From: Fictibacillus halophilus
GTDB taxonomy: Bacteria; Bacillota; Bacilli; Bacillales; Fictibacillaceae
Direction of reading: 5' to 3'
Length of the DNA stretch: 64,000 nucleotides
Assembly: GCF_016401385.1 (NCBI RefSeq)
Contig: NZ_JAEACF010000002.1
Location: 1 to 64,000, forward strand
This document shows positions 1 to 64,000 of the stretch, piece after piece. Within the stretch, counting starts at the first letter, position 1. Every line of letters begins with the position of its first letter. The notes beneath the pieces are model-generated. The model was not told where the DNA came from. It was given only the letters and a program-made list of their open reading frames with translations, and made no database searches. Position numbers and translations under genes: made by a program.

Positions 1-201
<201 letters not shown>

Positions 202-322
202 AGTGTTTGTCTTGCTCGATTTTAAAACTGACGGAATTAATTCTTAATTCCTTACCTATTTCTTTTGTTCAGTTTTCAAAGAACTGTGTGTTTCGTGTGT
301 CGCTCGTTTTGGCGACTTTATT

Positions 323-351
323 AGTATATCATCTTAAAAACAAGATGTCAA
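323..351 (-). promoter_or_regulatory. rRNA promoter P2
   Basis: On the minus strand there is a -35 TTGACA and a -10 TATACT separated by exactly 17 bp. Downstream is a leader containing GTTCTTTGAAAACTGAAC, a boxA-like antitermination leader typical of Bacillus rrn operons. This is the promoter proximal to the 16S gene. Confidence 0.85.
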
Positions 352-414
352 CCTGTTTTTTTATCGTGTTTCCCGACTGCAACATTGTTTCTGTGTGTCG
401 CAGCGACAAGAAAT

Positions 415-444
415 AATATAGCACGATATAGATAAACAGGTCAA
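415..444 (-). promoter_or_regulatory. rRNA promoter P1
   Basis: On the minus strand a -35 TTGACC and a -10 TATATT are separated by 18 bp, about 90 bp upstream of P2. Tandem P1/P2 promoters are the usual arrangement for Bacillus rrn operons. Confidence 0.75.
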
Positions 445-463
445 CACCTTTTTAGAAAAAAGT

Positions 464-1330
464 TTATTCTTTTATTGAGTAGTAACGATGATACAGATTT
501 TTGCTCTTGGTTTCCCGCTTGATAGCCTTTATATAACCTTTGTCTTTTAAGTGTGTAAGAATCATAGGAAGATCGATCGCATAGTCTTGAACCTCATCAT
601 GTTCCATTAATTCATGATATGCCCATTCATCTTTCTCTTTGATAATACCCAACAGATGATGGGCACCTAATTTAGTTTTAGAAGAAAGAGAAAACTCTGA
701 TGCTAATAATAGAAGTTCAATTCTTTTATCAATCGTCTCTTCTCCAGTTACAAGCTCTTCATACAACTTAAAGATTTCAGGCTGAATCATCTTCACCTGG
801 TTCCAAACTGTAACTTCTGGATAGTATCCATGTTCAATAACAGATAAACGAGCTAGATGATGAAGAGCATGCATGATGTTGTTGAATGCATCTAAATAAT
901 GGCCGGAGTGGAAAAGTTCTTTTCCGTCGTTATAACGGCGGAGTAGTTTTGCAAACTCAAGACCAATCTTATGTGTTCTCTCTTCAGCCGGAAACTCGTG
1001 AAGTCGGTCCCTCAATCTCGTTATGTACTCATTTCTATTAAATAGAACTTTCCCGTTCATCACCCAATCAACCGCTCTTTTGTTTGTACCGAGCATCAAC
1101 CAAGAATTAAGCAATTGTTCAGTCACAATGTGAAGCGCAGCTGAAGTTGTCTCAAACTCATAGTGTTTAATCATCAAAGGCTGATCAGATTCTTTAACTA
1201 TAATAAGAAGTATTGAATCAAAGTGATCCGTGCCAGGGCTGAATGGTTTATTTTTTTCAACAAAAAGCACTCCTAATGTGTTTTCGTTGCTTGCTCTCTC
1301 TTGATACAGCGGGCGTAAAATATCTTCCAT
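464..1330 (-). CDS. ygxA: Nucleotidyltransferase-like protein YgxA
   Basis: A 288-residue cytoplasmic protein matching the Bacillus YgxA family in length and position. The N-terminal half looks like a degenerate nucleotidyltransferase fold, followed by a helical HEPN-like segment rich in His and Leu and a C-terminal winged-helix-like tail. The ATG at 1330 was chosen because GGGAGATG lies about 9 nt upstream; an ATG further upstream would overlap the divergent ygzB promoter. The next gene toward the left edge is the rrn operon, the same neighbour as in B. subtilis. The biochemical function is not known. Confidence 0.8.
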   Translation of the reverse strand: MEDILRPLYQERASNENTLGVLFVEKNKPFSPGTDHFDSILLIIVKESDQPLMIKHYEFETTSAALHIVTEQLLNSWLMLGTNKRAVDWVMNGKVLFNRNEYITRLRDRLHEFPAEERTHKIGLEFAKLLRRYNDGKELFHSGHYLDAFNNIMHALHHLARLSVIEHGYYPEVTVWNQVKMIQPEIFKLYEELVTGEETIDKRIELLLLASEFSLSSKTKLGAHHLLGIIKEKDEWAYHELMEHDEVQDYAIDLPMILTHLKDKGYIKAIKRETKSKNLYHRYYSIKE

Positions 1331-1448
1331 GAAGGTCATCTCCCATTTTAACAAAATCCTGTTTGTTACTTTCAACATCAAATAAAGAAATCCTTTTTCT
1401 TTTCCTAAGAGTTCATATGTTATACTAATGAACGGAGGAGGGACAGGT

Positions 1449-1814
1449 ATGATAAAGTATACGAGCAAAATCAATAAAATACGTACGTTCGCGTTAAGCC
1501 TTGTGTTTATAGGTATTATCATCATGTATGCAGGCCTGTTTTTCAAGACAAGTTTTGTCGTTATGTCTATTTTTATGGTGATTGGGTTTATCGCAACGAT
1601 CGCCAGTGCTGGTGTTTACTTTTGGATTGGTATGATATCTACTCAGGCTGTGCAGGTTGTCTGTCCAAACTGTGGAAAAGTAACGAAAGTACTAGGTCGT
1701 GTAGATGCATGCATGTCATGTAACCAGCCACTTACGATGGATAAGGGTCTTGAGGGCGAAGAATTCGATGAAAAATACAACTCTAAACGCCAAATGCGCA
1801 AAGAGAATAGATAA
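1449..1814 (+). CDS. ygzB: Membrane protein YgzB with zinc ribbon
   Basis: A 121-residue protein with two N-terminal membrane segments (about residues 13-60), then a cytosolic zinc ribbon with CPNCGK and CMSCNQ motifs and a charged tail. Length, motif layout and position between ygxA and perR match B. subtilis YgzB. The ATG at 1449 was chosen because GGAGGAGG at 1433-1440 is correctly spaced; an ATG at 1428 would contain that site. The function is unknown. Confidence 0.85.
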
Positions 1815-1848
1815 AGCTGACTTACCGTAATGGAAAGTCAGCTTTTTT

Positions 1849-2280
1849 TTAATGTTTTCTTTTGCAATCCGGGCATACTCCGTAAATTTCCATACGGTGT
1901 CGTCCTACATCAAAACCTGTTACAGATTCTGCTAGACTCTCGACCTCATCTAAACCGGGATAATGAAAATCCACTATCTTTCCGCATGAATCACAGATGA
2001 TATGGTAGTGATCAGTCGTCACACAATCAAATCGGCTTGATGAATCCCCATAAGTCAGTTCTTTTACAAGACCCGCTTCTTTAAATACTCTAAGGTTATT
2101 GTAGACTGTTGCTACACTCATATTTGGAAATTTCCCCTCCAGCGCTTTGTAAATCTCATCAGCAGTCGGATGGGACATTGATTGGATAAGATGCTCTAAG
2201 ATAGCATGACGCTGAGGTGTAATCCGTACACCTACTGATTTTAAGTTGTCGATTGCCGCATTTATCTTAGCGCTTGACAT
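1849..2280 (-). CDS. perR: Peroxide-responsive repressor PerR (Fur family)
   Basis: A 143-residue Fur-family metalloregulator: N-terminal winged helix ([11 protein letters not shown] and [13 protein letters not shown] regions), then the dimerization and metal domain. All PerR regulatory-metal ligands appear at the B. subtilis positions: H37, D85, H91, H93 and D104. The structural zinc cysteines are C96, C99, C136 and C139. D104, rather than the Glu of Fur, supports PerR. The ATG at 2280 keeps this numbering and has GGGGTG upstream; ATGs at 2286 and 2295 are possible. PerR represses peroxide-defence genes until Fe-dependent oxidation of the histidines releases it. A Per box lies in its own promoter. 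Confidence 0.95.
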
Positions 2281-2314
2281 CGTCATGCACCCCATTTCTT
2301 TAAGAATTCTTACT

Positions 2315-2329
2315 TTATAATCGTTATAA
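2315..2329. promoter_or_regulatory. Per box (PerR operator) upstream of perR
   Basis: TTATAATCGTTATAA matches the published Per box consensus TTATAATNATTATAA at every defined position except one. It lies about 35 bp upstream of the perR start, consistent with the autoregulation known in B. subtilis. Confidence 0.8.
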
Positions 2330-2387
2330 TTAGTCTACTGCTTATCTACAGGTTTTGTCAATTGAAGTGTATGTATGCAGTACTCAA

Positions 2388-2936
2388 TCATGAATGATCT
2401 TCGTGTAGAACTGGTTCATTCACTTTCATTTGTTCATTTACATAACGTGCAGCAACAAATAGAAAATCAGAGAGTCTGTTTAGATAAGACAATACAAGTG
2501 GATTCACACCTTCAATTTCTACAGCAATACGTTCTGCTCGCCTCGCGATCGTTCGTGCGGTATGGAGTGCACTAGCAGATGGAGATCCTCCAGGAAGTAT
2601 GAACTGCTTTAAAGGTTTCAGTCCAACCTGCCATTGATCAATCGTCTCTTCAAGAAATGAGATATCTTCTTCTTTTAATTTCCATGCTACTTCCTTACCC
2701 GCTGGAGTCGCTAGCTCAGCTCCAACATGAAACAAAACAGTCTGCACTTTTTGCATTACAGTCGTTGCATTTTCTGCCCATTTTTCCTTAGGAAACAAGC
2801 TTACGCCAAATCCAATCATACTATTCGCTTCATCACATGTGCCATACGCGTCTACGCGCACATCGTTTTTAGACACCCGTTCACCAAAAATTAAGGATGT
2901 TGTTCCTTTATCTCCAGTTTTTGTGTAGATTTTCAT
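2388..2936 (-). CDS. Cob(I)alamin adenosyltransferase, PduO type
   Basis: A 182-residue corrinoid adenosyltransferase that makes adenosylcobalamin from cob(I)alamin and ATP. Family motifs in order: the ATP-binding KTGDKGTT near the N-terminus, RVDAYGTCDEANS, the LPGG...ALHTARTIARRAER segment and the C-terminal YLNRLSDFLFVAARY. The ATG at 2936 has GGGGG just upstream and directly follows the dehydrogenase stop codon at 2938, so the two genes are probably cotranscribed. It resembles B. subtilis YvqK. No other cobalamin gene is nearby. Confidence 0.92.
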   Translation of the reverse strand: MKIYTKTGDKGTTSLIFGERVSKNDVRVDAYGTCDEANSMIGFGVSLFPKEKWAENATTVMQKVQTVLFHVGAELATPAGKEVAWKLKEEDISFLEETIDQWQVGLKPLKQFILPGGSPSASALHTARTIARRAERIAVEIEGVNPLVLSYLNRLSDFLFVAARYVNEQMKVNEPVLHEDHS

Positions 2937-2937
2937 A

Positions 2938-3888
2938 TTAATACCCCCGGTCATATGGAATGATATTGATCATATCTTTACGGTTATCATTTCTATATAG
3001 AGTTAGATTATCACAAAAGATCTCGATCGCTCTTTCTTGGTACTGAGGTGAAATCCCTGAAAGATGCGGTGTAACCGTTACGTTCTTCATGTCCCATAAT
3101 GGGCTTTCTTCTGCTAATGGCTCTTTTTCAAACACATCTAGAACTGCGTGGCCAATCCGCTCTTCACGCAGCACACGAATCAGCTCTTTTTCATCTACCG
3201 TTTTCCCTCTACCAATATTAATGAACACCGCGTGCTGTTTCATTTCAGAAAACGCACTCTCTCCGACGAAATGATACGTTTGTGGTGTCGATGGGAGAAC
3301 ATTCACGATAAAATCACTTTCTGCGTACAGAGTGGAGATTCCTTCTTTATCCACGATCACATCACAGTTTTCCGCCGGATGACCACTTCTATTAAATCCG
3401 ATGGTTTTCATGTTAAAAGCTTTCGCGAGTCTTGCTATCTCGCATCCAATTGAACCTGTTCCTAGTATACCAAGCGTCTTTCCTGAGATCTCAGTCATCG
3501 GCACTTTTCGATCCCACGTGTGCTGTTTTTGATTTTCTAAAAGCAGACTTGCTTTGCGTGAAACTTGCAGCATCATGGAAAGCGTATATTCCGCCATAGG
3601 TGTTTTGTGGATACCTCTTGCGTTCGTAATCAAAATATCTTGTTTTTCTAAAGCTTCAAAAGGCATTTTATCAAGACCAGCTGAAATGACCATGATCCAT
3701 TTTAGTTCTTTTGCTTCAGCAACCAACTCATCAGTCAGGTCTTCTCCATAGGATACTAAGACTTCAGCTTGTTTAAGATACGTCTTAGCTTCTTTCATGT
3801 TGTTGTAAAAATGAAATTCTTCATTCGGAAACCGTTTCTTTAGCTCGTCCTTTATCTCATCTCGTAATCGTGCACTTGAAAGAATCAT
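2938..3888 (-). CDS. D-isomer-specific 2-hydroxyacid dehydrogenase
   Basis: A 316-residue NAD-dependent dehydrogenase of the formate/glycerate dehydrogenase superfamily. The Rossmann motif GTGSIG is at residues 143-148 and the catalytic triad is R227 (NIGRG), E256 (EKEP) and H275 (TPHLSG). The ATG at 3888 follows AAGAAGGTG with 7-nt spacing; the frame stays open further upstream only through the terminator and the dispersed repeat, so the longer reading is not credible. The substrate cannot be deduced; sequence relatives act on glyoxylate, hydroxypyruvate or branched 2-keto acids. Confidence 0.88.
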   Translation of the reverse strand: MILSSARLRDEIKDELKKRFPNEEFHFYNNMKEAKTYLKQAEVLVSYGEDLTDELVAEAKELKWIMVISAGLDKMPFEALEKQDILITNARGIHKTPMAEYTLSMMLQVSRKASLLLENQKQHTWDRKVPMTEISGKTLGILGTGSIGCEIARLAKAFNMKTIGFNRSGHPAENCDVIVDKEGISTLYAESDFIVNVLPSTPQTYHFVGESAFSEMKQHAVFINIGRGKTVDEKELIRVLREERIGHAVLDVFEKEPLAEESPLWDMKNVTVTPHLSGISPQYQERAIEIFCDNLTLYRNDNRKDMINIIPYDRGY

Positions 3889-3910
3889 AAGAAACACCTT
3901 CTTTTCATGG

Positions 3911-3943
3911 AATAGAAAAAGCGGGACGTGCTCCCCGCTTTTT
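3911..3943 (-). terminator. Rho-independent terminator
   Basis: An inverted repeat AAAAAGCGGG / CCCCGCTTTTT flanks a 7-nt loop, with a T run on the minus strand. It probably ends readthrough from ampS past repeat copy A before the dehydrogenase gene. Confidence 0.75.
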
Positions 3944-4018
3944 AAGTTGTTGCTGTTTTGTTTGGGTTGTTTACTAATGGAATTACTTTGAGTCTGTTTG
4001 TTCTCTATCTTCATGGAA

Positions 4019-4149
4019 ATTGATTGGAGTGAAAGGTGCGAGACTCCTGGGGGATCAGCGGGACAGGTGAGACTCCTAATAGTGCAGAGCACTAGGAGGC
4101 TCACCGCACGCCCCCCGGAAAGCGAGCAACCTGTAACGGAAATCAACAA
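4019..4149 (+). repeat. Dispersed structured repeat, copy A
   Basis: A member of an eight-copy family. It starts TTGATTGGAGTGAAAGGTGC, contains GCGAGACTCCT, GGACAGGTGAGAC, GGCTCACCG and GGAAAGCGAGCA, and ends AACGGAAATCAAC. The ends form a short inverted repeat (GTTGATT / AATCAAC) and the interior can fold into a long hairpin. It lies between ampS and the dehydrogenase and holds no credible gene. Confidence 0.9.
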
Positions 4150-4184
4150 CCCTCATAGAGCAACAAAGCTATCCAAAACAGATC

Positions 4185-5294
4185 TTACTTAAGGTTCTCT
4201 GGATTAAGACCTTGAAGTTCTGGCAGAACGAACAAACCGTCTTTTCTAATTAATACATCATCAAAGTAGATTTCCCCGCCGCCATACTCTGGACGCTGAA
4301 TCAATACCATATCCCAGTGGATGCCTGATTCGTTTCCGTTGTATGCATCTTGATACGCTCTTCCAGGCGTGAAGTGAATGCTGCCGCCAATCTTTTCATC
4401 GAATAAGATATCTCCCATTGGATGTTGGATCAAAGGATTTACACCGATCGCAAATTCCCCAACATAACGAGCACCTTCATCTGTATTAAAGATTTCGTTT
4501 AATTTTTCGGTGTTGTCTGAAGTGGCTTCAACGATTTTTCCATCTTTGAAAGTAAGTTTTACGTTGTTAAACGTTGTACCGTGATAAGGACAAGGTGTGT
4601 TATATGTAATGGTTCCATTCACACTGTCTTTTACTGGTGCCGTAAATACTTCTCCGTCAGGAATGTTATTTTCACCTGCACACATTACAGCAGGAATTCC
4701 TTTTATTGAGAACGTTAAATCAGTTCCCGGAGCTGTGATGCGTACTTTATCTGTTTTTTCCATTAAAGCATGAAGTGGTTTTTGTGCTTCAGCCATCGCC
4801 TTATAATCCACGTTACACACATCAAGTACAAAATCTGTGAACTTTTCTAAGCTCATTTTAGCCATTTGTGCGAGACCTGTAGTTGGGTAGTTTAATAATA
4901 CCCATTGACGGTCATTGATGATCATGTTTTGAACAGGCTTATTGATTTCTGCTTTCATTTGGAAGATCTCACTTGGAACTTCCGAGAACTCTGCATCATT
5001 GTTTTTACATTGAATCGAGATATACGCATCGATATCTTCAATGCGTGCAAGATCCCATTTCAATTGTGCCTCAGAGTGTTCTCTCGAAGAACCCATCATT
5101 AACGCACGTGAAATCTCTTCATCCGCAAGTTGAACGTAAGGAAAAGCTCCTAGTTTATATGTTTCTTGAACGAGCTCTTTTACGAGTGGCTTCCCTGCTA
5201 AGAATGAAGTAATAAGTACTTTTTGCCCTTTTTCAACCTTAAGTGAATGAGTCAGCAATGTTTTTGCCAACGTTGTTAAACGTTCATCTCTCAT
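4185..5294 (-). CDS. ampS: Aminopeptidase, M29 family (AmpS/PepS)
   Basis: A 369-residue cytosolic metalloaminopeptidase of the M29 family, which releases N-terminal residues from peptides. The metal-binding features are visible in order: CAGENNIPDGEVFTAP (Glu ligand), YVGEFAIG (Glu), GSIHFTPGRAYQD (His) and SGIHWDMV (His and Asp). Length matches B. subtilis AmpS. The ATG at 5294 is preceded by a GGGGG tract. It is transcribed away from sspH and followed by repeat copy A. Confidence 0.93.
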   Translation of the reverse strand: MRDERLTTLAKTLLTHSLKVEKGQKVLITSFLAGKPLVKELVQETYKLGAFPYVQLADEEISRALMMGSSREHSEAQLKWDLARIEDIDAYISIQCKNNDAEFSEVPSEIFQMKAEINKPVQNMIINDRQWVLLNYPTTGLAQMAKMSLEKFTDFVLDVCNVDYKAMAEAQKPLHALMEKTDKVRITAPGTDLTFSIKGIPAVMCAGENNIPDGEVFTAPVKDSVNGTITYNTPCPYHGTTFNNVKLTFKDGKIVEATSDNTEKLNEIFNTDEGARYVGEFAIGVNPLIQHPMGDILFDEKIGGSIHFTPGRAYQDAYNGNESGIHWDMVLIQRPEYGGGEIYFDDVLIRKDGLFVLPELQGLNPENLK

Positions 5295-5385
5295 TATGTA
5301 TAACCCCCGAAATTATCTGTTATAAAATTCACACTATTTCATTTTATCACGCATAAGCCATCATGCCTATTTATTAAGAAGGAAA

Positions 5386-5416
5386 AGCATAGTCTATCAG
5401 TCTCTGTTGCATACTA
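5386..5416 (+). promoter_or_regulatory. SigG-like promoter of sspH
   Basis: CATACTA at 5410-5416 matches the forespore SigG -10 consensus. A partial -35 (AGCATA) lies 18 bp upstream. The same word CATACTAGTTG occurs upstream of sspK at 27478, which supports function. Confidence 0.6.
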
Positions 5417-5440
5417 GTTGGCGTGGAGGTGAATGAATTC

Positions 5441-5620
5441 ATGAACGTATCACGTGCTCAACAGATCATTGAGTCGGAAAAAGAGATCATAGTGCTTCAT
5501 AACGGAACCCCTGTATGGCTTCAATCTGTTGATGAAAACAATCAAACTGCTAGAGCTTACACAAGAGAACAACCCGATCAAGAGATGGACATTCCTGTTA
5601 CAGAACTTCAGGAGAGCTGA
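5441..5620 (+). CDS. sspH: H-type small acid-soluble spore protein
   Basis: A 59-residue protein of the SspH family: MN-x-x-RAQQIIES at the N-terminus, then VLHNGTPVWLQSVDE and TARAY. These are minor spore-core proteins made in the forespore. The ATG at 5441 follows GGAGGTGA with about 9-nt spacing. The SigG-like -10 upstream and the terminator just after the stop make it a single-gene unit. Confidence 0.92.
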   Translation: MNVSRAQQIIESEKEIIVLHNGTPVWLQSVDENNQTARAYTREQPDQEMDIPVTELQES

Positions 5621-5637
5621 ACCTTGAATTAAAAGTA

Positions 5638-5668
5638 AAAAAGCCCCGATTTCTCGAGGGCTTTTTTC
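5638..5668. terminator. Bidirectional terminator (sspH / bcp)
   Basis: AAAAAAGCCC...GGGCTTTTTT around a short loop sits between convergent sspH and bcp. Confidence 0.85.
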
Positions 5669-6138
5669 TATACTAAGTTTTCTTGAATAAACCGCAATGC
5701 TTCTTCTACGTGATCTTTCACTTTCACTTTTCGATATTCTTTCGCGATGTTTCCTTCTCCATCGATAATAAACGTAGAGCGTTCGATCCCCATGTATTCT
5801 TTACCGAAATTCTTTTTCAGTTTCCACACATCGTAAAGCTCAGCCACTTTATGCTCTTCATCAGCTAAAAGGATGAACGGCAGACCATGCTTCTCAATAA
5901 ATTTGTCATGTCGAGCTAATGGGTCAGGACTTACGCCTAGAATTACGGTATTTTGTTTCTTAAAGTCTTCGTGACGATCTCTGAAATCACATGCTTGCGT
6001 GGTACAGCCTGGCGTCATATCTTTTGGATAAAAGTAGAGAACTACATTTTTTCCTTTAAAATCTTTTAATGTAACTTCTTCTCCATTACTTGCCGGCAAT
6101 TTAAAATCTGGCGCTTTGCTTCCTGTTTCTATTGTCAT
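5668..6138 (-). CDS. bcp: Thiol peroxidase Bcp (peroxiredoxin)
   Basis: A 156-residue atypical peroxiredoxin that reduces hydroperoxides with thioredoxin. The peroxidatic cysteine is C45 in DMTPGCT and the resolving cysteine is C50 in QACDF, the usual Bcp pair. Length and position near perR and gsaB fit B. subtilis YgaF. It is a useful Cys-containing comparison for the TGA-containing peroxiredoxin at 62.3-62.8 kb. Confidence 0.95.
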   Translation of the reverse strand: MTIETGSKAPDFKLPASNGEEVTLKDFKGKNVVLYFYPKDMTPGCTTQACDFRDRHEDFKKQNTVILGVSPDPLARHDKFIEKHGLPFILLADEEHKVAELYDVWKLKKNFGKEYMGIERSTFIIDGEGNIAKEYRKVKVKDHVEEALRFIQENLV

Positions 6139-6203
6139 CGCATTGAGACCTCCTTAAAGATTCATCTTCCTTAAGGGTAGCCTATTTCGTTATTTTTCAA
6201 CAA

Positions 6204-6620
6204 CTATTTTGCTGTTCTGTTATGGTGAACAACAGAAGATAGTACGAAAGCAATCGGGAGCAAGTACCCGATCAATGCTTGAAGAGCGGCTATCCACCTT
6301 CCTGCTCCAACAGGTACGATGTCTCCATAACCTACGGACAGAATCGTCGTGCTACTGAAATAGATACATGCTTCTATAAAAGAGAAAAAGTCACTCTGAT
6401 TCAATTCTAGTTTGATGACGGGATAGCCCATTAAAGAGATAAGGGCATAAATGAGTCCGAATCCCGAGATGATTGTTCCGTACACGATGAACAAAATCAG
6501 CAGATGACTTGCTGGCATCAGATGTTCTTTAATTCCAGGATGTTTAAAGAGCATCCATATACTACGGATAATGAGACTAGCCGTTGTTATGATCAAGATT
6601 ACTAAAACAGCATTTTCCAT
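6204..6620 (-). CDS. Small two-TM potassium channel subunit
   Basis: A 138-residue membrane protein with an N-terminal hydrophobic helix, a second near residues 45-70, a pore helix with the filter TILSVGYGDIVP, and a C-terminal helix. GYGD is the signature of K+-selective filters. There is no RCK or cyclic-nucleotide domain, so it is a bare pore subunit. The ATG at 6620 follows GAGAGGTGG; a GTG three codons upstream is the alternative. Confidence 0.85.
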   Translation of the reverse strand: MENAVLVILIITTASLIIRSIWMLFKHPGIKEHLMPASHLLILFIVYGTIISGFGLIYALISLMGYPVIKLELNQSDFFSFIEACIYFSSTTILSVGYGDIVPVGAGRWIAALQALIGYLLPIAFVLSSVVHHNRTAK

Positions 6621-6679
6621 TCTGTCCACCTCTCTTTATCTTATGAAAAAAAGGGATTGAATAGGACAGCCTTATGATT

Positions 6680-6716
6680 AAAAAAGACAGTCTGCTTTTT
6701 CACAGACTGTCTTTCC
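6680..6716 (-). terminator. Terminator
   Basis: AAAGACAGTCTG / CAGACTGTCTTT flanks a 7-nt loop, just past the FMN reductase stop codon on the minus strand. Confidence 0.85.
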
Positions 6717-6722
6717 GATTTA

Positions 6723-7268
6723 TTATTTTGCTTGGTTTACTGAAACGACTTCTGTTAATTCTTTTAACTGGATGGTTAATTCACGCACACGCGTTTGTGC
6801 CAATTCATCAACGAGTACGTTGCCTTCATCAAAATTAACGGGATCTGCAATAAATTGATCGGGCAGTACTAAGCTATATACGCCACGAAGCACAGTGCGA
6901 AGGTTGGTCAATGCGTTCATTCCGCCTTTCCCGCCTCCTGCAGCAACAGCAATTGCTGACGGTTTATTCTTGAAATGTTTTCCTCCTAAGAAATCAAGGG
7001 CATTTTTCAAAGCACCACTTATTCCACTGTGATACTCTGGGCTCGTTACAAAAAATCCATCTGCTTGTTCAGCATACTCAGCTAATTTTTTTACCGCATC
7101 ATTCTGAGCTGTCGTAGCATCTCCTGTAAATAGAGGTAACTTATCGATTCCTACATCAAAATACAACACTTCAACATTCATCTGTTTCAACGTTTCAGCA
7201 GCGAACTGCGCAATTCCTCTTGTTCTTGATTCTGCTGTCGGACTTCCTGCGATTACCATGATTTTCAT
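6723..7268 (-). CDS. NADPH-dependent FMN reductase
   Basis: A 181-residue flavodoxin-like reductase. The FMN phosphate-binding loop is GSPTAESRTRG (about residues 8-18). SPEYHSGISGALKNALDFL near the middle is the family signature. Such enzymes transfer electrons from NADPH to FMN or to quinones, azo dyes or metals; the physiological substrate cannot be told from the sequence. It appears monocistronic. Confidence 0.9.
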   Translation of the reverse strand: MKIMVIAGSPTAESRTRGIAQFAAETLKQMNVEVLYFDVGIDKLPLFTGDATTAQNDAVKKLAEYAEQADGFFVTSPEYHSGISGALKNALDFLGGKHFKNKPSAIAVAAGGGKGGMNALTNLRTVLRGVYSLVLPDQFIADPVNFDEGNVLVDELAQTRVRELTIQLKELTEVVSVNQAK

Positions 7269-7396
7269 ATGTATTTCCTCATTTCTGGATGCATTATTTA
7301 GTATGTTCCTATTTTACAAGATTCCAATCGTTATATATAGCATAAGGAATTACGAGATCATAAACAGGTCTTAAGTCCGGGTGAACATTTTAGACG

Positions 7397-7437
7397 AAAA
7401 AAGAAGTGAATTCCTACATACCAGGACCCACTTCTTG
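7397..7437 (-). terminator. Terminator of the ABC-2 exporter operon
   Basis: AAGAAGTG...CACTTCTT with an imperfect inner stem, followed by a T run on the minus strand, just after the last permease gene. Confidence 0.7.
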
Positions 7438-7461
7438 AAAGACGTTCAACATCATAAATGA

Positions 7462-8247
7462 CTAGTTACCAGCGCCTCTATACTTTGTTACTCCAACGTT
7501 CCATAACGTTACAGCGATTAAGAAAAACACGAGTCCAACAACTGGCGTTAAGAAGGCATACGTATACCACTCTTCACGTTCTAAGAAATAGGAAGATGGA
7601 TATACACCGACAAACGCGAATGGAAGGATCCACGTTAACACATACTTGATTACTTTGTTGTAAATATCAACAGGATATCTTCCGTAGTTTCCAATGTTGT
7701 ACATCATAGGCATAATATCTGTTCTGGAATCAGACCAAAAACCAATCGTGGCAAGTGAGATGAATATTCCTGCATATACGAGCGCACCGCCTATAACTAA
7801 CAAGATAAAAATAAACGGATCGTACCAGCTCATCTCTAGACCAAGCTTATCACCTGCATAGAACATCACAACTAATCCTGTCACTACACCGAAAAGTGAT
7901 TCTAACTCCATCCGTTCAAGCACGATTTGAAAAAGACTATGAACAGGTCTTGTTAAGATACGGTCCATCTCGCCTTTTACAATATATCTGTCTGTAAAAT
8001 CCCAAATGTTAAAGAATGAAGCAAAGATCGAGAATGGAACCAAGAAGAATCCGTAAATGAAGATCATCTCATCCTTACTCCATCCTGCCAGTAAATTTGT
8101 ATGTCCGAAAACGACTAGGATGAAAACGAGATTAACCGCTTGAAACAATAGATCTGAAAAAATTTCGACTACCATATCCGCACGATACGTAAGTCTTGTT
8201 TTTAAATATTGTCCGACGTATTGAAAAAAGATTGAAATGTACTCCAT
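7462..8247 (-). CDS. ABC-2 type exporter permease, subunit 2
   Basis: A 261-residue permease with about six membrane segments, of the ABC2_membrane_6 (DUF990-like) type. RILTRPVHSLFQIVLERMEL, after the first membrane pair, is characteristic. It is the third gene of an ATPase-permease-permease operon, with 6 nt between it and the previous stop codon. The ABC-2 class usually exports drugs, lipids or polymers; the substrate here is not known. Confidence 0.85.
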   Translation of the reverse strand: MEYISIFFQYVGQYLKTRLTYRADMVVEIFSDLLFQAVNLVFILVVFGHTNLLAGWSKDEMIFIYGFFLVPFSIFASFFNIWDFTDRYIVKGEMDRILTRPVHSLFQIVLERMELESLFGVVTGLVVMFYAGDKLGLEMSWYDPFIFILLVIGGALVYAGIFISLATIGFWSDSRTDIMPMMYNIGNYGRYPVDIYNKVIKYVLTWILPFAFVGVYPSSYFLEREEWYTYAFLTPVVGLVFFLIAVTLWNVGVTKYRGAGN

Positions 8248-8253
8248 CTGCTA

Positions 8254-9045
8254 TTAACCCCCTTGAACCACAAGCTGACGCTTCGCCAAAATCCAAAGAC
8301 CATACACGGGAATGATCAAGAGCAGCGACCATATCGCTTGATTGAGAAGGGCTTCATAGATTTGTGAGCCTTTGAACCCTTCCGTAAAAATCATACTCGG
8401 GATATAGCTGATGCCTTGGAAAGGCAAGTAGCTCATCACGTTCTGAGCCCACATCGGATAGAAACTGAGCGGTAAGATAAGTCCTGAAAATAAGTCGATC
8501 ACAACACGTTTTGCACGAATCAAGCCATCATTGTTAAATAAGAAGAAAGTGGCAATTCCAGCTAATAGATTGATCTGTGTGTTGATAATAAAACTAAACG
8601 TAATCGATAGGAAGAATAACAACCATGTACTAGCATTCGTTGAGAGTTCAATAGGAAACACGAGCGCTACGATAATCATGCCAGGAACAGAGAAGAATAA
8701 AAGTCTAAAGATCCCCTCACCCAATCCTTGCATCATCTTCATGTTTAAATACGGATAAGGACGAACCATCTCAACAGCCACTTTTCCTTCTTTGATCTCC
8801 ATCGCAATCTCTCGGTCGATGTTGTTAAAGTAAAAGGCTCGAGCCATCCACGCAACAGCAATATACGTTGTCATCTGTGTGATAGACAGACCTTGAATGT
8901 TTTCTTTCCCACCATAAATGGCACTCCACAAAAAGTAATACGCACCAATATTGATGCTGTAAATGAGTATTCCGCTGTAATAGTTCGTTCGGTATGCGAG
9001 CATCATTAGGAAACGGATGCGAATCATCTCGATATACTTACCCAT
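8254..9045 (-). CDS. ABC-2 type exporter permease, subunit 1
   Basis: A 263-residue permease with six predicted membrane helices, in the same family as the next gene. EGKVAVEMVRPYPYLNMKMMQGLGE corresponds to the cytosolic loop after the first helices. The ATG at 9045 overlaps the ATPase stop codon by 8 nt and has GAAGGTG about 9 nt upstream, indicating translational coupling; an ATG at 9066 would precede this site. The two non-identical permeases presumably form a heterodimer. Confidence 0.85.
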   Translation of the reverse strand: MGKYIEMIRIRFLMMLAYRTNYYSGILIYSINIGAYYFLWSAIYGGKENIQGLSITQMTTYIAVAWMARAFYFNNIDREIAMEIKEGKVAVEMVRPYPYLNMKMMQGLGEGIFRLLFFSVPGMIIVALVFPIELSTNASTWLLFFLSITFSFIINTQINLLAGIATFFLFNNDGLIRAKRVVIDLFSGLILPLSFYPMWAQNVMSYLPFQGISYIPSMIFTEGFKGSQIYEALLNQAIWSLLLIIPVYGLWILAKRQLVVQGG

Positions 9046-10054
9046 GACGAACAGCACCTTCAACATAAATATTTCGGATGATCTCTTCTGTTGAGATCTC
9101 GAGAATCTTCAAATCAGCAATCTTTTTAGCCGCAGTAACTTTTCCGATCACACCTGAGATGACAGTTTCTTCGGCTTCAACAGATGCCACCCAAACAAGA
9201 TCACTTTCGCCTTTTTCCCAAACCACGAGATGTTCTTGCGTAAGATGCTGCAACTCTTCCAACGTCGCTTCTTCACTAAACTGAAACTGAATCTGTTTTC
9301 CTTCTGCCCAATTTTCACGAAGCTCTTTTAGTGGTCCATCATAGATGATTTTTCCTTCATCGAGCATAACCACTCGTTCACAAAGCGCTTCTATATCAGA
9401 AAGGTCATGCGTTGTTAAAAGAATCGTCGTACCGTACTTCTCATTAATTCTCTTTAAAAACTCACGAATCTTTAGTTTTACTAATACATCAAGTCCGATT
9501 GTCGGCTCGTCTAGAAAGAGCAGCGGTGGATTATGAATAAGGGCTGCAGCTAATTCACAGCGCATACGTTGTCCGAGTGAAAGCTTTCGAACAGGCTTAT
9601 CAAGCAACGGCCCAATATCAAGCGTCTCGATTACGTCTTTCATATGTTCTTCGTACTGCTGATCCGGAACATTGTAGATTTTCTTCAATAATCTAAATGA
9701 CTCTTGAACCGCTATATCCCACCATAACTGCGACCTTTGTCCAAAGACGACACCGATCGTTTTTACGAACTTCTCCCGCTCTTTATGTGGATTCATGCCG
9801 TTGACGACAATCTTTCCGTCAGTAGGTGTGAGTATACCTGTCAGCATTTTGATGGAAGTCGATTTACCAGCACCGTTTTCACCAATATAACCTACCATCT
9901 CTCCTTTTTTTATCGTAAAAGAGATATCGTCTACTGCTGTCTTAATCGTATAGTTTCGTGTAAAAAGATCACGAAATGCCCCCTTCAGACCTGATCGGCT
10001 GGAGAAGGATTTAAACTCTTTTTTTAAACCTTGTACATCTATAACGTTCTGCAT
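9038..10054 (-). CDS. ABC-2 exporter ATPase
   Basis: A 338-residue ATP-binding subunit. Visible motifs are Walker A GENGAGKST, Q-loop VVFGQRSQLWW, ABC signature LSLGQRMRCELA, Walker B PLLFLDEPTIGLD and the H-loop TTHD. A C-terminal domain of about 90 residues follows, as in the drug-export DrrA-like ATPases. The ATG at 10054 follows GGAGGC; the frame extends further upstream only into repeat copy B. It is the first gene of the operon. Confidence 0.93.
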   Translation of the reverse strand: MQNVIDVQGLKKEFKSFSSRSGLKGAFRDLFTRNYTIKTAVDDISFTIKKGEMVGYIGENGAGKSTSIKMLTGILTPTDGKIVVNGMNPHKEREKFVKTIGVVFGQRSQLWWDIAVQESFRLLKKIYNVPDQQYEEHMKDVIETLDIGPLLDKPVRKLSLGQRMRCELAAALIHNPPLLFLDEPTIGLDVLVKLKIREFLKRINEKYGTTILLTTHDLSDIEALCERVVMLDEGKIIYDGPLKELRENWAEGKQIQFQFSEEATLEELQHLTQEHLVVWEKGESDLVWVASVEAEETVISGVIGKVTAAKKIADLKILEISTEEIIRNIYVEGAVRHG

Positions 10055-10137
10055 AAGAATGCCTCCGTAAAATATAGGTATTAGACTCTTTTTGTAAGAT
10101 GCTGCTTGACGTTTGAAGCATCTTTCTTCAATGACAA

Positions 10138-10267
10138 GTTGATTGGAGCGCAAGGTGCGAGACTCCTGCGGGACAGGCGGGCAGGTGAGACACTTAAGAG
10201 TGAAACGTTCAAATGTGGCTCACCGCCTGCCCCGCGGAAAGCAAGCATCCTGGAGCGGAAATCAACT
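10138..10267 (+). repeat. Dispersed structured repeat, copy B
   Basis: Begins GTTGATTGGAGCGCAAGGTG and ends GGAGCGGAAATCAAC, followed by TACTTTCAAGAGCAAC, a flank shared with other copies. The central hairpin uses the GAGACACTT / ATGTGGCTC variant also seen in copy H. Confidence 0.9.
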
Positions 10268-10474
10268 ACTTTCAAGAGCAACAATTTTGCCAATTTCATG
10301 CAAGAGAAACTCAAGGCACTCGAATAGTTTACTCCAATCCCATTCATAAACTCAAATAGTTGAGACTGCTTTCGACTGTTTTGTCATAGATTCCCACCCC
10401 TGTCCCTCACGCGTATTCATGCTACAATATGAATTGAACTTAACTGACGTATCGTTTACAGGAGGTATTTATAG

Positions 10475-11761
10475 ATGAAACACACGAAATCTGAAGCTCT
10501 ATATGATGAAGCGCTTCTACATATTGTTGGCGGTGTAAACAGTCCGTCACGTTCTTTTAAAGCGGTTGGCGGTGGTGCACCTGTTTTTATGGAACGCGCA
10601 CAAGGTGCATACTTTTGGGATGAAGACGGCAATCGTTACATCGATTATCTAGCTGCTTATGGTCCTATTATTACCGGACATGCTCATCCTCATATCACAA
10701 AGGCGATTGTGAAAGCCGCAGAAAACGGTGTTCTCTATGGAACCCCTACTTCTCTTGAAGTTAAATTCGCGAAGATGTTAAAAGAAGCGATGCCTGCTAT
10801 GGATAAAGTTCGTTTCGTAAACTCTGGAACAGAGGCGGTCATGACAACAATCCGCGTTGCCCGTGCTTACACTGGCCGCGATAAAATCATCAAGTTCGCT
10901 GGCTGCTATCACGGTCATTCCGATTTAGTTTTAGTCGCAGCTGGCTCTGGTCCTTCGACACTAGGTACCCCTGACTCAGCTGGTGTACCGAAATCTATCG
11001 CACAAGAAGTGATCACTGTTCCATTTAATGATGTTGACGCCTATCGTGCGGCGATGGATAAATGGGGTGATCAGATCGCTGCTGTTTTAGTAGAGCCGAT
11101 CGTTGGAAACTTTGGAATCGTTAAGCCGAAAGAAGGCTTTTTACAAGCTGTTAACGACATTACCCATGAGCATGGCGCTCTTGTGATCTATGATGAAGTC
11201 ATTACCGCTTTCCGTTTCATGTATGGAGGGGCACAAGATCTTCTAGGTGTAAAACCTGACATGACAGCCCTCGGAAAGATTATTGGCGGAGGTCTGCCGA
11301 TTGGCGCATACGGCGGTAAGCAAGAGATCATGGAAAAAGTAGCACCGCTCGGGCCAGCGTACCAAGCAGGGACGATGGCAGGAAACCCAGCATCGATCTC
11401 AGCAGGTATCGCATGTTTAGAAGTTTTAAAGCAAGAAGGCGTTTACGAGGAAATGGACCGCTTAGGTGCGATTCTTGAAAAAGGTTTGCTTGAACAAGCT
11501 GAAAAACATGCTGTTTCCGTAACGATTAACCGCTTGAAAGGTGCTTTGACGCTTTATTTTTCAGATGAAAAGATTGAGAACTATGTACAAGCAGAAGCGA
11601 CAGATGGTGAGATCTTCGGAAGATACTTCAAACATATGCTTCATGAAGGAATTAATCTCGCTCCATCTAAATATGAAGCGATGTTCTTAACTACCGCACA
11701 TACGGAAGAAGACGTTCAAGCTACGATCGAAGCGGCCGGAAGAGCATTCAGCTCTCTGTAG
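10475..11761 (+). CDS. gsaB: Glutamate-1-semialdehyde 2,1-aminomutase
   Basis: A 428-residue PLP enzyme that isomerizes glutamate-1-semialdehyde to 5-aminolevulinate for tetrapyrrole synthesis. [10 protein letters not shown] near the N-terminus, NSGTEAVM at 116-123, YDEVITAFR at 239-247 and the Schiff-base lysine K268 in [10 protein letters not shown] are all present. AGTMAGNP follows near residue 360. Bacillus has a second copy (hemL) in the hem operon; this one sits beside ygaE as gsaB does in B. subtilis. The ATG at 10475 follows GGAGGT. Confidence 0.95.
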
Positions 11762-11778
11762 GTTTTATAGGTAAGTGG

Positions 11779-11810
11779 AAAGAATCCGTCAACGCACGGA
11801 TTCTTTTTTT
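11779..11810 (+). terminator. Terminator of gsaB
   Basis: AAAGAATCCGT / ACGGATTCTTT followed by a T run. Confidence 0.9.
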
Positions 11811-11975
11811 AGTTTAAGGGAAAACCTGTAATAGAGGATATTTGTTTTTCATAAGGTATATAGGTCTGGTACTATTCACAATTTGTTAACAGATATTTAC
11901 TTGATTAAAAGGACGAAACAGTTTATAGTGTTTGAGATTATTAACATTCTTTATGAGAAAGGAATTATCGCAGTT

Positions 11976-13046
11976 ATGAAACTAGGAGCCCGAATGATTA
12001 AAACGGGTTTAGCCATTTCTTTATCGATCTACTTAGCGATGTTGTTTCAATTGGATCAGCCAGCCTTTGCCGCGATTGCCGCGACATTTGCGATTCAACC
12101 ATCCATCTATAGATCGTATCAAACCATTTTAGAACAAGTTCAAGGTAACGTGGTTGGTGCCATTTTTGCTATTATTTTTGTAATCTTATTAGGCAATAAC
12201 CCATTTGTTATCGGATTCGTTGTCGTACTTGTCATTGCAGCAAACTTAAAAATAAAGATTGAGAAAACGATCCCGCTATCCATCGTTACTGTGATCGTGA
12301 TCATGGAAAGCCATACGGAGAACTTTATCGGTTTTGCGATCGACCGTTTCTTATTAATCATGCTCGGTGTATTATCAGCGTTTTTAGTTAACCTGGTATT
12401 CGTGCCGCCTAGATACGAAACGAAACTGTATTATAAAATTTCCGATCACACGGACGAAATCATAAAATGGATCCGCATGATTACCCGTCATGCTACAGAA
12501 CATAGCGCCATGAAAGAAGATCTGACCCATCTAAAGGAAAATCGCTTTAAGATGGATCAATATTACTTATTGTATAAAGAAGAACGAACCTATTTCAGAA
12601 GCAATAAGTACACCAAAACACGTAAACTGGTTCTTTACCGCCAGATGATACAAACGACAAACAAAGCACTAGAACTGTTGAAGAGTCTTCACCGACATGA
12701 AAACGAACTGAACAACATGCCGGAACCTCTTCAAGAACTGATCCAATTAAAGCTCGATGGCTTGACCAACTTCCATGAACAGATGCTGTTAAAATATACA
12801 GACAAAATCCGTGCGCAGCACACGCTGGATATGGATGAGGCCATCAACAAAAAAGCACTCATGACGTGTATCATGAGCTATTACAAAAACCCAGAGAACG
12901 AAGAGTGGATCGAGCTGTTCCCCGTTTTCGCTCTGATCATAGATTACGCGGACCAATTGGAACACTTGAACACCCTGGTAGAAAGCTTTAAGAACTTCCA
13001 CCAGGAAGATAGCGAGGTTCAGTTGGATCAGCGGTTAGAAGACTAA
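11976..13046 (+). CDS. ygaE: FUSC/aromatic acid exporter family membrane protein YgaE
   Basis: A 356-residue protein with about five closely spaced N-terminal membrane helices (residues 10-140) and a long charged helical C-terminal domain. The segment PAFAAIAATFAIQPSIYRSY is typical of the ArAE/FUSC family. Position next to gsaB matches B. subtilis ygaE. The ATG at 11976 was preferred because homology starts there; GAAAGGAA upstream is spaced rather far. Transport of aromatic acids is only inferred from the family. Confidence 0.85.
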   Translation: MKLGARMIKTGLAISLSIYLAMLFQLDQPAFAAIAATFAIQPSIYRSYQTILEQVQGNVVGAIFAIIFVILLGNNPFVIGFVVVLVIAANLKIKIEKTIPLSIVTVIVIMESHTENFIGFAIDRFLLIMLGVLSAFLVNLVFVPPRYETKLYYKISDHTDEIIKWIRMITRHATEHSAMKEDLTHLKENRFKMDQYYLLYKEERTYFRSNKYTKTRKLVLYRQMIQTTNKALELLKSLHRHENELNNMPEPLQELIQLKLDGLTNFHEQMLLKYTDKIRAQHTLDMDEAINKKALMTCIMSYYKNPENEEWIELFPVFALIIDYADQLEHLNTLVESFKNFHQEDSEVQLDQRLED

Positions 13047-13062
13047 TATTATGTATTGGAAG

Positions 13063-13091
13063 CCAGCCCTTTTTGAGGGTTGGTTTTTTTG
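13063..13091 (+). terminator. Terminator of ygaE
   Basis: CCAGCCCT / AGGGTTGG followed by seven T residues. Confidence 0.85.
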
Positions 13092-13179
13092 TGCGTGTGG
13101 GTATCATTTTGTTGTTTAAACCAGTCTGTGGCTGGACATTACTTGTACGTCTATGTCGAAATATGTCTAGGATTGTAGA

Positions 13180-13284
13180 CTCGTGGATAAACCTCGAAAA
13201 CTTTAGGATTCAAGGATAAAACTCGTGGATTAAACACTGTTTCTTGTGGATTCATAGGCGAAATTTGTGGATTGAACTGGTTTT
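13180..13284 (+). repeat. Tandem array 1, 21-bp period, five degenerate units
   Basis: Five consecutive 21-bp units start at 13180, 13201, 13222, 13243 and 13264. The first ten bases are conserved: CTCGTGGATA, CTTTAGGATT, CTCGTGGATT, CTTGTGGATT, TTTGTGGATT. The last eleven vary but tend to end in A or T runs. It fills most of the spacer between ygaE and the NERD gene. The same core occurs in reverse orientation in array 2 at 42.4 kb. Confidence 0.85.
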
Positions 13285-13381
13285 CAATGCGATATTAGGT
13301 ATCTTGCTCTTTGAACCGAACGTAATCATGCGGCAAAATGGAGTTCCAATATCCTTACAAAAATAGTAGGAGGCGCTTCAT

Positions 13382-14356
13382 TTGAAAAAAGAAAGAAAAG
13401 CACCCATCTTTATTACTAAATTATCTAAATTGGTTAAGAGAATTCCACCTAATCATTTTAAGAAACAAGAATTTCAGGATTTGTTGCGGAACCATTCATC
13501 CGGCTTTAAAGGCGAGCAGTCACTGGAATACTTTTATCGTTATCTGCCTAAGGATATTCTTTACTTACATGGTCTTCGAATATTAGATGATGAATATTTT
13601 TTTCAAATGGACACTCTTCTCATTACTCCAAGTTTCATTACAATCCTCGAAATCAAATATATGGCTGGCCATCTTTATTTTGAAGACCAATTCTTTCAAT
13701 TCATTCGAACTCATGCAGGAAAAGAAGAGGCATTCCCAAATCCGATTGACCAAGTTTCTCGCCAAAAAATTCATCTTACTAGGGTATTAGAACAACACAA
13801 AATGAATTTCTTACCTATTGAGACACTTGTGGTCATGACACATCCTGCAGCAATTATTGAAGCGGCACCAGGTTATAAAAAAGCTAATGAGATAGTCATT
13901 AAGAGTTCAAGTTTACAACACAAGTACGAAAGTCTAATACAGAAATATACAGAAATTAAACTTACTCAAAAACAAGTAAAAAAACTAGCAAGACTTCTCC
14001 TGAAATTAAGCTCATTGTACGATCCAGATATTTGTGAGCTTTTCCAAGTAAATAAGAATGAACTCTCCAAAGGGGTTTTTTGTCCAACTTGTCCTCACTC
14101 TATCATGAATTACACTTGGGGGAAATGGCACTGTGCTACTTGTAATACTTCTTCAAAAACTGCCCACATTGAAGCTCTTCAAGATTACGCACTATTAATA
14201 TCAAATCACATATCAAATTATGAGTTTGCATGGTATTTAAATTTACAATCGAGCAGCCAAGCCTACCACCTTCTTCGTTCGTTAAATCTACCCTCAACTG
14301 GTACAAATCGATCAAGACTCTATAACCTAGAACCTCTCCTAGAAAAAACCACATAA
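13382..14356 (+). CDS. NERD-domain (nuclease-related) protein with zinc ribbon
   Basis: A 324-residue protein. Residues 35-150 match the NERD pattern: GFKGEQSLEYF, then FFQMDTLLITPSFITILEIKY, equivalent to the D...E-x-K core of restriction-like nucleases. The C-terminal third has a CPTC...CATC zinc ribbon and a helical segment. The TTG at 13382 follows AGGAGG with 7-nt spacing. NERD proteins are thought to process DNA, but no activity is established for this group. It is not in the B. subtilis gene order here. Confidence 0.82.
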   Translation: MKKERKAPIFITKLSKLVKRIPPNHFKKQEFQDLLRNHSSGFKGEQSLEYFYRYLPKDILYLHGLRILDDEYFFQMDTLLITPSFITILEIKYMAGHLYFEDQFFQFIRTHAGKEEAFPNPIDQVSRQKIHLTRVLEQHKMNFLPIETLVVMTHPAAIIEAAPGYKKANEIVIKSSSLQHKYESLIQKYTEIKLTQKQVKKLARLLLKLSSLYDPDICELFQVNKNELSKGVFCPTCPHSIMNYTWGKWHCATCNTSSKTAHIEALQDYALLISNHISNYEFAWYLNLQSSSQAYHLLRSLNLPSTGTNRSRLYNLEPLLEKTT

Positions 14357-14388
14357 AAAAAGAAGCTTAGCCAAAGCTAAGCCTCCTT
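14355..14388. terminator. Bidirectional terminator
   Basis: GCTTAG / CTAAGC with a short loop, flanked by an A run and a CCTCCTT tract, between the convergent NERD gene and the peptide-transporter operon. Confidence 0.7.
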
Positions 14389-14403
14389 ACATACAATTAA
14401 TCT

Positions 14404-15324
14404 CTAACTCTTCATCCGCGGATCTAATGCATCACGCAAGCCGTCGCCCATCAGGTTGAATCCGAGTACCGTCAGCATGATCGCCAAACCTGGGAACAAA
14501 ACGGTCCAAGGCGCTTGAATGATAAAGTCTTTTGAATCCGCAAGCATCTTACCCCACTCAGGAGTTGGCGGTTGAGCCCCCATACCTAAGAATCCAAGTG
14601 CAGCTGCTTCGATGATCGCTGTTGCAATGGCAAGCGTTCCTTGAACGATGATTGGAGCAAGACTGTTCGGTAGGATGTGATGGATCAGAATCCTGAAGTC
14701 GCTCATTCCGATCGCTCGAGCTGCTGTAATGTATTCTTCTTCTTTTACACTAAGCACTCTTGATCGCAGCAAGCGTCCGAACGTTGGGATATTGATAATC
14801 GCAATTGCGATCAACGCATTTTTTAATGATGGCCCAAGTACAGATACTACCGCAATGGCAAGCAAGATACTTGGAAACGCCAACAAAATATCAAAAATGC
14901 GTGATATGATGCCGTCTATCCATCTTCCATAATACCCTGCGATAATACCAAGCAAAGAACCTACGATTACCGATCCAGCTACTGAGAAAAAACCTACCCA
15001 TAGCGACACGCGAGCTCCATGGATGATACGGCTTAATATATCACGACCGAATTCATCCGTTCCAAACCAATGTTCAGCAGATGGTGCGATATGTTTATCT
15101 CTCAGCTCACCTTCACTGATACCATAAGGTGCGATCAGGTCCGCGAATATGGCAATCACAATAAATACTGAGACGATTGATAAACCGACAAGAGCGATCT
15201 TATTCTTTTTGAAGCTTCTCCAAGCATCTTTCCAAGGAGAGATTACTTTGTCTTCCACCGGTTCCACAGGCATATGCTGTGGCTGCGGAACTACGGGAGG
15301 TGTTGATCTTGTGAGTTCTGACAT
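14404..15324 (-). CDS. Dpp/Opp-type peptide ABC transporter permease C
   Basis: A 306-residue inner-membrane permease. An N-terminal cytosolic tail precedes the first helix (about residues 40-62), followed by five more. The BPD signature is AARAIGMSDFRILIHHILPN. HWFGTDEFGRDILSRIIHGAR after the first helix is typical of DppC/OppC. It is the last gene of the operon, 11 nt after permease B. Confidence 0.92.
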   Translation of the reverse strand: MSELTRSTPPVVPQPQHMPVEPVEDKVISPWKDAWRSFKKNKIALVGLSIVSVFIVIAIFADLIAPYGISEGELRDKHIAPSAEHWFGTDEFGRDILSRIIHGARVSLWVGFFSVAGSVIVGSLLGIIAGYYGRWIDGIISRIFDILLAFPSILLAIAVVSVLGPSLKNALIAIAIINIPTFGRLLRSRVLSVKEEEYITAARAIGMSDFRILIHHILPNSLAPIIVQGTLAIATAIIEAAALGFLGMGAQPPTPEWGKMLADSKDFIIQAPWTVLFPGLAIMLTVLGFNLMGDGLRDALDPRMKS

Positions 15325-15335
15325 TCTAATCCCTC

Positions 15336-16340
15336 CTACTTGAATTTAATTCTCGGGTCAATTGCTGCGTACAGCAAATCAACGAGTAGATTGATTAATA
15401 CGAAAATCGTTGCGACGACTAAGATGCCAGATTGGATAACCGGATAATCACGATACGAGATCGCATCATAAATATATGTACCAATGCCTGGCCATCCGAA
15501 AATCGTTTCAGTCAGAATCGCACCACCCAAAAGCAGTCCCGTCTGAAGACCGATAACGGTTACTACTGGAATTAACGCATTTTTTAATGAATGCTTGTAT
15601 ACGACCCAGAACATTTTCATCCCTTTTGCACGAGCCGTTCGGATGTAGTCTGAACGCATTACTTCAAGCATGCTTGATCGCGTCATACGAGCGATGATCG
15701 CCATCGGAATCGTAGCTAGTGCAACTCCTGGCAAGATGAGATGTTTCACTACCTCAGCAAACTGATCCATTCTTCCTTGAATCAATGTGTCGATCAAATA
15801 CAGATGTGTGATCGGATCAACCGGAACACGAATGTTGTCGCGACCCGTAGTCGGCAATAGATCAAAGTGAATGGAGAATACATATTGCTCCATCAATCCG
15901 AGCCAGAAGATCGGCATAGAAACACCAACTAACGCAAGAACCATAGCCGTATAATCGAACCAAGAGTTTTGGAACCATGCGGAAATGATACCTGCATTAA
16001 CTCCGATTACAATCGCAATTACCATTGCTACAAAAGCTAATTCCATCGTTGCGGCTAAATATGGCCAAACTTCTTGTGCAATCGGCACGTTTGTTTTTAA
16101 TGAAACACCAAGGTCTCCTGTAAAAAGGCCTGTTAAGTAATCAATAAATTGCGTATACCACGGTTGGTCTAACCCAAGTCGCTTCGTTAAAGATGCAACA
16201 GCTTCCTTTGTGGCCTGTTGCCCTAAAATTAATTGTGCTGGATTACCCGGGATAGCGCGAATCATCATGAACACGATAAATGTCATCCCTAAGAGTACGG
16301 GAACTAGCGTTGCTAACCGTCTGATCGTATAGGCAAACAT
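15336..16340 (-). CDS. Dpp/Opp-type peptide ABC transporter permease B
   Basis: A 334-residue permease with six predicted helices. The BPD signature is RTARAKGMKMFWVVYKHSLKN. RLGLDQPWYTQFIDYLTGLFTGDLG in the first periplasmic loop is typical of DppB/OppB. It pairs with permease C to form the channel for peptides or related solutes. Repeat copy C separates it from the binding-protein gene. Confidence 0.92.
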   Translation of the reverse strand: MFAYTIRRLATLVPVLLGMTFIVFMMIRAIPGNPAQLILGQQATKEAVASLTKRLGLDQPWYTQFIDYLTGLFTGDLGVSLKTNVPIAQEVWPYLAATMELAFVAMVIAIVIGVNAGIISAWFQNSWFDYTAMVLALVGVSMPIFWLGLMEQYVFSIHFDLLPTTGRDNIRVPVDPITHLYLIDTLIQGRMDQFAEVVKHLILPGVALATIPMAIIARMTRSSMLEVMRSDYIRTARAKGMKMFWVVYKHSLKNALIPVVTVIGLQTGLLLGGAILTETIFGWPGIGTYIYDAISYRDYPVIQSGILVVATIFVLINLLVDLLYAAIDPRIKFK

Positions 16341-16406
16341 AGGGTCACCTCTTTCTTAAGAAGAATTACAAGTATGTTAGGTTACGAGCTGTTATTCTTG
16401 AAAGGC

Positions 16407-16536
16407 GTTGCTTTCCACTCCAGGATGCTCGCTTTCCGGGGGGGCGTGCGGTGAGCCTCTTAGCGCTAGGCGCTGGTAAGAGTCTCACCTGTCCCGCTGA
16501 TCCCCCAGGAGTCTCGCACCTTACTTTTCAATCAAC
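16407..16536 (-). repeat. Dispersed structured repeat, copy C
   Basis: Reverse-orientation copy: on the + strand it runs from GTTGCTTTCCACTCC to TTCAATCAAC. It has the GGTGAGACTCTT / AAGAGGCTCACC central stem. It lies inside the peptide-transporter operon, between the binding-protein terminator and permease B. Confidence 0.9.
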
Positions 16537-16583
16537 GTATTAAAGGGGTTATGAAAGACTACCTTCTAGAGAATCATTTTCCA

Positions 16584-16618
16584 AAAAAAGAGGAGCAGGC
16601 TATTTTAGGCCATACTCC
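16584..16618 (-). terminator. Intra-operon terminator after the binding-protein gene
   Basis: On the minus strand GGAG-x-x-GGCCTAAAATAGCC-x-x-CTCC is followed by TCTTTTTTT. It lies just after the binding-protein stop codon and could keep downstream permease transcription below that of the binding protein. Confidence 0.75.
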
Positions 16619-16628
16619 CCGCCATACA

Positions 16629-18230
16629 TTATTCGAAAGATACGTCCGCGAAAGATTGAGAACCTGTAGGATGTGGAACGAATCCTTTAATCTTGCTTGC
16701 TCCAGCTAGTTGAGGCTTAGAGTGAACAAGAGGTACCCATGGAGCATCTTCATGGATGATAACTTGTGCTTGTTTGTAAAGCTCTTCACGTTTCGCTTCG
16801 TCAGCCGTTGTTTGAGCTTCAACTAAAAGCTTATGAACATCTTCGTTCGCATAACGAGCGTAGTTGTTAGAGTCGATCGTGTCTTTGTCAAGAAGCGTAT
16901 AAAGGAAGTTATCCGCATCTCCATTGTCACCCGTCCAACCTAACATGAACATTGGCGCTTCACCTTTTTGAACTTTCTCAAGGTAAGTACCCCACTCAAA
17001 TGTAACGATGTTCGCTTTAATATTCACTTTTGCAAGTTTCGCTTGAATCGCTTCAGCTACTTTTTGACCGTTTGGCATGTATGGACGTGCTACAGGCATT
17101 GCCCAAAGATCCATTTCAAATCCTTTTTCCATACCTGCTTTAGCTAAAAGTTCTTTTGCTTTTGCTTCGTCATATTCACGATCTTGAATCTCATCGTTGT
17201 ATCCAGCGATTGAAGGAGGCATTGGGTTTTTAGCCGGCTCAGCTGTTCCTTCATAGAAGTTGTCAATGATCGCTTGCTTGTCGATCAAGTGGCTGATCGC
17301 CTGACGAACTTCTTTTTTATCAAATGGCGCCTTTTCGACGTTAAATCCTAGGTAACCAACGTTCATTGAAGGACGTTCGAACAATTGAAGCTTTCCATTG
17401 TCTGAAACTTTTTTCATATCAGATGGATTAAGAGCATCCATTAAGTCGATCTCGCCTTTCGTTAATGCGTTTAGACGAGAAGAGTTGTCTTTGATTACTT
17501 TAAACGTTACGCCATCAAGTTTCGGCATATCTTTTACCCAATAGTCAGCGTTCTTTTCAAGAACGATCGTATCGTTTGGCTTCCAGCTCTTGAATTTGAA
17601 AGGGCCTGTACCAACTGGCTCTTTGCTTAGCTTGTCACCGTCTAATGACTTAGGACTTGCGATTGCGAATGGGCTCATCGCTACGTTCTTCAAGAAAGGT
17701 GCTTGAGGCTTGTTCAACGTAATAACTACTTTGTTCTCACCATCAGCTTTTACATCTTTAATCACGTGCCCTTCGTCACCTTCAAATCCACCAAACATAG
17801 ATCCGTAGTATGCGAATTTCTCGCCGTCTTTACTTTGTGCCCAACGGTCGAAGTTCTTTACTACTGCATCAGCGTTGAACTTCTCGCCATCGTGGAACTT
17901 AACGCCTTCTTCAAGTGTGAATGTATACGTCAAGCCATCATCAGAAATCTTCCATTCTTTTGCAAGACCTGGAACGATATCTGTGTTATCTTTTCCGTAG
18001 TTTACAAGTGGCTCATAGATTTGTTCCGTTACGATGAAAGATTCACCGTCAGTAACAACGGCTGGATCAAGTGCAACAGAGTCACCGCCACGACCGTAGA
18101 TCATGACATTGTTCGGATCGACTTTGCCGTCGTCTCCACCTTTGCTGCTATCCCCGCCTGATGAACACCCTGCCAACGCTAGAGATAAAGCAAGCATTAA
18201 AGCAAATAAAGTTAATAAACTTTTCTTCAT
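16629..18230 (-). CDS. Peptide ABC transporter substrate-binding lipoprotein (SBP family 5)
   Basis: A 533-residue lipoprotein. The signal peptide ends in the lipobox LALAGCSS, so Cys would be lipidated and anchored outside the membrane. The mature part is a family 5 solute-binding protein, with YEPLVNYG, EEGVKFHDGEKFNADAVV and PVGTGPFKFKSW. The ATG at 18230 is preceded by GGGGGAAAG and begins the signal peptide; the longer reading adds no signal. It is a peptide or nickel/opine binder by family, most probably oligopeptide. Confidence 0.93.
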   Translation of the reverse strand: MKKSLLTLFALMLALSLALAGCSSGGDSSKGGDDGKVDPNNVMIYGRGGDSVALDPAVVTDGESFIVTEQIYEPLVNYGKDNTDIVPGLAKEWKISDDGLTYTFTLEEGVKFHDGEKFNADAVVKNFDRWAQSKDGEKFAYYGSMFGGFEGDEGHVIKDVKADGENKVVITLNKPQAPFLKNVAMSPFAIASPKSLDGDKLSKEPVGTGPFKFKSWKPNDTIVLEKNADYWVKDMPKLDGVTFKVIKDNSSRLNALTKGEIDLMDALNPSDMKKVSDNGKLQLFERPSMNVGYLGFNVEKAPFDKKEVRQAISHLIDKQAIIDNFYEGTAEPAKNPMPPSIAGYNDEIQDREYDEAKAKELLAKAGMEKGFEMDLWAMPVARPYMPNGQKVAEAIQAKLAKVNIKANIVTFEWGTYLEKVQKGEAPMFMLGWTGDNGDADNFLYTLLDKDTIDSNNYARYANEDVHKLLVEAQTTADEAKREELYKQAQVIIHEDAPWVPLVHSKPQLAGASKIKGFVPHPTGSQSFADVSFE

Positions 18231-18288
18231 CTTCTTTCCCCCAGTTCTCATTTTAGTTATGCCTTTGTTTATATGTACGTGTCTGCCG

Positions 18289-19263
18289 TTACTCGTAAAG
18301 GTGGCAGGCAGCGTAGTGGCCTTCAGCAACTTCTTTTAAAACAGGCTTTACGGTCCCACAATGATCCATCGCTGCAGGGCAACGTGTATGGAAAGGACAA
18401 CCAGCAGGCGGATTTGATGGACTTGGCACATCTCCTTGCAGGATGACGCGGTCCTTTCGATGCTCCACATCTGGTATAGGAACGGCTGATAAAAGAGCTT
18501 GTGTATATGGATGTTTCGGATCATCATAAAGCTTTTCACTATCAGCAAGCTCTACGATATGACCCAAATACATAACTCCCACTCGGTCACTGATATGGCG
18601 GACTACACCAAGATCATGCGCGATAAACAAATACGTGAGGTCGAACTCTTTTTGAAGATCTTGTAAAAGGTTCAGTACTTGAGATTGAATGGAAACATCA
18701 AGTGCAGATACCGGCTCGTCCGCGATAATAAGCTTCGGATTCACGGCAAGTGCACGTGCAATTCCGATACGCTGTCTTTGTCCTCCTGAAAATTGATGAG
18801 GATATCGCTTCGCGTGCCAGCTTGAGAGTCCTACAACTTCAAGCAGTTCTTTTACTCGTCTCTTGCGTTCAGCTTTATCTTTTACACCATGAACGATCAA
18901 TGGCTCTTCTAAAATCTTCTCAACTGTATGACGCGGGTTGAGTGAAGCAAAGGGATCTTGAAACACCATCTGCATCTCGCGGCGTTTCTTTCTCATCTCA
19001 CTCGAAGATAATTTCGTTATATCCTCGCCTTCAAAGTAGATCTTTCCTTCAGTAGGTTCTAAAAGTCTTAGGAGCATGCGTCCTGTCGTGGACTTTCCGC
19101 ACCCGCTCTCTCCTACGAGGCCGAGTGTTTCTCCTTTTTTTATGTAAAAAGAGATTCCGTCGACTGCCTTTACTTCGCCAACGGTCTTGCTCAATATTCC
19201 GCCTTTAATCGGAAAGTGCATCTTTAAATTTTCAACTTTAACTAATGGCTGTGTCTGACTCAT
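18289..19263 (-). CDS. Peptide ABC transporter ATPase F
   Basis: A 324-residue ATPase of the OppF/DppF type. Walker [10 protein letters not shown], signature [15 protein letters not shown], Walker [14 protein letters not shown] and H-loop AHD are present. The C-terminal [14 protein letters not shown] motif belongs to the oligopeptide ATPase tail, which in some members binds an Fe-S cluster. The ATG at 19263 follows AAAGGAGTGAA and overlaps the upstream ATPase gene by 26 nt. Confidence 0.95.
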
Positions 19264-20248
19264 GCAGATTCACTCCTTTCCCGTCCTCGTAAAGCCAGCA
19301 TCTGACTTGATGACTGCCTTCTTGAGTTTTAAGATGAGGAGTTTCGGATATACACCTTGTTCCTGCATGCTCACAACGCGGTGCGAACGAACAACCCGAG
19401 GTGATCGAACCGGGTTTCGGTACGTTTCCTGGAATGGAGTACAAACGGCCAACCTTCTCCCTCATGTCTGGGACCGATTTAATCAACCCAACCGTATAAG
19501 GGTGCTTCGGATTTTGGAAGATGGTTTTCACTTCACCTTCTTCGACCACTTTTCCAGCGTACATAACGACGACACGCTCACACATCTCTGCAACTACACC
19601 AAGATCGTGGGTAATCATCATGATGGCGGTATCTGTTTCTTTGTTTAATCGTTTCATCAAGTCTAAAATTTGAGCTTGAATCGTAACATCCAAAGCGGTA
19701 GTAGGCTCGTCCGCTATCAGAAGTTTAGGGTCACAGATCATGGCCATGGCGATCATGACACGCTGACGCATACCTCCTGATAATTGATGAGGATATTCTT
19801 TTACAAGCTCTTCTGCTCGTGCAAGTCCCACTAGCTTAAGCATCTCAATGGCTTTACCCATCGCTTCTTTTTTGGACCATTTTCTATGTATGCGCAGTGA
19901 TTCAATAAGCTGCTCCCCGATCGTGATTACCGGGTTCAAGCTTGTCATCGGCTCCTGAAAAATCATTCCGATTTCATTGCCTCTAATTTGCCGCATCCTT
20001 TTTTCTGGTGCTGAAGCAAGATTTTCACCTTTGAAGAGAATCTCTCCTTCAATCTTCCCAGGCGGGGTGGGTACTAGTCCCATTACGGATAGTGACGTCA
20101 CACTTTTACCGCAGCCCGATTCTCCTACGATTCCTAACACTTCGCCAGGATTAACGTGGAAATCAACTCCGTCCACAGCAGGGATTGCGCCATCGTCTGT
20201 AAGGAAAGAAGTTCTTAAGTTCTTCACTTCTAGAACTGGATTTCCCAT
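19238..20248 (-). CDS. Peptide ABC transporter ATPase D
   Basis: A 336-residue ATPase of the OppD/DppD type and first gene of the operon D-F-binding protein-B-C. Walker [11 protein letters not shown]-loop [11 protein letters not shown], signature [14 protein letters not shown], Walker [14 protein letters not shown] and H-loop THD are visible, with the C-terminal [14 protein letters not shown] tail. The ATG at 20248 follows AAAGGAGTGAG. The heterodimer with ATPase F powers uptake. Confidence 0.95.
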
Positions 20249-20308
20249 GAGATCTCACTCCTTTCTCTAAGCTGCCAAATTTCCTAGAATATTACTTCTC
20301 TGTTGAGA

Positions 20309-20337
20309 ATTATGACACTACTCTGACAATTTGACAA
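20309..20337 (-). promoter_or_regulatory. Predicted SigA promoter of the peptide-transporter operon
   Basis: On the minus strand -35 TTGTCA and -10 CATAAT are separated by 17 bp, about 60 bp upstream of the first gene. Confidence 0.6.
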
Positions 20338-20407
20338 TATTTAATTTTCAGAATAATCGACAAATATGTCTTATGTTGTAGTTCTTTCGTACGATGTTTT
20401 CTTCTAT

Positions 20408-20442
20408 ATAAAAAAAAGACCGGCATCTCTGCCAGTCTTAGA
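20408..20442 (-). terminator. Terminator of ygaD
   Basis: AAGAC-x-GGC / GCC-x-GTCTT with an A run on the + strand, hence a T run on the minus strand, just after the ygaD stop codon. Confidence 0.75.
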
Positions 20443-20447
20443 CTATC

Positions 20448-22190
20448 TTAGTTTAATTGTTGAACCATGAATAGATCATAATAAGCGCCTTGTTTTTCCA
20501 TCAATTTTTTATGATTACCGATCTCTACAATTCTGCCGTGTTCGATTACGATAATTCGATCTGCGTGAGTGATGGTGGAAAGTCGGTGGGCCACAATGAA
20601 CGTTGTCCGATCTTTTGCTAGTTTTTCCAAAGCTTCTTGAATCAAGTGTTCACTTTCAAGATCCAAAGCCGAAGTTGCTTCATCAAGAATAAGGAGTGGT
20701 GGATTTTTTAAAAAGACACGAGATATAGCCACACGCTGTTTCTGACCGCCAGATAGCTTGACCCCACGTTCTCCGATCTTTGTGTCATAACCTTCAGGTA
20801 AGCTTATAATAAATTCATGTGCATTAGCCGCTTTTGCAGCTGCAATCATCTCTTCATCCGAAGCCTCTGGATTACCCATAAGAATATTCGCTCGAACGGA
20901 TTCACTAAAAAGAATATTATCTTGAAGAACCATACCGATTTTATCTCTTAGTGACCGAACTTGAAAATCACGGATATCTGTTCCATCGAGCTTAATGCTT
21001 CCTTCTGACACATCGTAAAAGCGTGGAATCAAACTGATCAACGAAGATTTACCGCCGCCACTCATCCCCACAAGAGCAATTGTTTCACCCGCTTCAACCG
21101 ATAAGGAAACATTATGTAACACATCAGCTTCATGCTCGTTGTAAGTGAACGAAACATTTTCGAAATCAAGCTTCCCTTTTACCGATTTTAAGGGTTTCGC
21201 ATGAGGAGAGTCTTCAATATCATATGACTCATCTAAGAACTCAAACATCCGGTCCATAGAAGCAATCGATTGTGTTAGTGTTGTAGATGAATTCACTAGT
21301 CGTCTCAGTGGATTATATAGTCTATCCATATACGCAACAAATGCAACTAGTGCTCCGATCGTAATGTTTCCTTGAATCCCTTGATAGGCTGCAAACCCAA
21401 TAACAAGAAGCGGCGCAATATCGGTTACAGTATTTACGACCGAAAATGTTTTCGCGTTCCATTTTGTGTGATCCATTGCACGATCTAAAAAATTTCGGTT
21501 TCGTTTATCAAACTGAACCTGCTCGTGATCCTCGAGTGCAAAACTGCGGATCACGGACATACCTTGAACACGTTCATGCAGGTGACCTTGCACTTCAGCC
21601 AAAGCTTGAGATCGATCCTTCGTTAATTGCCGAAGCCGGGCATAGAAAAATTTTACCGAGAACCCGTAGACCGGAAGCATGGATAAGGCTACGATCGTAA
21701 GCCAAAAATCCATAGAGAACATGATGGCCGCTGCAATAATAATCGTCGCCATATCTAGCCAAACATTCATAAGACCGGTGATGACAAACGTTTTTGTTTG
21801 CTCAACATCATGGATGACTCTTGAAATAATTTCACCAGATTTGTTGTTCGAATAAAAACGGAGACTCAAGCGTTGTATATGATCAAACATTTTGTCACGA
21901 ATATCATATAAAACCTTTGTTCCTACCCATTGAGCATAATATTGTCTCCAGTATTCAATCGGTGGACGAAGCACAACAAATATGAGTGCAGCCCCACCCA
22001 TGAGCCAATAAAGTTTGTTTAGTTTTTCATCTACCGGCAATGAGACTTGAATGATATCATCCACTACATATTTTAAAATCAGTGGTGTTAACAACGGGAT
22101 TCCAAACTTAGCTAACCCGATTAAAATCGTCCAGAAAATTTGCCACTTGTATGGTTTTACAAATTTCAAATAACGTTTAATACTATCCAT
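20448..22190 (-). CDS. ygaD: ABC exporter half-transporter YgaD
   Basis: A 580-residue fused permease-ATPase. Six membrane helices occupy residues 15-300, with the coupling-loop segment [22 protein letters not shown]. The ATPase shows Walker [10 protein letters not shown], signature [15 protein letters not shown], Walker [13 protein letters not shown] and the AHR H-loop. It should act as a homodimer and resembles lipid- or multidrug-exporting MsbA-like proteins. Position downstream of ntdP matches B. subtilis ygaD. Confidence 0.93.
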
Positions 22191-22211
22191 TTCATTTCAC
22201 CATTCTTTCCT

Positions 22212-22297
22212 TCATAAAAAGAAAACTTGGCAAAGCGCCAAGTTAACCAAAGATAAAAAAAGGATAACCTGTTGACTCTTCAACAGGTTTTCCTTTT
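22212..22297 (-). terminator. Two successive terminators between ntdP and ygaD
   Basis: Two hairpins with T tracts on the minus strand: AACCTGTTG / CAACAGGTT at 22266-22289, then AACTTGGC / GCCAAGTT at 22224-22244 followed by TTTTCTTTTT. ygaD, starting at 22190, therefore needs a promoter of its own or readthrough. Confidence 0.75.
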
Positions 22298-22824
22298 TAT
22301 CGGAATTCTAAATATCTTTCGTACCATTGTTCCACAAATCCAGGTTCAAACGGTCCCTTTTTTTGTGTGACCATCAAGATTAATTCTTGTAGGTTCTTCT
22401 TTATGATCGTATCGAGCTGACTCGGATACCTCATCATTCTTTTATGCAGCTCATATTCATCTTCATCCAATAAGATATAAGTGCCATCTGGAAATACTTT
22501 TATATCAAGATCGTAATCAATATACTTCAGTGCTTCCTTGTCCCACATGAATGGTGAGCCTAGGTTGCAGTAGTAATAAATCCCGTCTTCTCGTATCATT
22601 CCGATCACGTTAAACCATTGCTTCGCGTTAAAGTAGCAAATGGCCGGTTCCCTCGTTCGCCATTGACGCCCATCAGATTCAGTAACGAGAATCCGGTCGT
22701 TACCGCAAATCACCTGACTAGGAGTCCCTTTTAAAATAACCGTATCTTCCCAGTTTCTATGAAGATAACCGTTATGCTTATAGCTTTGAATATTGATTAT
22801 ACTTCCGGTTGCAGGAAAACTCAT
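22297..22824 (-). CDS. ntdP: Nucleoside tri-/diphosphatase NtdP (DUF402)
   Basis: A 175-residue DUF402 protein matching B. subtilis YgaC and staphylococcal NtdP in length and motifs. [23 protein letters not shown], then [42 protein letters not shown] with the conserved Asp and Glu cluster. Family members hydrolyse nucleoside tri- and diphosphates with a divalent metal. The order sspE-ntdP-ygaD is as in B. subtilis, but no intact ygaB is seen. Confidence 0.88.
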
Positions 22825-22865
22825 CTCTCTCTCCTTTCTGCCCGAGTTCCGGAAGCTAATGTTAC

Positions 22866-22973
22866 CTATTGAATTGTTAATTCTCCTTCCTCTTTAACCA
22901 ATTGTCGGTAATTCACCAGCTCCATTAATAAACCTCGTTCTTCATTTTTTTCGATGTTTTTATTCCCGATCAT
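22866..22973 (-). CDS. Possible 35-residue peptide
   Basis: In the 390-bp spacer between sspE and ntdP there is an ATG-initiated frame of 35 codons with protein-like composition, rich in Glu, Lys and Leu, ending [11 protein letters not shown]. It lies where ygaB lies in B. subtilis, but I see no similarity to YgaB. Only a weak GAAAG is upstream. The rest of the spacer is AT-rich and without other signals that I can see. Confidence 0.22.
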
Positions 22974-23174
22974 TACTTTCTTTCATAACACACGCTTTTT
23001 TTCTCTTCTTTATTATATCGTTTTAAGAATAGTTTGGAAATGTACTTGTCCCTGTTTTTTTCAATAAAGCGCCTTTTTTCAAATAATTCCACTCGTCACT
23101 AGTATTCCCATCGGTCTTGTTTAGAAAACGTATGTAATTGATGTGAGGGTAAGATAAAAAATGAAGAGAAACCC

Positions 23175-23209
23175 AAAAAATGCTCCCTAGTGATTAGGGA
23201 GCATTCCTG
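23175..23209 (-). terminator. Terminator of sspE
   Basis: AATGCTCCCTA / TAGGGAGCATT with a 5-nt loop, followed by TTTT on the minus strand. Confidence 0.9.
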
Positions 23210-23217
23210 GATAGAGG

Positions 23218-23388
23218 TTATTTTTGTTGTTGGTTTTTACCTTGTTGAGACTGTTGGTTTTGTTGGCGAACTTCTTGAGCGTTAGTTTCGCTAGCAAATT
23301 CAGTCCCGTAAGATTGACCAGCTTGTTGTTGAGCGTTTTGTTGCTTTTGACGAGCTTGTTGTTGTTGTTGTTTTTGTTGTTTGTCCAT
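23218..23388 (-). CDS. sspE: Gamma-type small acid-soluble spore protein
   Basis: A 56-residue, very Gln-rich protein carrying the gamma-SASP signature YGTEFASETNAQEVRQQNQQS once. B. subtilis SspE carries this unit twice in about 84 residues, so this is a short single-repeat form. GTEFASET contains the germination-protease site. Gamma SASPs are an amino-acid store in the spore. The ATG at 23388 follows GGAGGTG with 6-nt spacing. The position before ntdP matches B. subtilis. Confidence 0.93.
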   Translation of the reverse strand: MDKQQKQQQQQARQKQQNAQQQAGQSYGTEFASETNAQEVRQQNQQSQQGKNQQQK

Positions 23389-23533
23389 GTTTTTCACCTC
23401 CACGAAATATAATTTACCCGGGGTAGTCCATTTTTATAAGCACTTTTTTTATTAGATATTTCCAGTATTAAAACATTGAGTTATAGGGGATAAATGAATG
23501 AATAACTAATTCTTGATAAAGGAGGAACGACTC

Positions 23534-23758
23534 ATGTATGTAGGAAGGGATATGACAGAACTGAGTATGACGAAGAAGAACGATTGGAAGGATGCGGAAC
23601 TCGCTTATTTTCACCATTCTTTGCAGCAGATGGCTCCTTATTTAAACGAAGAAGGCACAAGCATGCACCGGGAGATCATTAAAGAAATCGAAGCAAGAGG
23701 CGGAATGAAACGCGGCGAAGCTGACTGGACGCATGGAACTGAGGTCAAGTACGATTGA
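23534..23758 (+). CDS. Small conserved Bacillus protein (YfhS-like)
   Basis: A 74-residue hydrophilic protein with no membrane segment: MYVGRDMTELS, then a helical part WKDAELAYFHHSLQQMAPYLNEEG and a C-terminal IEARGG motif. Size and place near sspE and mutY fit B. subtilis YfhS, but this is from memory and position rather than alignment. The ATG at 23534 follows GGAGGAACG. Function unknown. Confidence 0.75.
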   Translation: MYVGRDMTELSMTKKNDWKDAELAYFHHSLQQMAPYLNEEGTSMHREIIKEIEARGGMKRGEADWTHGTEVKYD

Positions 23759-23819
23759 TGTGAAGATTTGTTGCAACGGCTGAATAAAGTCGGGCTGGCG
23801 CTCGTATTTTCCCTATGGC

Positions 23820-23854
23820 GCTCGTCCAGCGTGCTTAACAGCCGCTGGACGAGC
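23820..23854. other. Perfect 11-bp inverted repeat
   Basis: GCTCGTCCAGC / GCTGGACGAGC with a 13-nt loop, downstream of the YfhS-like gene and just before a strong terminator. There is no T run, so it is not itself a standard terminator. Confidence 0.7.
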
Positions 23855-23856
23855 AA

Positions 23857-23893
23857 CAAAAACACGCCCCTGCACTCTGCAGGGGCGTGTTTT
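23857..23893. terminator. Bidirectional terminator
   Basis: AAAACACGCCCCTGCA / TGCAGGGGCGTGTTTT with a 3-nt loop between convergent genes. Confidence 0.92.
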
Positions 23894-23905
23894 CATTCAT
23901 ATCCA

Positions 23906-24661
23906 TTAAAAATTACTATAAGACTGTCCGCCATCCACGTTCAGCGTGCTTCCTACAACCCATGAAGCCTTCTTAGAAGCTAAAAACACAACCACGTTGG
24001 CTACTTCTTCCACTGTACCAAATCGTCCAGCAGAAATATGTTCTTCCACAAATGAATTGATTTTAACTGGATCTTGTTCCAATCTTTTTTTCCAGTTTCC
24101 TGTTTCATGCAAGATCGATCCAGGGGCTACGCCGTTTACTCGAATCCCCTTCTTAATCATCTCGTCACCAAATGATTTTGTAAAGGAAATCATGGCTGCC
24201 TTACTTGCATTGTACGTAGGCTTACCACCAGATTCCCGGCCAAAAATAGACGAAATGTTAATAATAGCTCCACCGTCAGATTTCCCACTCATTATCGCTG
24301 CCGCTTTTTTACTCAAATCAACAGCTGAAAGAAAGTTCAAATGCATGGCTTCCTCAAACTGCTCTATGCTCGTCTCCATAACAGAAGAACCATTGCTCCC
24401 ACCTGCATTGTTAACCAAGACATCAATCGTTCCAAAATTCGTAACGAACTCTTCCATCACTCGTTCACGATCCTCAGCAATCGTCACATCACCTTGGAAA
24501 ATTTTGATTCCTTCTTTTTGTGCAGCTTTCAGATCAGCCAAGTTACGACCGACGATCCCCACTTTTGCACCTTCTTCTAAAAAGGCAAGAGCGATGCCTT
24601 GACCGATCCCTTTAGATCCACCTGTAACAAGCACAACTTTATCTTCAAGATCTAAATTCAT
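23906..24661 (-). CDS. Short-chain dehydrogenase/reductase
   Basis: A 251-residue classical SDR: cofactor loop [10 protein letters not shown] near the N-terminus, NNAGG, the catalytic Ser in NISSIFG and Tyr-x-x-x-Lys in YNASK, ending with [10 protein letters not shown]. It lies where fabL lies in B. subtilis but the sequence is not FabL-like, so it should not be called enoyl-ACP reductase. Its ATG overlaps the mutY stop codon (ATGA), implying coupled translation. The substrate is unknown. Confidence 0.9.
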
Positions 24662-25779
24662 ACGATTAACGCCTCCTTTATGAGCAGAATGATTTTTTGA
24701 TGTGAGACAGGAAATGGATAATTTTCAAGTTCATCTACACGGACCCATTTCCAATCAGCAGGCAGCTGTTCCAAATCATCTTCACTTTCAATTTTTCCCT
24801 GCCATATTTGAATCTCCCATTTTAAGTGAGAAAACACATGCTCAATGTATCCTGCTTTTTCCTCTACAACCGCTCCAAAATTCGTCTGTTCTTGTACATA
24901 TCCAACCAATGCCTCAATCTCTGCATCTTTGTGCTCCCCAACATACTCGGTGTTCGGAAATTCCCACATGTTAGCAAGCAATCCTTCAGATGGTCTTTTG
25001 TGAATGAGAATTTCCCCATCATGATTTAACAAAACACCTGCAGTCATCTTCGCTTTACGAACTTTTGTTTTTCCTAACTTTACAGGAAGTTCAGCTTGTC
25101 TTCCACTCTCAAACCCTCTGCATAATTCTCGCATCGGACATAACAAGCAAGCTGGTGATTTCGGTGTGCAGATTAGTGCACCTAACTCCATTAATGCTTG
25201 GTTAAAAGAAGATGGATCTTCGTGTGAAATCAGTTCTCTCACTGCTTTTTCAAAGAGTACACGCGTTTTGGGTTTACTTATATCTTCTTCGATCAATAAA
25301 ATACGTGATAAAACACGCATAACATTACCATCAACAGCAGGTTCAGGAATACCATACGCAATACTTAGAATTGCGCCTGCTGTATAAGGGCCAACCCCCT
25401 TTAATCCAGCGATTTCTTTGGGCGTATTCGGTACTTTTCCTCCATAAGATTCGCATACTTCTTTTACTGCGGTTTGTAAGTTTCGAACTCGGGAATAATA
25501 ACCTAGACCCTCCCAAGCTTTTAAGACTTTTTCTTCATCTGCGTAAGCAAGGTCTTGCAGCGTTGGGAACAGTTGAGTAAATCGTTCAAAATAAGGAATG
25601 ACGGTATCCACTCTCGTTTGCTGAAGCATGATCTCAGAGACCCAGACACGATAAGGATCTTGATTTTCTCTCCAAGGCAATGTTCGTTTGTTTTCGTCAT
25701 ACCAAGTTAACAAATGGTCTTGAAATTGTTTCACATATGAATCATTGAGGGAAAATATACTATTACTTGTTGTGTTCAA
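24658..25779 (-). CDS. mutY: A/G-specific adenine glycosylase MutY
   Basis: A 373-residue base-excision repair enzyme removing A opposite 8-oxoG. The N-terminal domain carries the catalytic Glu in [10 protein letters not shown], the helix-hairpin-helix [13 protein letters not shown] and the catalytic Asp in PAVDGNVMR. The 4Fe-4S loop C-X6-C-X2-C-X5-C is in [18 protein letters not shown] Nudix-like domain follows for 8-oxoG recognition. The start is a TTG with AAAAGGAAG upstream, immediately after the preceding gene's stop codon. Confidence 0.96.
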
Positions 25780-25780
25780 T

Positions 25781-26095
25781 TTACAGATCTTCCTTTTTGT
25801 TTAGCTTTTCAAACGCCCAGCAATGAATTTTTTCTAATCCTCCTGTTACACATTCATTAAGGATTGAAAAAACAGGATGCTGTAAAGAAGTTCGATTTTT
25901 TTTAATGGTATCATATGATGCTTGATCGTTAACTTGGAAACATTCAACATATAATGATGGCTGATCTGCCGCCCTATACCATTGAATATCAGTAGCACCA
26001 CAAGCTTTAAGCTCACTAATTACAGAATCCATTTGAGACTCGTAATATTGAATTAAATCCTGACTTACTTTATACTCCATAAAAACCGTTAACAT
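25781..26095 (-). CDS. Uncharacterized 104-residue protein upstream of mutY
   Basis: A small soluble protein with alternating strand and helix, [32 protein letters not shown], and an acidic end. The pattern suggests a dimeric alpha/beta-barrel (ABM/NIPSNAP-like) fold, but I do not recognise the family with confidence. The ATG at 26095 follows GGAGTG. It ends 1 nt before the mutY TTG, so it heads a mutY-dehydrogenase operon. Confidence 0.75.
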
Positions 26096-26132
26096 ATTAT
26101 TTCACTCCATTCCTACATAGGAGGTGATGGCC

Positions 26133-27134
26133 TTGGATACAGGCACACATATTGTAATGGGGCTCGGGTTAGGTGGATTAGCGATGCTGGACCCTGCGAT
26201 TGCAAATGATCCAGTGACCTCACAAGCCATTCTTGCTGGGACACTAATTGGTTCTCAAGCTCCTGACTTTGACACAGTTCTTAAACTAAAAAATAATGCG
26301 GTATACATCCGCAATCACAGAGGACTTACACATTCATTGCCTGCTCTTGTGATATGGCCACTGCTTTTATTTGGGGCTATCTCTTTATTTGTTCCCGAAG
26401 CCGACAATGGAAAACTTTTATTATGGACAGCAATTGCAGTATTCCTTCATGTGTTTGTCGATATATTTAACGCTTACGGCACACAAGCACTATACCCGGT
26501 GTCAAAGAAATGGATCGCGCTAGGTGTCATCAGTATCTTTGATCCCTTTATCTTTTTCTTGCATATCGGAGGTTTGCTGCTCTGGTATATGGGTGTGGAT
26601 CCTGGATACACGTTTCTAACGGTATACATCATACTCGTCGTTTATTACATCATCCGAATCATAGCCAGACAACGAGTAAACAAGATCGTCCTGAAAAAGA
26701 TCCCAGAAGCTGAAGAGATCTATGCAAGTCCTACGATTCGTTGGGGACAGTACCATCTAGCCATTAAATCGAAACACGAATTTTTTGTAGCCGGTTTAAA
26801 AAATGGAAAAGTAACCGTTTGGGATACTTTTGATCGTCTGGCTATACCGAAAACGAAATTAATCGATGCAGCGAAAAAAGACAAAAACATATCTGCCTTT
26901 CTTTCGTTCTCCCCAGTACACAGATGGGAAGTCGAAAAGAATGATCACGGCCATCTCGTTCAATTTATTGATCTTAGGTATAGAAGTAAAGGTCACTACC
27001 CTTTTGTCGCGATGGTACAGTTGGATGAGAACTTAAACATCATTACTTCCTTTACAGGATGGGTGTATTCTGAAGACCGCCTGAAAAAGAAAATGGAGTT
27101 CTCTCCGCTCGATCTCATTAACAATAATGAATAG
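26133..27134 (+). CDS. yfhP: Metal-dependent hydrolase-type membrane protein YfhP
   Basis: A 333-residue protein of the YdjM/DUF457 type with about four or five membrane helices in the first half. HRGLTHSLPAL, ADPDFDTV-like QAPDFDTVLKL and HVFVDIFNAYGTQ hold His and Asp residues that may bind metal. The C-terminal half is soluble. The TTG at 26133 was chosen because GGAGGTG ends 6 nt upstream; an ATG at 26127 is too close. It matches B. subtilis YfhP. Activity is not established. Confidence 0.88.
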   Translation: MDTGTHIVMGLGLGGLAMLDPAIANDPVTSQAILAGTLIGSQAPDFDTVLKLKNNAVYIRNHRGLTHSLPALVIWPLLLFGAISLFVPEADNGKLLLWTAIAVFLHVFVDIFNAYGTQALYPVSKKWIALGVISIFDPFIFFLHIGGLLLWYMGVDPGYTFLTVYIILVVYYIIRIIARQRVNKIVLKKIPEAEEIYASPTIRWGQYHLAIKSKHEFFVAGLKNGKVTVWDTFDRLAIPKTKLIDAAKKDKNISAFLSFSPVHRWEVEKNDHGHLVQFIDLRYRSKGHYPFVAMVQLDENLNIITSFTGWVYSEDRLKKKMEFSPLDLINNNE

Positions 27135-27137
27135 GAA

Positions 27138-27172
27138 GAAGACGGGCTTATTGAATAGGCCCGTCTTTTTTT
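27138..27172. terminator. Bidirectional terminator (yfhP / yfhJ)
   Basis: GACGGGC / GCCCGTC around a 13-nt loop with flanking A and T tracts; it overlaps the 3' end of yfhJ. Confidence 0.8.
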
Positions 27173-27414
27173 ACAAATCGCTGAAATTTAGGATTGTTTG
27201 AAAAATACTCATGAAGTTTATGGCCATATGAAGTAATTAGCTGAGTTACCATCTTCTCTGTAACATCTTGTCCTTCATATTCCCATCCCGCTTTCGCTCG
27301 AGTAGACTCAAAATCTTCCCATAATCCTTCCACCCATTCCCTTGCTTCTTGATTTGTAAGGGCTGGGTTCTTTTTTTGCAGTAGTTTCGCCAATCTGTCA
27401 AAACGCTCTTCCAT
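27148..27414 (-). CDS. yfhJ: YfhJ (WVELL family) protein
   Basis: An 88-residue protein matching B. subtilis YfhJ: QEAREWVEGLWEDFESTRAKAGWEY in the first half and a helical C-terminus. The WVELL word of the family reads WVEGL here. The ATG at 27414 follows GGAGGG. It is divergent from sspK, the same pair as in B. subtilis. Function unknown. Confidence 0.88.
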   Translation of the reverse strand: MEERFDRLAKLLQKKNPALTNQEAREWVEGLWEDFESTRAKAGWEYEGQDVTEKMVTQLITSYGHKLHEYFSNNPKFQRFVKKDGPIQ

Positions 27415-27453
27415 TATTCTCCCTCCTTAACCAATTTTTAAAGAAACCCCCGT

Positions 27454-27484
27454 CACATAAAGGGTTCTCTCACGTTTCATACTA
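27454..27484 (+). promoter_or_regulatory. SigG-like promoter of sspK
   Basis: CATACTA at 27478-27484 matches the SigG -10, with a partial -35 (CACATA) 18 bp upstream. CATACTAGTTG is identical to the site before sspH. Confidence 0.6.
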
Positions 27485-27514
27485 GTTGAGAACCGATAAT
27501 AAGGAGGTAATCAC

Positions 27515-27670
27515 ATGCGTAACAAATCGAAAAACTTCCCTAATCGGATCTCCTTCTCAGGTGAGCCGAGATCAAAAGAAGAATTCTCTTCTAAACGGCC
27601 AGATGGATCCATTCGTGACCATCCGCAGGAACGAATGTTTTTATCCAATCAACACCGAGATGATCAGTAA
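27515..27670 (+). CDS. sspK: Small acid-soluble spore protein K
   Basis: A 51-residue SspK family protein: [11 protein letters not shown], then [20 protein letters not shown] and the family end DHPQERM. It is a minor forespore-made spore protein. The ATG at 27515 follows AAGGAGG with good spacing. Position next to yfhJ matches B. subtilis. Confidence 0.93.
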
Positions 27671-27709
27671 CTCTTGCGGTTATGAATTTCATTCTGGGGG
27701 GTGAATCAG

Positions 27710-27877
27710 TTGAACAAGAAAGACTACTTCTCATCAACGCGATTTAACGGTAAATATTCTGATCCCTTTCACTCACCTCGTGCCAATTCGAAGCATGCGT
27801 ACAATCAAGTGAATGGGGAGACCCAGCAAGCACTAAATAATTATGTGCTTGAAATTCAAACACGTAAGCGTTCATAG
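27710..27877 (+). CDS. YpzG-like small protein
   Basis: A 55-residue protein with a TTG start behind a GGGGGG tract and GTGAATCAG. The region DPFHSPRANSKHAYNQVNGETQ and the end LEIQTRKRS match my memory of the YpzG family. It lies 40 bp after sspK and may share its SigG transcript. Function unknown. Confidence 0.8.
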   Translation: MNKKDYFSSTRFNGKYSDPFHSPRANSKHAYNQVNGETQQALNNYVLEIQTRKRS

Positions 27878-27882
27878 TGGCG

Positions 27883-27914
27883 AATAAAGGAGCGGTCCAG
27901 TGCCGCTTCTTTAT
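27883..27914 (+). terminator. Terminator after the YpzG-like gene
   Basis: AATAAAG-x-AGCGG / CCGCT-x-CTTTATT followed by TTG and T-rich sequence. Confidence 0.75.
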
Positions 27915-27945
27915 TTTGTTTTTTGTTCAAAAAAGTCTTAAAGTG

Positions 27946-28074
27946 GTTGATTTCCGTTTCAAGTGCTCCCTTTCCGGGGGGCGGGCGGTGAGCCACCTCG
28001 CCGCCTTGCGACCTTAGGTGTCTCACCTGTCCCGCTGATCCCCCAGGAGTCTCGCACCTTACACTCCAATCAAC
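27946..28074 (-). repeat. Dispersed structured repeat, copy D
   Basis: Reverse-orientation copy, from GTTGATTTCCG to CCAATCAAC. The central stem uses the GAGACACCT / AGGTGGCTC variant. It separates the YpzG-like gene from the 3' end of yfhH. Confidence 0.9.
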
Positions 28075-28116
28075 TGCAGAGAAGCTTTAAAAAAACAAAG
28101 AAAAGAGCCTACAAAA

Positions 28117-28422
28117 TTATTCAAGAACAGAAATCGGCAATGCTTCGAGTGCACTTTGTTTATTTTTGTAACCCCAGGCAAAAATACCATTTAGGTACAG
28201 CACTGAAAAGGTTGAACCCGGGTCTCCCTGTATGCCGTATTCTTTCCCGCTTTCAATCGTTGAAGGATCCATCAGATAGCATTTGCCCATCGCGATCTTG
28301 CGTTCATAAACGGCATACTCACTTACCATGCCCATTTGTTCTGCTTTTTGTGCTTTTGCTCGAAGGGAAGCAATTTCGCCTTTAATCTCAAGTTCTGTCA
28401 TTTCGCTGAATCTTTTTTCCAT
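28117..28422 (-). CDS. yfhH: YfhH (DUF1811) protein
   Basis: A 101-residue soluble protein: N-terminal coiled-coil-like helices (MEKRFSEMTELEIKGEIA, KAQKAEQMGM) and a beta-rich C-terminus with FSVLYLNGIFAWGYKN and ALPISVL. Matches B. subtilis YfhH (DUF1811). The ATG at 28422 follows AAGGAAG. Function unknown. Confidence 0.9.
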   Translation of the reverse strand: MEKRFSEMTELEIKGEIASLRAKAQKAEQMGMVSEYAVYERKIAMGKCYLMDPSTIESGKEYGIQGDPGSTFSVLYLNGIFAWGYKNKQSALEALPISVLE

Positions 28423-28489
28423 TTGATTACTTCCTTTCTTTTCTGTACCCTATATATGCTTAAGAACTAACTACATAGGAGTGATAACT

Positions 28490-29161
28490 TTGAATAAGAC
28501 TGTCATTATTACGGGAGGCGGTTCAGGCTTAGGACTTGCACTAGCCCGCGAATATAATAAAAAGTACAACGTATATCTTGTTGGTCGTAATGAGCAAAAA
28601 TTAAAGCAAGCTGTAGAATCATTCGCTCACAGTGAAAACAAGGTATCGTATAAAGCTTGTGATGTTACCAATTACGAACAAACCGAATCCATGTTGCAAT
28701 CCATCTTTCAAAGCGAGAACGTTCACGCGTTGATTAATAATGCGGGTATCGGAATTTTCAACCCTCTAGAAGACTTATCCAAAATAGATATTACAGGAAT
28801 GCTCGAAACGAATGTTTATGGTACCATTTTTCCGACTAAGATTGCTTTTAAACTATTTAAAAAGCAAGGCTTTGGCAAGGTAATGAACATCATTTCAACA
28901 GCAGGCTTACGTGGAAAGGTAAATGAATCGGTGTATTGTGCTTCAAAGTTTGCCGTCAGAGGATTTACAGAGAGCCTCGTAAAAGAATGGGATGGCTCTG
29001 GCATCTATCCAACGGCTGTTTATATGGGCGGAATGGATACCCCTTTCTGGGATGATTCTACTCATATTGCAGATCGCTCTCGATTAAAGTCTCCTGAACA
29101 AGTTGCTGCACTAATCGTTGAACAGGATGACAATAGACCTGAAATCTTTATAGATCGTTAA
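28490..29161 (+). CDS. Short-chain dehydrogenase/reductase
   Basis: A 223-residue SDR: TGGGSGLGLA cofactor loop, NNAGIG, Ser in NIISTAG, and YCASK as the Tyr-Lys pair. The C-terminus is short for the family. The TTG at 28490 follows GGAG with 8-nt spacing; the GTG at 28481 overlaps that site. It converges on recX and their last 14 nt overlap. Substrate unknown. Confidence 0.88.
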   Translation: MNKTVIITGGGSGLGLALAREYNKKYNVYLVGRNEQKLKQAVESFAHSENKVSYKACDVTNYEQTESMLQSIFQSENVHALINNAGIGIFNPLEDLSKIDITGMLETNVYGTIFPTKIAFKLFKKQGFGKVMNIISTAGLRGKVNESVYCASKFAVRGFTESLVKEWDGSGIYPTAVYMGGMDTPFWDDSTHIADRSRLKSPEQVAALIVEQDDNRPEIFIDR

Positions 29162-29963
29162 TTTCATCACCGCTAAGCAGTTCTGAAATCACTCCGGAAT
29201 CGAAGCCTTTGCTGTAAAGAAATTTCTTCATGCGTGACTCGTATTCAAATCCACTATACTTTTTGTATTTTTGGTGAGCTTTGCGAGCATGTGCAAGCAA
29301 GGCTTCTTTTTCATCTTCAGCAGATTGACTGATCTTAGCTTCTTGAAACGCCATTTCAATAACATCCCACATGTAGCCTTTTTGCTGAAGCTGTTGAGCA
29401 ATCCTTTGCTTTTGTTCTTTCTCAGAACGTTTCTTTCCGCTTGAAAACTGTTTTTGAATAAATGTAATGCTAGCTTCGAGTTGCTCCTCAAAACTGAACT
29501 GATCGAGAGCCTCTTCCGTATGACGATCACTGATCCCTTTTTTCTTCAGCTCTTGCCGAATCATTCCTGGTCCTTTAAAAGATGTGTTCATACGACTTCT
29601 CACGAGTGATTTCGCAAAGGTTTGGTCATTTACAAAATCATACTCCGAAAGCTTTTGCAGAACTCGCTTAATCGTCGCTTCAGAAACTTCCTTCTTTTCT
29701 AGATATACCTCGATTTCATGAGCGGTACGCATCCGAAAAGATAGATAGTGAAGAGCTTTATTGAAGGCCTTTCGATATTCATCTTCTTCAATGATGGCTT
29801 CCCATTCTTCTTCATCAATCTCCATACCTTTTTGAAGCTGAAACTTTATCAAAACATCTGCGTCTACACTAAACGCAAATTCTTCTTTTGGACCTTTTTG
29901 TATAAAAATATTAAATCGTTCGTCGTTTTTTTGCTGAGCAGAAATCCTTGTTATAACAGCCAT
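29148..29963 (-). CDS. recX: Recombination regulator RecX
   Basis: A 271-residue RecX, the long Bacillus form, built of repeated three-helix units: AFNKALHYLSFRMRTAHEIEVYLEKK, VNDQTFAKSLVRSRM and GPGMIRQELKKKGI. RecX binds RecA filaments and modulates recombination. Position between yfhH and yfhF matches B. subtilis (yfhG). The ATG at 29963 has GAAGGTGGG upstream. Confidence 0.93.
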   Translation of the reverse strand: MAVITRISAQQKNDERFNIFIQKGPKEEFAFSVDADVLIKFQLQKGMEIDEEEWEAIIEEDEYRKAFNKALHYLSFRMRTAHEIEVYLEKKEVSEATIKRVLQKLSEYDFVNDQTFAKSLVRSRMNTSFKGPGMIRQELKKKGISDRHTEEALDQFSFEEQLEASITFIQKQFSSGKKRSEKEQKQRIAQQLQQKGYMWDVIEMAFQEAKISQSAEDEKEALLAHARKAHQKYKKYSGFEYESRMKKFLYSKGFDSGVISELLSGDEINDL

Positions 29964-30109
29964 CTACCCACCTTCTTTCACCAATTAGTGTACCATATTT
30001 AATGAATTTCGTACTGTTTGAACAGTCTTCAAACCATTGATTTGTATCTATAAGAGAATGTTAACGAAAACAAGCACCTTATCGTTGGATGAGGCAGAGG
30101 ATTTTAAGC

Positions 30110-30235
30110 AGCATCGGTGGTTAGAACTGATTTTCAGGTGTAAAAAGCGCAGTTACGGGTGCTTACGCAGCTTTCTCAGGTGCAAATCCGTACATTACAG
30201 GTGATTAACCTCACTTTACCGGCGAACGCGTAATA
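30110..30235 (+). repeat. Tandem array 3, 21-bp period, about six degenerate units
   Basis: Units begin at 30110, 30131, 30152, 30173, 30194 and 30215. The core occupies bases 5-10: CAGGTG in three units, CGGGTG, TCGGTG and CCGGCG in others; the rest varies. It fills much of the 400-bp spacer between recX and ybdD. The remaining spacer (29964-30109) shows no other signal that I can support. Confidence 0.8.
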
Positions 30236-30299
30236 AATAAAAGAACACATACCGTAAAAAGCAGATTCCACTACCCGCGGCTCACTCATTCATCACATA

Positions 30300-30340
30300 A
30301 AAAAGCATTCTCCCGTATTTGAGAGAATGCTTTTTTTGGT
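30300..30340 (-). terminator. Terminator of cstA-ybdD
   Basis: AAAAAAGCATTCTC / GAGAATGCTTTTTT around a short loop, downstream of ybdD on the minus strand. Confidence 0.9.
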
Positions 30341-30370
30341 AAAAGTGCAACCTGCACTTATAAATGTTTA

Positions 30371-30577
30371 TCAACAGCGTTTTGCATTTGCGCCATATTT
30401 ATTCTCGAGCAATTCAGCAAAAAACTCTTTTTCAGTCGGTGGTGTGCGGTCTGGATGATTTTCTTTTAAGTGCCTCACATAAGCTTGATAATCAGGCAGA
30501 TTTGATATTCCCTTTCCGATATATAAAAGGATCTGAAAGATGTCTTTTACCCATTTCCAAGCTGCTTGAAATGTCAC
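30371..30577 (-). CDS. YbdD/YjiX family CstA-associated small protein
   Basis: A 68-residue protein of the YbdD/YjiX (DUF466) family: NLPDYQAYVRHLKENHPD, then EKEFFAELLENKYGANAKRC. These are encoded with CstA-type transporters and YbdD is needed for pyruvate uptake by CstA or BtsT in Enterobacteria. Its ATG overlaps the cstA stop codon (ATGA), so the two are translated together. Confidence 0.9.
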   Translation of the reverse strand: MTFQAAWKWVKDIFQILLYIGKGISNLPDYQAYVRHLKENHPDRTPPTEKEFFAELLENKYGANAKRC

Positions 30578-32676
30578 GAAACATCACCAAGCTTTGTTTG
30601 CACAAATGGTTCTTCTACTGTTTCTAAAGGCTTCTCACTCTTAACTGCTTTGTACCAGATGCGCATCGCATCAATCAGCACACCTAGAATAAGCAACATA
30701 AAAATCGCGGTTAAATAAGCGTTTAACGTATTGTTGAAGACTAGCTTTTCAGCAGCCTCGATGGAAGGTACAGTTGCAGGCAAGTTGCCGCTCGCTATAG
30801 CTTCCTTCATAACCTCTGCTTGTTTTAAGAAACCGATTTTCGGTACATCAGAGAAAATCTTTTGCCAAGCAGCTGAGAACGTTACGATCATCAGCCAAGC
30901 AAGTGGAACTAATGTAACCCATACGAACTTCTTTTTACCCATTTTTAAAATTACAGTTGTTGCTACAATAAGTGCGATAGCCGCTAACATTTGGTTAACG
31001 ATACCGAACAATGGCCATAGTGTATTGATACCGCCTAACGGATCAGTTACACCAACAACTAAGAAATAACCCCAGCCTGCAACGACTAACGCACTCGTGA
31101 AATATACAGCCGGCATAGAGTCTGTTTTTCGAAGAGGCTTGTATATTTGTCCGAGAAGATCCTGCAGCATAAACCTACCTACCCGGGTCCCTGCGTCTAT
31201 GGTTGTCAGTATGAACACGGCTTCAAACAGTATCGCAAAATGGTACCAGAACGCCATCAGCTGTGGTCCACCGATTACTTGTGAGAATATTTGTGCGATC
31301 CCTACTGCTAGTGAAGGAGCACCACCTGTTCGAGAAAGAATCGATTCTTCATCCACATTTTTAGCGAGCTCATTAATCTCGTCTGCTGATACCGTGAATC
31401 CCCAAGAGGATATCGTTGTAGCAGCGGTCGCGACATCCGTTCCGATCGCAGCACCTGGTGAGTTGATCGCGAAATAGATTCCAGGAGTCAGGAGGGTTGC
31501 CGCTACCATCGCCATGATCGCGACAAATGATTCTGTTAGCATACCAGCATAACCAATCATAGGAGCATGCTGCTCGTTCGCAATTAGTTTAGGCGATGTT
31601 CCTGAAGAGATCAAAGCATGGAACCCAGAGATGGCTCCACAAGCAATCGTAATAAACAAGAACGGAAAGAGATTTCCTGCGAATACCGGCCCCGTTCCAT
31701 CAATAAATTTAGTAAGAGCAGGCATTTGAATCTCAGGCATTACGATTAGAATACCGAGTGCCATCATTCCGATTACCCCTACTTTTAGGAACGTACTTAA
31801 ATAGTCTCTTGGCGCTAGAAGCATCCAAACAGGAAGAACGGATGCAAGAAAACCATAAACGATCAGCATCCAAGCCAAAGTCTCACCATCGAATGTAAAA
31901 AGAGGTGCAAGTGTTGGTGAATCTGCTACCCATTGGCCGCTGACTAAAGCGAAAATCAACAATACAAAGCCAATAATAGACGCTTCCCCTACTCTTCCCG
32001 GACGTAGATATCGCATATAAACACCCATAAAAAGAGCAATTGGAATGGTCATCGCAATCGTATATGTACCCCATGGGCTTGACTTAAGTGCGTTAACAAC
32101 TACTAGAGCTAGCACGGCGATTAAAATAACCATAATAGCAAAAACACCGATAAGCGCTAGCATTCCACCAACTGGCCCTATTTCTTCTTTTGCAATCTGA
32201 CCAATTGATTTACCTCTGCGTCTCATGGAAATAATTAAAATAACAAAATCTTGTACAGCACCAGCAAGAACGGCTCCTACAATAATCCAGATGGTCCCAG
32301 GGAGATATCCCATCTGTGCAGCTAATGTAGGACCTACAAGTGGACCTGCACCTGCGATGGCTGCAAAATGGTGTCCATAAAGAACCCATTTGTTTGTCGG
32401 CACATAATCCTTACCATCTGCATATCTTTCTGCAGGTGTTGCATTGTTTTTATTAAGGCTGAAGATTTTTGTAGCAATAAATCGTGCATAAAAGCGGTAA
32501 GCAATAGCATACGTACACAATGACGCAACAACAAACCAAATTGCATTGATCTTCTCATCTCTTTGGAGCGCGATGATCGATAAGGCGATTCCCCCAGCTA
32601 AAGCAATCCCAATCCATAATAGCGCTTTCAAAAAGGGGTTCTTCTTTTTTGCTTGCACATTTCTTTGGAGCTCCAT
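30574..32676 (-). CDS. cstA: CstA family transporter (carbon starvation protein A)
   Basis: A 700-residue membrane protein with about 18 predicted helices. Family segments YGHHFAAIAGAGPLVGPTLAAQMGYLPGTIWI, GAISGFHALISSGTSPK and FEAVFILTTIDAGTRVGRFMLQ are present. CstA homologues import pyruvate, and peptides in some species, under starvation. It is cotranscribed with ybdD. No two-component system sits beside it here. Confidence 0.93.
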   Translation of the reverse strand: MELQRNVQAKKKNPFLKALLWIGIALAGGIALSIIALQRDEKINAIWFVVASLCTYAIAYRFYARFIATKIFSLNKNNATPAERYADGKDYVPTNKWVLYGHHFAAIAGAGPLVGPTLAAQMGYLPGTIWIIVGAVLAGAVQDFVILIISMRRRGKSIGQIAKEEIGPVGGMLALIGVFAIMVILIAVLALVVVNALKSSPWGTYTIAMTIPIALFMGVYMRYLRPGRVGEASIIGFVLLIFALVSGQWVADSPTLAPLFTFDGETLAWMLIVYGFLASVLPVWMLLAPRDYLSTFLKVGVIGMMALGILIVMPEIQMPALTKFIDGTGPVFAGNLFPFLFITIACGAISGFHALISSGTSPKLIANEQHAPMIGYAGMLTESFVAIMAMVAATLLTPGIYFAINSPGAAIGTDVATAATTISSWGFTVSADEINELAKNVDEESILSRTGGAPSLAVGIAQIFSQVIGGPQLMAFWYHFAILFEAVFILTTIDAGTRVGRFMLQDLLGQIYKPLRKTDSMPAVYFTSALVVAGWGYFLVVGVTDPLGGINTLWPLFGIVNQMLAAIALIVATTVILKMGKKKFVWVTLVPLAWLMIVTFSAAWQKIFSDVPKIGFLKQAEVMKEAIASGNLPATVPSIEAAEKLVFNNTLNAYLTAIFMLLILGVLIDAMRIWYKAVKSEKPLETVEEPFVQTKLGDVS

Positions 32677-32780
32677 AAGCCTTCTTTCCTCCTCAATAGT
32701 GGTAATATAATATGTACAAGATGAATTATAACAAATATTCTTAATTTTTAAATAAATAAAATGGAAAGAGGTGGATTATT

Positions 32781-33674
32781 TTGAAGAGAATTTTAATCAC
32801 AGGAGGTACAGGCTTTGTAGGAGGCTTTTTGACCAACCACCTTACATCGCTTGGAAACGAGGTCTTTATTCTTACACGAAAAGATAAACAATCTCAGAAA
32901 AAAGGCGTTCAATATGTACAATGGATGGGAAACAATGAACCAGATCTGCCTCCGATCGATGCTGTAGTAAACCTTGCCGGAGAATCCATTAACGGTAGAT
33001 GGACCGACGAAAAGAAACAGGCGATTTTAAACAGTCGTTTAAAAGTGACAGAAGCATTATTAAAGCTTGTAGAGGAGATGCCACAAAAGCCATCCGTTTG
33101 GATAAACGCGTCTGCTATTGGTTATTATGGAACTTCTGAGACGGAGGTTTTCACAGAAAGGTCACAGAAGCATGGCACAGACTTTTTAGCTGAAGTCGTA
33201 AGAGCATGGGAAACAAAAGCATCAGAAGCGGAATCTCTTGGCATCAGAACGGTATTTACAAGATTTGGCCTCGTATTAGGTAAAGATGGTGGAGTGCTTC
33301 CTCAACTAAGCCTTCCCTATCGCTTTTTTGCAGGTGGTACGGTTGGTTCAGGAGAGCAGTGGGTTTCTTGGGTTCATGTGGAAGACGTAGCAAAACTCAT
33401 TACGGAAGCTATTAACAATGAACAATATTCTGGTCCTGTTAATGTAACTTCCCCACATCCCGTTACTATGAAAGAATTTGGTCAAGTAACAGGAGACGTT
33501 ATGCATCGCCCACACTGGCTGCCTGCCCCTTCCATAGCGTTCAAGATTATGTTTGGAGAAATGAGTATGTTGATTCTAAAGGGACAGCAGGTACTTCCTG
33601 AAAAAGCGCAAAACTTAGGCTATACGTTCTCTTATCCTCACTTAAAGGGGGCTTTACATGATTTGTTACAATGA
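32781..33674 (+). CDS. yfhF: TIGR01777 epimerase-family protein YfhF
   Basis: A 297-residue NAD(P)-binding protein with N-terminal Rossmann motif TGGTGFVGGF, NLAGESINGRWTDEKKQAILNSR and INASAIGYYG, all typical of the SulA-like/TIGR01777 family, and a C-terminal DUF1731-like domain. Matches B. subtilis YfhF. TTG start at 32781 with AGAGGTGG upstream. Substrate unknown. Confidence 0.9.
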   Translation: MKRILITGGTGFVGGFLTNHLTSLGNEVFILTRKDKQSQKKGVQYVQWMGNNEPDLPPIDAVVNLAGESINGRWTDEKKQAILNSRLKVTEALLKLVEEMPQKPSVWINASAIGYYGTSETEVFTERSQKHGTDFLAEVVRAWETKASEAESLGIRTVFTRFGLVLGKDGGVLPQLSLPYRFFAGGTVGSGEQWVSWVHVEDVAKLITEAINNEQYSGPVNVTSPHPVTMKEFGQVTGDVMHRPHWLPAPSIAFKIMFGEMSMLILKGQQVLPEKAQNLGYTFSYPHLKGALHDLLQ

Positions 33675-33704
33675 TAATAAAAATAATTTATCAGGTGACA
33701 CATT

Positions 33705-34835
33705 ATGAAAACATTAATCCAAAAAGCTAAAGTATATCCGATCACGAGCAGCGAACTTCCGCAAGGAGATGTTCTAGTTGAGAACGGCAAAATCATAGCT
33801 GTCGAAACGCACATAGAACCCTCAGCTGACATGGAGATCATCCAAGCTGAAAACCTTCATCTTCTTCCCGGATTCATTGATGTTCATACTCATCTAGGTT
33901 TGTATGACGAAGGAACAGGATGGGCTGGAAATGATGCTAACGAGACTCACGAGGTGCTTACTCCTCATATTCGTGCGATCGATGGCTGTCACCCTCTCGA
34001 CATCGCTTTTAAAGATGCCGTACGTTATGGGGTAACAACAGCTCACATCATGCCTGGAAGTGCGAATGTTATTGGTGGAACAACTTCTGTTATCAAAACA
34101 CATGGGCACGATATTAGAAAAATGATCATTAAGGAAACTGCTGGACTGAAGATCGCGTTAGGTGAAAATCCAAAACGGATCCATAGTGGGCGCCATAATG
34201 ACTCTATCACTCGTATGGGAATTATGGGCATGCTTCGTGAAGCTTTTTATCAAGCAAAAGATTCAGCTTATCAAGATAATTTGCGTGTTGCACCGATCGC
34301 AGCTGCTTTAAACCGTGAGATTCCTGTTCGCATCCATGCTCACCGTGCAGATGATATTCTTTCTGCGATCCGCTTTGCTGAGGAATTCAACTTAGATTTT
34401 CGTATTGAACATTGTACAGAAGGTCATCTTATTGCAGACTCGTTCAAAGATTTGAACTTAAAAGTAAGTGTTGGTCCTACACTAACACGTAAGTCTAAGA
34501 TCGAACTGAAGAACAAATCGTGGGAAACCTATCGTATACTATCCGAAAATAATGTTGAGGTCTCAATTACGACCGATCATCCTTACATTCCGATTCAATA
34601 TTTAAACGTTTGCGCGGCAATTGCCGTTAGAGAAGGATTGAGTGAAAAAAAAGCGCTTGAAGGAATTACGATCGCTCCAGCCAAAAACCTTGGAATTCAT
34701 GATCGGGTAGGCAGTATTGAGCCAGGAAAAGATGCTGATTTATCCCTCTGGACTGAGCATCCGTTCCACTTTTCTGCTACCCCTGTCATGACCATGATCG
34801 ACGGAGAAATAATTTACAAAAAATCTACAAAATAA
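33705..34835 (+). CDS. Amidohydrolase family protein
   Basis: A 376-residue metal-dependent hydrolase of the imidazolonepropionase-like group. The metal motif DVHTHLG, then VRIHAHRADD, RIEHCTEGHL and the Asp in SITTDHP are in the expected order. The C-terminal small domain ends with GKDADLSLW. It starts 30 bp after yfhF. Substrate unknown. Confidence 0.88.
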   Translation: MKTLIQKAKVYPITSSELPQGDVLVENGKIIAVETHIEPSADMEIIQAENLHLLPGFIDVHTHLGLYDEGTGWAGNDANETHEVLTPHIRAIDGCHPLDIAFKDAVRYGVTTAHIMPGSANVIGGTTSVIKTHGHDIRKMIIKETAGLKIALGENPKRIHSGRHNDSITRMGIMGMLREAFYQAKDSAYQDNLRVAPIAAALNREIPVRIHAHRADDILSAIRFAEEFNLDFRIEHCTEGHLIADSFKDLNLKVSVGPTLTRKSKIELKNKSWETYRILSENNVEVSITTDHPYIPIQYLNVCAAIAVREGLSEKKALEGITIAPAKNLGIHDRVGSIEPGKDADLSLWTEHPFHFSATPVMTMIDGEIIYKKSTK

Positions 34836-34884
34836 CTATTTTCTTTTTTAAAAAAATGTCTTATTATACAATTAGAGCAACATG

Positions 34885-35084
34885 CGGATTATATGAATCC
34901 GGAACAGTTTAAAAGTCGCTCCCGAATCAAATACAACATTATTTTCATAAATTAAATATTGAAGCAAGGGAAGGCAATTGGTGCGCCACCAGCTATGACT
35001 GGTCCTAGTGGGTTCGATTCCCACCCCGAATTAATTTTTATTCTTAATTCGAGGGTGGGGGATACTTCTGCCCTCTAGGAGGGA
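34885..35084 (+). ncRNA. Candidate structured leader with tRNA-like fold
   Basis: Upstream of the GNAT gene: hairpin CGGATT / AATCCG at 34885-34901; a tRNA-like set of arms at 34973-35024, with D-like GGC/GCC holding TTGGT, anticodon-like ACCAG/CTGGT with a 6-nt loop, and a perfect T-arm GTGGG-TTCGATT-CCCAC; then a strong hairpin pairing CCCACCC and GAATTAA (35020-35034) with TTAATTC and GGGTGGG (35044-35059). That hairpin and the T-arm share bases and exclude each other. Finally CCCTC-TAG-GAGGG at 35071-35083 can mask the ribosome binding site. It does not match a known riboswitch that I recall. Confidence 0.5.
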
Positions 35085-35089
35085 TTAAA

Positions 35090-35656
35090 TTGTTGAAAAA
35101 GCGTGATTTATCAGAGAGTCATGTTCTTTACAATTTAATGGTGCACCCAGACGTCTTCCCTTTTGTGCGTCAAAAAGCGGCTTCATTTGAAGAATTTCTA
35201 TTCCTAACGAAGCAAACGATCGAGGAAGAAGACCAAGGAAACATTATTTCCAGAACGATTTTGGATGAGTGGTATAATCCAATCGGCACCATTAATTTAT
35301 TCGATGTCCAAGATGGCTATGGATTTCTTGGCACCTGGATTGGTCAGCCTTACTTTGGAAAAGGTTATAATTCTTTAGCAAAAGAAGCTTTCTTTTCTGA
35401 ATTATTCTATGAGAAAGATATCCACACCATCTTTATGCGTATTCGCAAAGAAAATATTCGTTCACAAAAAGCAGCTGAAAAAATTCCTTATGTGACGTTA
35501 GCTAACGAAACAAGAAAAGATGTTTATGATCAGCTTAATCAAGGACAGGATATTTACAACCTTTATCAGATTGAAAAAGATAACTATCTCATGCACATGC
35601 TTCGTACACAAACACAGCCACTGGAAATTGTGGAAGAACATTTAAAGGAAGCTTAA
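35090..35656 (+). CDS. GNAT family N-acetyltransferase
   Basis: A 188-residue protein resembling the RimJ/RimL-like (Acetyltransf_3) group: WYNPIGTINLFDVQDGYGFLGTWIG, then YFGKGYNSLAKEAFFSELF as the acetyl-CoA loop region and MRIRKENIRSQKAAEKI, the usual N-x-x-S-x-x-x-x-E element. A TTG at 35090 or 35093 follows GGAGGG, which lies in a possible masking hairpin. It was not seen in the B. subtilis order. Confidence 0.82.
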   Translation: MLKKRDLSESHVLYNLMVHPDVFPFVRQKAASFEEFLFLTKQTIEEEDQGNIISRTILDEWYNPIGTINLFDVQDGYGFLGTWIGQPYFGKGYNSLAKEAFFSELFYEKDIHTIFMRIRKENIRSQKAAEKIPYVTLANETRKDVYDQLNQGQDIYNLYQIEKDNYLMHMLRTQTQPLEIVEEHLKEA

Positions 35657-35694
35657 TACAGGTAACTTGAACAGCTTCTCTGCGCATACTAATG

Positions 35695-35730
35695 AACATC
35701 ACTCCCTTTTGAGTGATGTTTATTTTTTTG
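35695..35730 (+). terminator. Terminator of the GNAT gene
   Basis: AACATCACTC / GAGTGATGTT followed by a T-rich tract. Confidence 0.85.
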
Positions 35731-35745
35731 TGAGGAGGTAACGTT

Positions 35746-35883
35746 ATGGAAAGTAAAAAACAACAGGCAAAAGAAAGAAATGACGATCTAACCAAAACAC
35801 AAGAAATTCTGTATAAAGAGGAATTAAAGTCTGCTGAATCAACAGCTGAGACGCAAGAGATGACAAACGAAGATAATTCCTAA
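35746..35883 (+). CDS. YfhE-like small protein
   Basis: A 45-residue very hydrophilic protein, with LTKTQEILYKEELKSAE in the middle, similar to what I recall of YfhE, and close to yfhD as in B. subtilis. ATG at 35746 follows GAGGAGG. It is too short to assign with certainty. Confidence 0.65.
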   Translation: MESKKQQAKERNDDLTKTQEILYKEELKSAESTAETQEMTNEDNS

Positions 35884-35926
35884 AGAAATACTTTTTTGAC
35901 TTTTTTGTTATTCGCTTCATGAGCAA

Positions 35927-36053
35927 GTTGATTGAAGTGGAAGTGCGAGACTCCTACGGGACGAGCGGTCAGGTGGAGACTCCTATTGGCGCAAAGCGGC
36001 AGGAGGCTCACCGTACGCCCCGTGGAAAGCGAGCATCTGGAACGGAAATCAAC
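35927..36053 (+). repeat. Dispersed structured repeat, copy E
   Basis: Runs from GTTGATTGAAGTGGAAG to AACGGAAATCAAC and continues TACTTTCATAGAGC. The central stem is GAGACTCCT / AGGAGGCTC with an inner loop differing from copy A by paired changes. Confidence 0.9.
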
Positions 36054-36213
36054 TACTTTCATAGAGCACCAATGATATAACAGCTTTCATAAAAGGATGA
36101 TTCTTCCTATAATATTTAGCCGAAAAATGCACATTCTATAGTTGAGGACAAGTTCCTCAATCGCTTTTGATTTACGTTTCAAAACATCGTGATATCTTTA
36201 AGGAGGTATTTGT

Positions 36214-36378
36214 GTGGAAAAACGTAACCGAAAGTCCTCATTGCACAATAATGCTAAAGCTTCTCAAGCCAAAGGACTTGATGTCGAGTACTCAAGTGAA
36301 TTGGCAGATCAAAACGATCTTGAAGCACAAGCACGTGCACAAGCCGCTGACCGACGCCAGAAGAAAGGTCGTCGCTAA
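36214..36378 (+). CDS. yfhD: YfhD family small protein
   Basis: A 54-residue protein: KASQAKGLDVEYSSELADQNDLEAQARAQAADRRQ is the YfhD family pattern. GTG start at 36214 with AGGAGG 7 nt upstream. The yfhD-yfhE-yfhF-recX group is conserved in Bacillus; here it is spread by inserted genes. Function unknown. Confidence 0.85.
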   Translation: MEKRNRKSSLHNNAKASQAKGLDVEYSSELADQNDLEAQARAQAADRRQKKGRR

Positions 36379-36380
36379 GT

Positions 36381-36417
36381 GCAAAAAGACCTGCTGGGAT
36401 AGCAGGTCTTTTTTTAA
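36381..36417 (+). terminator. Terminator of yfhD
   Basis: AAAGACCTGCT / AGCAGGTCTTT around a short loop followed by T residues. Confidence 0.9.
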
Positions 36418-36445
36418 TATAGAAAATGTAATGCTTTTTTTACAT

Positions 36446-36572
36446 TGTGGATAAAGTTATTCACAGTCTGTGTATAATGTGCATAACTAATCCATCTCAT
36501 GAAATTAATTTGTGCAATTTTGTGCAAAACTTCTTTTTTATACACATTTTCTGTGGAAAAACATGTGGATAG
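36446..36572. promoter_or_regulatory. Cluster of DnaA-box-like sites
   Basis: Four 9-mers: TGTGGATAA at 36446-36454 (perfect box, reverse), TTATTCACA at 36457-36465, TGTGGAAAA at 36552-36560 and TGTGGATAG at 36564-36572 (reverse). The first two form a near-palindrome. The region between yfhD and maa is AT-rich and otherwise without genes. Confidence 0.55.
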
Positions 36573-36608
36573 TGTGTATATTTCTGAATTTTTTAAGCTT
36601 TAAATATA

Positions 36609-37172
36609 TTATTTCATTTCAATGGTCTTTATTATTTTTGCTGGATTTCCTCCAACGATTACATTAGAAGGAACATTTTTGGTCACTACCGCTCCAGAAG
36701 CGATAACCGCATTATCGCCAATTTTTACACCGGGATTAATAATGGCTCCCCCACCAAGCCAAACATTATTTCCGATCTCGATAGGTTTTCCATACTCAGC
36801 ACCTGAATTTCTTTCAAAAGGATCTATTGGATGCGTCGCTGTATAGATATGAACACCTGGGGCCAACATGCAATTGTCTCCGAAACGAACCTCACATACA
36901 TCTAAAATGGTACAGTCGAAGTTCGCATAAAAGTTTTCACCAACATGAATGTTATAGCCATAATCACATTTAAAGTTCGGCTCTATTCCAACATTCTGAC
37001 CGGTTGAACCGAACAATTCTTTTATCAAAGAAGTTCGCTTATCCCATTCCTCTTCTGTTGTGGCGTTGTACTCTCTTGTCAGCTTTCTCGCTTGAATGCG
37101 CTCGTTTACAAGCTGCTGATCATCAGGACGATACATTTCTCCATCTATCATTTTTTCTTTTTCCGTTTTCAT
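36609..37172 (-). CDS. maa: Maltose/sugar O-acetyltransferase (LbH family)
   Basis: A 187-residue left-handed beta-helix acetyltransferase. An N-terminal Mac domain ([26 protein letters not shown]) precedes hexapeptide repeats; the catalytic His is in [10 protein letters not shown], with [31 protein letters not shown] following. It transfers acetyl from acetyl-CoA to maltose or similar sugars. The ATG at 37172 is preceded by GGAACGG. Monocistronic or in a pair with the methyltransferase upstream. Confidence 0.9.
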
Positions 37173-37199
37173 GAAGCACCGTTCCTTTCATAACTACTT

Positions 37200-38588
37200 C
37201 TATTTAAGTACTAACGTACAAACAGCTTCAACTTGTGAGGTTTGAGGAAACATATCCACAGGAGTGATCTGTTCCACTTCGAATCCATTACTTATTAACA
37301 TGTGGACATCTTTAGCTAATGTTGAAGGGTTACAGGATACATACACCATTTTTTTAGGTTTTGTTTTTATAATCGTATCTAAGAAAACAGGATCACATCC
37401 CGTTCTCGGGGGATCTACTACTACAACGTCAGGTTGCCAGCCTTCTTTCACCCATTTTGGAAGAAGTTTTTCAGCTTTGCCTGCTTCATAATGAGCATTC
37501 TTGATATTATGTTTTTCAGCATTTTTTCGGGCATCCATGATGGAATCTTTAATAATGTCCATCCCTCTTACTTCTTCTGCATCTTTTGCGAGCCACATGC
37601 CGATTGTACCCGAACCGCAATAAGCATCAACGACCTTTTCTTTACCAGTGAGGTTGGCCAGCCTTTTTACTTCGTTATATAGGTTTACGGTTTGCTCAGG
37701 ATTCAACTGGAAAAAAGCACGCGCTGAGAGCTCAAAACGTAGATCGCCAAGATGCTCAGTAATCGTATCTTTTCCGTAAATACCTTCTGTCTGTTCACCA
37801 AATATAAGCGACGTTTTCTCTTCGTTTACATTTTGAACAAAGGATGTCACCTGAGGAAGTCTTTTCTTGATTTCTTCAACAAAGAGTTCTTTTTTTGGCA
37901 ACTCATTCGTTGCGGTTACGATCACTAGCTGAATTTCGTCTGTACGGAAAGCAGTCCTAACAACAATCGTACGAATGCTGCCAGTTTGTTTTCTTTCCTC
38001 ATATACAGGTAGATTTAGATCTCGAATAATTTGTTTCACTTTATTCGTGACAATATTCGTATCTTCGTGTTGTACAAGACAGTGATCTATGTTGATCAAC
38101 TTATGTGAGTTACTGCTGTAAAGTCCTGCAATGATCGTATCGTCGATCTTACCAACTTGAAATTGAGACTTATTGCGATAAGCCCAAGGCTCGTCCATTC
38201 CAATTGTTTTTCTCACATTCAATTTATCTTTATGAATCTTTGTGTACCGCTCGAAGGCTTGTACAACAATATCTCGTTTTTCTTTGAGTTGAGCTGGATA
38301 AGACATATGTTGAATCTGACATCCGCCGCACGTCTCATAGATCGGGCAAGGTGGTGTTACTCTATCTTTTGACTTTTTAAATACTTTTTTAATCTTTGCT
38401 TCTGCTCGATTTGGGTAGACTTTTGTAATGATAACCGACATTTCTTCACCAGGAATTCCTCCAGGAACAAAGACAACTTGTCGTTGATGAAATCCGATCC
38501 CTTCTCCATTGATGCCTAATCGTTTGATGGATAGAGGGATTGTCTCACCAATCTTCATAATAGGATTATTTTGTTTAGTATTCTTCAT
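37200..38588 (-). CDS. rlmD: 23S rRNA (uracil-C5)-methyltransferase, RlmD/RlmCD type
   Basis: A 462-residue SAM-dependent methyltransferase. N-terminal TRAM domain ([15 protein letters not shown]), Fe-S cysteines in [18 protein letters not shown] motif [15 protein letters not shown] and the catalytic PPR/SCNP region: DPPRTGCDP and [12 protein letters not shown]. The B. subtilis homologue YefA (RlmCD) methylates U747 and U1939 of 23S rRNA. ATG at 38588 preferred; a GTG four codons upstream is possible. Confidence 0.9.
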
Positions 38589-38756
38589 AATTATTTTCAC
38601 TCGTTTCTTAGCTAAAAGTGGCTTTCCTTATTGTAGACGAAACTTGCTCGTTCTACCAACTTCAAATTCAACTTACGAAGGGGCAAAGCTTTTTTGTCTC
38701 TTCAATTCAATCAATTAAATTCGTTTGTGAATTGTAAAAACCATACTAAAGTCAGA

Positions 38757-38785
38757 TTGTGTAGATTTTTCAAAATCTCTATAAT
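38757..38785 (+). promoter_or_regulatory. SigA-type promoter of the GH16 gene
   Basis: -35 TTGTGT and perfect -10 TATAAT with exactly 17 bp between. The expected transcription start (about 38792) abuts the first palindrome. Confidence 0.75.
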
Positions 38786-38793
38786 AGCTATAA

Positions 38794-38852
38794 CGAAAGC
38801 GCTTTCGTGAATTGAACTCTTATTTTTTTAATCGATTTCGAAACCGGTTTCG
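38794..38852. promoter_or_regulatory. Two 14-bp LacI/CcpA-type palindromic operators
   Basis: CGAAAGCGCTTTCG at 38794-38807 and CGAAACCGGTTTCG at 38839-38852, both perfect palindromes, centred 45 bp apart. The central CG and flanking pattern match LacI/GalR-family operators and resemble cre sites. The first overlaps the predicted transcription start. They are likely to control the glucanase. Confidence 0.7.
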
Positions 38853-38886
38853 TTTCAATGTTCATAACAAAGGAGGAGAATGTTCA

Positions 38887-41319
38887 GTGAAAAAAATCTG
38901 CGCTTTTGCAGTCTCTGCTTTATTAATGATGCCAAGTGGTGTAAACGCCTCAACAGAGGATGATGTGAATAAAGAAGTGCAAAAAAAGAAAGAAAAAACC
39001 AAATGGTCTCTTACCTGGTCCGATGAATTCAACAAGCCTAAAATTGATCCCCAAAAATGGACATATGATATCGGCAACTGGATAAAAGATGAAGATGGCA
39101 ATCTCATTACACCAGGCTGGGGAAACAATGAAAAACAGTATTATACGAACTCAGATGAAAACTCATTTATCAAAGACGGTAAATTGATTATCCGTGCTAA
39201 AAAAGAGAGCACAACTGATAATTCTGGTACTTATGATTATACGTCTGCCAAATTAAAAACCAAGGGATTATTTAGTCAAACGTATGGCCGGTATGAGGTT
39301 CGAGCCAAATCTCCTACAGGCAAAGGGTTATGGCCAGCGGTTTGGATGTTGCCCGAAAAGGATCGATATGGTGGCTGGGCTGCATCAGGTGAAATAGATA
39401 TCATGGAAGCTTGGGGCAGTAAACCAAATAAAGTGGCTGGCACGCTCCACTATGGTGAGACATGGCCAAACAATCGCTATACGGGCAAAGAATTTGAATT
39501 TCCTTTTAACGATGGAATTGATTCTTGGCACACATACGCCATTGAATGGGAACCTGGTGAAATCAGATGGTATGTAGACGGTGAACTGTATCAAACCCAA
39601 AATGAGTGGTATGCAAAAAGTCAAAATAATCCGATCAAGTTTTCGTATCCAGCACCATTCGATCAAAACTTTTATTTGATCATGAACCTCGCTGTTGGCG
39701 GATGGTTTGATGGAGATCCCGATGAAACGACTACGTTTCCTCAACAGATGGAGATTGACTATGTTCGTGTTTATGAATTAAAAAACCGAGATTATCGTTA
39801 CCCAGTGGAACCTGCTCCTAAGCCTGTAGAACTGCCTAAAGAAGCTAAACAACCACTTGAAGACGGAAACCTCGTTTATGATGGAAACTTTGAAAAGTCA
39901 TTTACACGTATCGATCAAAATGAAACACCATTTGATCCCTTCTACTGGAACCTTGTCACTCTTCCTGACTTTGGTGGTGCGGCCTCTGCAGAAAAAGAAA
40001 TGATCGATAACAAGAATTTTGCTAAGATTACTCCACAAGTTCCTGGATCTTTTTCACATTCTGTACAAGCGATCCAACTTATTTCTCTTGGTAAAAGCGG
40101 ACGTTACAAAGTCAGCTTTGATGCAAAGGCAGCATCTGATCGACAAATGTCTGTTAAAGTTGGCGGTGGCGCAGAGCGTGGCTGGGGCAAATACTCGAAT
40201 GAAGAAACGATTAAATTAGGCGATACACTTGAAACCTATTCCTTTACGTTTGATATGCTTGCAGATACGGATCTTGCCGCTCGATTAGAATTCAATTTAG
40301 GGAACAACGGAAGCATTCCGGTTTGGATCGGTAACGTGCGTGTAGAAGAAATAACAAATGAACCTATTAATGAGTCTGCCACAAAGCCTCCACTTCCAGA
40401 TGGTAACCACATATACAATGGCACATTTGATCAAGGCGATATGGATCGCTTAACGTATTGGGAGTTTGTTTCAAATCACAAAAAAGATAGAGCAGTTGTT
40501 AACGAGAAAGCTCGTGAATTTCATGCTAATTTAAAGAGTCATTCTTCTAAGAAAACAGATAAGTACCTTGTTCAAAAAGGAATACAGTTGATAAAGGGAA
40601 ACGAGTACCTTCTATCCTTTAAAGGAAAAGCAGATAGAGCTAGATCCATTGAAGTTGGTGTGCTAGATGAGAGCGGCAATAAATCGTATTTAGCACCCGC
40701 AAAAGTGACTCTAAACAAAAAGAGTGATACGCACGAGGTAAGATTTACGTATGAAGGAGAAACATCAGATTATAATAGCCAGTTGATCTTTTATTTAGGT
40801 GGAAATTCTGCTGATGTTTACTTAGATGACATGGTTTTGAAGAAATTAACCAATATTCCCGATTACAACGAAGTGGATATACAACCATTAAAAAATGGAG
40901 ATTTTCTTTCCGGCCTTTCTTTTTGGAACCCTTACATCCATTTCGATGCAAATGCTCAAATTGTGAGTGAAGACGATCAAGCCAAGATCAGCATCGACTC
41001 TGAAGGAAATGAGCCTTGGAGCGTTCTTTTAGAACAAGGCAATTTAAAGTTAGTTGAAGGATTGAATTACGAATTACGTTTTTCGGTCTCCTCACAGATC
41101 GCTCGCAACATAGAGGTAACGTTAGAGAATGCACAATACAAACGATATTTTGCTGAAAAAGTTGACATCGGAAATGAAGAAACCACATACACGTTTAAGT
41201 TTACTCCTACTGAAACAGATACGATGTCATTGAAGTTCCTTCTTGGAAAAAGTCCCGAATCTCCGCTGGGCAAACATGTGATTTATCTAGATAACATACA
41301 GCTAAATGTACTTAAATAA
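38887..41319 (+). CDS. Secreted GH16 beta-glucanase with C-terminal carbohydrate-binding modules
   Basis: An 810-residue secreted protein. The signal peptide (ICAFAVSALLMMPSGVNA) starts at the GTG at 38887, 10 nt after AAAGGAGG. The GH16 domain spans about residues 38-315 with the catalytic motif GEIDIMEAWG (E169, D171, E174). This form with an inserted Met is the laminarinase type, cutting beta-1,3 or 1,3-1,4 glucans. Three jelly-roll CBM4/9-like modules follow (about 345-495, 510-655, 670-808), each opening with a D/PL-x-DGN or NGDF motif. Nothing like it is in the B. subtilis order here, so it may be acquired. Confidence 0.9.
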   Translation: MKKICAFAVSALLMMPSGVNASTEDDVNKEVQKKKEKTKWSLTWSDEFNKPKIDPQKWTYDIGNWIKDEDGNLITPGWGNNEKQYYTNSDENSFIKDGKLIIRAKKESTTDNSGTYDYTSAKLKTKGLFSQTYGRYEVRAKSPTGKGLWPAVWMLPEKDRYGGWAASGEIDIMEAWGSKPNKVAGTLHYGETWPNNRYTGKEFEFPFNDGIDSWHTYAIEWEPGEIRWYVDGELYQTQNEWYAKSQNNPIKFSYPAPFDQNFYLIMNLAVGGWFDGDPDETTTFPQQMEIDYVRVYELKNRDYRYPVEPAPKPVELPKEAKQPLEDGNLVYDGNFEKSFTRIDQNETPFDPFYWNLVTLPDFGGAASAEKEMIDNKNFAKITPQVPGSFSHSVQAIQLISLGKSGRYKVSFDAKAASDRQMSVKVGGGAERGWGKYSNEETIKLGDTLETYSFTFDMLADTDLAARLEFNLGNNGSIPVWIGNVRVEEITNEPINESATKPPLPDGNHIYNGTFDQGDMDRLTYWEFVSNHKKDRAVVNEKAREFHANLKSHSSKKTDKYLVQKGIQLIKGNEYLLSFKGKADRARSIEVGVLDESGNKSYLAPAKVTLNKKSDTHEVRFTYEGETSDYNSQLIFYLGGNSADVYLDDMVLKKLTNIPDYNEVDIQPLKNGDFLSGLSFWNPYIHFDANAQIVSEDDQAKISIDSEGNEPWSVLLEQGNLKLVEGLNYELRFSVSSQIARNIEVTLENAQYKRYFAEKVDIGNEETTYTFKFTPTETDTMSLKFLLGKSPESPLGKHVIYLDNIQLNVLK

Positions 41320-41325
41320 ATAGGG

Positions 41326-41372
41326 AACGCTTGAATCTCTGTTTTCTTATAGCAGAGGTTTAAGCGTTTTTT
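41326..41372 (+). terminator. Terminator of the GH16 gene
   Basis: AACGCTTGAA-x-CTCTG / CAGAG-x-TTTAAGCGTT followed by T residues. Confidence 0.9.
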
Positions 41373-41395
41373 ATTGCATGCTTTTTAGTACAAAA

Positions 41396-41435
41396 AAAGA
41401 AACACCTTCGCAATTTATGCAAAAGTGTTTTTTCA
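41396..41435 (-). terminator. Terminator of pdaA
   Basis: On the minus strand AAACAC-x-TTTTGC / GCGAAGGTGTTT followed by CTTTTTTT. Confidence 0.65.
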
Positions 41436-42248
41436 AGACTTAAATAATAATGGAGTGGGTACAGATTTTTTAAGCTGTAAGTCGTCTAAGCTTTTAAATG
41501 TATAGCCTCTCTTCTGAAGAGCCTCAATCGTGCGTTCAAGTGCATCTGCATTGTCTTTAGACACCGTATGCAGAAGCATGATGCTGCCTGGATGGATCTG
41601 CTTCATGATCTGGTTGTACGAATATTGCCAACCACGCTGTTTATTGGTTTCCCAATCTAAAAATGCAAGTGACCAGAACACATGTGTATAACCTTCTTGT
41701 TTAGCAAGCATAATCGTTCTTTCGCTAAACACTCCTCTTGGAGGTCTAATATAATTCATATTGGTTTTTCCCGTTATCTCCGTGTATCTGAGCTTTACTT
41801 TTTCGAGTTCGTTTTTTAATCGTGCATCAGACACTTGGGTAAGATCTGGATGGTAATAGGAGTGATTCCCTACAATATGCCCTTCTTCAGCCATACGTTT
41901 TATTAGGTGAGGGTGAGTCTTCATAAATTGTCCGGTTACAAAAAAGGCTGCAGGTACTTTCTTTCTCTTCAACACATCCAAAACGTTATCGGTATAACCA
42001 TTTTCGTATCCGTTATCAAAGGTTAAATAGATATCTTTTTTTGCTGGGTCTCCAATAAAAAGACTATCGTATTTATGAATAAGCTCCATGTATCTTGCAT
42101 CTGTGATCGGAGGCTTCTCTTCCCCTTTTTTCTCAAAATACCATTCCAGTCTTTGATTGGATACGCCTCTTTGAGCATAAATAACATGTGTTTGTGTAAA
42201 AAATATGATTGAAACCAATATTAGGCACAGGAGCCGATTGATTCTCAT
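41433..42248 (-). CDS. pdaA: Delta-lactam-biosynthetic de-N-acetylase PdaA
   Basis: A 271-residue secreted polysaccharide deacetylase with an N-terminal signal peptide. The NodB domain has TFDNGYENG (D78), HSYYHPDLT as the metal His motif, RPPRGVFSE and LLHTVS. The PdaA-specific YDSLFIGDPAKKDIYLTFDNG is present. PdaA removes the acetyl group from muramic acid, leading to muramic delta-lactam in the spore cortex. The ATG at 42248 follows AAGGAGG. Confidence 0.95.
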   Translation of the reverse strand: MRINRLLCLILVSIIFFTQTHVIYAQRGVSNQRLEWYFEKKGEEKPPITDARYMELIHKYDSLFIGDPAKKDIYLTFDNGYENGYTDNVLDVLKRKKVPAAFFVTGQFMKTHPHLIKRMAEEGHIVGNHSYYHPDLTQVSDARLKNELEKVKLRYTEITGKTNMNYIRPPRGVFSERTIMLAKQEGYTHVFWSLAFLDWETNKQRGWQYSYNQIMKQIHPGSIMLLHTVSKDNADALERTIEALQKRGYTFKSLDDLQLKKSVPTPLLFKS

Positions 42249-42355
42249 TAAACTTCCTCCTTCAAGCGACAACCTATACCTTTATTTTGTTGATATTGCA
42301 GAAAACCATGCTAGGGATATAAAGGAAACGAATGTACTTGGTGATACGAAATGTC

Positions 42356-42460
42356 TGGTGTTGGTGAATCCTAAAGTTTGCTTCTTCAATCCACAACTTT
42401 TGATGCCCAATCCTAAAGTTTGCTCCTTCAATCCACAAGTTTTTGCGATTTATCCACGAG
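42356..42460 (-). repeat. Tandem array 2, 21-bp period, five degenerate units
   Basis: Units at 42356, 42377, 42398, 42419 and 42440, each 21 bp on the + strand. Read on the minus strand they begin CTCGTGGATA, CTTGTGGATT, CTTTAGGATT, GTTGTGGATT, CTTTAGGATT, the same two core words as array 1. It lies between pdaA and the fumA terminator. Confidence 0.85.
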
Positions 42461-42517
42461 TCTACATGGATAGACACTTTTCGACACTCTTTATTCATCT
42501 CACGCTGTAAAAAGCAA

Positions 42518-42553
42518 AAAACCACAGTTCCATATAGAACTGTGGCTCACTCA
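42518..42553 (-). terminator. Terminator of fumA
   Basis: CCACAGTTC / GAACTGTGG with a 6-nt loop and TTTTTT on the minus strand. Confidence 0.9.
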
Positions 42554-42563
42554 TACATCATTT

Positions 42564-44111
42564 TTATTTAAATACTGGTTCTTTAAACTGCTCTAGCTTT
42601 TGTAAGGAAGACTTCTCCACATGCTCATGAAGACTGTTTCCGTGTGAGTCCATCGTTACAACGGCTGTAAATCCATTAACGCGGATGTGCCACATTGCTT
42701 CTGGAACTCCGAATTTCATAAGGTCGACACCTTCTACTTTCTCCATACACTCTGCGTAATATTGTGCAGCACCGCCGATAGCGTTCAGATAAACACCGCC
42801 GTGTTCTTTTAGAGCGGCTAATGTTTTTGGACCCATTCCACCTTTACCAATAACCGCGCGGATTCCAAACTTCTTCATGATGTCGCCTTGGTAAGGTTCT
42901 TCACGAATACTTGTCGTTGGTCCTGCCGCTTTTACGACCCAATTTCCTTCAGCGTCTTTTGCCATTACTGGTCCGCAGTGATAGATGATCTGACCGTTCA
43001 GATCGATTGGAGCCGGATTATCCATTAAATGTTTATGAATAGCATCTCGACCTGTATGCATCATCCCGTTGATCGTCACAACATCTCCGACTTTTAGCTC
43101 TCGGATCTGTTCTTCGGTAATAGGAGCTTCAAGGGTGACGCTTCTCGTTTTTTCTTCCTGCTGTTCAACAGCTGCTGCAGCTTCCTCTTCAGCTTTAGTG
43201 AAGTCCACTTCTTCGCCTTCTGTATACAACCATTCTTGAATTTCTCCCGTTTCAGCGTTCAGTTTTACACCTAAACGGCGGTAAGCCCAGCAGTTATAAG
43301 CTACTGATACAAAGAAGCTCGCTGGAATACGGTTGATCACGCCAACTTTACAGCCAAGTAAAGTGGTTTCACCGCCAAAGCCCATCGTACCGATACCTAG
43401 TTTATTTGCATTTTCCATCACATACTCTTCAAGTTTACGAAGGTTTTCGTTTGGATTTACGTCATCTACAGAACGGAATAACATTTCTTTCGCTAGCTCG
43501 TAACCTGATGTACGGTCTCCACCAATCCCAACACCGATAAAACCGGCACTGCAGCCTTGGCCTTGAGCTTGATAAACAGAGTGCATGATACATTTACGGA
43601 TACCGTCCAGATCACGCCCCGCACGTCCTAGGCCTTCTAACTCAGCAGGAAGGCTATATTGGATGTTCTTATTCTCACAACCGCCGCCTTTTAAGATCAG
43701 ACGAGCATCAATGTAATCCTCTTCCCACTGCTCAAATTTAATAACAGGTGTTCCGTCTCCTAGGTTGTCCCCACTGTTGTCTCCAGTGATTGAATCAACT
43801 GAGTTCGGACGCAATTTCGTATCTTTTGTTGCATCTGCGATCGCTTGACGAATCGCTTTTTTCATCTTAATCTGGTTCGCTCCTACAGGAACTTTGATTT
43901 TAAATGTCGGAAGTCCAGTATCCTGACAGATCGGCGAAACATTTTCATCTGCTTTTAAAATATTATCTGTAATCGTATCAAGAGACATCGCAGCACGTGT
44001 TCCGGCGTTTTCTTTTAGCTTAGCTGCAAGAATGGCACGGCGAACGTCTTTTGGCAATTTCGTTGATGTTTCTACAATGAGCTTGTACATGCTTTCTTGA
44101 AATTTCTCCAT
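42564..44111 (-). CDS. fumA: Fumarate hydratase, class I (Fe-S)
   Basis: A 515-residue class I fumarase that interconverts fumarate and malate. The N-terminal alpha domain has Fe-S cysteines in SPICQDTG, QGCSAGF and LLGCKVG; the beta domain contains VVTINGMMHTGRDAIHKHL, YHCGPVM and GGAAQYYAE. Both domains are fused, as in FumA/FumB. Its oxygen-labile cluster contrasts with class II FumC. The ATG at 44111 follows AAGAGATG. Confidence 0.93.
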   Translation of the reverse strand: MEKFQESMYKLIVETSTKLPKDVRRAILAAKLKENAGTRAAMSLDTITDNILKADENVSPICQDTGLPTFKIKVPVGANQIKMKKAIRQAIADATKDTKLRPNSVDSITGDNSGDNLGDGTPVIKFEQWEEDYIDARLILKGGGCENKNIQYSLPAELEGLGRAGRDLDGIRKCIMHSVYQAQGQGCSAGFIGVGIGGDRTSGYELAKEMLFRSVDDVNPNENLRKLEEYVMENANKLGIGTMGFGGETTLLGCKVGVINRIPASFFVSVAYNCWAYRRLGVKLNAETGEIQEWLYTEGEEVDFTKAEEEAAAAVEQQEEKTRSVTLEAPITEEQIRELKVGDVVTINGMMHTGRDAIHKHLMDNPAPIDLNGQIIYHCGPVMAKDAEGNWVVKAAGPTTSIREEPYQGDIMKKFGIRAVIGKGGMGPKTLAALKEHGGVYLNAIGGAAQYYAECMEKVEGVDLMKFGVPEAMWHIRVNGFTAVVTMDSHGNSLHEHVEKSSLQKLEQFKEPVFK

Positions 44112-44177
44112 CTCTTCACTACCCCTTTGTGACTTGCTATTGTAAGCGTAATCAAAATTATTAATGAGTTCATTATA

Positions 44178-44216
44178 ACAAAAAAAACCGTCTCTTTAAT
44201 AAAGAAACGGTTTTCG
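44178..44216 (-). terminator. Terminator of the SE1561 gene
   Basis: AAAACCGTTTCTTTA / TAAAGAGACGGTTTT followed by a T run on the minus strand. Confidence 0.9.
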
Positions 44217-44219
44217 AGC

Positions 44220-44411
44220 TTATTTTTCTTCCCAATCGTGACGGAACTGTTTGCACTTTTCTTCTAAGTCATCCAGCATTCCGATGATTCGGTCGATCTC
44301 TTCAATTCCTGCTGTTTCAGCATCTATAGAATCTAAAACATCAACTAATAAGTCAATACGATTTTTAATATATTCTTTTTGAGAGGATTTATCCTGAATA
44401 GAGTTACCCAT
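44220..44411 (-). CDS. SE1561 family small protein
   Basis: A 63-residue acidic helical protein: KNRIDLLVDVLDSIDAE, then EEIDRIIGMLDDLEEKC. It matches my memory of the SE1561 family of Bacillales. ATG at 44411 follows GGAGAG. Function unknown. Confidence 0.75.
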   Translation of the reverse strand: MGNSIQDKSSQKEYIKNRIDLLVDVLDSIDAETAGIEEIDRIIGMLDDLEEKCKQFRHDWEEK

Positions 44412-44545
44412 GTTGATCTCTCCTTTCCATCCCTTCTACTTTAACAAGGTCAGCGGGTTTTGCCAACAGAAGATTATCCTTTTTCTTTAATGTGGGTTCG
44501 GTTAAGATAGATACTGTCCATTTATGGTCGCAAAGGAGATGTATG

Positions 44546-45664
44546 ATGGTGTTAAAAACCGAATTAAAAGCGATAACCCCAAAGAACGATCCGTGGGAAG
44601 CTTATTTAGATATGAGTGAACATAAAAAACTTCAGCTTTCGAATATAGAAATAACGACAACCACATTGTGCAACATGCGATGTGCGCACTGTGCTGTCGG
44701 ATACACGCTTCAAACAAAAGACCCTGAGCCTCTTCCGCTTGATCTTGTTATCCAACGACTCGATGAGATTCCTCAATTAAGAGCTTTCAGTATTACTGGC
44801 GGTGAGCCGATGCTTTCCTTAAAATCAGTAAATAATTACGTTGTGCCATTGTTAAAATACGCAAGAGAACGTGGTGCACGTACTCAGATCAACTCAAATT
44901 TAACTTTAGATTTAGCACGCTACGAAAAAATTATTCCGTATTTGGATGTGCTTCACATTTCCCATAACTGGGGAACGGTGGAGGAATTTTCTGATACAGG
45001 TTTTGCCATGATGGAAAAGAAGCCTTCCGTTGACCAACGCCAAGCTTACTTTACCCGCTTAGTTGAAAACGCTCAAGCCTTAACAAAAGCTGGTGTGATG
45101 GTATCTGCTGAAACGATGTTAAATAAAAAGACGTTGCCCTACTTGGAAGAGATACATAACCATGTTCTTGAGATGGGCTGTCAGCGTCACGAGATTCACC
45201 CTATGTACCCCAGCGATTTCGCGAGTACATTGGAAACAATCTCTCTAAAAGAAATGCGTGAAAGTATTCATCACTTACTTGATATTCGTGATAAGAACAC
45301 TTGGATGCTATTTGGCACACTACCCTTTTATGCTTGCTCTGAAAACGAAGAGGACTTGCGTTTGATCAGAAGACTTCAAACAGAAGAAAATGTTACAGTT
45401 CGTAATGACCCTGATGGAAGATCAAGATTAAACATCAACCTCTTTGATGGGAATATTATCGTGACTGACTTTGGAGATGCTCCTGCACTCGGAAACATTA
45501 AAGATACAAGCTTGCTCGACGCGTATGAAACTTGGAACGAATCAGCTCTTGCTAAAGAACTAAGCTGTCACTGTCCTGCCGTTCAATGTCTAGGGCCTAA
45601 CGTACTTGTAAAACATTCTTACTATAAAGAAGTAGATTTCAAAAATAACACATCAAAGCTTTAA
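44546..45664 (+). CDS. yfkAB: Radical SAM protein YfkAB
   Basis: A 372-residue radical SAM enzyme. The cluster motif C42-X3-C46-X2-C49 is in TTLCNMRCAHC, followed by ITGGEP. The C-terminal cysteines (CHCPAVQC and an upstream ACSENE) suggest auxiliary cluster binding. Matches B. subtilis YfkAB in sequence features and in being near yfkD. ATG at 44546 has GGAG 7 nt upstream; the preceding ATG is too close. Substrate unknown. Confidence 0.9.
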   Translation: MVLKTELKAITPKNDPWEAYLDMSEHKKLQLSNIEITTTTLCNMRCAHCAVGYTLQTKDPEPLPLDLVIQRLDEIPQLRAFSITGGEPMLSLKSVNNYVVPLLKYARERGARTQINSNLTLDLARYEKIIPYLDVLHISHNWGTVEEFSDTGFAMMEKKPSVDQRQAYFTRLVENAQALTKAGVMVSAETMLNKKTLPYLEEIHNHVLEMGCQRHEIHPMYPSDFASTLETISLKEMRESIHHLLDIRDKNTWMLFGTLPFYACSENEEDLRLIRRLQTEENVTVRNDPDGRSRLNINLFDGNIIVTDFGDAPALGNIKDTSLLDAYETWNESALAKELSCHCPAVQCLGPNVLVKHSYYKEVDFKNNTSKL

Positions 45665-45774
45665 AGCGTTAAAAAGTTATAAACTTTACAAAAGTAAGTT
45701 TAAACCGTATAATAGGAGGCAAATATAGACTGTAGAAAAAGCATCGTTTTTTATATAGATAGAGGTGAATGATA

Positions 45775-46092
45775 ATGGATTATAGCACGATGTGTCCGAA
45801 GTACGAAGTAGCCATGGATATTATCGGCAAAAAATGGACAGGACTGATCATTCGCGTTTTGATGGATGGCCCGAAGCGGTTTAAAGACATCAAATCCCAG
45901 ATTCCTGAAATGAGCGATCGTATGCTTACGGAACGGATGAAGGAATTGGAGTCTGTGGGAATTGTGAAACGTAATGTATACCCAGAGACACCTGTGCGAA
46001 TTGAGTATTCACTGACGGATAAAGGTAATTCTTTAAAAACAATCATCAATGCCATTCAAGACTGGAGCGAACAATGGGTGGACCATTGTTAA
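45775..46092 (+). CDS. HxlR family transcriptional regulator
   Basis: A 106-residue winged-helix regulator: IIGKKWTGLIIRVLMDGPKRFKDIKSQIPEMSDRMLTERMKELESVGIVKR is the HxlR domain. One Cys near the N-terminus (STMCPKYE) lies where redox-sensing members such as YodB have theirs, so thiol sensing is possible but unproven. ATG at 45775 follows AGAGGTG; an ATG six bases upstream is possible. Confidence 0.9.
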   Translation: MDYSTMCPKYEVAMDIIGKKWTGLIIRVLMDGPKRFKDIKSQIPEMSDRMLTERMKELESVGIVKRNVYPETPVRIEYSLTDKGNSLKTIINAIQDWSEQWVDHC

Positions 46093-46142
46093 ATCCGTAG
46101 ATAAAGCAAAAGGTGGATTAATTCTGCCTTTCTTCATTGCCA

Positions 46143-46271
46143 GTTGATTGTAGCGAAAGGTGCGAGACTCCTACGGGACGAGCGGTCAGGTGGAGACTCC
46201 TAAGGGCGCAAAGCGGCAGGAGGCTCACCGTTCGCCCCGTGGAAAGCGAGCAACCTGTAGCGGAAATCAAC
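46143..46271 (+). repeat. Dispersed structured repeat, copy F
   Basis: Runs from GTTGATTGTAGCGAAAGG to AGCGGAAATCAAC and continues TACTTTCAAAGG. Closest to copy E. Confidence 0.9.
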
Positions 46272-46299
46272 TACTTTCAAAGGACACAAAGGTTAAACA

Positions 46300-46337
46300 A
46301 AAAGAAGGACAGCTGATTAAGGAGCTGTCCTTTTTTA
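46300..46337. terminator. Bidirectional terminator (copy F / yfkD)
   Basis: AAGGACAGCT / AGCTGTCCTT around a short loop with A and T tracts on either side. Confidence 0.9.
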
Positions 46338-47180
46338 CATATTGCTTGTATGAAAACTGAAAGATACGTGGTCTTGAACTGGAATCCAAGCTCCAATTCC
46401 TTGCTGTGTAACGTTTTGAATCACGATCTCTCTTTTACCGCCTTTAAGAACGATATAGACCTCTCCGTAAGTAACTCTTCCTCTTTCATTAACGGCTGGG
46501 ACATAACTATTTAAATAACCTACCTGTTTCGGTGACACATGGTACACGTTGGATTTCTTTGTGCCTGCACCAACTGCTGTCTGAAACGACAATGGTAGCT
46601 TTGATTTTTCTGCTGCTGTGATAAGCATCATCTTTTGAACAGCTTCACTATTCGGAATCGATGCTGTTAGACCACCGCTCACTTTTTTATGAGCCGTTTG
46701 ATTATAAGACAATTTCGCAATTGCTTTTGCACCTCTGTTGTCTAAACGGTTTGAATTAATTTGTTGATGTTCCCAGTTCACAGTCGTCTCTGTCGATTGA
46801 TAAGACAGCGGCCATTGCCCTAAGTAAATTTTTGCACGATACCAGAAAGCTACTTTTGATCCATTTATGGTCGACTCATTCAATAAACGAATTAAATCTG
46901 GATTTGTGATTGGAACATCCGACGTTTTAAGCATGGCTTTCGCGAGCTTGCTCGGTTCTAAGTACGGAAGATCTTGTGCAGAGTTAGGATACGTGTTTTC
47001 TTTTGATATGCTAAGAACCGAACTCGGTACTTTAATATCTGCCTTTGGAGCAGTTTTTTCTATTTTTTCTGCTTGTTTTTGTTTTTGTTCTGGCTGTTGT
47101 TTTGTTTTTTCAGCTGCTAGTGCTGTGTTTGATAACACAAAAAGCATGACAAAAATTAAAATAAAAATTCTCTTTTTCAT
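46335..47180 (-). CDS. yfkD: Secreted YfkD-like protein
   Basis: A 281-residue exported protein with signal peptide IFILIFVMLFVLSNTALAA followed by a Lys/Gln-rich linker and the YfkD domain: SSVLSISKENTYPNSAQDLP, YLGQWPLSYQSTETTVNWE and the end GIGAWIPVQDHVSFSF. The ATG at 47180 follows GGAGGATG; the longer reading places residues before the signal peptide. Function unknown. Confidence 0.9.
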   Translation of the reverse strand: MKKRIFILIFVMLFVLSNTALAAEKTKQQPEQKQKQAEKIEKTAPKADIKVPSSVLSISKENTYPNSAQDLPYLEPSKLAKAMLKTSDVPITNPDLIRLLNESTINGSKVAFWYRAKIYLGQWPLSYQSTETTVNWEHQQINSNRLDNRGAKAIAKLSYNQTAHKKVSGGLTASIPNSEAVQKMMLITAAEKSKLPLSFQTAVGAGTKKSNVYHVSPKQVGYLNSYVPAVNERGRVTYGEVYIVLKGGKREIVIQNVTQQGIGAWIPVQDHVSFSFHTSNM

Positions 47181-47302
47181 AACATCCTCCTTTCCCCTAT
47201 TTTTTTCTAAGCCATAAAATTTATCCATGTTCCCTGCTTTGATTCTCACGGGTATTGTTGGAAAATATAAAGCCCTGATTCTTTAATGAACCAGGGCGCC
47301 GA

Positions 47303-47686
47303 TTAAGCATGAATCTCGAAGCTTTCAGTGATATTTATACTATCTTTAACGGACTGGACCATCGAGCAATTTTTTCGAGTGACGTTTAATGCTTTCTCAA
47401 CCTTCTCTTCTGATAATTCTTTTCCTTTGATCATAAAGTGAAGGTGAATGTCAGATACTCGGTTTGCTTCTTTTTCCACTCTATTTATCTTTGCTTGCAC
47501 AGAGATATCATCATACTGCATTCTCATACGCTCTAATACTTTCCGAAGAACGCCACCGCTGCATACAGCTATAGAAGAAACGAGTAGTTGAAATGGCCGA
47601 TAACCATATTCGGCGTTTCCGCTTATCTCAAGTGTTCCGTATTCTACCTCGGTTTCAAATCCATTTTCAGTCATTTTAAATTCCAA
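47303..47686 (-). CDS. OsmC family protein
   Basis: A 127-residue OsmC/Ohr superfamily protein. Two conserved cysteines, in AVCSGGVL and KNCSMVQS, form the peroxidase pair of the fold. Such proteins reduce organic hydroperoxides; some in this subgroup lack shown activity. The ATG at 47686 is upstream of a terminator-free gap to yfkD. The gene is divergent from yfkF. Confidence 0.88.
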   Translation of the reverse strand: MEFKMTENGFETEVEYGTLEISGNAEYGYRPFQLLVSSIAVCSGGVLRKVLERMRMQYDDISVQAKINRVEKEANRVSDIHLHFMIKGKELSEEKVEKALNVTRKNCSMVQSVKDSINITESFEIHA

Positions 47687-47776
47687 ATTTAAACACCTCT
47701 AATCCTAAACTTACACTCAACTTTTTCTGGTTTCCATTGTACAATGGTTTTAGTTTGTTTTGAAAAGGAGACGCTC

Positions 47777-48955
47777 ATGCAGCTTTCTACGTATAAATTT
47801 TCAGTTTTAGTTAGCATTGTTTTTATTTCAGGTTTCGCTCAAGGTATGCTGCTTCCTTTAATTGCAGTCATCTTTGAACAGGATGGTACATCCGCTTCCT
47901 TAAACGGTTTCCATGCTACAGCTCTTTATATAGGTATCTTGATCGCTTCTCCATTTATTGAAAAGCCTCTTAGAAGGTTTGGCTATAAACCACTCATTTT
48001 AGCAGGACTTTTAGCTGTTGTACTCTGTTTTGCTATGTTTCCTGTTTGGAAAGTATTCTGGTTTTGGTTTGTTTTAAGGCTCTTGATTGGTATTGGAGAT
48101 CATATGCTTCATTTCTCTACACAAACTTGGATTACGACAAGTAGTCCTGAAAAAAAGAGAGGCAGAAACATTTCTATATATGGTATTGCGTTCGGAGCAG
48201 GATTTGGAATCGGACCTCTTATGACAAAGATACTAGAAGTAAACGAAAATCTTCCTTTTTGGCTTGCTGCAGGTCTTTGTTTTCTTTCTTTTCTTTTAAT
48301 GACGACGATACGAAACGAAACACCTGAAACAGAATCAGCTCGGACTTCTGGTGTCACAGCCATCGATCGCTATAAAGATGTGCTGAAATTAGCATGGGTA
48401 TCTTTATTGCCACCCTTTGGATACGGCTTTTTAGAAGCAACTCTTCATGGCTCTTTTCCCGTTTTTGCACTTCGGAACGGAATCAGCTTAGATTGGGTAG
48501 CGGTTCTGCTGCCAGCTTTTGTGTTAGGTAGCCTTGTTTTCCAGTTACCACTCGGAATTCTCAGCGATAAATTGGGGCGGAAACCCATTTTAATCTTTTC
48601 TTTCGTTTCTGGTTTCTTCTCGTTCCTGGCAACCTACTGGAGCATGAACAACTTTTGGCTTCTGATCAGTTTGTTCTTTTTATCAGGAATGTTTGTTGGA
48701 TCGATGTTCTCTCTTGGCATCGCATATATGAGTGACCTGCTTCCTAAATATCACCTGCCTGCAGGGAATATCTTAGCAGGCATCAGCTTTAGCATAGGCA
48801 GCATGTCAGGTCCTATGATTGGGGGAAGTTTTATAAGCTGGTTTGATGGCGGTGCTTTTGTATTCGCTATCTGCGGCATGCTATTTTTGCTCTGTTTACC
48901 GATACTGTTTATTAAAAATAATAATGAAATCTCGATAAAGTCTAAAACAGCATAG
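47777..48955 (+). CDS. yfkF: MFS transporter YfkF
   Basis: A 392-residue major facilitator protein with 12 predicted helices. The MFS motif GILSDKLGRKPIL is in the loop between helices 8 and 9, with a related RRFGYKPLILAG after helix 2. Matches B. subtilis YfkF by sequence and order. ATG at 47777 follows AAAAGGAG. Exported substrate unknown. Confidence 0.88.
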   Translation: MQLSTYKFSVLVSIVFISGFAQGMLLPLIAVIFEQDGTSASLNGFHATALYIGILIASPFIEKPLRRFGYKPLILAGLLAVVLCFAMFPVWKVFWFWFVLRLLIGIGDHMLHFSTQTWITTSSPEKKRGRNISIYGIAFGAGFGIGPLMTKILEVNENLPFWLAAGLCFLSFLLMTTIRNETPETESARTSGVTAIDRYKDVLKLAWVSLLPPFGYGFLEATLHGSFPVFALRNGISLDWVAVLLPAFVLGSLVFQLPLGILSDKLGRKPILIFSFVSGFFSFLATYWSMNNFWLLISLFFLSGMFVGSMFSLGIAYMSDLLPKYHLPAGNILAGISFSIGSMSGPMIGGSFISWFDGGAFVFAICGMLFLLCLPILFIKNNNEISIKSKTA

Positions 48956-49077
48956 AAATAATATTTTTCTTTTTACACCATATTAGTAAAGCAGGATTTT
49001 TGACTTTAGTGGTTCAATCTTTAAACTAGAAATTAGATAACTTTAACTATCTTCAAAAACAAGGAGTAGATATTTTT

Positions 49078-49530
49078 ATGATGAGACTACGTTCGGATAT
49101 GCCAGAACTTAACGGTGCTACACAATGGATCAATGGAGAAGTTACTAAAAGTGACTTGATTGGAAATAAACCCACACTTATCCACTTTTGGTCTGTAAGC
49201 TGTGGATTATGTAAAGATGCAATGCCTAACATTAATCAATTTCGCGATGACTATAAAGACGAACTGAACGTTATTGCGGTTCATATGCCTCGTTCAGAAA
49301 AAGATTTGGATATCGATCAAATTAAAGAAGTAGCAGCTGAACATGATATTACACAGCCAATCTTTGTTGATAACGATCATGCTCTAACAGACGCATTTGA
49401 AAACGAGTACGTGCCTGCTTATTATGTTTTTGATGCAGAAGGTAAGCTTCGTCACTACCAAGCAGGTGGAGATGGCATGAAGATGCTTACAAAACGTGTT
49501 AACCGTGTGCTAGGAAAAGAAACAAAGTAA
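49078..49530 (+). CDS. TlpA-like thioredoxin-fold protein, cytosolic
   Basis: A 150-residue thioredoxin-fold protein of the TlpA/ResA type with the redox motif CGLC in FWSVSCGLCKDAMP and the cis-Pro in EYVPAYYVFD. There is no signal peptide or membrane anchor, unlike ResA, so it should be cytosolic. ATG at 49078 (or 49081) follows AAGGAG. Possible reductant partners are the peroxide enzymes in the window, but this is speculation. Confidence 0.88.
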   Translation: MMRLRSDMPELNGATQWINGEVTKSDLIGNKPTLIHFWSVSCGLCKDAMPNINQFRDDYKDELNVIAVHMPRSEKDLDIDQIKEVAAEHDITQPIFVDNDHALTDAFENEYVPAYYVFDAEGKLRHYQAGGDGMKMLTKRVNRVLGKETK

Positions 49531-49539
49531 GTATACAAA

Positions 49540-49572
49540 AACCGGACAGCTGTTATCGCTGCCCGGTTTATT
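49540..49572 (+). terminator. Terminator
   Basis: AACCGGACAGC / GCTGCCCGGTT followed by TATTTATTT. Downstream of the TlpA-like gene. Confidence 0.8.
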
Positions 49573-49618
49573 TATTTGCCTCTATTTATATAACATCCTC
49601 TACATAAGAAAACAGCCA

Positions 49619-50065
49619 TTATTTTAACAATCGTTCGATCCATCGAAAGATCACCGCTAAAAACTTATACAAAAACAGCCCTAGCATAGCACCTATACCA
49701 TTAAGAAATATATCATCAATATCAAAGATTCGTTTAAAATACTCATATTGAAGAACTTCTATAATAAAACTTGTACCAAAACCAAAAATGAAAATAAAAC
49801 GCCAAGAGTTAAACACTCGGTAAATTAAAGGCAGCAACAAACCAAATGGTACAAATAAAATCACATTCCCTATAATGTTCTTAAGGATGAGCCAATCATT
49901 ATCGCTTCTCCACATCTGTCTAATGCTATCAAACAAAACGAGATTAGCTGATTTTCCATAAACATACTCATTAAATGAGAAAAGAGTCGCTTTAATCAGA
50001 ACTGCCATGTACACGATAAAAACAAGTGTACCTAAAATACTAAAGATGAATCTAACTTTTTTCAT
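49619..50065 (-). CDS. VanZ family membrane protein
   Basis: A 148-residue protein with four predicted membrane helices. NIIGNVILFVPFGLLLPL and SFIIEVLQYEYFKRIFDIDDIFLNGIGAMLG are the VanZ signature. Members give low-level glycopeptide resistance or have unknown cell-surface roles. ATG at 50065 follows AGGAGAAAAGG. Confidence 0.85.
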   Translation of the reverse strand: MKKVRFIFSILGTLVFIVYMAVLIKATLFSFNEYVYGKSANLVLFDSIRQMWRSDNDWLILKNIIGNVILFVPFGLLLPLIYRVFNSWRFIFIFGFGTSFIIEVLQYEYFKRIFDIDDIFLNGIGAMLGLFLYKFLAVIFRWIERLLK

Positions 50066-50245
50066 ACTGCCTTTTCTCCTGCCTTTTAAAGAAATTCCCA
50101 TAAGTGCCTTTTTAGTGTAACATGCAAAGCTCTTAATGAGATACAGGTAAAAGACACAAACTTTTCTTCGTTACCTATACACATTTCGCAGTATTCGTTC
50201 AAAACATGTACTTCTTTTGTACTTTTTCACTATCGTTTCTGAACA

Positions 50246-50276
50246 AACAAAAAAAGCCGCCCTGCTAAGAGGACAG
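50246..50276 (-). terminator. Terminator of the Asn/Lys-rich peptide gene
   Basis: On the minus strand AGC-x-G-x-CCT / AGG-x-C-x-GCT (with G-U pairs at x) followed by TTTTTTT. Confidence 0.7.
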
Positions 50277-50298
50277 CTTCATATTATTCGCGTTTAGA

Positions 50299-50400
50299 TT
50301 AATGAAAGTCATTCTTTTTGTTTGAGGATTTGCTCGTTTTGTGCTGACTATCATTTTTATTGTTCTTATTGTTGTGGGTCTGTTTGTTGCTTTTTCCCAT
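50299..50400 (-). CDS. 33-residue Asn/Lys/Ser-rich peptide
   Basis: ATG at 50400 follows AGGAGG with about 9-nt spacing. The product has 33 residues, mostly Asn, Lys, Ser, His and Gln (MGKSNKQTHNNKNNKND at the start). It is basic and without hydrophobic segments, like minor spore proteins, but I do not recognise a family. A terminator follows, making it a complete small transcription unit. Confidence 0.6.
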   Translation of the reverse strand: MGKSNKQTHNNKNNKNDSQHKTSKSSNKKNDFH

Positions 50401-50442
50401 ATCAATAATACCTCCTTAACGACAAGGTATGTATAGTTTTTC

Positions 50443-51330
50443 CTAGGATTCAGCCTTTAACAAGCCCCTTTTCTTGGCAAAATCAATCTTGAACTTATGA
50501 AACGTGGCATTTAGGACGCCTCCAGATAATAAGACGATACCCGTGAGGTAAAACCAAAGCATAAGAACAATAATTGCCCCAATACTCCCGTAAGTAGCAG
50601 AATAATTACCAAAATGATCAACGTAAAAGGCGAAACCGAATGAGACGATCTGCCAAAAGAATGTGGCAACAAGTGAACCGTACCAGATCTCACTATATTT
50701 GAGCTTTTTACAGGGAGCCAAATAATAGAGAACAGATACAACGGTCGCGATGATGAAGAAGCTGATCAACCAGCGTAATACTCCCCAAATCTGAAGGAAC
50801 TCTTCACTTAATCCTAAATAGGAAAAGGCTGCGTTTCCAAGCATCTTACCGAATACAGGAAAAACGAGTGCAACAACAAAAGCAAAAATAACGCCAAACG
50901 TTAAAAAAATAGCCAATAACCTTGTTTTTATAAAGCTGCGGCATTCTTCAACGCCATATGCTTCATTCAAAGTCTTGATTACAGCATTAATCGCATTAGA
51001 AGCTGACCAAATCGTAGCTAGAATACCGATTGATAAAAGGCCGCCACTTCTTCCTTCTAATACAGCAAGTAAATTCTCTCGAACAGAATCCATCGCTTCT
51101 GATGGTACAAAGTGTTCTAACAGGTCGAGCGCTTCTTTCGGTTCAATAAAAAAGGCTCCAAGCGTTAATAAGAAGATAAGAAAAGGGAACAGCGAAAGCA
51201 GAAAATAATAAGCAAGCTGTGCTGCAAGTCCTGTTACATCTCCTCTTTGAAAACCATGCATGAATTCAATTCCAAATGCTTTGGCTTTCATATGTTTGAG
51301 TATATGCCATAATGTCAAAGTTCCTCTCAC
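50443..51330 (-). CDS. yfkH: YihY family membrane protein YfkH
   Basis: A 295-residue protein of the YihY/RNase BN-like family (not a true RNase BN) with six membrane helices. LAAQLAYYFLLSLFPFLIFLLTLGAFF, SNAINAVIKTLNEAYGVEE and YGSIGAIIVLMLWFYLTGIVLLSGGVLNA are the family segments. Position between yfkF and yfkJ agrees with B. subtilis YfkH. The ATG at 51330 has GGGGTGAGAGG upstream. Function unknown. Confidence 0.9.
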   Translation of the reverse strand: MRGTLTLWHILKHMKAKAFGIEFMHGFQRGDVTGLAAQLAYYFLLSLFPFLIFLLTLGAFFIEPKEALDLLEHFVPSEAMDSVRENLLAVLEGRSGGLLSIGILATIWSASNAINAVIKTLNEAYGVEECRSFIKTRLLAIFLTFGVIFAFVVALVFPVFGKMLGNAAFSYLGLSEEFLQIWGVLRWLISFFIIATVVSVLYYLAPCKKLKYSEIWYGSLVATFFWQIVSFGFAFYVDHFGNYSATYGSIGAIIVLMLWFYLTGIVLLSGGVLNATFHKFKIDFAKKRGLLKAES

Positions 51331-51403
51331 CCCTTACTTATTTTTATACATTTCCCTTTATCTTTCCCCTTCATTAGGGTGATAAAAACTTTTTTCAGGA
51401 TAA

Positions 51404-51428
51404 GTTTATAATTTTTTATAATGGGTAA
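51404..51428 (+). promoter_or_regulatory. SigB-like promoter upstream of the GlsB gene
   Basis: GTTTAT at 51404-51409, 13-bp spacer and GGGTAA at 51423-51428. The general-stress SigB consensus is GTTTAA-N12-15-GGGTAT. Confidence 0.65.
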
Positions 51429-51479
51429 CTTAAGAATAATTCCATATTACAACCTACAAAAAAAAAGGAGGAATTTTAA

Positions 51480-51734
51480 ATGAGTTTATTATGGGCACTT
51501 ATAATTGGAGGAATCATCGGTTGGTTAGCAGGTCTTTTAACAGGACGTGACGTACCAGGCGGAATCATCGGTAACATCATCGCAGGTTTTGTTGGTGCAT
51601 GGTTAGGTGGATTATTATTAGGTGATTGGGGACCAATGGTAGCAGGATTTGCAATCGTTCCAGCTATTATCGGTGCAGTTGTAGTAGTACTTATCGTAAG
51701 CTTTATCATGCGCAGCATGCGTAGCCGTGCTTAA
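51480..51734 (+). CDS. GlsB/YeaQ/YmgE family stress membrane protein
   Basis: An 84-residue protein, nearly all hydrophobic, with three Gly-rich helices: ALIIGGIIGWLAGLLTGRD, GGIIGNIIAGFVGAWLGGLL and a last helix ending in Arg residues. This is the GlsB/transglycosylase-associated family, often stress-induced; the SigB-like promoter agrees. ATG at 51480 follows AAAGGAGG. Confidence 0.9.
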   Translation: MSLLWALIIGGIIGWLAGLLTGRDVPGGIIGNIIAGFVGAWLGGLLLGDWGPMVAGFAIVPAIIGAVVVVLIVSFIMRSMRSRA

Positions 51735-51764
51735 TAAGATTTACTAAAACATAACCCTTTTCAA

Positions 51765-51821
51765 AAAAGAAAAGCTGGCCAAAGTTGATCATTATATGAT
51801 CTTCCTTGCCCGGCTTTTTGC
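51765..51821. terminator. Long terminator hairpin
   Basis: AAAAGCTGG-x-CAA / TTG-x-CCGGCTTTT with an inner GATCAT / ATGATC stem, between the GlsB gene and array 4. Confidence 0.8.
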
Positions 51822-51895
51822 TTTGTTACAATAATTATGCAATTCATTTAGGTTGCATAAGGTTTCTTGTTCGTTTAGTCGAGATGATGGTGCTG

Positions 51896-51974
51896 ATTAT
51901 TGCTCGTTCGTTGAAATTTATAATCGTTCGGGAATATTATGATCGATGGCCGGAATTTATGCTCGGTCACGATT
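51896..51974 (+). repeat. Tandem array 4, 19-20-bp period, four degenerate units
   Basis: Units begin at 51896, 51916, 51936 and 51955 with ATTATT, ATTTAT, ATTATG, ATTTAT, each followed by a TCG word (CTCGTTCG, ATCGTTCG, ATCGATGG, CTCGGTCA). It lies between the convergent GlsB and GNAT genes. Confidence 0.65.
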
Positions 51975-51987
51975 AACGACCATTAAA

Positions 51988-52413
51988 CTAAAATCTTTTT
52001 TTAAACACATAACTCGGCATCTCGTAATTCATCTTTTCTGTATAAAATCGGTGAGCGTCTAAACGGTTCACATTTGAACTTAGTGCAACACAATTACAGT
52101 TATTCTGAAGTGCAAAAGACTCCAAAAATGCAAGAAGTTCCTCACCAAACCCTTTTGATCGTTCGTTGGAATCAGTGATTAAATCATACAAATAAATATG
52201 TTTACCATCATAAAGATTGGTCAGCATCGCAAACCCCGCCAAAGCAACGATTTTCCCTTCATGTATATTGGCAAATAACGTATATCCTTCCTTCTCCATC
52301 TGTAAAAAAAGTTCATAGAAAAGGTCTTCTGAAAGATGTGTACGAAGTTGACTCATAACAGGAAAAGCATCACGCACTTCTTGTTCTGATGTTAATTGAC
52401 GAATTTCACCCAT
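51988..52413 (-). CDS. GNAT family N-acetyltransferase
   Basis: A 141-residue single-domain GNAT. YLYDLITDSNERSKGFGEELLAFLESFAL contains the acetyl-CoA loop (R/Q-x-x-G-x-G/A as RSKGFG), and SNVNRLDAHRFYTEKMNYEM is motif B. It lies 15 nt after yfkJ and is probably cotranscribed. Substrate unknown. Confidence 0.88.
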   Translation of the reverse strand: MGEIRQLTSEQEVRDAFPVMSQLRTHLSEDLFYELFLQMEKEGYTLFANIHEGKIVALAGFAMLTNLYDGKHIYLYDLITDSNERSKGFGEELLAFLESFALQNNCNCVALSSNVNRLDAHRFYTEKMNYEMPSYVFKKRF

Positions 52414-52428
52414 CCGATATCCTCCTGA

Positions 52429-52899
52429 TTAAAACGATTCTCTATTTTTAATTTCGATTAAAAGCCTCTCACAGCCAGTTGTTACAAGATCATATACTTC
52501 TTGAAAATTACCTGTAAAATACGGATCCGGAACATCCTCATTCTCATCTTCAGGTACAAAATCCATTAACCTTGCAATCATACCTGTTTTCGTTTGCCCT
52601 GCCATTCTATGCATGTTACCAATATTCTCAGCATCCATCCCAATGATATAATCGTAGTCTGTTAAATCTTTTGTCTTAACTTGGCGCGCCTTCTGACCTT
52701 CATAGGAAATTTGGTTTTCTTTCAAGATATTCCTTGTTCCCTCATGAGGCGGTTCTCCTACATGCCAATTTCCTGTTCCAGCAGAATCAATAGAAATTTT
52801 TTCTGATAAACCTTCTCGATTTACAAGATCTCGAAAAATAGCCTCAGCCATAGGAGATCGACATATGTTTCCTAAGCATACAAAGAGTACTTTAATCAT
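52429..52899 (-). CDS. yfkJ: Low-molecular-weight protein-tyrosine phosphatase YfkJ
   Basis: A 156-residue LMW-PTP. The P-loop C8-X5-R14-S is in VCLGNICRSP, and the general acid Asp is in DVPDPYFTG. Matches B. subtilis YfkJ, which dephosphorylates tyrosine and, as reported for relatives, protein arginine. ATG at 52899 follows AAGGGG. Beginning of a two-gene unit with the GNAT gene. Confidence 0.93.
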   Translation of the reverse strand: MIKVLFVCLGNICRSPMAEAIFRDLVNREGLSEKISIDSAGTGNWHVGEPPHEGTRNILKENQISYEGQKARQVKTKDLTDYDYIIGMDAENIGNMHRMAGQTKTGMIARLMDFVPEDENEDVPDPYFTGNFQEVYDLVTTGCERLLIEIKNRESF

Positions 52900-52974
52900 G
52901 AATCATACCCCTTTCATCTTCCTTTTAAAGGTATAACAATTTCATCCAATAATAAAGGGAAAATATACACAAAA

Positions 52975-53006
52975 ATAAAACCAGGTTGATCCCCGGTTTT
53001 ATTTGT
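52975..53006. terminator. Terminator-like hairpin
   Basis: AAAACC-x-GG / CC-x-GGTTTT around a short loop, with T-rich flank, in the 557-bp spacer between yfkJ and livF. Confidence 0.6.
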
Positions 53007-53059
53007 TCTGTTAATTATGCTGTTGAATTTACAATAGATTGTTTCGAAAAGCTGCTTGC

Positions 53060-53098
53060 CCTCGGAACACGAGCATCCTGTGACGGATTGAAATCACT
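53060..53098 (+). repeat. Decayed 3' fragment of the dispersed repeat
   Basis: TGCCCTCGGAACACGAGCA, then TCCTGTGACGGATTGAAATCA corresponds to the 3' third of the repeat (GCCCCGTGGAAAGCGAGCAT...AACGGAAATCAAC) with many changes. It lies 70 bp before copy G. Confidence 0.5.
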
Positions 53099-53169
53099 AC
53101 GTACTTTGGTATGAACTGGTCTTTATGTGAAGTTCTTCTTAACTGTCTTTTCTTTCACTTCACTGACTA

Positions 53170-53422
53170 GTTGATTGGAGTGCAAGATGGGAGACTCCTA
53201 CGGGACGAGCGGTCAGTCCGAAAAGTGAAAGTGACTCGTTCAGCCCCGACAAGCAACAGTTGAATGGGCTAGGAAGGTGCACTTTGCCTTCTTGACCATT
53301 CAACTTTTGACCTCGAGGGGCTAGTCACTGGAACTAGACAGGTGGAGACTCCTACTGGCGCAAAGCGGCAGGAGGCTCACCGCACGCCCCGTGGAAAGCG
53401 AGCATCTGGAACGGAAACCAAC
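53170..53422 (+). repeat. Dispersed structured repeat, copy G, interrupted
   Basis: The two halves, 53170-53216 and 53342-53422, join to a normal copy (GAGCGGTCAG + GTGGAGACTCC, as in copies E and F). A 125-bp segment is inserted between them. Confidence 0.9.
53217..53341 (+). mobile_element. 125-bp palindromic insertion in repeat copy G
   Basis: The insertion is bounded by CAG on both sides (53214-53216 and 53339-53341), a possible 3-bp target duplication. Its ends contain inverted AGTGACT...AGCCCC. Inside are GTTGAATGG / CCATTCAAC and AAGG / CCTT, so it folds into one long stem. It has no coding capacity; MITE-like is the best description. Confidence 0.65.
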
Positions 53423-53456
53423 TGCTTACAAAGCATCGTTTGCCATAACCGTCTAG

Positions 53457-54164
53457 TTAAGCCAGATAAGCCTCTCGAACGGACTCATTTGTAATGAGCT
53501 CATTCCCTTGACCAGCCATCACGATCTCTCCAGTCTGCAGCACATACCCTCGATTCGCGATTTGCAGAGCTTGAAACGCATTCTGTTCAACTAGAAGAAT
53601 CGTCATTCCTTCTTTATTGAGATCACTGATAATATCAAAAATTTGTTCTACAATAACAGGAGCTAATCCCATTGAAGGTTCATCAAGCAACAAGAGACTT
53701 GGCTTTGACATCAATGCACGACCCATGGCAAGCATCTGCTGCTCACCGCCGCTCATTGTACCCCCTTTTTGGGTTAGGCGTTCTCTCAACCTTGGAAAAT
53801 AATCGAAGACCTGTTCCATCCGCTCTTTGATGACCTTTTTATCTTTTACGATAAAAGCACCCATCTCTAAGTTCTCTTTTACCGTCAGTCTTGGAAAGAT
53901 CCTTCTTCCTTCAGGAACGTGCGCAATACCCGTTTGAGCGGTAATGTGGGCAGGTTGTTTAGAGATATCTTTTCCTTCATAGATAACAGAACCTGTTTTC
54001 GGCAGAACCTGTCCGCTGATTGTTTTTAAAGTCGTGGATTTTCCTGCACCGTTCGATCCGATTAATGTAACGATTTCCCCTTTTTCTACAGAAATGCTAA
54101 TACCTTTTAGCGCATGAATACCACCGTAATATGTGTTTATATCTTTTAATTGTAGAATACTCAT
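53457..54164 (-). CDS. livF: Branched-chain amino acid ABC transporter ATPase LivF
   Basis: A 235-residue ATPase: Walker A GSNGAGKST, signature GTMSGGEQQMLAMGRAL, Walker B LLLLDEPSMGLAP. EGRRIFPRLTVKENL after the Q-loop is typical of LivF. Last gene of livJHMGF, 11 nt after livG. Confidence 0.94.
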   Translation of the reverse strand: MSILQLKDINTYYGGIHALKGISISVEKGEIVTLIGSNGAGKSTTLKTISGQVLPKTGSVIYEGKDISKQPAHITAQTGIAHVPEGRRIFPRLTVKENLEMGAFIVKDKKVIKERMEQVFDYFPRLRERLTQKGGTMSGGEQQMLAMGRALMSKPSLLLLDEPSMGLAPVIVEQIFDIISDLNKEGMTILLVEQNAFQALQIANRGYVLQTGEIVMAGQGNELITNESVREAYLA

Positions 54165-54175
54165 CGTTCTCCTCC

Positions 54176-54952
54176 TTACGCTGGTGTTACGGCACTTTTT
54201 CCAAGATAAGCTTCAATCACCTTTACATTATTACGGATTTCAGCGGGCTTTCCTTCAGCGATCTTTTCACCATGATCCAAAACAAAGATCTGTTCAGATA
54301 TCTGCATCACTAGCTTCATATCATGTTCGATCAAAACAATCGTTACATCCAGATCCTCTCTCATTCGATGGATGAACTCTGTTAACTCACGCGTTTCTCT
54401 CGGATTCATGCCTGCCGCTGGTTCATCTAAAAGCAAAAGTTTTGGTTTCGTAGCCAGTGCACGGGCAATCTCAAGCCTACGTTGAGCTCCATAGGATAGA
54501 TTTTGAGCATCTTCGTTCAAATGCTTAGCGAGGCCAACATATTCAAGCCAATGGTACGCTTCTTCTTTTGCCCTCTGTTCTTCTTCTCTTACCTTTTTTG
54601 TTTGAAACAGGGTACCAACAATCCCAGCTTTCAACTGTTTATGCAAACCTACCATCACATTTTCGAGAACAGTAATGTTTGAAAAAAGACGTATATTCTG
54701 GAACGTACGAGCAATTCCGTGCCGGGAGATCTCATGTGGCTTTAACCCGACTAAAGAAGTTGATCCGAGTTGTACATTCCCATTGTCTGGCTGATATACT
54801 CCTGTGATTAAGTTGAAAAAGGTAGTTTTCCCTGCTCCGTTCGGTCCGATTACAGCTGTTATCGAACCTTTTTCAACCGTCATATCTACTGAATTTACGG
54901 CAACCAGTCCGCCAAACTGTTTTGTAAGATTACTAACCGTTAATATCGACAT
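54176..54952 (-). CDS. livG: Branched-chain amino acid ABC transporter ATPase LivG
   Basis: A 258-residue ATPase: Walker A GPNGAGKTT, ARTFQNIRLF after the Q-loop, signature LSYGAQRRLEIARAL, Walker B LLLLDEPAAGMNP, H-loop EHD. The longer C-terminus and ARTFQN motif separate LivG from LivF. ATG at 54952, 14 nt after livM. Confidence 0.94.
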   Translation of the reverse strand: MSILTVSNLTKQFGGLVAVNSVDMTVEKGSITAVIGPNGAGKTTFFNLITGVYQPDNGNVQLGSTSLVGLKPHEISRHGIARTFQNIRLFSNITVLENVMVGLHKQLKAGIVGTLFQTKKVREEEQRAKEEAYHWLEYVGLAKHLNEDAQNLSYGAQRRLEIARALATKPKLLLLDEPAAGMNPRETRELTEFIHRMREDLDVTIVLIEHDMKLVMQISEQIFVLDHGEKIAEGKPAEIRNNVKVIEAYLGKSAVTPA

Positions 54953-54966
54953 CTTTATACCGCCTC

Positions 54967-56256
54967 CTATGCCTGAAACCCTTTGTCAGGTTCAACCGTA
55001 ATCTGTTCTTTTCTGTGCTTTTTAGACCCCTCTTTAAGAGATTCTTCATCAAACACAGGATTTTTAGATGGTATTAACCCTTGAGGGCGATAGATGGCAA
55101 ATATGATTAATATCGCTCCAAAGATAAAACGTTGCATTTTTGCTGGAGCGAGTGCTTCTGGAAAACTGATCACACCATCAAGACTCAATTGATTTAAGTA
55201 ATTCGTTACCTCTGTAAGTACCTGTAGGTTTAATATTGTGATCACGGCTGCACCAAGAATTACACCTGGAACACTGCCCATACCTCCTAAGATAACCATT
55301 ACTAGGATTGTGATGGACTCTAGCAATGTGAAACTCGTCGGATCAACGAATGTTTGTTTCGCTGCAAAGACAACCCCCATCATTCCTGAAAAAGAAGCCC
55401 CGATTGCAAATGCTAAAAGCTTCGTACGCACAAGGTGGATACCCATCGATTGTGCAGCGATCTCGTTTTCTCTAACCGCTTTCCAAGACCGGCCGATTTT
55501 TGAGAACTCAAATCTTCTAACAGCTAGAATGACAAGAAACAAGATAGCAAGAACAATAAAGTAGAATTGGTTTGGATATACAAACTGATACCCGAAGATC
55601 TCTGGAGGTTTAACAGACGCTAGGCCCATTGCTCCATTCGTGATATTCACAGGCTTATCCAGGTTATTGAACACAATTCTAATGATCTCACCGAAACCAA
55701 GCGTAACGATCGCTAAGTAGTCTCCTTTTACACGAAGTACAGGAATTCCTAATAAGACACCGAATAGTGCCGCTACAAAGCATCCGATTAAAATAAAGAT
55801 CCAAAAGCTTTCACCGGATAAAGGGAACGTTCCGAACGGCATAAAGTTAGCAGCTTGTCCTGTTGCAAAGATTCCATACGTATATGCCCCGATTGCAAAG
55901 AAAGCTACGAACCCGAGATCCAGTAAACCTGCTAAACCAACTACAATATTAAGTCCCAATGCCATCGCTACATAAATTCCGACAACCGTAGCGACTTCCA
56001 TATAAGATTGATAACCTGGTCCAGTGCTCGATACAAAAGGTATTACTCCGATGAGTACGACACCTGCGATCAACCATTTTAGACGGTCTGGCAATTCTGT
56101 ATAATACAGAAGCAATAATGAGAACAACAGCAACAGAAAAGCTGTTACAGATGCTTGGGCAAGATATAGGCTCAAGGAGGTAACCAGTACATAAAGGACG
56201 AGCAGAATAATTTGTGCCAGCTTGTTGCCTTTTAATTTACTTGTCAGCTTATTCAT
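54967..56256 (-). CDS. livM: Branched-chain amino acid ABC transporter permease LivM
   Basis: A 429-residue permease with an extended N-terminal region of two or three extra helices before the conserved LivM core: LGLNIVVGLAGLLDLGFVAFFAIGAY, then GRSWKAVRENEIAAQSMGIHLVRTKLLAFAIGASFSGMMGVVF. Ends with a charged cytosolic tail. Length is above the usual 320-350. Confidence 0.92.
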   Translation of the reverse strand: MNKLTSKLKGNKLAQIILLVLYVLVTSLSLYLAQASVTAFLLLLFSLLLLYYTELPDRLKWLIAGVVLIGVIPFVSSTGPGYQSYMEVATVVGIYVAMALGLNIVVGLAGLLDLGFVAFFAIGAYTYGIFATGQAANFMPFGTFPLSGESFWIFILIGCFVAALFGVLLGIPVLRVKGDYLAIVTLGFGEIIRIVFNNLDKPVNITNGAMGLASVKPPEIFGYQFVYPNQFYFIVLAILFLVILAVRRFEFSKIGRSWKAVRENEIAAQSMGIHLVRTKLLAFAIGASFSGMMGVVFAAKQTFVDPTSFTLLESITILVMVILGGMGSVPGVILGAAVITILNLQVLTEVTNYLNQLSLDGVISFPEALAPAKMQRFIFGAILIIFAIYRPQGLIPSKNPVFDEESLKEGSKKHRKEQITVEPDKGFQA

Positions 56257-56266
56257 CGCTCTTCAC

Positions 56267-57253
56267 CTACACTTTCTCAGTAACTGCTTTACCAAACAGT
56301 CCTTCTGGTTTGAAAATTAAAACGACGATTAGAATGGCGAACGCGAATACATCTTTATACTCTGCGCCAAAGATACCACCCGTTAATAGTTGCAAGTTGG
56401 CAGCTGCAAACATTTCTAGAATCCCTAACATCAATCCTCCAGCCATAGCACCACGAATATTACCGATGCCTCCAAGGACTGCAGCCGTAAATGCTTTTAA
56501 TCCTAGGATAAAACCAATATACGGATCGATCGTTCCGTATTGAACAGCAAACAGGACACCCGTTGCTCCACCTAATGCCGACCCGATGAAAAACGTTAAC
56601 GAAATTACTTTGTTCACATTGATAGACATTAGTGAAGCCGTTTCACGATCTTGAGCGACTGCTCTCATCGCCATGCCCCACTTCGTTTTATTTACGAAAA
56701 AGTCCAGTCCGATCATCATGATCACTACTGCAATGATTAGAATCAAAGTAGATGTTTTAAAGAACGCATCACTAAACGAAGAGGAAATGCTAGAAAATTT
56801 AATTGAAAATTGCTCATTAAACATGGATGGACCAGTTAATATATAATTTCCTCTTTTGTATTCTGTAATAAAACGAACAAGATCCTGCAGCAAAAACGAT
56901 ACACCGATCGCTGAGATCAACGTGATCAGTTTTGGTGAATTCCGGAGCGGTCTGTATGCCATCCGCTCTATTCCAACACCCATGAAACCGGTTAGGATCG
57001 ACGTAACCACCAACACAAGAATTAAAGCTAGAATGGCAGGCATCGCTGCTAACCAACCCATGCCTGTCATGAGAATCAGCATCGCAACTCCGATAAAAGC
57101 ACCTGTCATAAAAATTTCACCGTGGGCGAAATTAATGAGCTCTAATATTCCATAAACCATCGTATAACCAAGTGCAATAACTGCGTATATCGCACCAAGA
57201 GCAATTCCATCTACGAGTACTTGAGGCAGACTTTGTAAAATGTCAGCTAACAT
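56267..57253 (-). CDS. livH: Branched-chain amino acid ABC transporter permease LivH
   Basis: A 328-residue permease: GIALGAIYAVIALGYTMVYGILELINFAHGEIFM near the N-terminus and GMAMRAVAQDRETASLMSINVNKVI as the coupling loop are the LivH signatures. It pairs with LivM. ATG at 57253 follows AGAGAGGAAT. Confidence 0.93.
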   Translation of the reverse strand: MLADILQSLPQVLVDGIALGAIYAVIALGYTMVYGILELINFAHGEIFMTGAFIGVAMLILMTGMGWLAAMPAILALILVLVVTSILTGFMGVGIERMAYRPLRNSPKLITLISAIGVSFLLQDLVRFITEYKRGNYILTGPSMFNEQFSIKFSSISSSFSDAFFKTSTLILIIAVVIMMIGLDFFVNKTKWGMAMRAVAQDRETASLMSINVNKVISLTFFIGSALGGATGVLFAVQYGTIDPYIGFILGLKAFTAAVLGGIGNIRGAMAGGLMLGILEMFAAANLQLLTGGIFGAEYKDVFAFAILIVVLIFKPEGLFGKAVTEKV

Positions 57254-57288
57254 AAATATTCCTCTCTTTCACGTCTGGGGAGTGTATG

Positions 57289-57336
57289 TAAAAAAGAAGA
57301 GGGACATGGCCGTTGGGGTCATTCCCTCTCTTGTAA
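57289..57336 (-). terminator. Intra-operon terminator between livJ and livH
   Basis: On the minus strand AGAGGGA-x-x-G-x-CC / GG-x-C-x-x-TCCCTCT followed by TCTTTTTT, just after livJ. Confidence 0.75.
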
Positions 57337-57344
57337 ACATAAGT

Positions 57345-58544
57345 TTACTTACTGATTTCGCCTTCTTGAACGCCTGGATATTTAGCTTCACTGAACTTGT
57401 AGATGTATACTTTAGCAAACTTGTTGTCACCGATATCATCAAAACCGACCTTCGTAACAACACCTTGGAAATCTTGAATCTTGCGGATTTCTTCTGCTAC
57501 TTTTTCACGTGCCGGGAGGTCTCCGTCACTTCCTTCGATCGCTGCCTCAAGTCCTTTTAATAGGACGCTCATAGAATCATAGCCATAAGCCGAATAAGAC
57601 TCTACGTTCTTGTTGAACTTCTCTTTGTATTTAGAAGAGAAATCTTTGCCTTCTGTTGTTTTACTCGCATCAGCTGCTACCGAAGTATAATAAACGTCTG
57701 TTACAGCATCGCCTGCGATTTCAACTAAAGTAGATGAGTCCATTCCATCTCCGCCCATGAACGGAATCTTAATCCCTTTGTCACGAGCTTGTCTGATTAA
57801 TTGACCGCCTTCTGTGTACAATCCACCGAAGAACACTAAATCAGGTTTCTTTGATAATACTTGTGTAAGTACACCGTTAAAGTCTTTCTCACCAACGGTA
57901 ATCCCTTCATATCCAAGTATTTCAGCTCCAGCATCTTCAGCTGCTTTCTTAAATGCATCAGCAAGACCTGTTCCGTACGCTGTCTTGTCTTGGATAACGA
58001 AGATTTTCTTCGCTCCTAATTTATTGATCGCAAAATCTGCCCCTGCAGGACCTTGGAAATCGTCACGTGCTACGATACGGTTAACTGTTTTAAGTCCACG
58101 GTCCGTTACCTCTGTGGCAGTATTAGCTGGAGATACCATTGGCACTTTATACTTTTCATAAACTTCAGATGATGGGATGGATACGCCTGAATTCAAGTGA
58201 CCCACAACCCCAAGGATTGATTTATCTGAACCAATTAGCTGTGCGTTTGCTACACCTTTTTTAGGATCGGCCTGATCATCATACGGCTGAAGCTGAAGCT
58301 TGTACCCTAAGTCTTCAAACTTCTTCTTGTTTTCTTCTAGTGCCAGTTGTGCACCAAGCTTAATAGATTCCCCAAGTGTTGCACTACCGCCAGATAAAGG
58401 AGTTTGCGTTGCGATCTTGATTACTTTTCCGCTTCCGCCCCCTCCATTGCTTCCTTCTGAACCGCCAGAAGAATTACAACCTGCCAAAAGTCCTAGTGAT
58501 AATGCAGAAACCGCTAATACTTTTAACCCTCTCTTAATCCCCAC
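57345..58544 (-). CDS. livJ: Branched-chain amino acid binding lipoprotein LivJ
   Basis: A 399-residue periplasmic-binding-type lipoprotein. Signal peptide with lipobox LLAGCNSSGG, a Gly/Ser linker, then the peripla_BP_6 domain: KIATQTPLSGGSATLGESIKLGAQLALEE and YSAYGYDSMSVLL. It delivers Leu, Ile or Val (or related amino acids) to LivHMGF. ATG at 58544 follows GGGGGATTTTAGGTGGGG. Confidence 0.92.
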   Translation of the reverse strand: MGIKRGLKVLAVSALSLGLLAGCNSSGGSEGSNGGGGSGKVIKIATQTPLSGGSATLGESIKLGAQLALEENKKKFEDLGYKLQLQPYDDQADPKKGVANAQLIGSDKSILGVVGHLNSGVSIPSSEVYEKYKVPMVSPANTATEVTDRGLKTVNRIVARDDFQGPAGADFAINKLGAKKIFVIQDKTAYGTGLADAFKKAAEDAGAEILGYEGITVGEKDFNGVLTQVLSKKPDLVFFGGLYTEGGQLIRQARDKGIKIPFMGGDGMDSSTLVEIAGDAVTDVYYTSVAADASKTTEGKDFSSKYKEKFNKNVESYSAYGYDSMSVLLKGLEAAIEGSDGDLPAREKVAEEIRKIQDFQGVVTKVGFDDIGDNKFAKVYIYKFSEAKYPGVQEGEISK

Positions 58545-58727
58545 CTAAAATCCCCCTTGTTTTGAATATTATGATAATTTCCACTATTTAAAAAAATAGT
58601 ACATGAAGAAAAGAGATTAGACAACTAAATTTTTGGAAAAAGAGAATTTTTATGTTAAATTTAAAAGTTTTCCCCAATATTCAACATATTTCTTTGTCGT
58701 TCGATGTCTAGAACTTTAGTAGGAAAT

Positions 58728-58763
58728 AAAAAAAGGTTCCACCGAAATAGCCAGTGAACCTTT
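58728..58763 (-). terminator. Terminator of yjbQ
   Basis: AAAGGTTC / GAACCTTT around a 16-nt loop with an A run on the + strand. Confidence 0.8.
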
Positions 58764-58773
58764 AATCTTATTT

Positions 58774-59175
58774 TCATTTATTTAAAATTTTCACATGGTA
58801 CTTTCGTGTTCGTGGACCATCAAACTCGCAAAAGTAAACACCTTGCCAAGTTCCTAACAAAAGCTTGCCGTTTTGAATAAATACAACTTGAGATGAACCG
58901 ACTGTACTTGCTTTAAGGTGTGAAGCGGAGTTACCTTCAGCATGGCGATACTTCGGGTGTTCCCATGGATATACCTCGTCCAATCGCATGAGCATATCAT
59001 GGACAACATCCGGATCTGCATTTTCATTAATCGTAATTCCTGCTGTCGTGTGCGGACAGTATATGTACATGACCCCATCGTTCACACGCTGCTCTTCTAG
59101 ATAAGCCTCCAGTGTACTTGTAATCTCATACATCTCATCTCTTTGATGCGTTTGTATCGTAAATACTTGTGCCAA
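58774..59175 (-). CDS. YjbQ family (UPF0047) protein
   Basis: A 133-residue protein: [19 protein letters not shown] and [20 protein letters not shown] with conserved His residues, then [15 protein letters not shown]. The family has been linked to thiamine phosphate synthesis activity in E. coli (YjbQ); B. subtilis has YugU. ATG at 59175 follows GAGGAGGG. Role here uncertain. Confidence 0.9.
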
Positions 59176-59263
59176 TTTTATCCCTCCTCTTCCTTCTTAT
59201 TTTGATGATTCCCTATGAAAATCCTTTTTAATACTTGAAGTTAGCCACTTTAAGATTTCGTTA

Positions 59264-59310
59264 GCCAAAAAAAAGAGAGGAGTGGTCATAAAACCATTCC
59301 TCTTCCATTT
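59264..59310 (-). terminator. Terminator of rsgA
   Basis: AGAGGA-x-TGGT / ACCA-x-TCCTCT followed by a T run on the minus strand. Confidence 0.85.
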
Positions 59311-59313
59311 CAC

Positions 59314-60375
59314 TTATTTACGATGAACGCGTGTGCGGTCACCAGCGATCTTTTTCCATTTTGCTCTTTCTGCATTCGCTAGCTTTTGATCTTCCTTACG
59401 TGCGAAGTAAGCTAATTCACGCTGAAGTTTTACATAACTGTTATAGCGATCTTCCTTTAACTCACCTGTTTCAATCGCTTCCTGCACCTTGCACCCTGGT
59501 TCGTTTTGATGCGTACAATCGCGAAAACGGCATAGTTCCGCATACCCTTCAACATCTTGAAAACTTTGACCTAAGCTGCTGTCGCCTTCCCACAATTGAA
59601 GCTCTCTCATTCCTGGAGTATCGATTAAGATCCCACCACTTTCCAGAACAAGCAGCTCACGATGAGTGGTCGTATGCTTTCCTTTTCCGTCTTCTTCACG
59701 AATAACGTTTGTTTTCAATACCTCTGACCCGAAAAGCTTGTTTGCCAGTGTTGATTTTCCAACACCAGAGGAACCTAATAGAGCAACGGTTTCACCTTCT
59801 GAAATATAGGCAGCTAGATCTTCAAGACCCGAGCCTGTTTCTGCACTAACTGCAAAAGTAGGAACTCCAAACGCGATGGTTTCCACTTCATCTATAAACT
59901 TTTGAACATCGTCACAAAGATCAGCCTTGCTTAAAACAATAACTGGAGTCGCTCCGCTTTCCCAAGCCATTAACAAATAGCGCTCAAGTCTGCGAAGGTT
60001 AAAGTCTTGATTTAGAGCATTGACTAAAAAGACCGTATCTACATTTGTCGCAACAATTTGTTCATCCGTTGTTAAGCCGGCTGCTTTTCGAGAAAACTTA
60101 CTTTTGCGCGGCAGTATTCCGTGGACGTAAGCTTTTCCCTCTTGCGGAATAGCCTGAACAGCGACCCAATCTCCAACTGCTGGGAAATCATGACGTCCTG
60201 TTGCATGAAAGCGAATCTTCCCTGTGATTTCCCCTAATAATTCACCATGCTCCGTCAGAACACTATAGAGTCCCTTATGCTCTACGCTAATTCTTCCTGG
60301 AACAAGATCTTGATTTTCATATGATTTAAACGATTCTTCAAATGTTTGATTCCAACCTAGTGATTTTAAATTCAA
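59314..60375 (-). CDS. rsgA: Ribosome small-subunit GTPase RsgA (long form)
   Basis: A 353-residue circularly permuted GTPase. OB-fold (about 25-95), then G4 LSKAD (148-152), P-loop GSSGVGKST (201-209), G3 DTPG (251-254) and a zinc site C281, C286, H288 and C294. RsgA tests late 30S maturation. At 353 residues it is longer than B. subtilis CpgA (298) and more like the second RsgA found in some Bacillaceae; a cpgA is expected elsewhere. ATG at 60375 follows GGAGGG. Confidence 0.9.
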   Translation of the reverse strand: MNLKSLGWNQTFEESFKSYENQDLVPGRISVEHKGLYSVLTEHGELLGEITGKIRFHATGRHDFPAVGDWVAVQAIPQEGKAYVHGILPRKSKFSRKAAGLTTDEQIVATNVDTVFLVNALNQDFNLRRLERYLLMAWESGATPVIVLSKADLCDDVQKFIDEVETIAFGVPTFAVSAETGSGLEDLAAYISEGETVALLGSSGVGKSTLANKLFGSEVLKTNVIREEDGKGKHTTTHRELLVLESGGILIDTPGMRELQLWEGDSSLGQSFQDVEGYAELCRFRDCTHQNEPGCKVQEAIETGELKEDRYNSYVKLQRELAYFARKEDQKLANAERAKWKKIAGDRTRVHRK

Positions 60376-60448
60376 TGTAATACCCTCCGAATAAATGTTG
60401 TCATTTTATAAAAGTCTTTTTTCCGCAAATGATGTTGCTTCTGAAAGT

Positions 60449-60577
60449 GTTGATTTCCGTTCCAGGTTGCTCGCTTTCCACGGGGCAGGTGGTGAGCCAC
60501 ATTCGAATGTTTCACATTTAAGTGTCTCACCTGCCCGCCTGTCCCGTAGGAGTCTCGCACCTTCCACTCCAATCAAC
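60449..60577 (-). repeat. Dispersed structured repeat, copy H
   Basis: Reverse-orientation copy from GTTGATTTCCGTTCC to CACTCCAATCAAC. Central stem variant as copy B. Confidence 0.9.
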
Positions 60578-60629
60578 TGTCAAAGGTGTCAAGAGTTAAA
60601 AGCAACAACCTTTTAGCGTTTACAAAATA

Positions 60630-60661
60630 GAAAAAGAACCTAAATATACTTAGGTTCTTTA
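60630..60661. terminator. Terminator-like hairpin
   Basis: AAAGAACCTAA / TTAGGTTCTTT with a 9-nt loop, downstream of the small gene at 60772-60849 on the minus strand. Confidence 0.8.
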
Positions 60662-60771
60662 CCGAAAGAAGGGTACACAAATACCCCTCTTCATATAAAA
60701 AACCATGGCACTGTTGTACAGCCCATGGTTACATGACAAATTTAAGCGAAGATATTACATACGCAAATAAA

Positions 60772-60849
60772 CTACTTGCGCTTCTTCATCGTCCCAATAG
60801 GCTGTACATAATTTACACTCTCTGAAGTCAATCCATTAAGTTGTCTCAT
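60772..60849 (-). CDS. Possible small protein gene, perhaps frameshifted
   Basis: ATG at 60849 follows AAGGAGG with 8-nt spacing, a strong site. The direct reading gives 25 residues ending TMKKRK. A -1 shift after codon 6 gives a more protein-like reading, IDFRECKLCTAYWDDEEAQ and then VVYLRM, which ends at 60755 and carries a CxxC. The spacer 60662-60940 holds only this and a CCATGG inverted repeat at about 60703-60728. Confidence 0.4.
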   Translation of the reverse strand: MRQLNGLTSESVNYVQPIGTMKKRK

Positions 60850-60939
60850 GATACATACCTCCTTGGGTTTCATTTAGATTAGTTACTTTACATCTACACT
60901 ATAGCAGTATATGCATAATATGTAAATAGATGCATATTT

Positions 60940-61995
60940 TTATTTTTGAACAGAAGCATTCTGATAACCTTCAATGATCCGTTTGATCATAGGCATATCC
61001 ATGTGAAGGGGTGCTGCTTCTATTTCTTTGAGCATTTGTTGAGTGTTGCTGTCATCGAACGTGATGTTTCTGTTCAAGTAATTTTTATAAACATCAATCA
61101 CGCTGTTGAGAAGCTGTTCTTCTTCATTTAGAGACGGCTCGTAATCATACGGAGCAAGCTTAAACAGTTCAAGTCCAGCTTTTTCCCTCATTACTTGAAA
61201 AACATCTGCACTAAGAGGTGGATTGTTATTTGTAATATGATAGATCTTCGTTTCTCTTCCCTTTTGTAGAACACCAGATAAAACATCTGCTACATAATCA
61301 ACAGGAACAAGATTCTGTGTACTGCCTTCTTCACACAATAAGTGGAATACGCGATCTCCCATTCCTTTTCTCTGGAATCTTCTCTTAAAAACTTCAAGGC
61401 TTCGGAGTAATCCATACAGCGTAAACTTTGAATCTGCTTCCCCTGTTTTAGAGTCGCCAATAATGATTGCCGGTCTTAAAATACTTACGTTAAAACTATC
61501 TGTAAACTCCATACATAAGTGCTCTGCTTTACACTTACTTTCTTCATATGGATTGTTAAAGACATTGTTCACACTGTGTAATTCTTCTTTAGCAAATTCG
61601 CCTTTGCCAAGAGTATAGGCTGTGCTTACATAATAAAAATGCGATACACCCATTTTCTTTGCAGCATGAAGTGCATGTTGTGTACCTGTATAATTTATTT
61701 GAAAAAGTTCGTCTTTAAGGTCCAAGTCAAATTTAACAAGGGCAGCCATGTGATAAAATACATCAATTTTATCTGAAAGCTCTTGCTCCGCTTCCTTCGT
61801 CATTCCTAAGTGAGGAGCGGTAATATCCCCTTGAATAATATGAATAACGCCATTCAAATCAGCTGTCTTGTGAAGAAGCTGTTCCGCTTTTTGTAAGTTT
61901 CGCGCTAACACATAAAGTGTATGACCTTCACGCGCCAAGTTTTGAATTAAGCGACCACCTAGAAAACCAGTTGCTCCGGTTAAAAATATTTTCAT
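60940..61995 (-). CDS. NAD(P)-dependent extended SDR (NAD_binding_4 type)
   Basis: A 351-residue extended SDR: TGATGFLGGRLIQNL Rossmann loop, YHMAALVKFDLDL, Tyr-Lys pair in NPYEESKCKAE and the NLVPVDYVADVL segment. This is the male-sterility/thioester-reductase-like group. ATG at 61995 follows AGGAAGGAAC; the longer reading lacks a site. Substrate unknown. Confidence 0.88.
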   Translation of the reverse strand: MKIFLTGATGFLGGRLIQNLAREGHTLYVLARNLQKAEQLLHKTADLNGVIHIIQGDITAPHLGMTKEAEQELSDKIDVFYHMAALVKFDLDLKDELFQINYTGTQHALHAAKKMGVSHFYYVSTAYTLGKGEFAKEELHSVNNVFNNPYEESKCKAEHLCMEFTDSFNVSILRPAIIIGDSKTGEADSKFTLYGLLRSLEVFKRRFQRKGMGDRVFHLLCEEGSTQNLVPVDYVADVLSGVLQKGRETKIYHITNNNPPLSADVFQVMREKAGLELFKLAPYDYEPSLNEEEQLLNSVIDVYKNYLNRNITFDDSNTQQMLKEIEAAPLHMDMPMIKRIIEGYQNASVQK

Positions 61996-62100
61996 TGAGC
62001 TGTTCCTTCCTATTCCTATATCACCATACTTCTGCTTATATAGTACCACAACATTACTTGTATGTTGCCGGTTTCAATAGCTGTGCTAAATTAAGCCACA

Positions 62101-62134
62101 AAATAAAAAAGCTGCTAAAAAGCAGCCTTATTTT
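62101..62134 (-). terminator. Terminator of the prxU unit
   Basis: AAGGCTGCT / AGCAGCTTTTTT on the minus strand with a short loop; it overlaps the end of the small gene. Confidence 0.85.
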
Positions 62135-62301
62135 TCATCATCAGGTTTCGCAATATTAACAGCAGGCATCTCACTATTCATGTAATCAGTAGGATGGCCA
62201 TCTGTTTGTTCATTCTGGTCATAAAAATAAGCGTTGATCTCTTGTTCTGCGTGAGCAGTCGGATCTTCAATAGGTTGTTGGTTCTTATGTTCCTTGTCCA
62301 C
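62128..62301 (-). CDS. 57-residue hydrophilic protein downstream of the selenoperoxiredoxin
   Basis: GTG start at 62301, 2 nt after the peroxiredoxin stop codon, with AAAGGAG 7 nt upstream inside that gene, so translation is coupled. The product is acidic and polar, with INAYFYDQNEQTDGHPTDY in the middle and no cysteine. I do not recognise it. Confidence 0.65.
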   Translation of the reverse strand: MDKEHKNQQPIEDPTAHAEQEINAYFYDQNEQTDGHPTDYMNSEMPAVNIAKPDDEK

Positions 62302-62303
62302 AG

Positions 62304-62771
62304 TTACTCTCCTTTTCCACATGATTCACAAGCTTTAAATACTTCTTCATACTGAAGCTTTTCATTCGCATCAAACGTATGATTGCTGAATTGGACAATT
62401 CCTTCTTGATCGATAACAAAACAGGATCGAATGGCAGTTCCATCCTTTTCGTTAAGAACACCAAACTTCTGCGTTACTTTTTTATGCCAATCAGCTAGAA
62501 GCGGATATGGCAAAGTTCCTAAAGCAGCTGCAAATACATTGTGTGAGTAAATGTGATCAACACTGATCGCAAGTACTTCTGTATTTGCATCTTCAAAGCG
62601 TTTATAATCCTCTTTCCAAGAGGTTATTTCCTTAATTCAACCAGGTGTAAAATCTAGCGGATAAAAAGCCACAAGGACATTCTTTTTCCCTTTAAAGTCT
62701 GATAGCGAAATATCTTTTTTTAATGTAGACGGTAACGTAAAATCGGGTGCAAAATCACCTTTTTGTAGCAA
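62304..62771 (-). CDS. Peroxiredoxin with in-frame TGA at the peroxidatic position (probable selenoprotein)
   Basis: From the TTG at 62771 (AAGGAGG 8 nt upstream) the frame encodes 155 residues of an AhpC/TSA-type peroxiredoxin, interrupted only by TGA at 62637-62639. The reading is [11 protein letters not shown], then [15 protein letters not shown] as codon 45, then [41 protein letters not shown] and a C-terminal CESCGKGE. In homologues the residue after FTPG is the catalytic Cys (FTPGC; compare C45 of Bcp here). A hairpin follows the TGA as expected of a bacterial SECIS. I read the TGA as selenocysteine; a Cys-to-stop mutation is the alternative. Selenium machinery is not in this window. 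Confidence 0.8.
62604..62639 (-). promoter_or_regulatory. Candidate bacterial SECIS element
   Basis: Minus strand: after TGA (62639-62637) come 9 nt, then AUAA / UUAU (62627-62624 with 62607-62604), a bulged A (62608), then CCUCUU / AAGAGG (62623-62618 with 62614-62609) closing a GGA loop (62617-62615). The loop starts with GG, 19 nt after TGA. The published bacterial SECIS model asks for a small apical loop with a G in its first two positions, 16-37 nt after UGA; all are met. Confidence 0.7.
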
Positions 62772-62870
62772 CTATCCCACCTCCTTGCGTCTTTATGAAT
62801 ATACTTCCCTGAACATATAAAAGAAAACGTTGGAATATATAGTCATTGCATGGTGATGTCTAAAAAAGCT

Positions 62871-62972
62871 GAAGACTTATAAAAACCATTTCAAGACTTA
62901 TAAATTTTTTTGAGGACTTATAAAAATGTTTGAAGACGTATAAATTTTTCCGAAGACTTATAAAAGAAAATT
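62871..62972 (+). repeat. Tandem array 5, 20-21-bp period, five degenerate units
   Basis: GAAGACTTATAAA-type units begin at 62871, 62892, 62912, 62932 and 62952 (GAAGACTTAT, CAAGACTTAT, GAGGACTTAT, GAAGACGTAT, GAAGACTTAT), each followed by A/T-rich variable bases. It lies between the acidic protein gene and the peroxiredoxin promoter. Confidence 0.85.
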
Positions 62973-62976
62973 TCAG

Positions 62977-63016
62977 TACAAAAAAGCCAGGGACCGCGAA
63001 TCCCTGACTTCATTTT
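62977..63016 (-). terminator. Terminator of the acidic repeat protein gene
   Basis: On the minus strand GTCAGGGA / TCCCTGGC with TTTTTT after it. Confidence 0.85.
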
Positions 63017-63018
63017 CA

Positions 63019-64000
63019 CTATTTTGTTTCAGTTTCTACTGTGATTTCAACTGTGTTTTCAGTTTTATCTTCTTGAGTTGCAGGTACTTCAACAACTTTT
63101 GAAGCATCTTCTTCTAAAACATCTTCAACTGCTAAAATTGCCGCGTTGATTGCTGCATGAAGCTTTGCATTTTCAGAAGCGTGCTCAACTGCTAATGAAC
63201 GAATTTTGTTCAAAAGAGCAGAAACTTCTTCTTCAGTCGTAGTTTCTTCAGTTGCCGGAGCTTCTTCTGTCACTTCTTCTTCAGTCGTAGCCTCTTCAGC
63301 TGCCGGAGCTTCTTCTGTCACTTCTTCTTCAGTCGTAGTCTCTTCAGTTGCCGGAGCTTCTTCCGTTACTTCTTCTTCAGTCGTAGTTTCTTCAGTTGCC
63401 GGAGCTTCTTCCGTTACTTCTTCTTCAGTCGTAGTTTCCTCAGTTACTGGTGCTTCTTCAGTTACTTCTACATCAGCATGTACAGCAGCGCTTGGTGCAG
63501 CATGCAATTTCGCATTTTCACTTGAACGCTCAAATGCATTAGAGTTGATTTTATTTTGAAGAGATTTGTTTTCTTGAACTTCTTCTGCGTCTTCAGAATC
63601 TTCTTCGTGAGAATGATCTTCTTCATTCTCAGTATCATCGTCCTCTTTTACTGCATCATCGTCAGCAATAACATCTGTTTTCTCTTCTTCTTTGACTGGG
63701 TTATCTTCATTTTCCTCTTGAACTGCTTCACCTTCAGAATCTTCATCGTCTTCTTTAACTGCGTCTTCATCAGAAACAACGTCAAGATCCTCTTTACGAG
63801 TGGCATCCTCATCTTCAGTCACTGAATCTTCTTTTTTACCTTCTTCAGGATTTGTTGTAACAGGAACTTCAATCTCAATGACTTCCGTTTTTTCTTCCTC
63901 AACAGGAATTACAACTTCTGTAGGTTCTTCAGTAACAGGTTTTGCAACAGGCTCATCCGTTTTAGTCGGAACAGCATGAACCGCTGCATTTGGAGCAGCG
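63019..64000 (-). CDS. Acidic repeat protein, C-terminal part (partial)
   Basis: The frame is open from the right edge to 63019, at least 326 codons, and its start lies outside the window. Very rich in Glu, Asp, Thr and Val. Five copies of a 16-residue unit VTEEAPATEETTTEEE lie at 63226-63465. A second module, NKI-x-S-x-A-x-E-x-(A/S)SENAKLHAA, occurs on both sides of them, and a partial AAPNAAVHA at the edge. No membrane anchor or sorting signal is seen at the C-terminus. I do not recognise the family. Confidence 0.85.
   Translation of the reverse strand, partial: AAPNAAVHAVPTKTDEPVAKPVTEEPTEVVIPVEEEKTEVIEIEVPVTTNPEEGKKEDSVTEDEDATRKEDLDVVSDEDAVKEDDEDSEGEAVQEENEDNPVKEEEKTDVIADDDAVKEDDDTENEEDHSHEEDSEDAEEVQENKSLQNKINSNAFERSSENAKLHAAPSAAVHADVEVTEEAPVTEETTTEEEVTEEAPATEETTTEEEVTEEAPATEETTTEEEVTEEAPAAEEATTEEEVTEEAPATEETTTEEEVSALLNKIRSLAVEHASENAKLHAAINAAILAVEDVLEEDASKVVEVPATQEDKTENTVEITVETETK
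63226..63465 (-). repeat. 48-bp coding tandem repeat, five copies
   Basis: 240 bp coding for five 16-residue VTEEAP(A/V)TEETTTEEE units; copies 2, 3 and 5 give identical protein sequence. Such repeats change copy number easily. Confidence 0.9.

Follow-up and report, generated by a model that had tools for sequence, protein, structure and literature searches.

An in-frame UGA at the peroxidatic position of a Fictibacillus peroxiredoxin gene very probably specifies selenocysteine

The window studied here (the whole stretch of 64,000 nucleotides that was analysed) carries a gene that very probably encodes a selenoprotein, a one-selenol peroxiredoxin that resembles AhpE. Its reading frame is crossed by one UGA at codon 45, and we consider it highly probable that this codon is decoded as selenocysteine (Sec) by means of SelB and a downstream hairpin, giving a functional peroxiredoxin as product. 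This conclusion follows from the Sec machinery encoded in the same genome, the conservation of the TGA codon, the constraint on the RNA stem and the presence of selB in nearly all genomes that carry the gene.

The gene and its reading frame

The features of the gene are as follows.

62304-62771, minus strand: predicted Sec-containing peroxiredoxin gene, with a TTG start (62771-62769), 155 codons and a TAA stop (62306-62304)
62780..62785, minus strand: ribosome binding site AGGAGG, 8 nt 5' of the TTG start; GGAGG is found upstream in the 18 Fictibacillus rows shown
62637..62639, minus strand: UGA, predicted to be read as Sec45 at the peroxidatic position of the motif P-xxx-T-xx-U; column 45 is U or C in 35 of 35 aligned proteins
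62319..62330, minus strand: C-terminal CxxC (Cys148, Cys151), a possible lineage-specific resolving pair

With the TGA entered as C, the Pfam model AhpC-TSA (PF00578) matched residues 5-128 with 125.7 bits (cut-off 26), and this match spans the TGA. The only in-frame TGA (62639-62637) lies directly 3' of FTPG in the stretch FYPLDFTPG. A preliminary description of the window had proposed a 155-codon peroxiredoxin frame with a good ribosome binding site and a lone TGA at the codon of the peroxidatic Cys after FTPG, and the TTG start, the AGGAGG and the AhpC-TSA match across the TGA agree with it, as does the Cys that distant homologues have at this place. The coordinates 62304..62771 that it gave are right, but it left the strand unstated, and the gene is on the minus strand. 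The Bacillaceae host that it had deduced is right in kind, the nearest named relatives of the gene being those of Fictibacillus.

Two observations concern the surroundings. On the plus strand, in the spacer that separates the peroxiredoxin gene from the next one (window 62870-62966), there are five TGAAGACTTATAAA-like units with a spacing of 20-21 bp, and the exact GACTTATAAA occurs four times in this array, compared with 0.25 occurrences expected in the window. Similar arrays exist at about the same place in loci L049-L052 and were not found in L053-L058, L091, L041 and L059; the array may be a repeat element or have a regulatory role. At window positions 63019-63822 (minus strand), immediately upstream of the peroxiredoxin gene, lies an open reading frame for 267 residues, rich in Glu and Thr, with a tandem EEAPATEETTTEEEVT-type repeat.

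Conservation of the TGA codon

Within the genus, the gene was present in 18 of 18 genomes, each time with exactly one TGA and no further stop. At the level of the family, 26 of 34 genomes gave a match (E<=1e-35), all 26 with one TGA, and the distribution followed the genera: two of the four genera had the gene in all genomes (18/18 and 8/8) and the other two in none (0/8). Among the 397 genomes drawn from the order, 49 had matches (E<=1e-30), and exactly one TGA was present in each of the 52 matches obtained.

A scan of named genome contigs yielded 75 loci. When these were combined with the loci found earlier, a set of 101 loci resulted, in which some genomes are counted twice and the codon at the Sec position is TGA in 74 cases, TGC in 21 and TGT in six. 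All 71 Bacillales loci, a set that again includes some genomes twice, carry TGA at exactly this codon, and the remaining three TGA rows come from Chloroflexi (L094), an unclassified bacterium (L098) and Planctomycetota (L099). The 27 loci that code for Cys are distant relatives with identities of 28 to 48%; the alignment with Cys homologues that the preliminary description had called for therefore places Cys at the UGA position in the more distant homologues.

That description had also named other stop codons or frameshifts in close relatives as observations that would speak against a selenoprotein. No second in-frame stop was encountered in the 18 genus, 26 family or 52 order matches; a frameshift does occur in L092 from Neobacillus sp. 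SuZ13, which is not a close relative. In L092, UGA and hairpin are intact and the frame shifts near codon 109, reflecting either a broken copy or an assembly error. This locus was kept in the codon counts over 101 loci, in the set of 87 loci and 75 sequences described below, in the synonymous diversity, in the tallies of Cys, CxxC and Gly and in the scan for SECIS geometry.

To an ordinary gene caller the gene looks broken, and a nonsense mutation or sequencing error that makes it a pseudogene or artefact would be in line with that appearance, with the frameshift in one of 87 related loci (L092) and with genome G029, where the TGA is retained and Sec machinery was not found. Nevertheless, we regard this explanation as exceedingly improbable, given that the same lone TGA recurs throughout the genus genomes and the order matches with no other stop, that 86 of the 87 loci of the window gene's group are open on both sides of the TGA over the usual length and that, away from the hairpin region, synonymous diversity is close to what is expected (0.90).

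The hairpin downstream of the UGA

The predicted RNA structure 3' of the UGA consists of the following elements.

62604..62627, minus strand: SECIS-like hairpin, based on fold prediction and synonymous constraint
62623-62618 with 62614-62609, minus strand: six-pair upper stem CCUCUU/AAGAGG of the hairpin
62617-62615, minus strand: hairpin loop GGA, opening 19 nt after the TGA
62608, minus strand: bulged A of the hairpin, followed by a four-pair lower stem

The loop is as the preliminary description had it, three nucleotides starting with GG and opening 19 nt after the TGA. For the 39 nt after the TGA, the minimum free energy fold (ViennaRNA) had 10 pairs, one bulge and an energy of -7.1 kcal/mol. 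Three of 200 shuffled sequences and 38 of 5000 synonymous recodings folded as well, and 1482 of 20000 recodings kept six pairs at the stem positions. On a single sequence alone the hairpin is thus only modestly unusual, and because these folding statistics are weak, the case for it leans on the comparative test.

For this comparison, the 87 TGA loci of the window gene's group (E<1e-45) were collapsed to 75 distinct sequences. The 15-nt hairpin core, CCUCUUGGAAAGAGG, was identical in 72 of the 75 and still paired in the other three, and it was identical in 71 of 71 Bacillales loci (some genomes being present twice). Over the 75 distinct sequences, synonymous diversity at the stem codons +5, +6, +8 and +9 amounted to 0.084 of the expectation from codon usage, compared with 0.90 outside codons +1 to +13, and no five-codon window clear of the UGA had a lower synonymous diversity than that of the stem codons. 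Codon +5 encodes Thr, Ala or Ser, but in 73 of 75 sequences its last two letters are CC, the other two being the rows with an altered stem. In these two, L136 and L139 of one genus, C15-G27 is replaced by U-A and U18-A24 by C-G, so that the stem is still paired; L132 has a U-G wobble in the stem. As the compensatory changes are confined to one lineage, we counted them as one event. The comparative evidence raises the hairpin far above chance, and the question raised in the preliminary description, whether the hairpin is kept in other homologues with TGA, can be answered with yes, the compensatory changes in one lineage included.

The preliminary description had further suggested folding the region against a bSECIS model. 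In the consensus given in the legend of Figure 2 of PMC13188914, the loop has 3-9 nt, the upper stem 4-16 bp, G stands in the first two loop positions, the distance from the UGA is 16-37 nt and the energy is at most -7.5 kcal/mol. The hairpin of the window agrees with this consensus in its loop (GGA), its stem (6 bp) and its spacing (19 nt), but narrowly misses it in energy, since -7.1 for the 39 nt folded with ViennaRNA is 0.4 above the limit, and the program and the stretch used in PMC13188914 may differ. A similar, loose scan for SECIS geometry was passed by 87 of 87 loci of the window gene's group, by 18 of 22 loci of a second group (described below), by three of three other TGA loci and also by 15 of the 27 Cys loci; such a scan does not discriminate Sec from Cys loci. 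An Rfam search of window positions 60001-64000 returned no SECIS family and two matches far below the gathering score.

Sec machinery and its co-occurrence with the gene

The source genome, of Fictibacillus (3.92 Mb, 9 contigs, 99.99% complete), was searched for selA, selB, selC (tRNA-Sec) and selD, as the preliminary description had advised, and all four were found. The tRNA-Sec model gave 58 bits (cut-off 47), with ordinary tRNAs also matching below the cut-off, and ARAGORN reported a tRNA-SeC with the anticodon tca. Scores of 540 bits for selA, 367.9 bits for selB (a SelB of 633 residues) and 404 bits for selD were obtained, and the machinery genes are grouped on contig C1 at about 1.209 to 1.218 Mb. 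The proposal that this strain makes a selenoprotein is therefore supported by the Sec machinery, the conserved TGA and the kept hairpin, from which the insertion of Sec itself would follow.

Among the genes of this cluster, selD has a single in-frame TGA of its own (L022:12858-12860, minus strand) followed by a hairpin, and SelD of this genome is probably a selenoprotein as well. Between selB and selD (L022:8378-11809) there are genes for a GT4 glycosyltransferase and an ABC transporter of the PhnD/PhnE/PhnC type. Its binding protein scored 187 bits with the putative selenate-binding model TIGR04553, below the cut-off of 250, and the transporter is a candidate for a selenium uptake system. In PMC5322559, YedE and others are named as selenium candidates, and PhnD, phosphonate and ABC transporter do not occur as terms.

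Across the order, selB was over the cut-off in 179 of 397 genomes. Of the 49 genomes carrying the TGA gene 47 had selB, compared with 132 of the 348 that lack it (Fisher p 6e-16, uncorrected for relatedness); for the 47, a match at E<=1e-99 was taken as presence, at least 42 of them being over the cut-off and the other five judged from the E-value. One of the two exceptions, G230, is an assembly of 480 contigs; among the 3 of 12 selB candidates that were scored none was strong, but its tRNA-Sec was over the cut-off. In the other, G029, a genome of the family, the TGA gene and its hairpin are intact (locus L047). Scoring there covered 3 of 3 candidates for selA, 3 of 6 for selB and 150 of 378 for tRNA-Sec, and it gave no match for selA, a best E of only 2.8e-55 for selB, which is not a strong match, and nothing above the cut-off for tRNA-Sec; this reflects either a recent loss of the Sec machinery or an assembly gap. 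Conversely, selA was present in seven of the eight family genomes lacking the TGA gene, so that the Sec pathway does not depend on the peroxiredoxin gene. Formate dehydrogenase was looked for as another Sec client in the source genome, and none of the four matches (two over the cut-off) had an in-frame stop.

Database versions of the protein and other readings of the UGA

No model of NCBIfam passed its cut-off with the window protein (13 families listed). Among 120 listed of 313 database proteins, at least 24 metagenome proteins (P0003-P0026) have Trp at the Sec position, and at least 13 proteins start right after the UGA (P0002, P0030-P0032, P0043 and others). Judging from the proteins, the Trp versions probably stem from gene calling with a code in which UGA means Trp. 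Passages of PMC13188914 and PMC1088965 warn in general terms of the misannotation of selenoprotein genes, and both the 3' fragments and the Trp versions fit that warning.

Taken at face value, the Trp versions would point to Trp or Cys being inserted at the UGA, through a changed code or through near-cognate read-through. We consider such a reading very improbable: the genome has a complete Sec pathway, a conserved hairpin is unneeded for read-through to Trp, and nine other peroxiredoxin-like matches in the source genome, like the four to formate dehydrogenase, are free of in-frame stops, so that UGA does not seem to be in general use as a sense codon there. The conserved lone TGA, the open frames and the Sec pathway led us to reject a pseudogene, a sequencing error and a changed genetic code.

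The database fragments that begin right after the UGA could in turn suggest a selenium-dependent switch, the normal product being a truncated peptide of 44 residues or a C-terminal fragment started internally. However, such fragments are devoid of the catalytic residue and of the N-terminal strands, no AGGAGG-like site is found just before that point in the window, and the whole frame is conserved, all of which makes a switch most unlikely. A full-length peroxiredoxin with Sec45 is the reading that we pursue below.

Active site, cysteines and predicted fold

A distant Arg belongs to the peroxiredoxin active-site signature, and it was found as Arg115 in 35 of 35 rows of our alignment A1, in which position 42 is Thr or Ser. 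The window protein has this Arg in addition to the full peroxiredoxin motif PxxxTxxC/U (PMC13188914), formed by Pro38, Thr42 and Sec45. In 37 of the 75 distinct proteins (FYGMDFTPGU or FYGMNFTPGU), Gly stands in place of the motif Pro, and it is somewhat doubtful whether ordinary peroxidase chemistry applies to those homologues. No Cys is encoded in the 44 codons before Sec at any of the 87 loci, and 41 of the 75 distinct proteins, the frameshifted L092 among them, have none after Sec either. The window protein has three cysteines after Sec (Cys117, Cys148 and Cys151), and the C-terminal CxxC is shared by 18 of the 75 distinct homologues, in A1 by the Fictibacillus rows.

An AlphaFold model based on alignment A1 (35 rows) had a mean pLDDT of 95.8 and placed Sec45 (modelled with Cys) within the first turn of the helix formed by residues 43-54. 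In a Foldseek search all 50 matches listed were of the peroxiredoxin type, going by their titles. The best symmetric TM-score among these 50 was that of AhpE (1xxu; 0.90/0.91, 36% identity), and by E-value the first of the matches listed was 6j13, a redox protein of Chlamydomonas. In sequence comparison, too, the 2-Cys peroxiredoxins 6j13 and 5zte rank above AhpE. Since 2-Cys peroxiredoxins come ahead of AhpE by E-value, the resemblance to AhpE is one of fold size and indicates no clear descent.

Sec might also be inserted into a protein that is not chiefly a peroxidase, for instance a redox sensor based on a selenol or a reductase that acts on selenium or sulfur compounds, as the many homologues with no resolving Cys after Sec (41/75) or with Gly for the motif Pro (37/75) could indicate. 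Against this stand the score of the AhpC-TSA domain (125.7 bits), the retention of Thr42 and Arg115 in the window protein, with Arg115 in every aligned row, and the close fold match to a one-Cys peroxiredoxin, so that we judge a function of this kind to be rather unlikely. One-Cys peroxiredoxins that use outside reductants are known.

For the peroxidase that we favour, we infer Sec insertion, activity, substrate and reductant along the following lines. When the ribosome arrives at the UGA of codon 45, SelB with Sec-tRNA would bind the hairpin, with its GGA loop 19 nt downstream, and Sec would be inserted in place of termination. In the product, which would take the peroxiredoxin fold, Sec45 would lie where the second helix begins, accompanied in the motif by Thr42 and Arg115, and the selenolate of Sec45 would attack H2O2 or an organic hydroperoxide to give a selenenic acid. 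Because many homologues have no later Cys, their selenenic acid would need an outside thiol for its reduction, perhaps that of bacillithiol or of a thioredoxin-like protein. The resolving role may fall to the C-terminal CxxC in Fictibacillus.

Related groups and evolutionary history

A second group of Bacillales Sec peroxiredoxins (L140-L161, 22 loci) has the motif WTPVU and one TGA at the same codon. Its members share 41 to 51% identity with the window protein and differ from it in the sequence after the UGA. Among the 20 genomes searched, three (G061, G155 and G162) carry the first group as well, and two copies of the second group are present in G155 and G230.

In a tree of 49 chosen rows, rooted by midpoint only, the two Sec groups formed separate, well-supported clades (98/98, and 97/92), and the second joined the Cys proteins P0042 and L095. 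Six changes of the Sec label are required on this tree, and well-supported branches force four of them. P0027, a metagenome protein with Cys, is nested in the first Sec clade beside L135 (100/92) and likely represents a change from Sec to Cys.

At four further loci, L112, L120, L122 and L123 (from Latescibacterota, Zixiibacteriota and Tissierellales), distant peroxiredoxin- or thioredoxin-like proteins have an in-frame TGA three codons before the aligned Cys; these are probable UxxC selenoproteins.

Discussion

For many spore-forming bacilli, these results correct how an antioxidant gene is annotated; databases contain its product as fragments devoid of the active site or with Trp in its place. 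They also offer culturable bacteria for the study of Sec peroxidases, along with comparisons that nature provides: a nested Cys homologue, a hairpin rebuilt by paired changes, relatives with Gly for Pro and a genome that keeps the gene and in which no machinery was found.

A wider interpretation is offered only tentatively. Possibly, the gene represents a widespread Bacillales clade in which a selenol is the sole catalytic chalcogen, with no backup Cys, with the motif Pro lost in about half of the members and with replacement by Cys rare (one form, P0027). In Fictibacillus, the peroxiredoxin might be one of few clients that sustain the Sec machinery, because the formate dehydrogenase matches are free of an in-frame UGA.

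The hosts of the window gene's group are Bacillaceae and relatives, which we take not to be strict anaerobes. A partial literature search brought up no printed name for the clade of the window gene and no literature on selenoproteins of Fictibacillus or Neobacillus. Passages of PMC1794560 mention three selenoprotein families in Bacillales, which they leave unnamed, and passages of PMC5029168 count 91 Sec peroxiredoxins in 78 organisms; the window gene is not named in those passages of either paper.

As a kind of enzyme the Sec peroxiredoxin is already known, and what is new is this clade member with its unusual features. Sec peroxiredoxins (PF00578/COG1225, motif TxxU) are an established family, listed in PMC13188914 and PMC9312934, for which PrxU of Eubacterium acidaminophilum is cited as the founding case. 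With this family the window protein has in common the peroxiredoxin domain and Sec in PxxxTxxU. It differs in that Cys is missing after Sec in 41 of the 75 relatives in its group, and Gly replaces Pro in 37 of the 75. The preliminary description had brought up PrxU; in the sense of the PrxU equivalog NF040737 of NCBIfam, the window protein is not PrxU, scoring 84 bits with a cut-off of 270. Thiol peroxidase Prx-SUH (NF045827) is likewise a selenoprotein family with a peroxiredoxin-type domain, listed in a table of PMC13188914, and is set apart by its motif CxxU and by the 44.8 bits that the window protein reaches (cut-off 298). Mycobacterial AhpE (1xxu, 4x0x), a one-Cys peroxiredoxin, is alike in size, at about 153 residues, and in fold, and has Cys where the window protein has, very probably, Sec.
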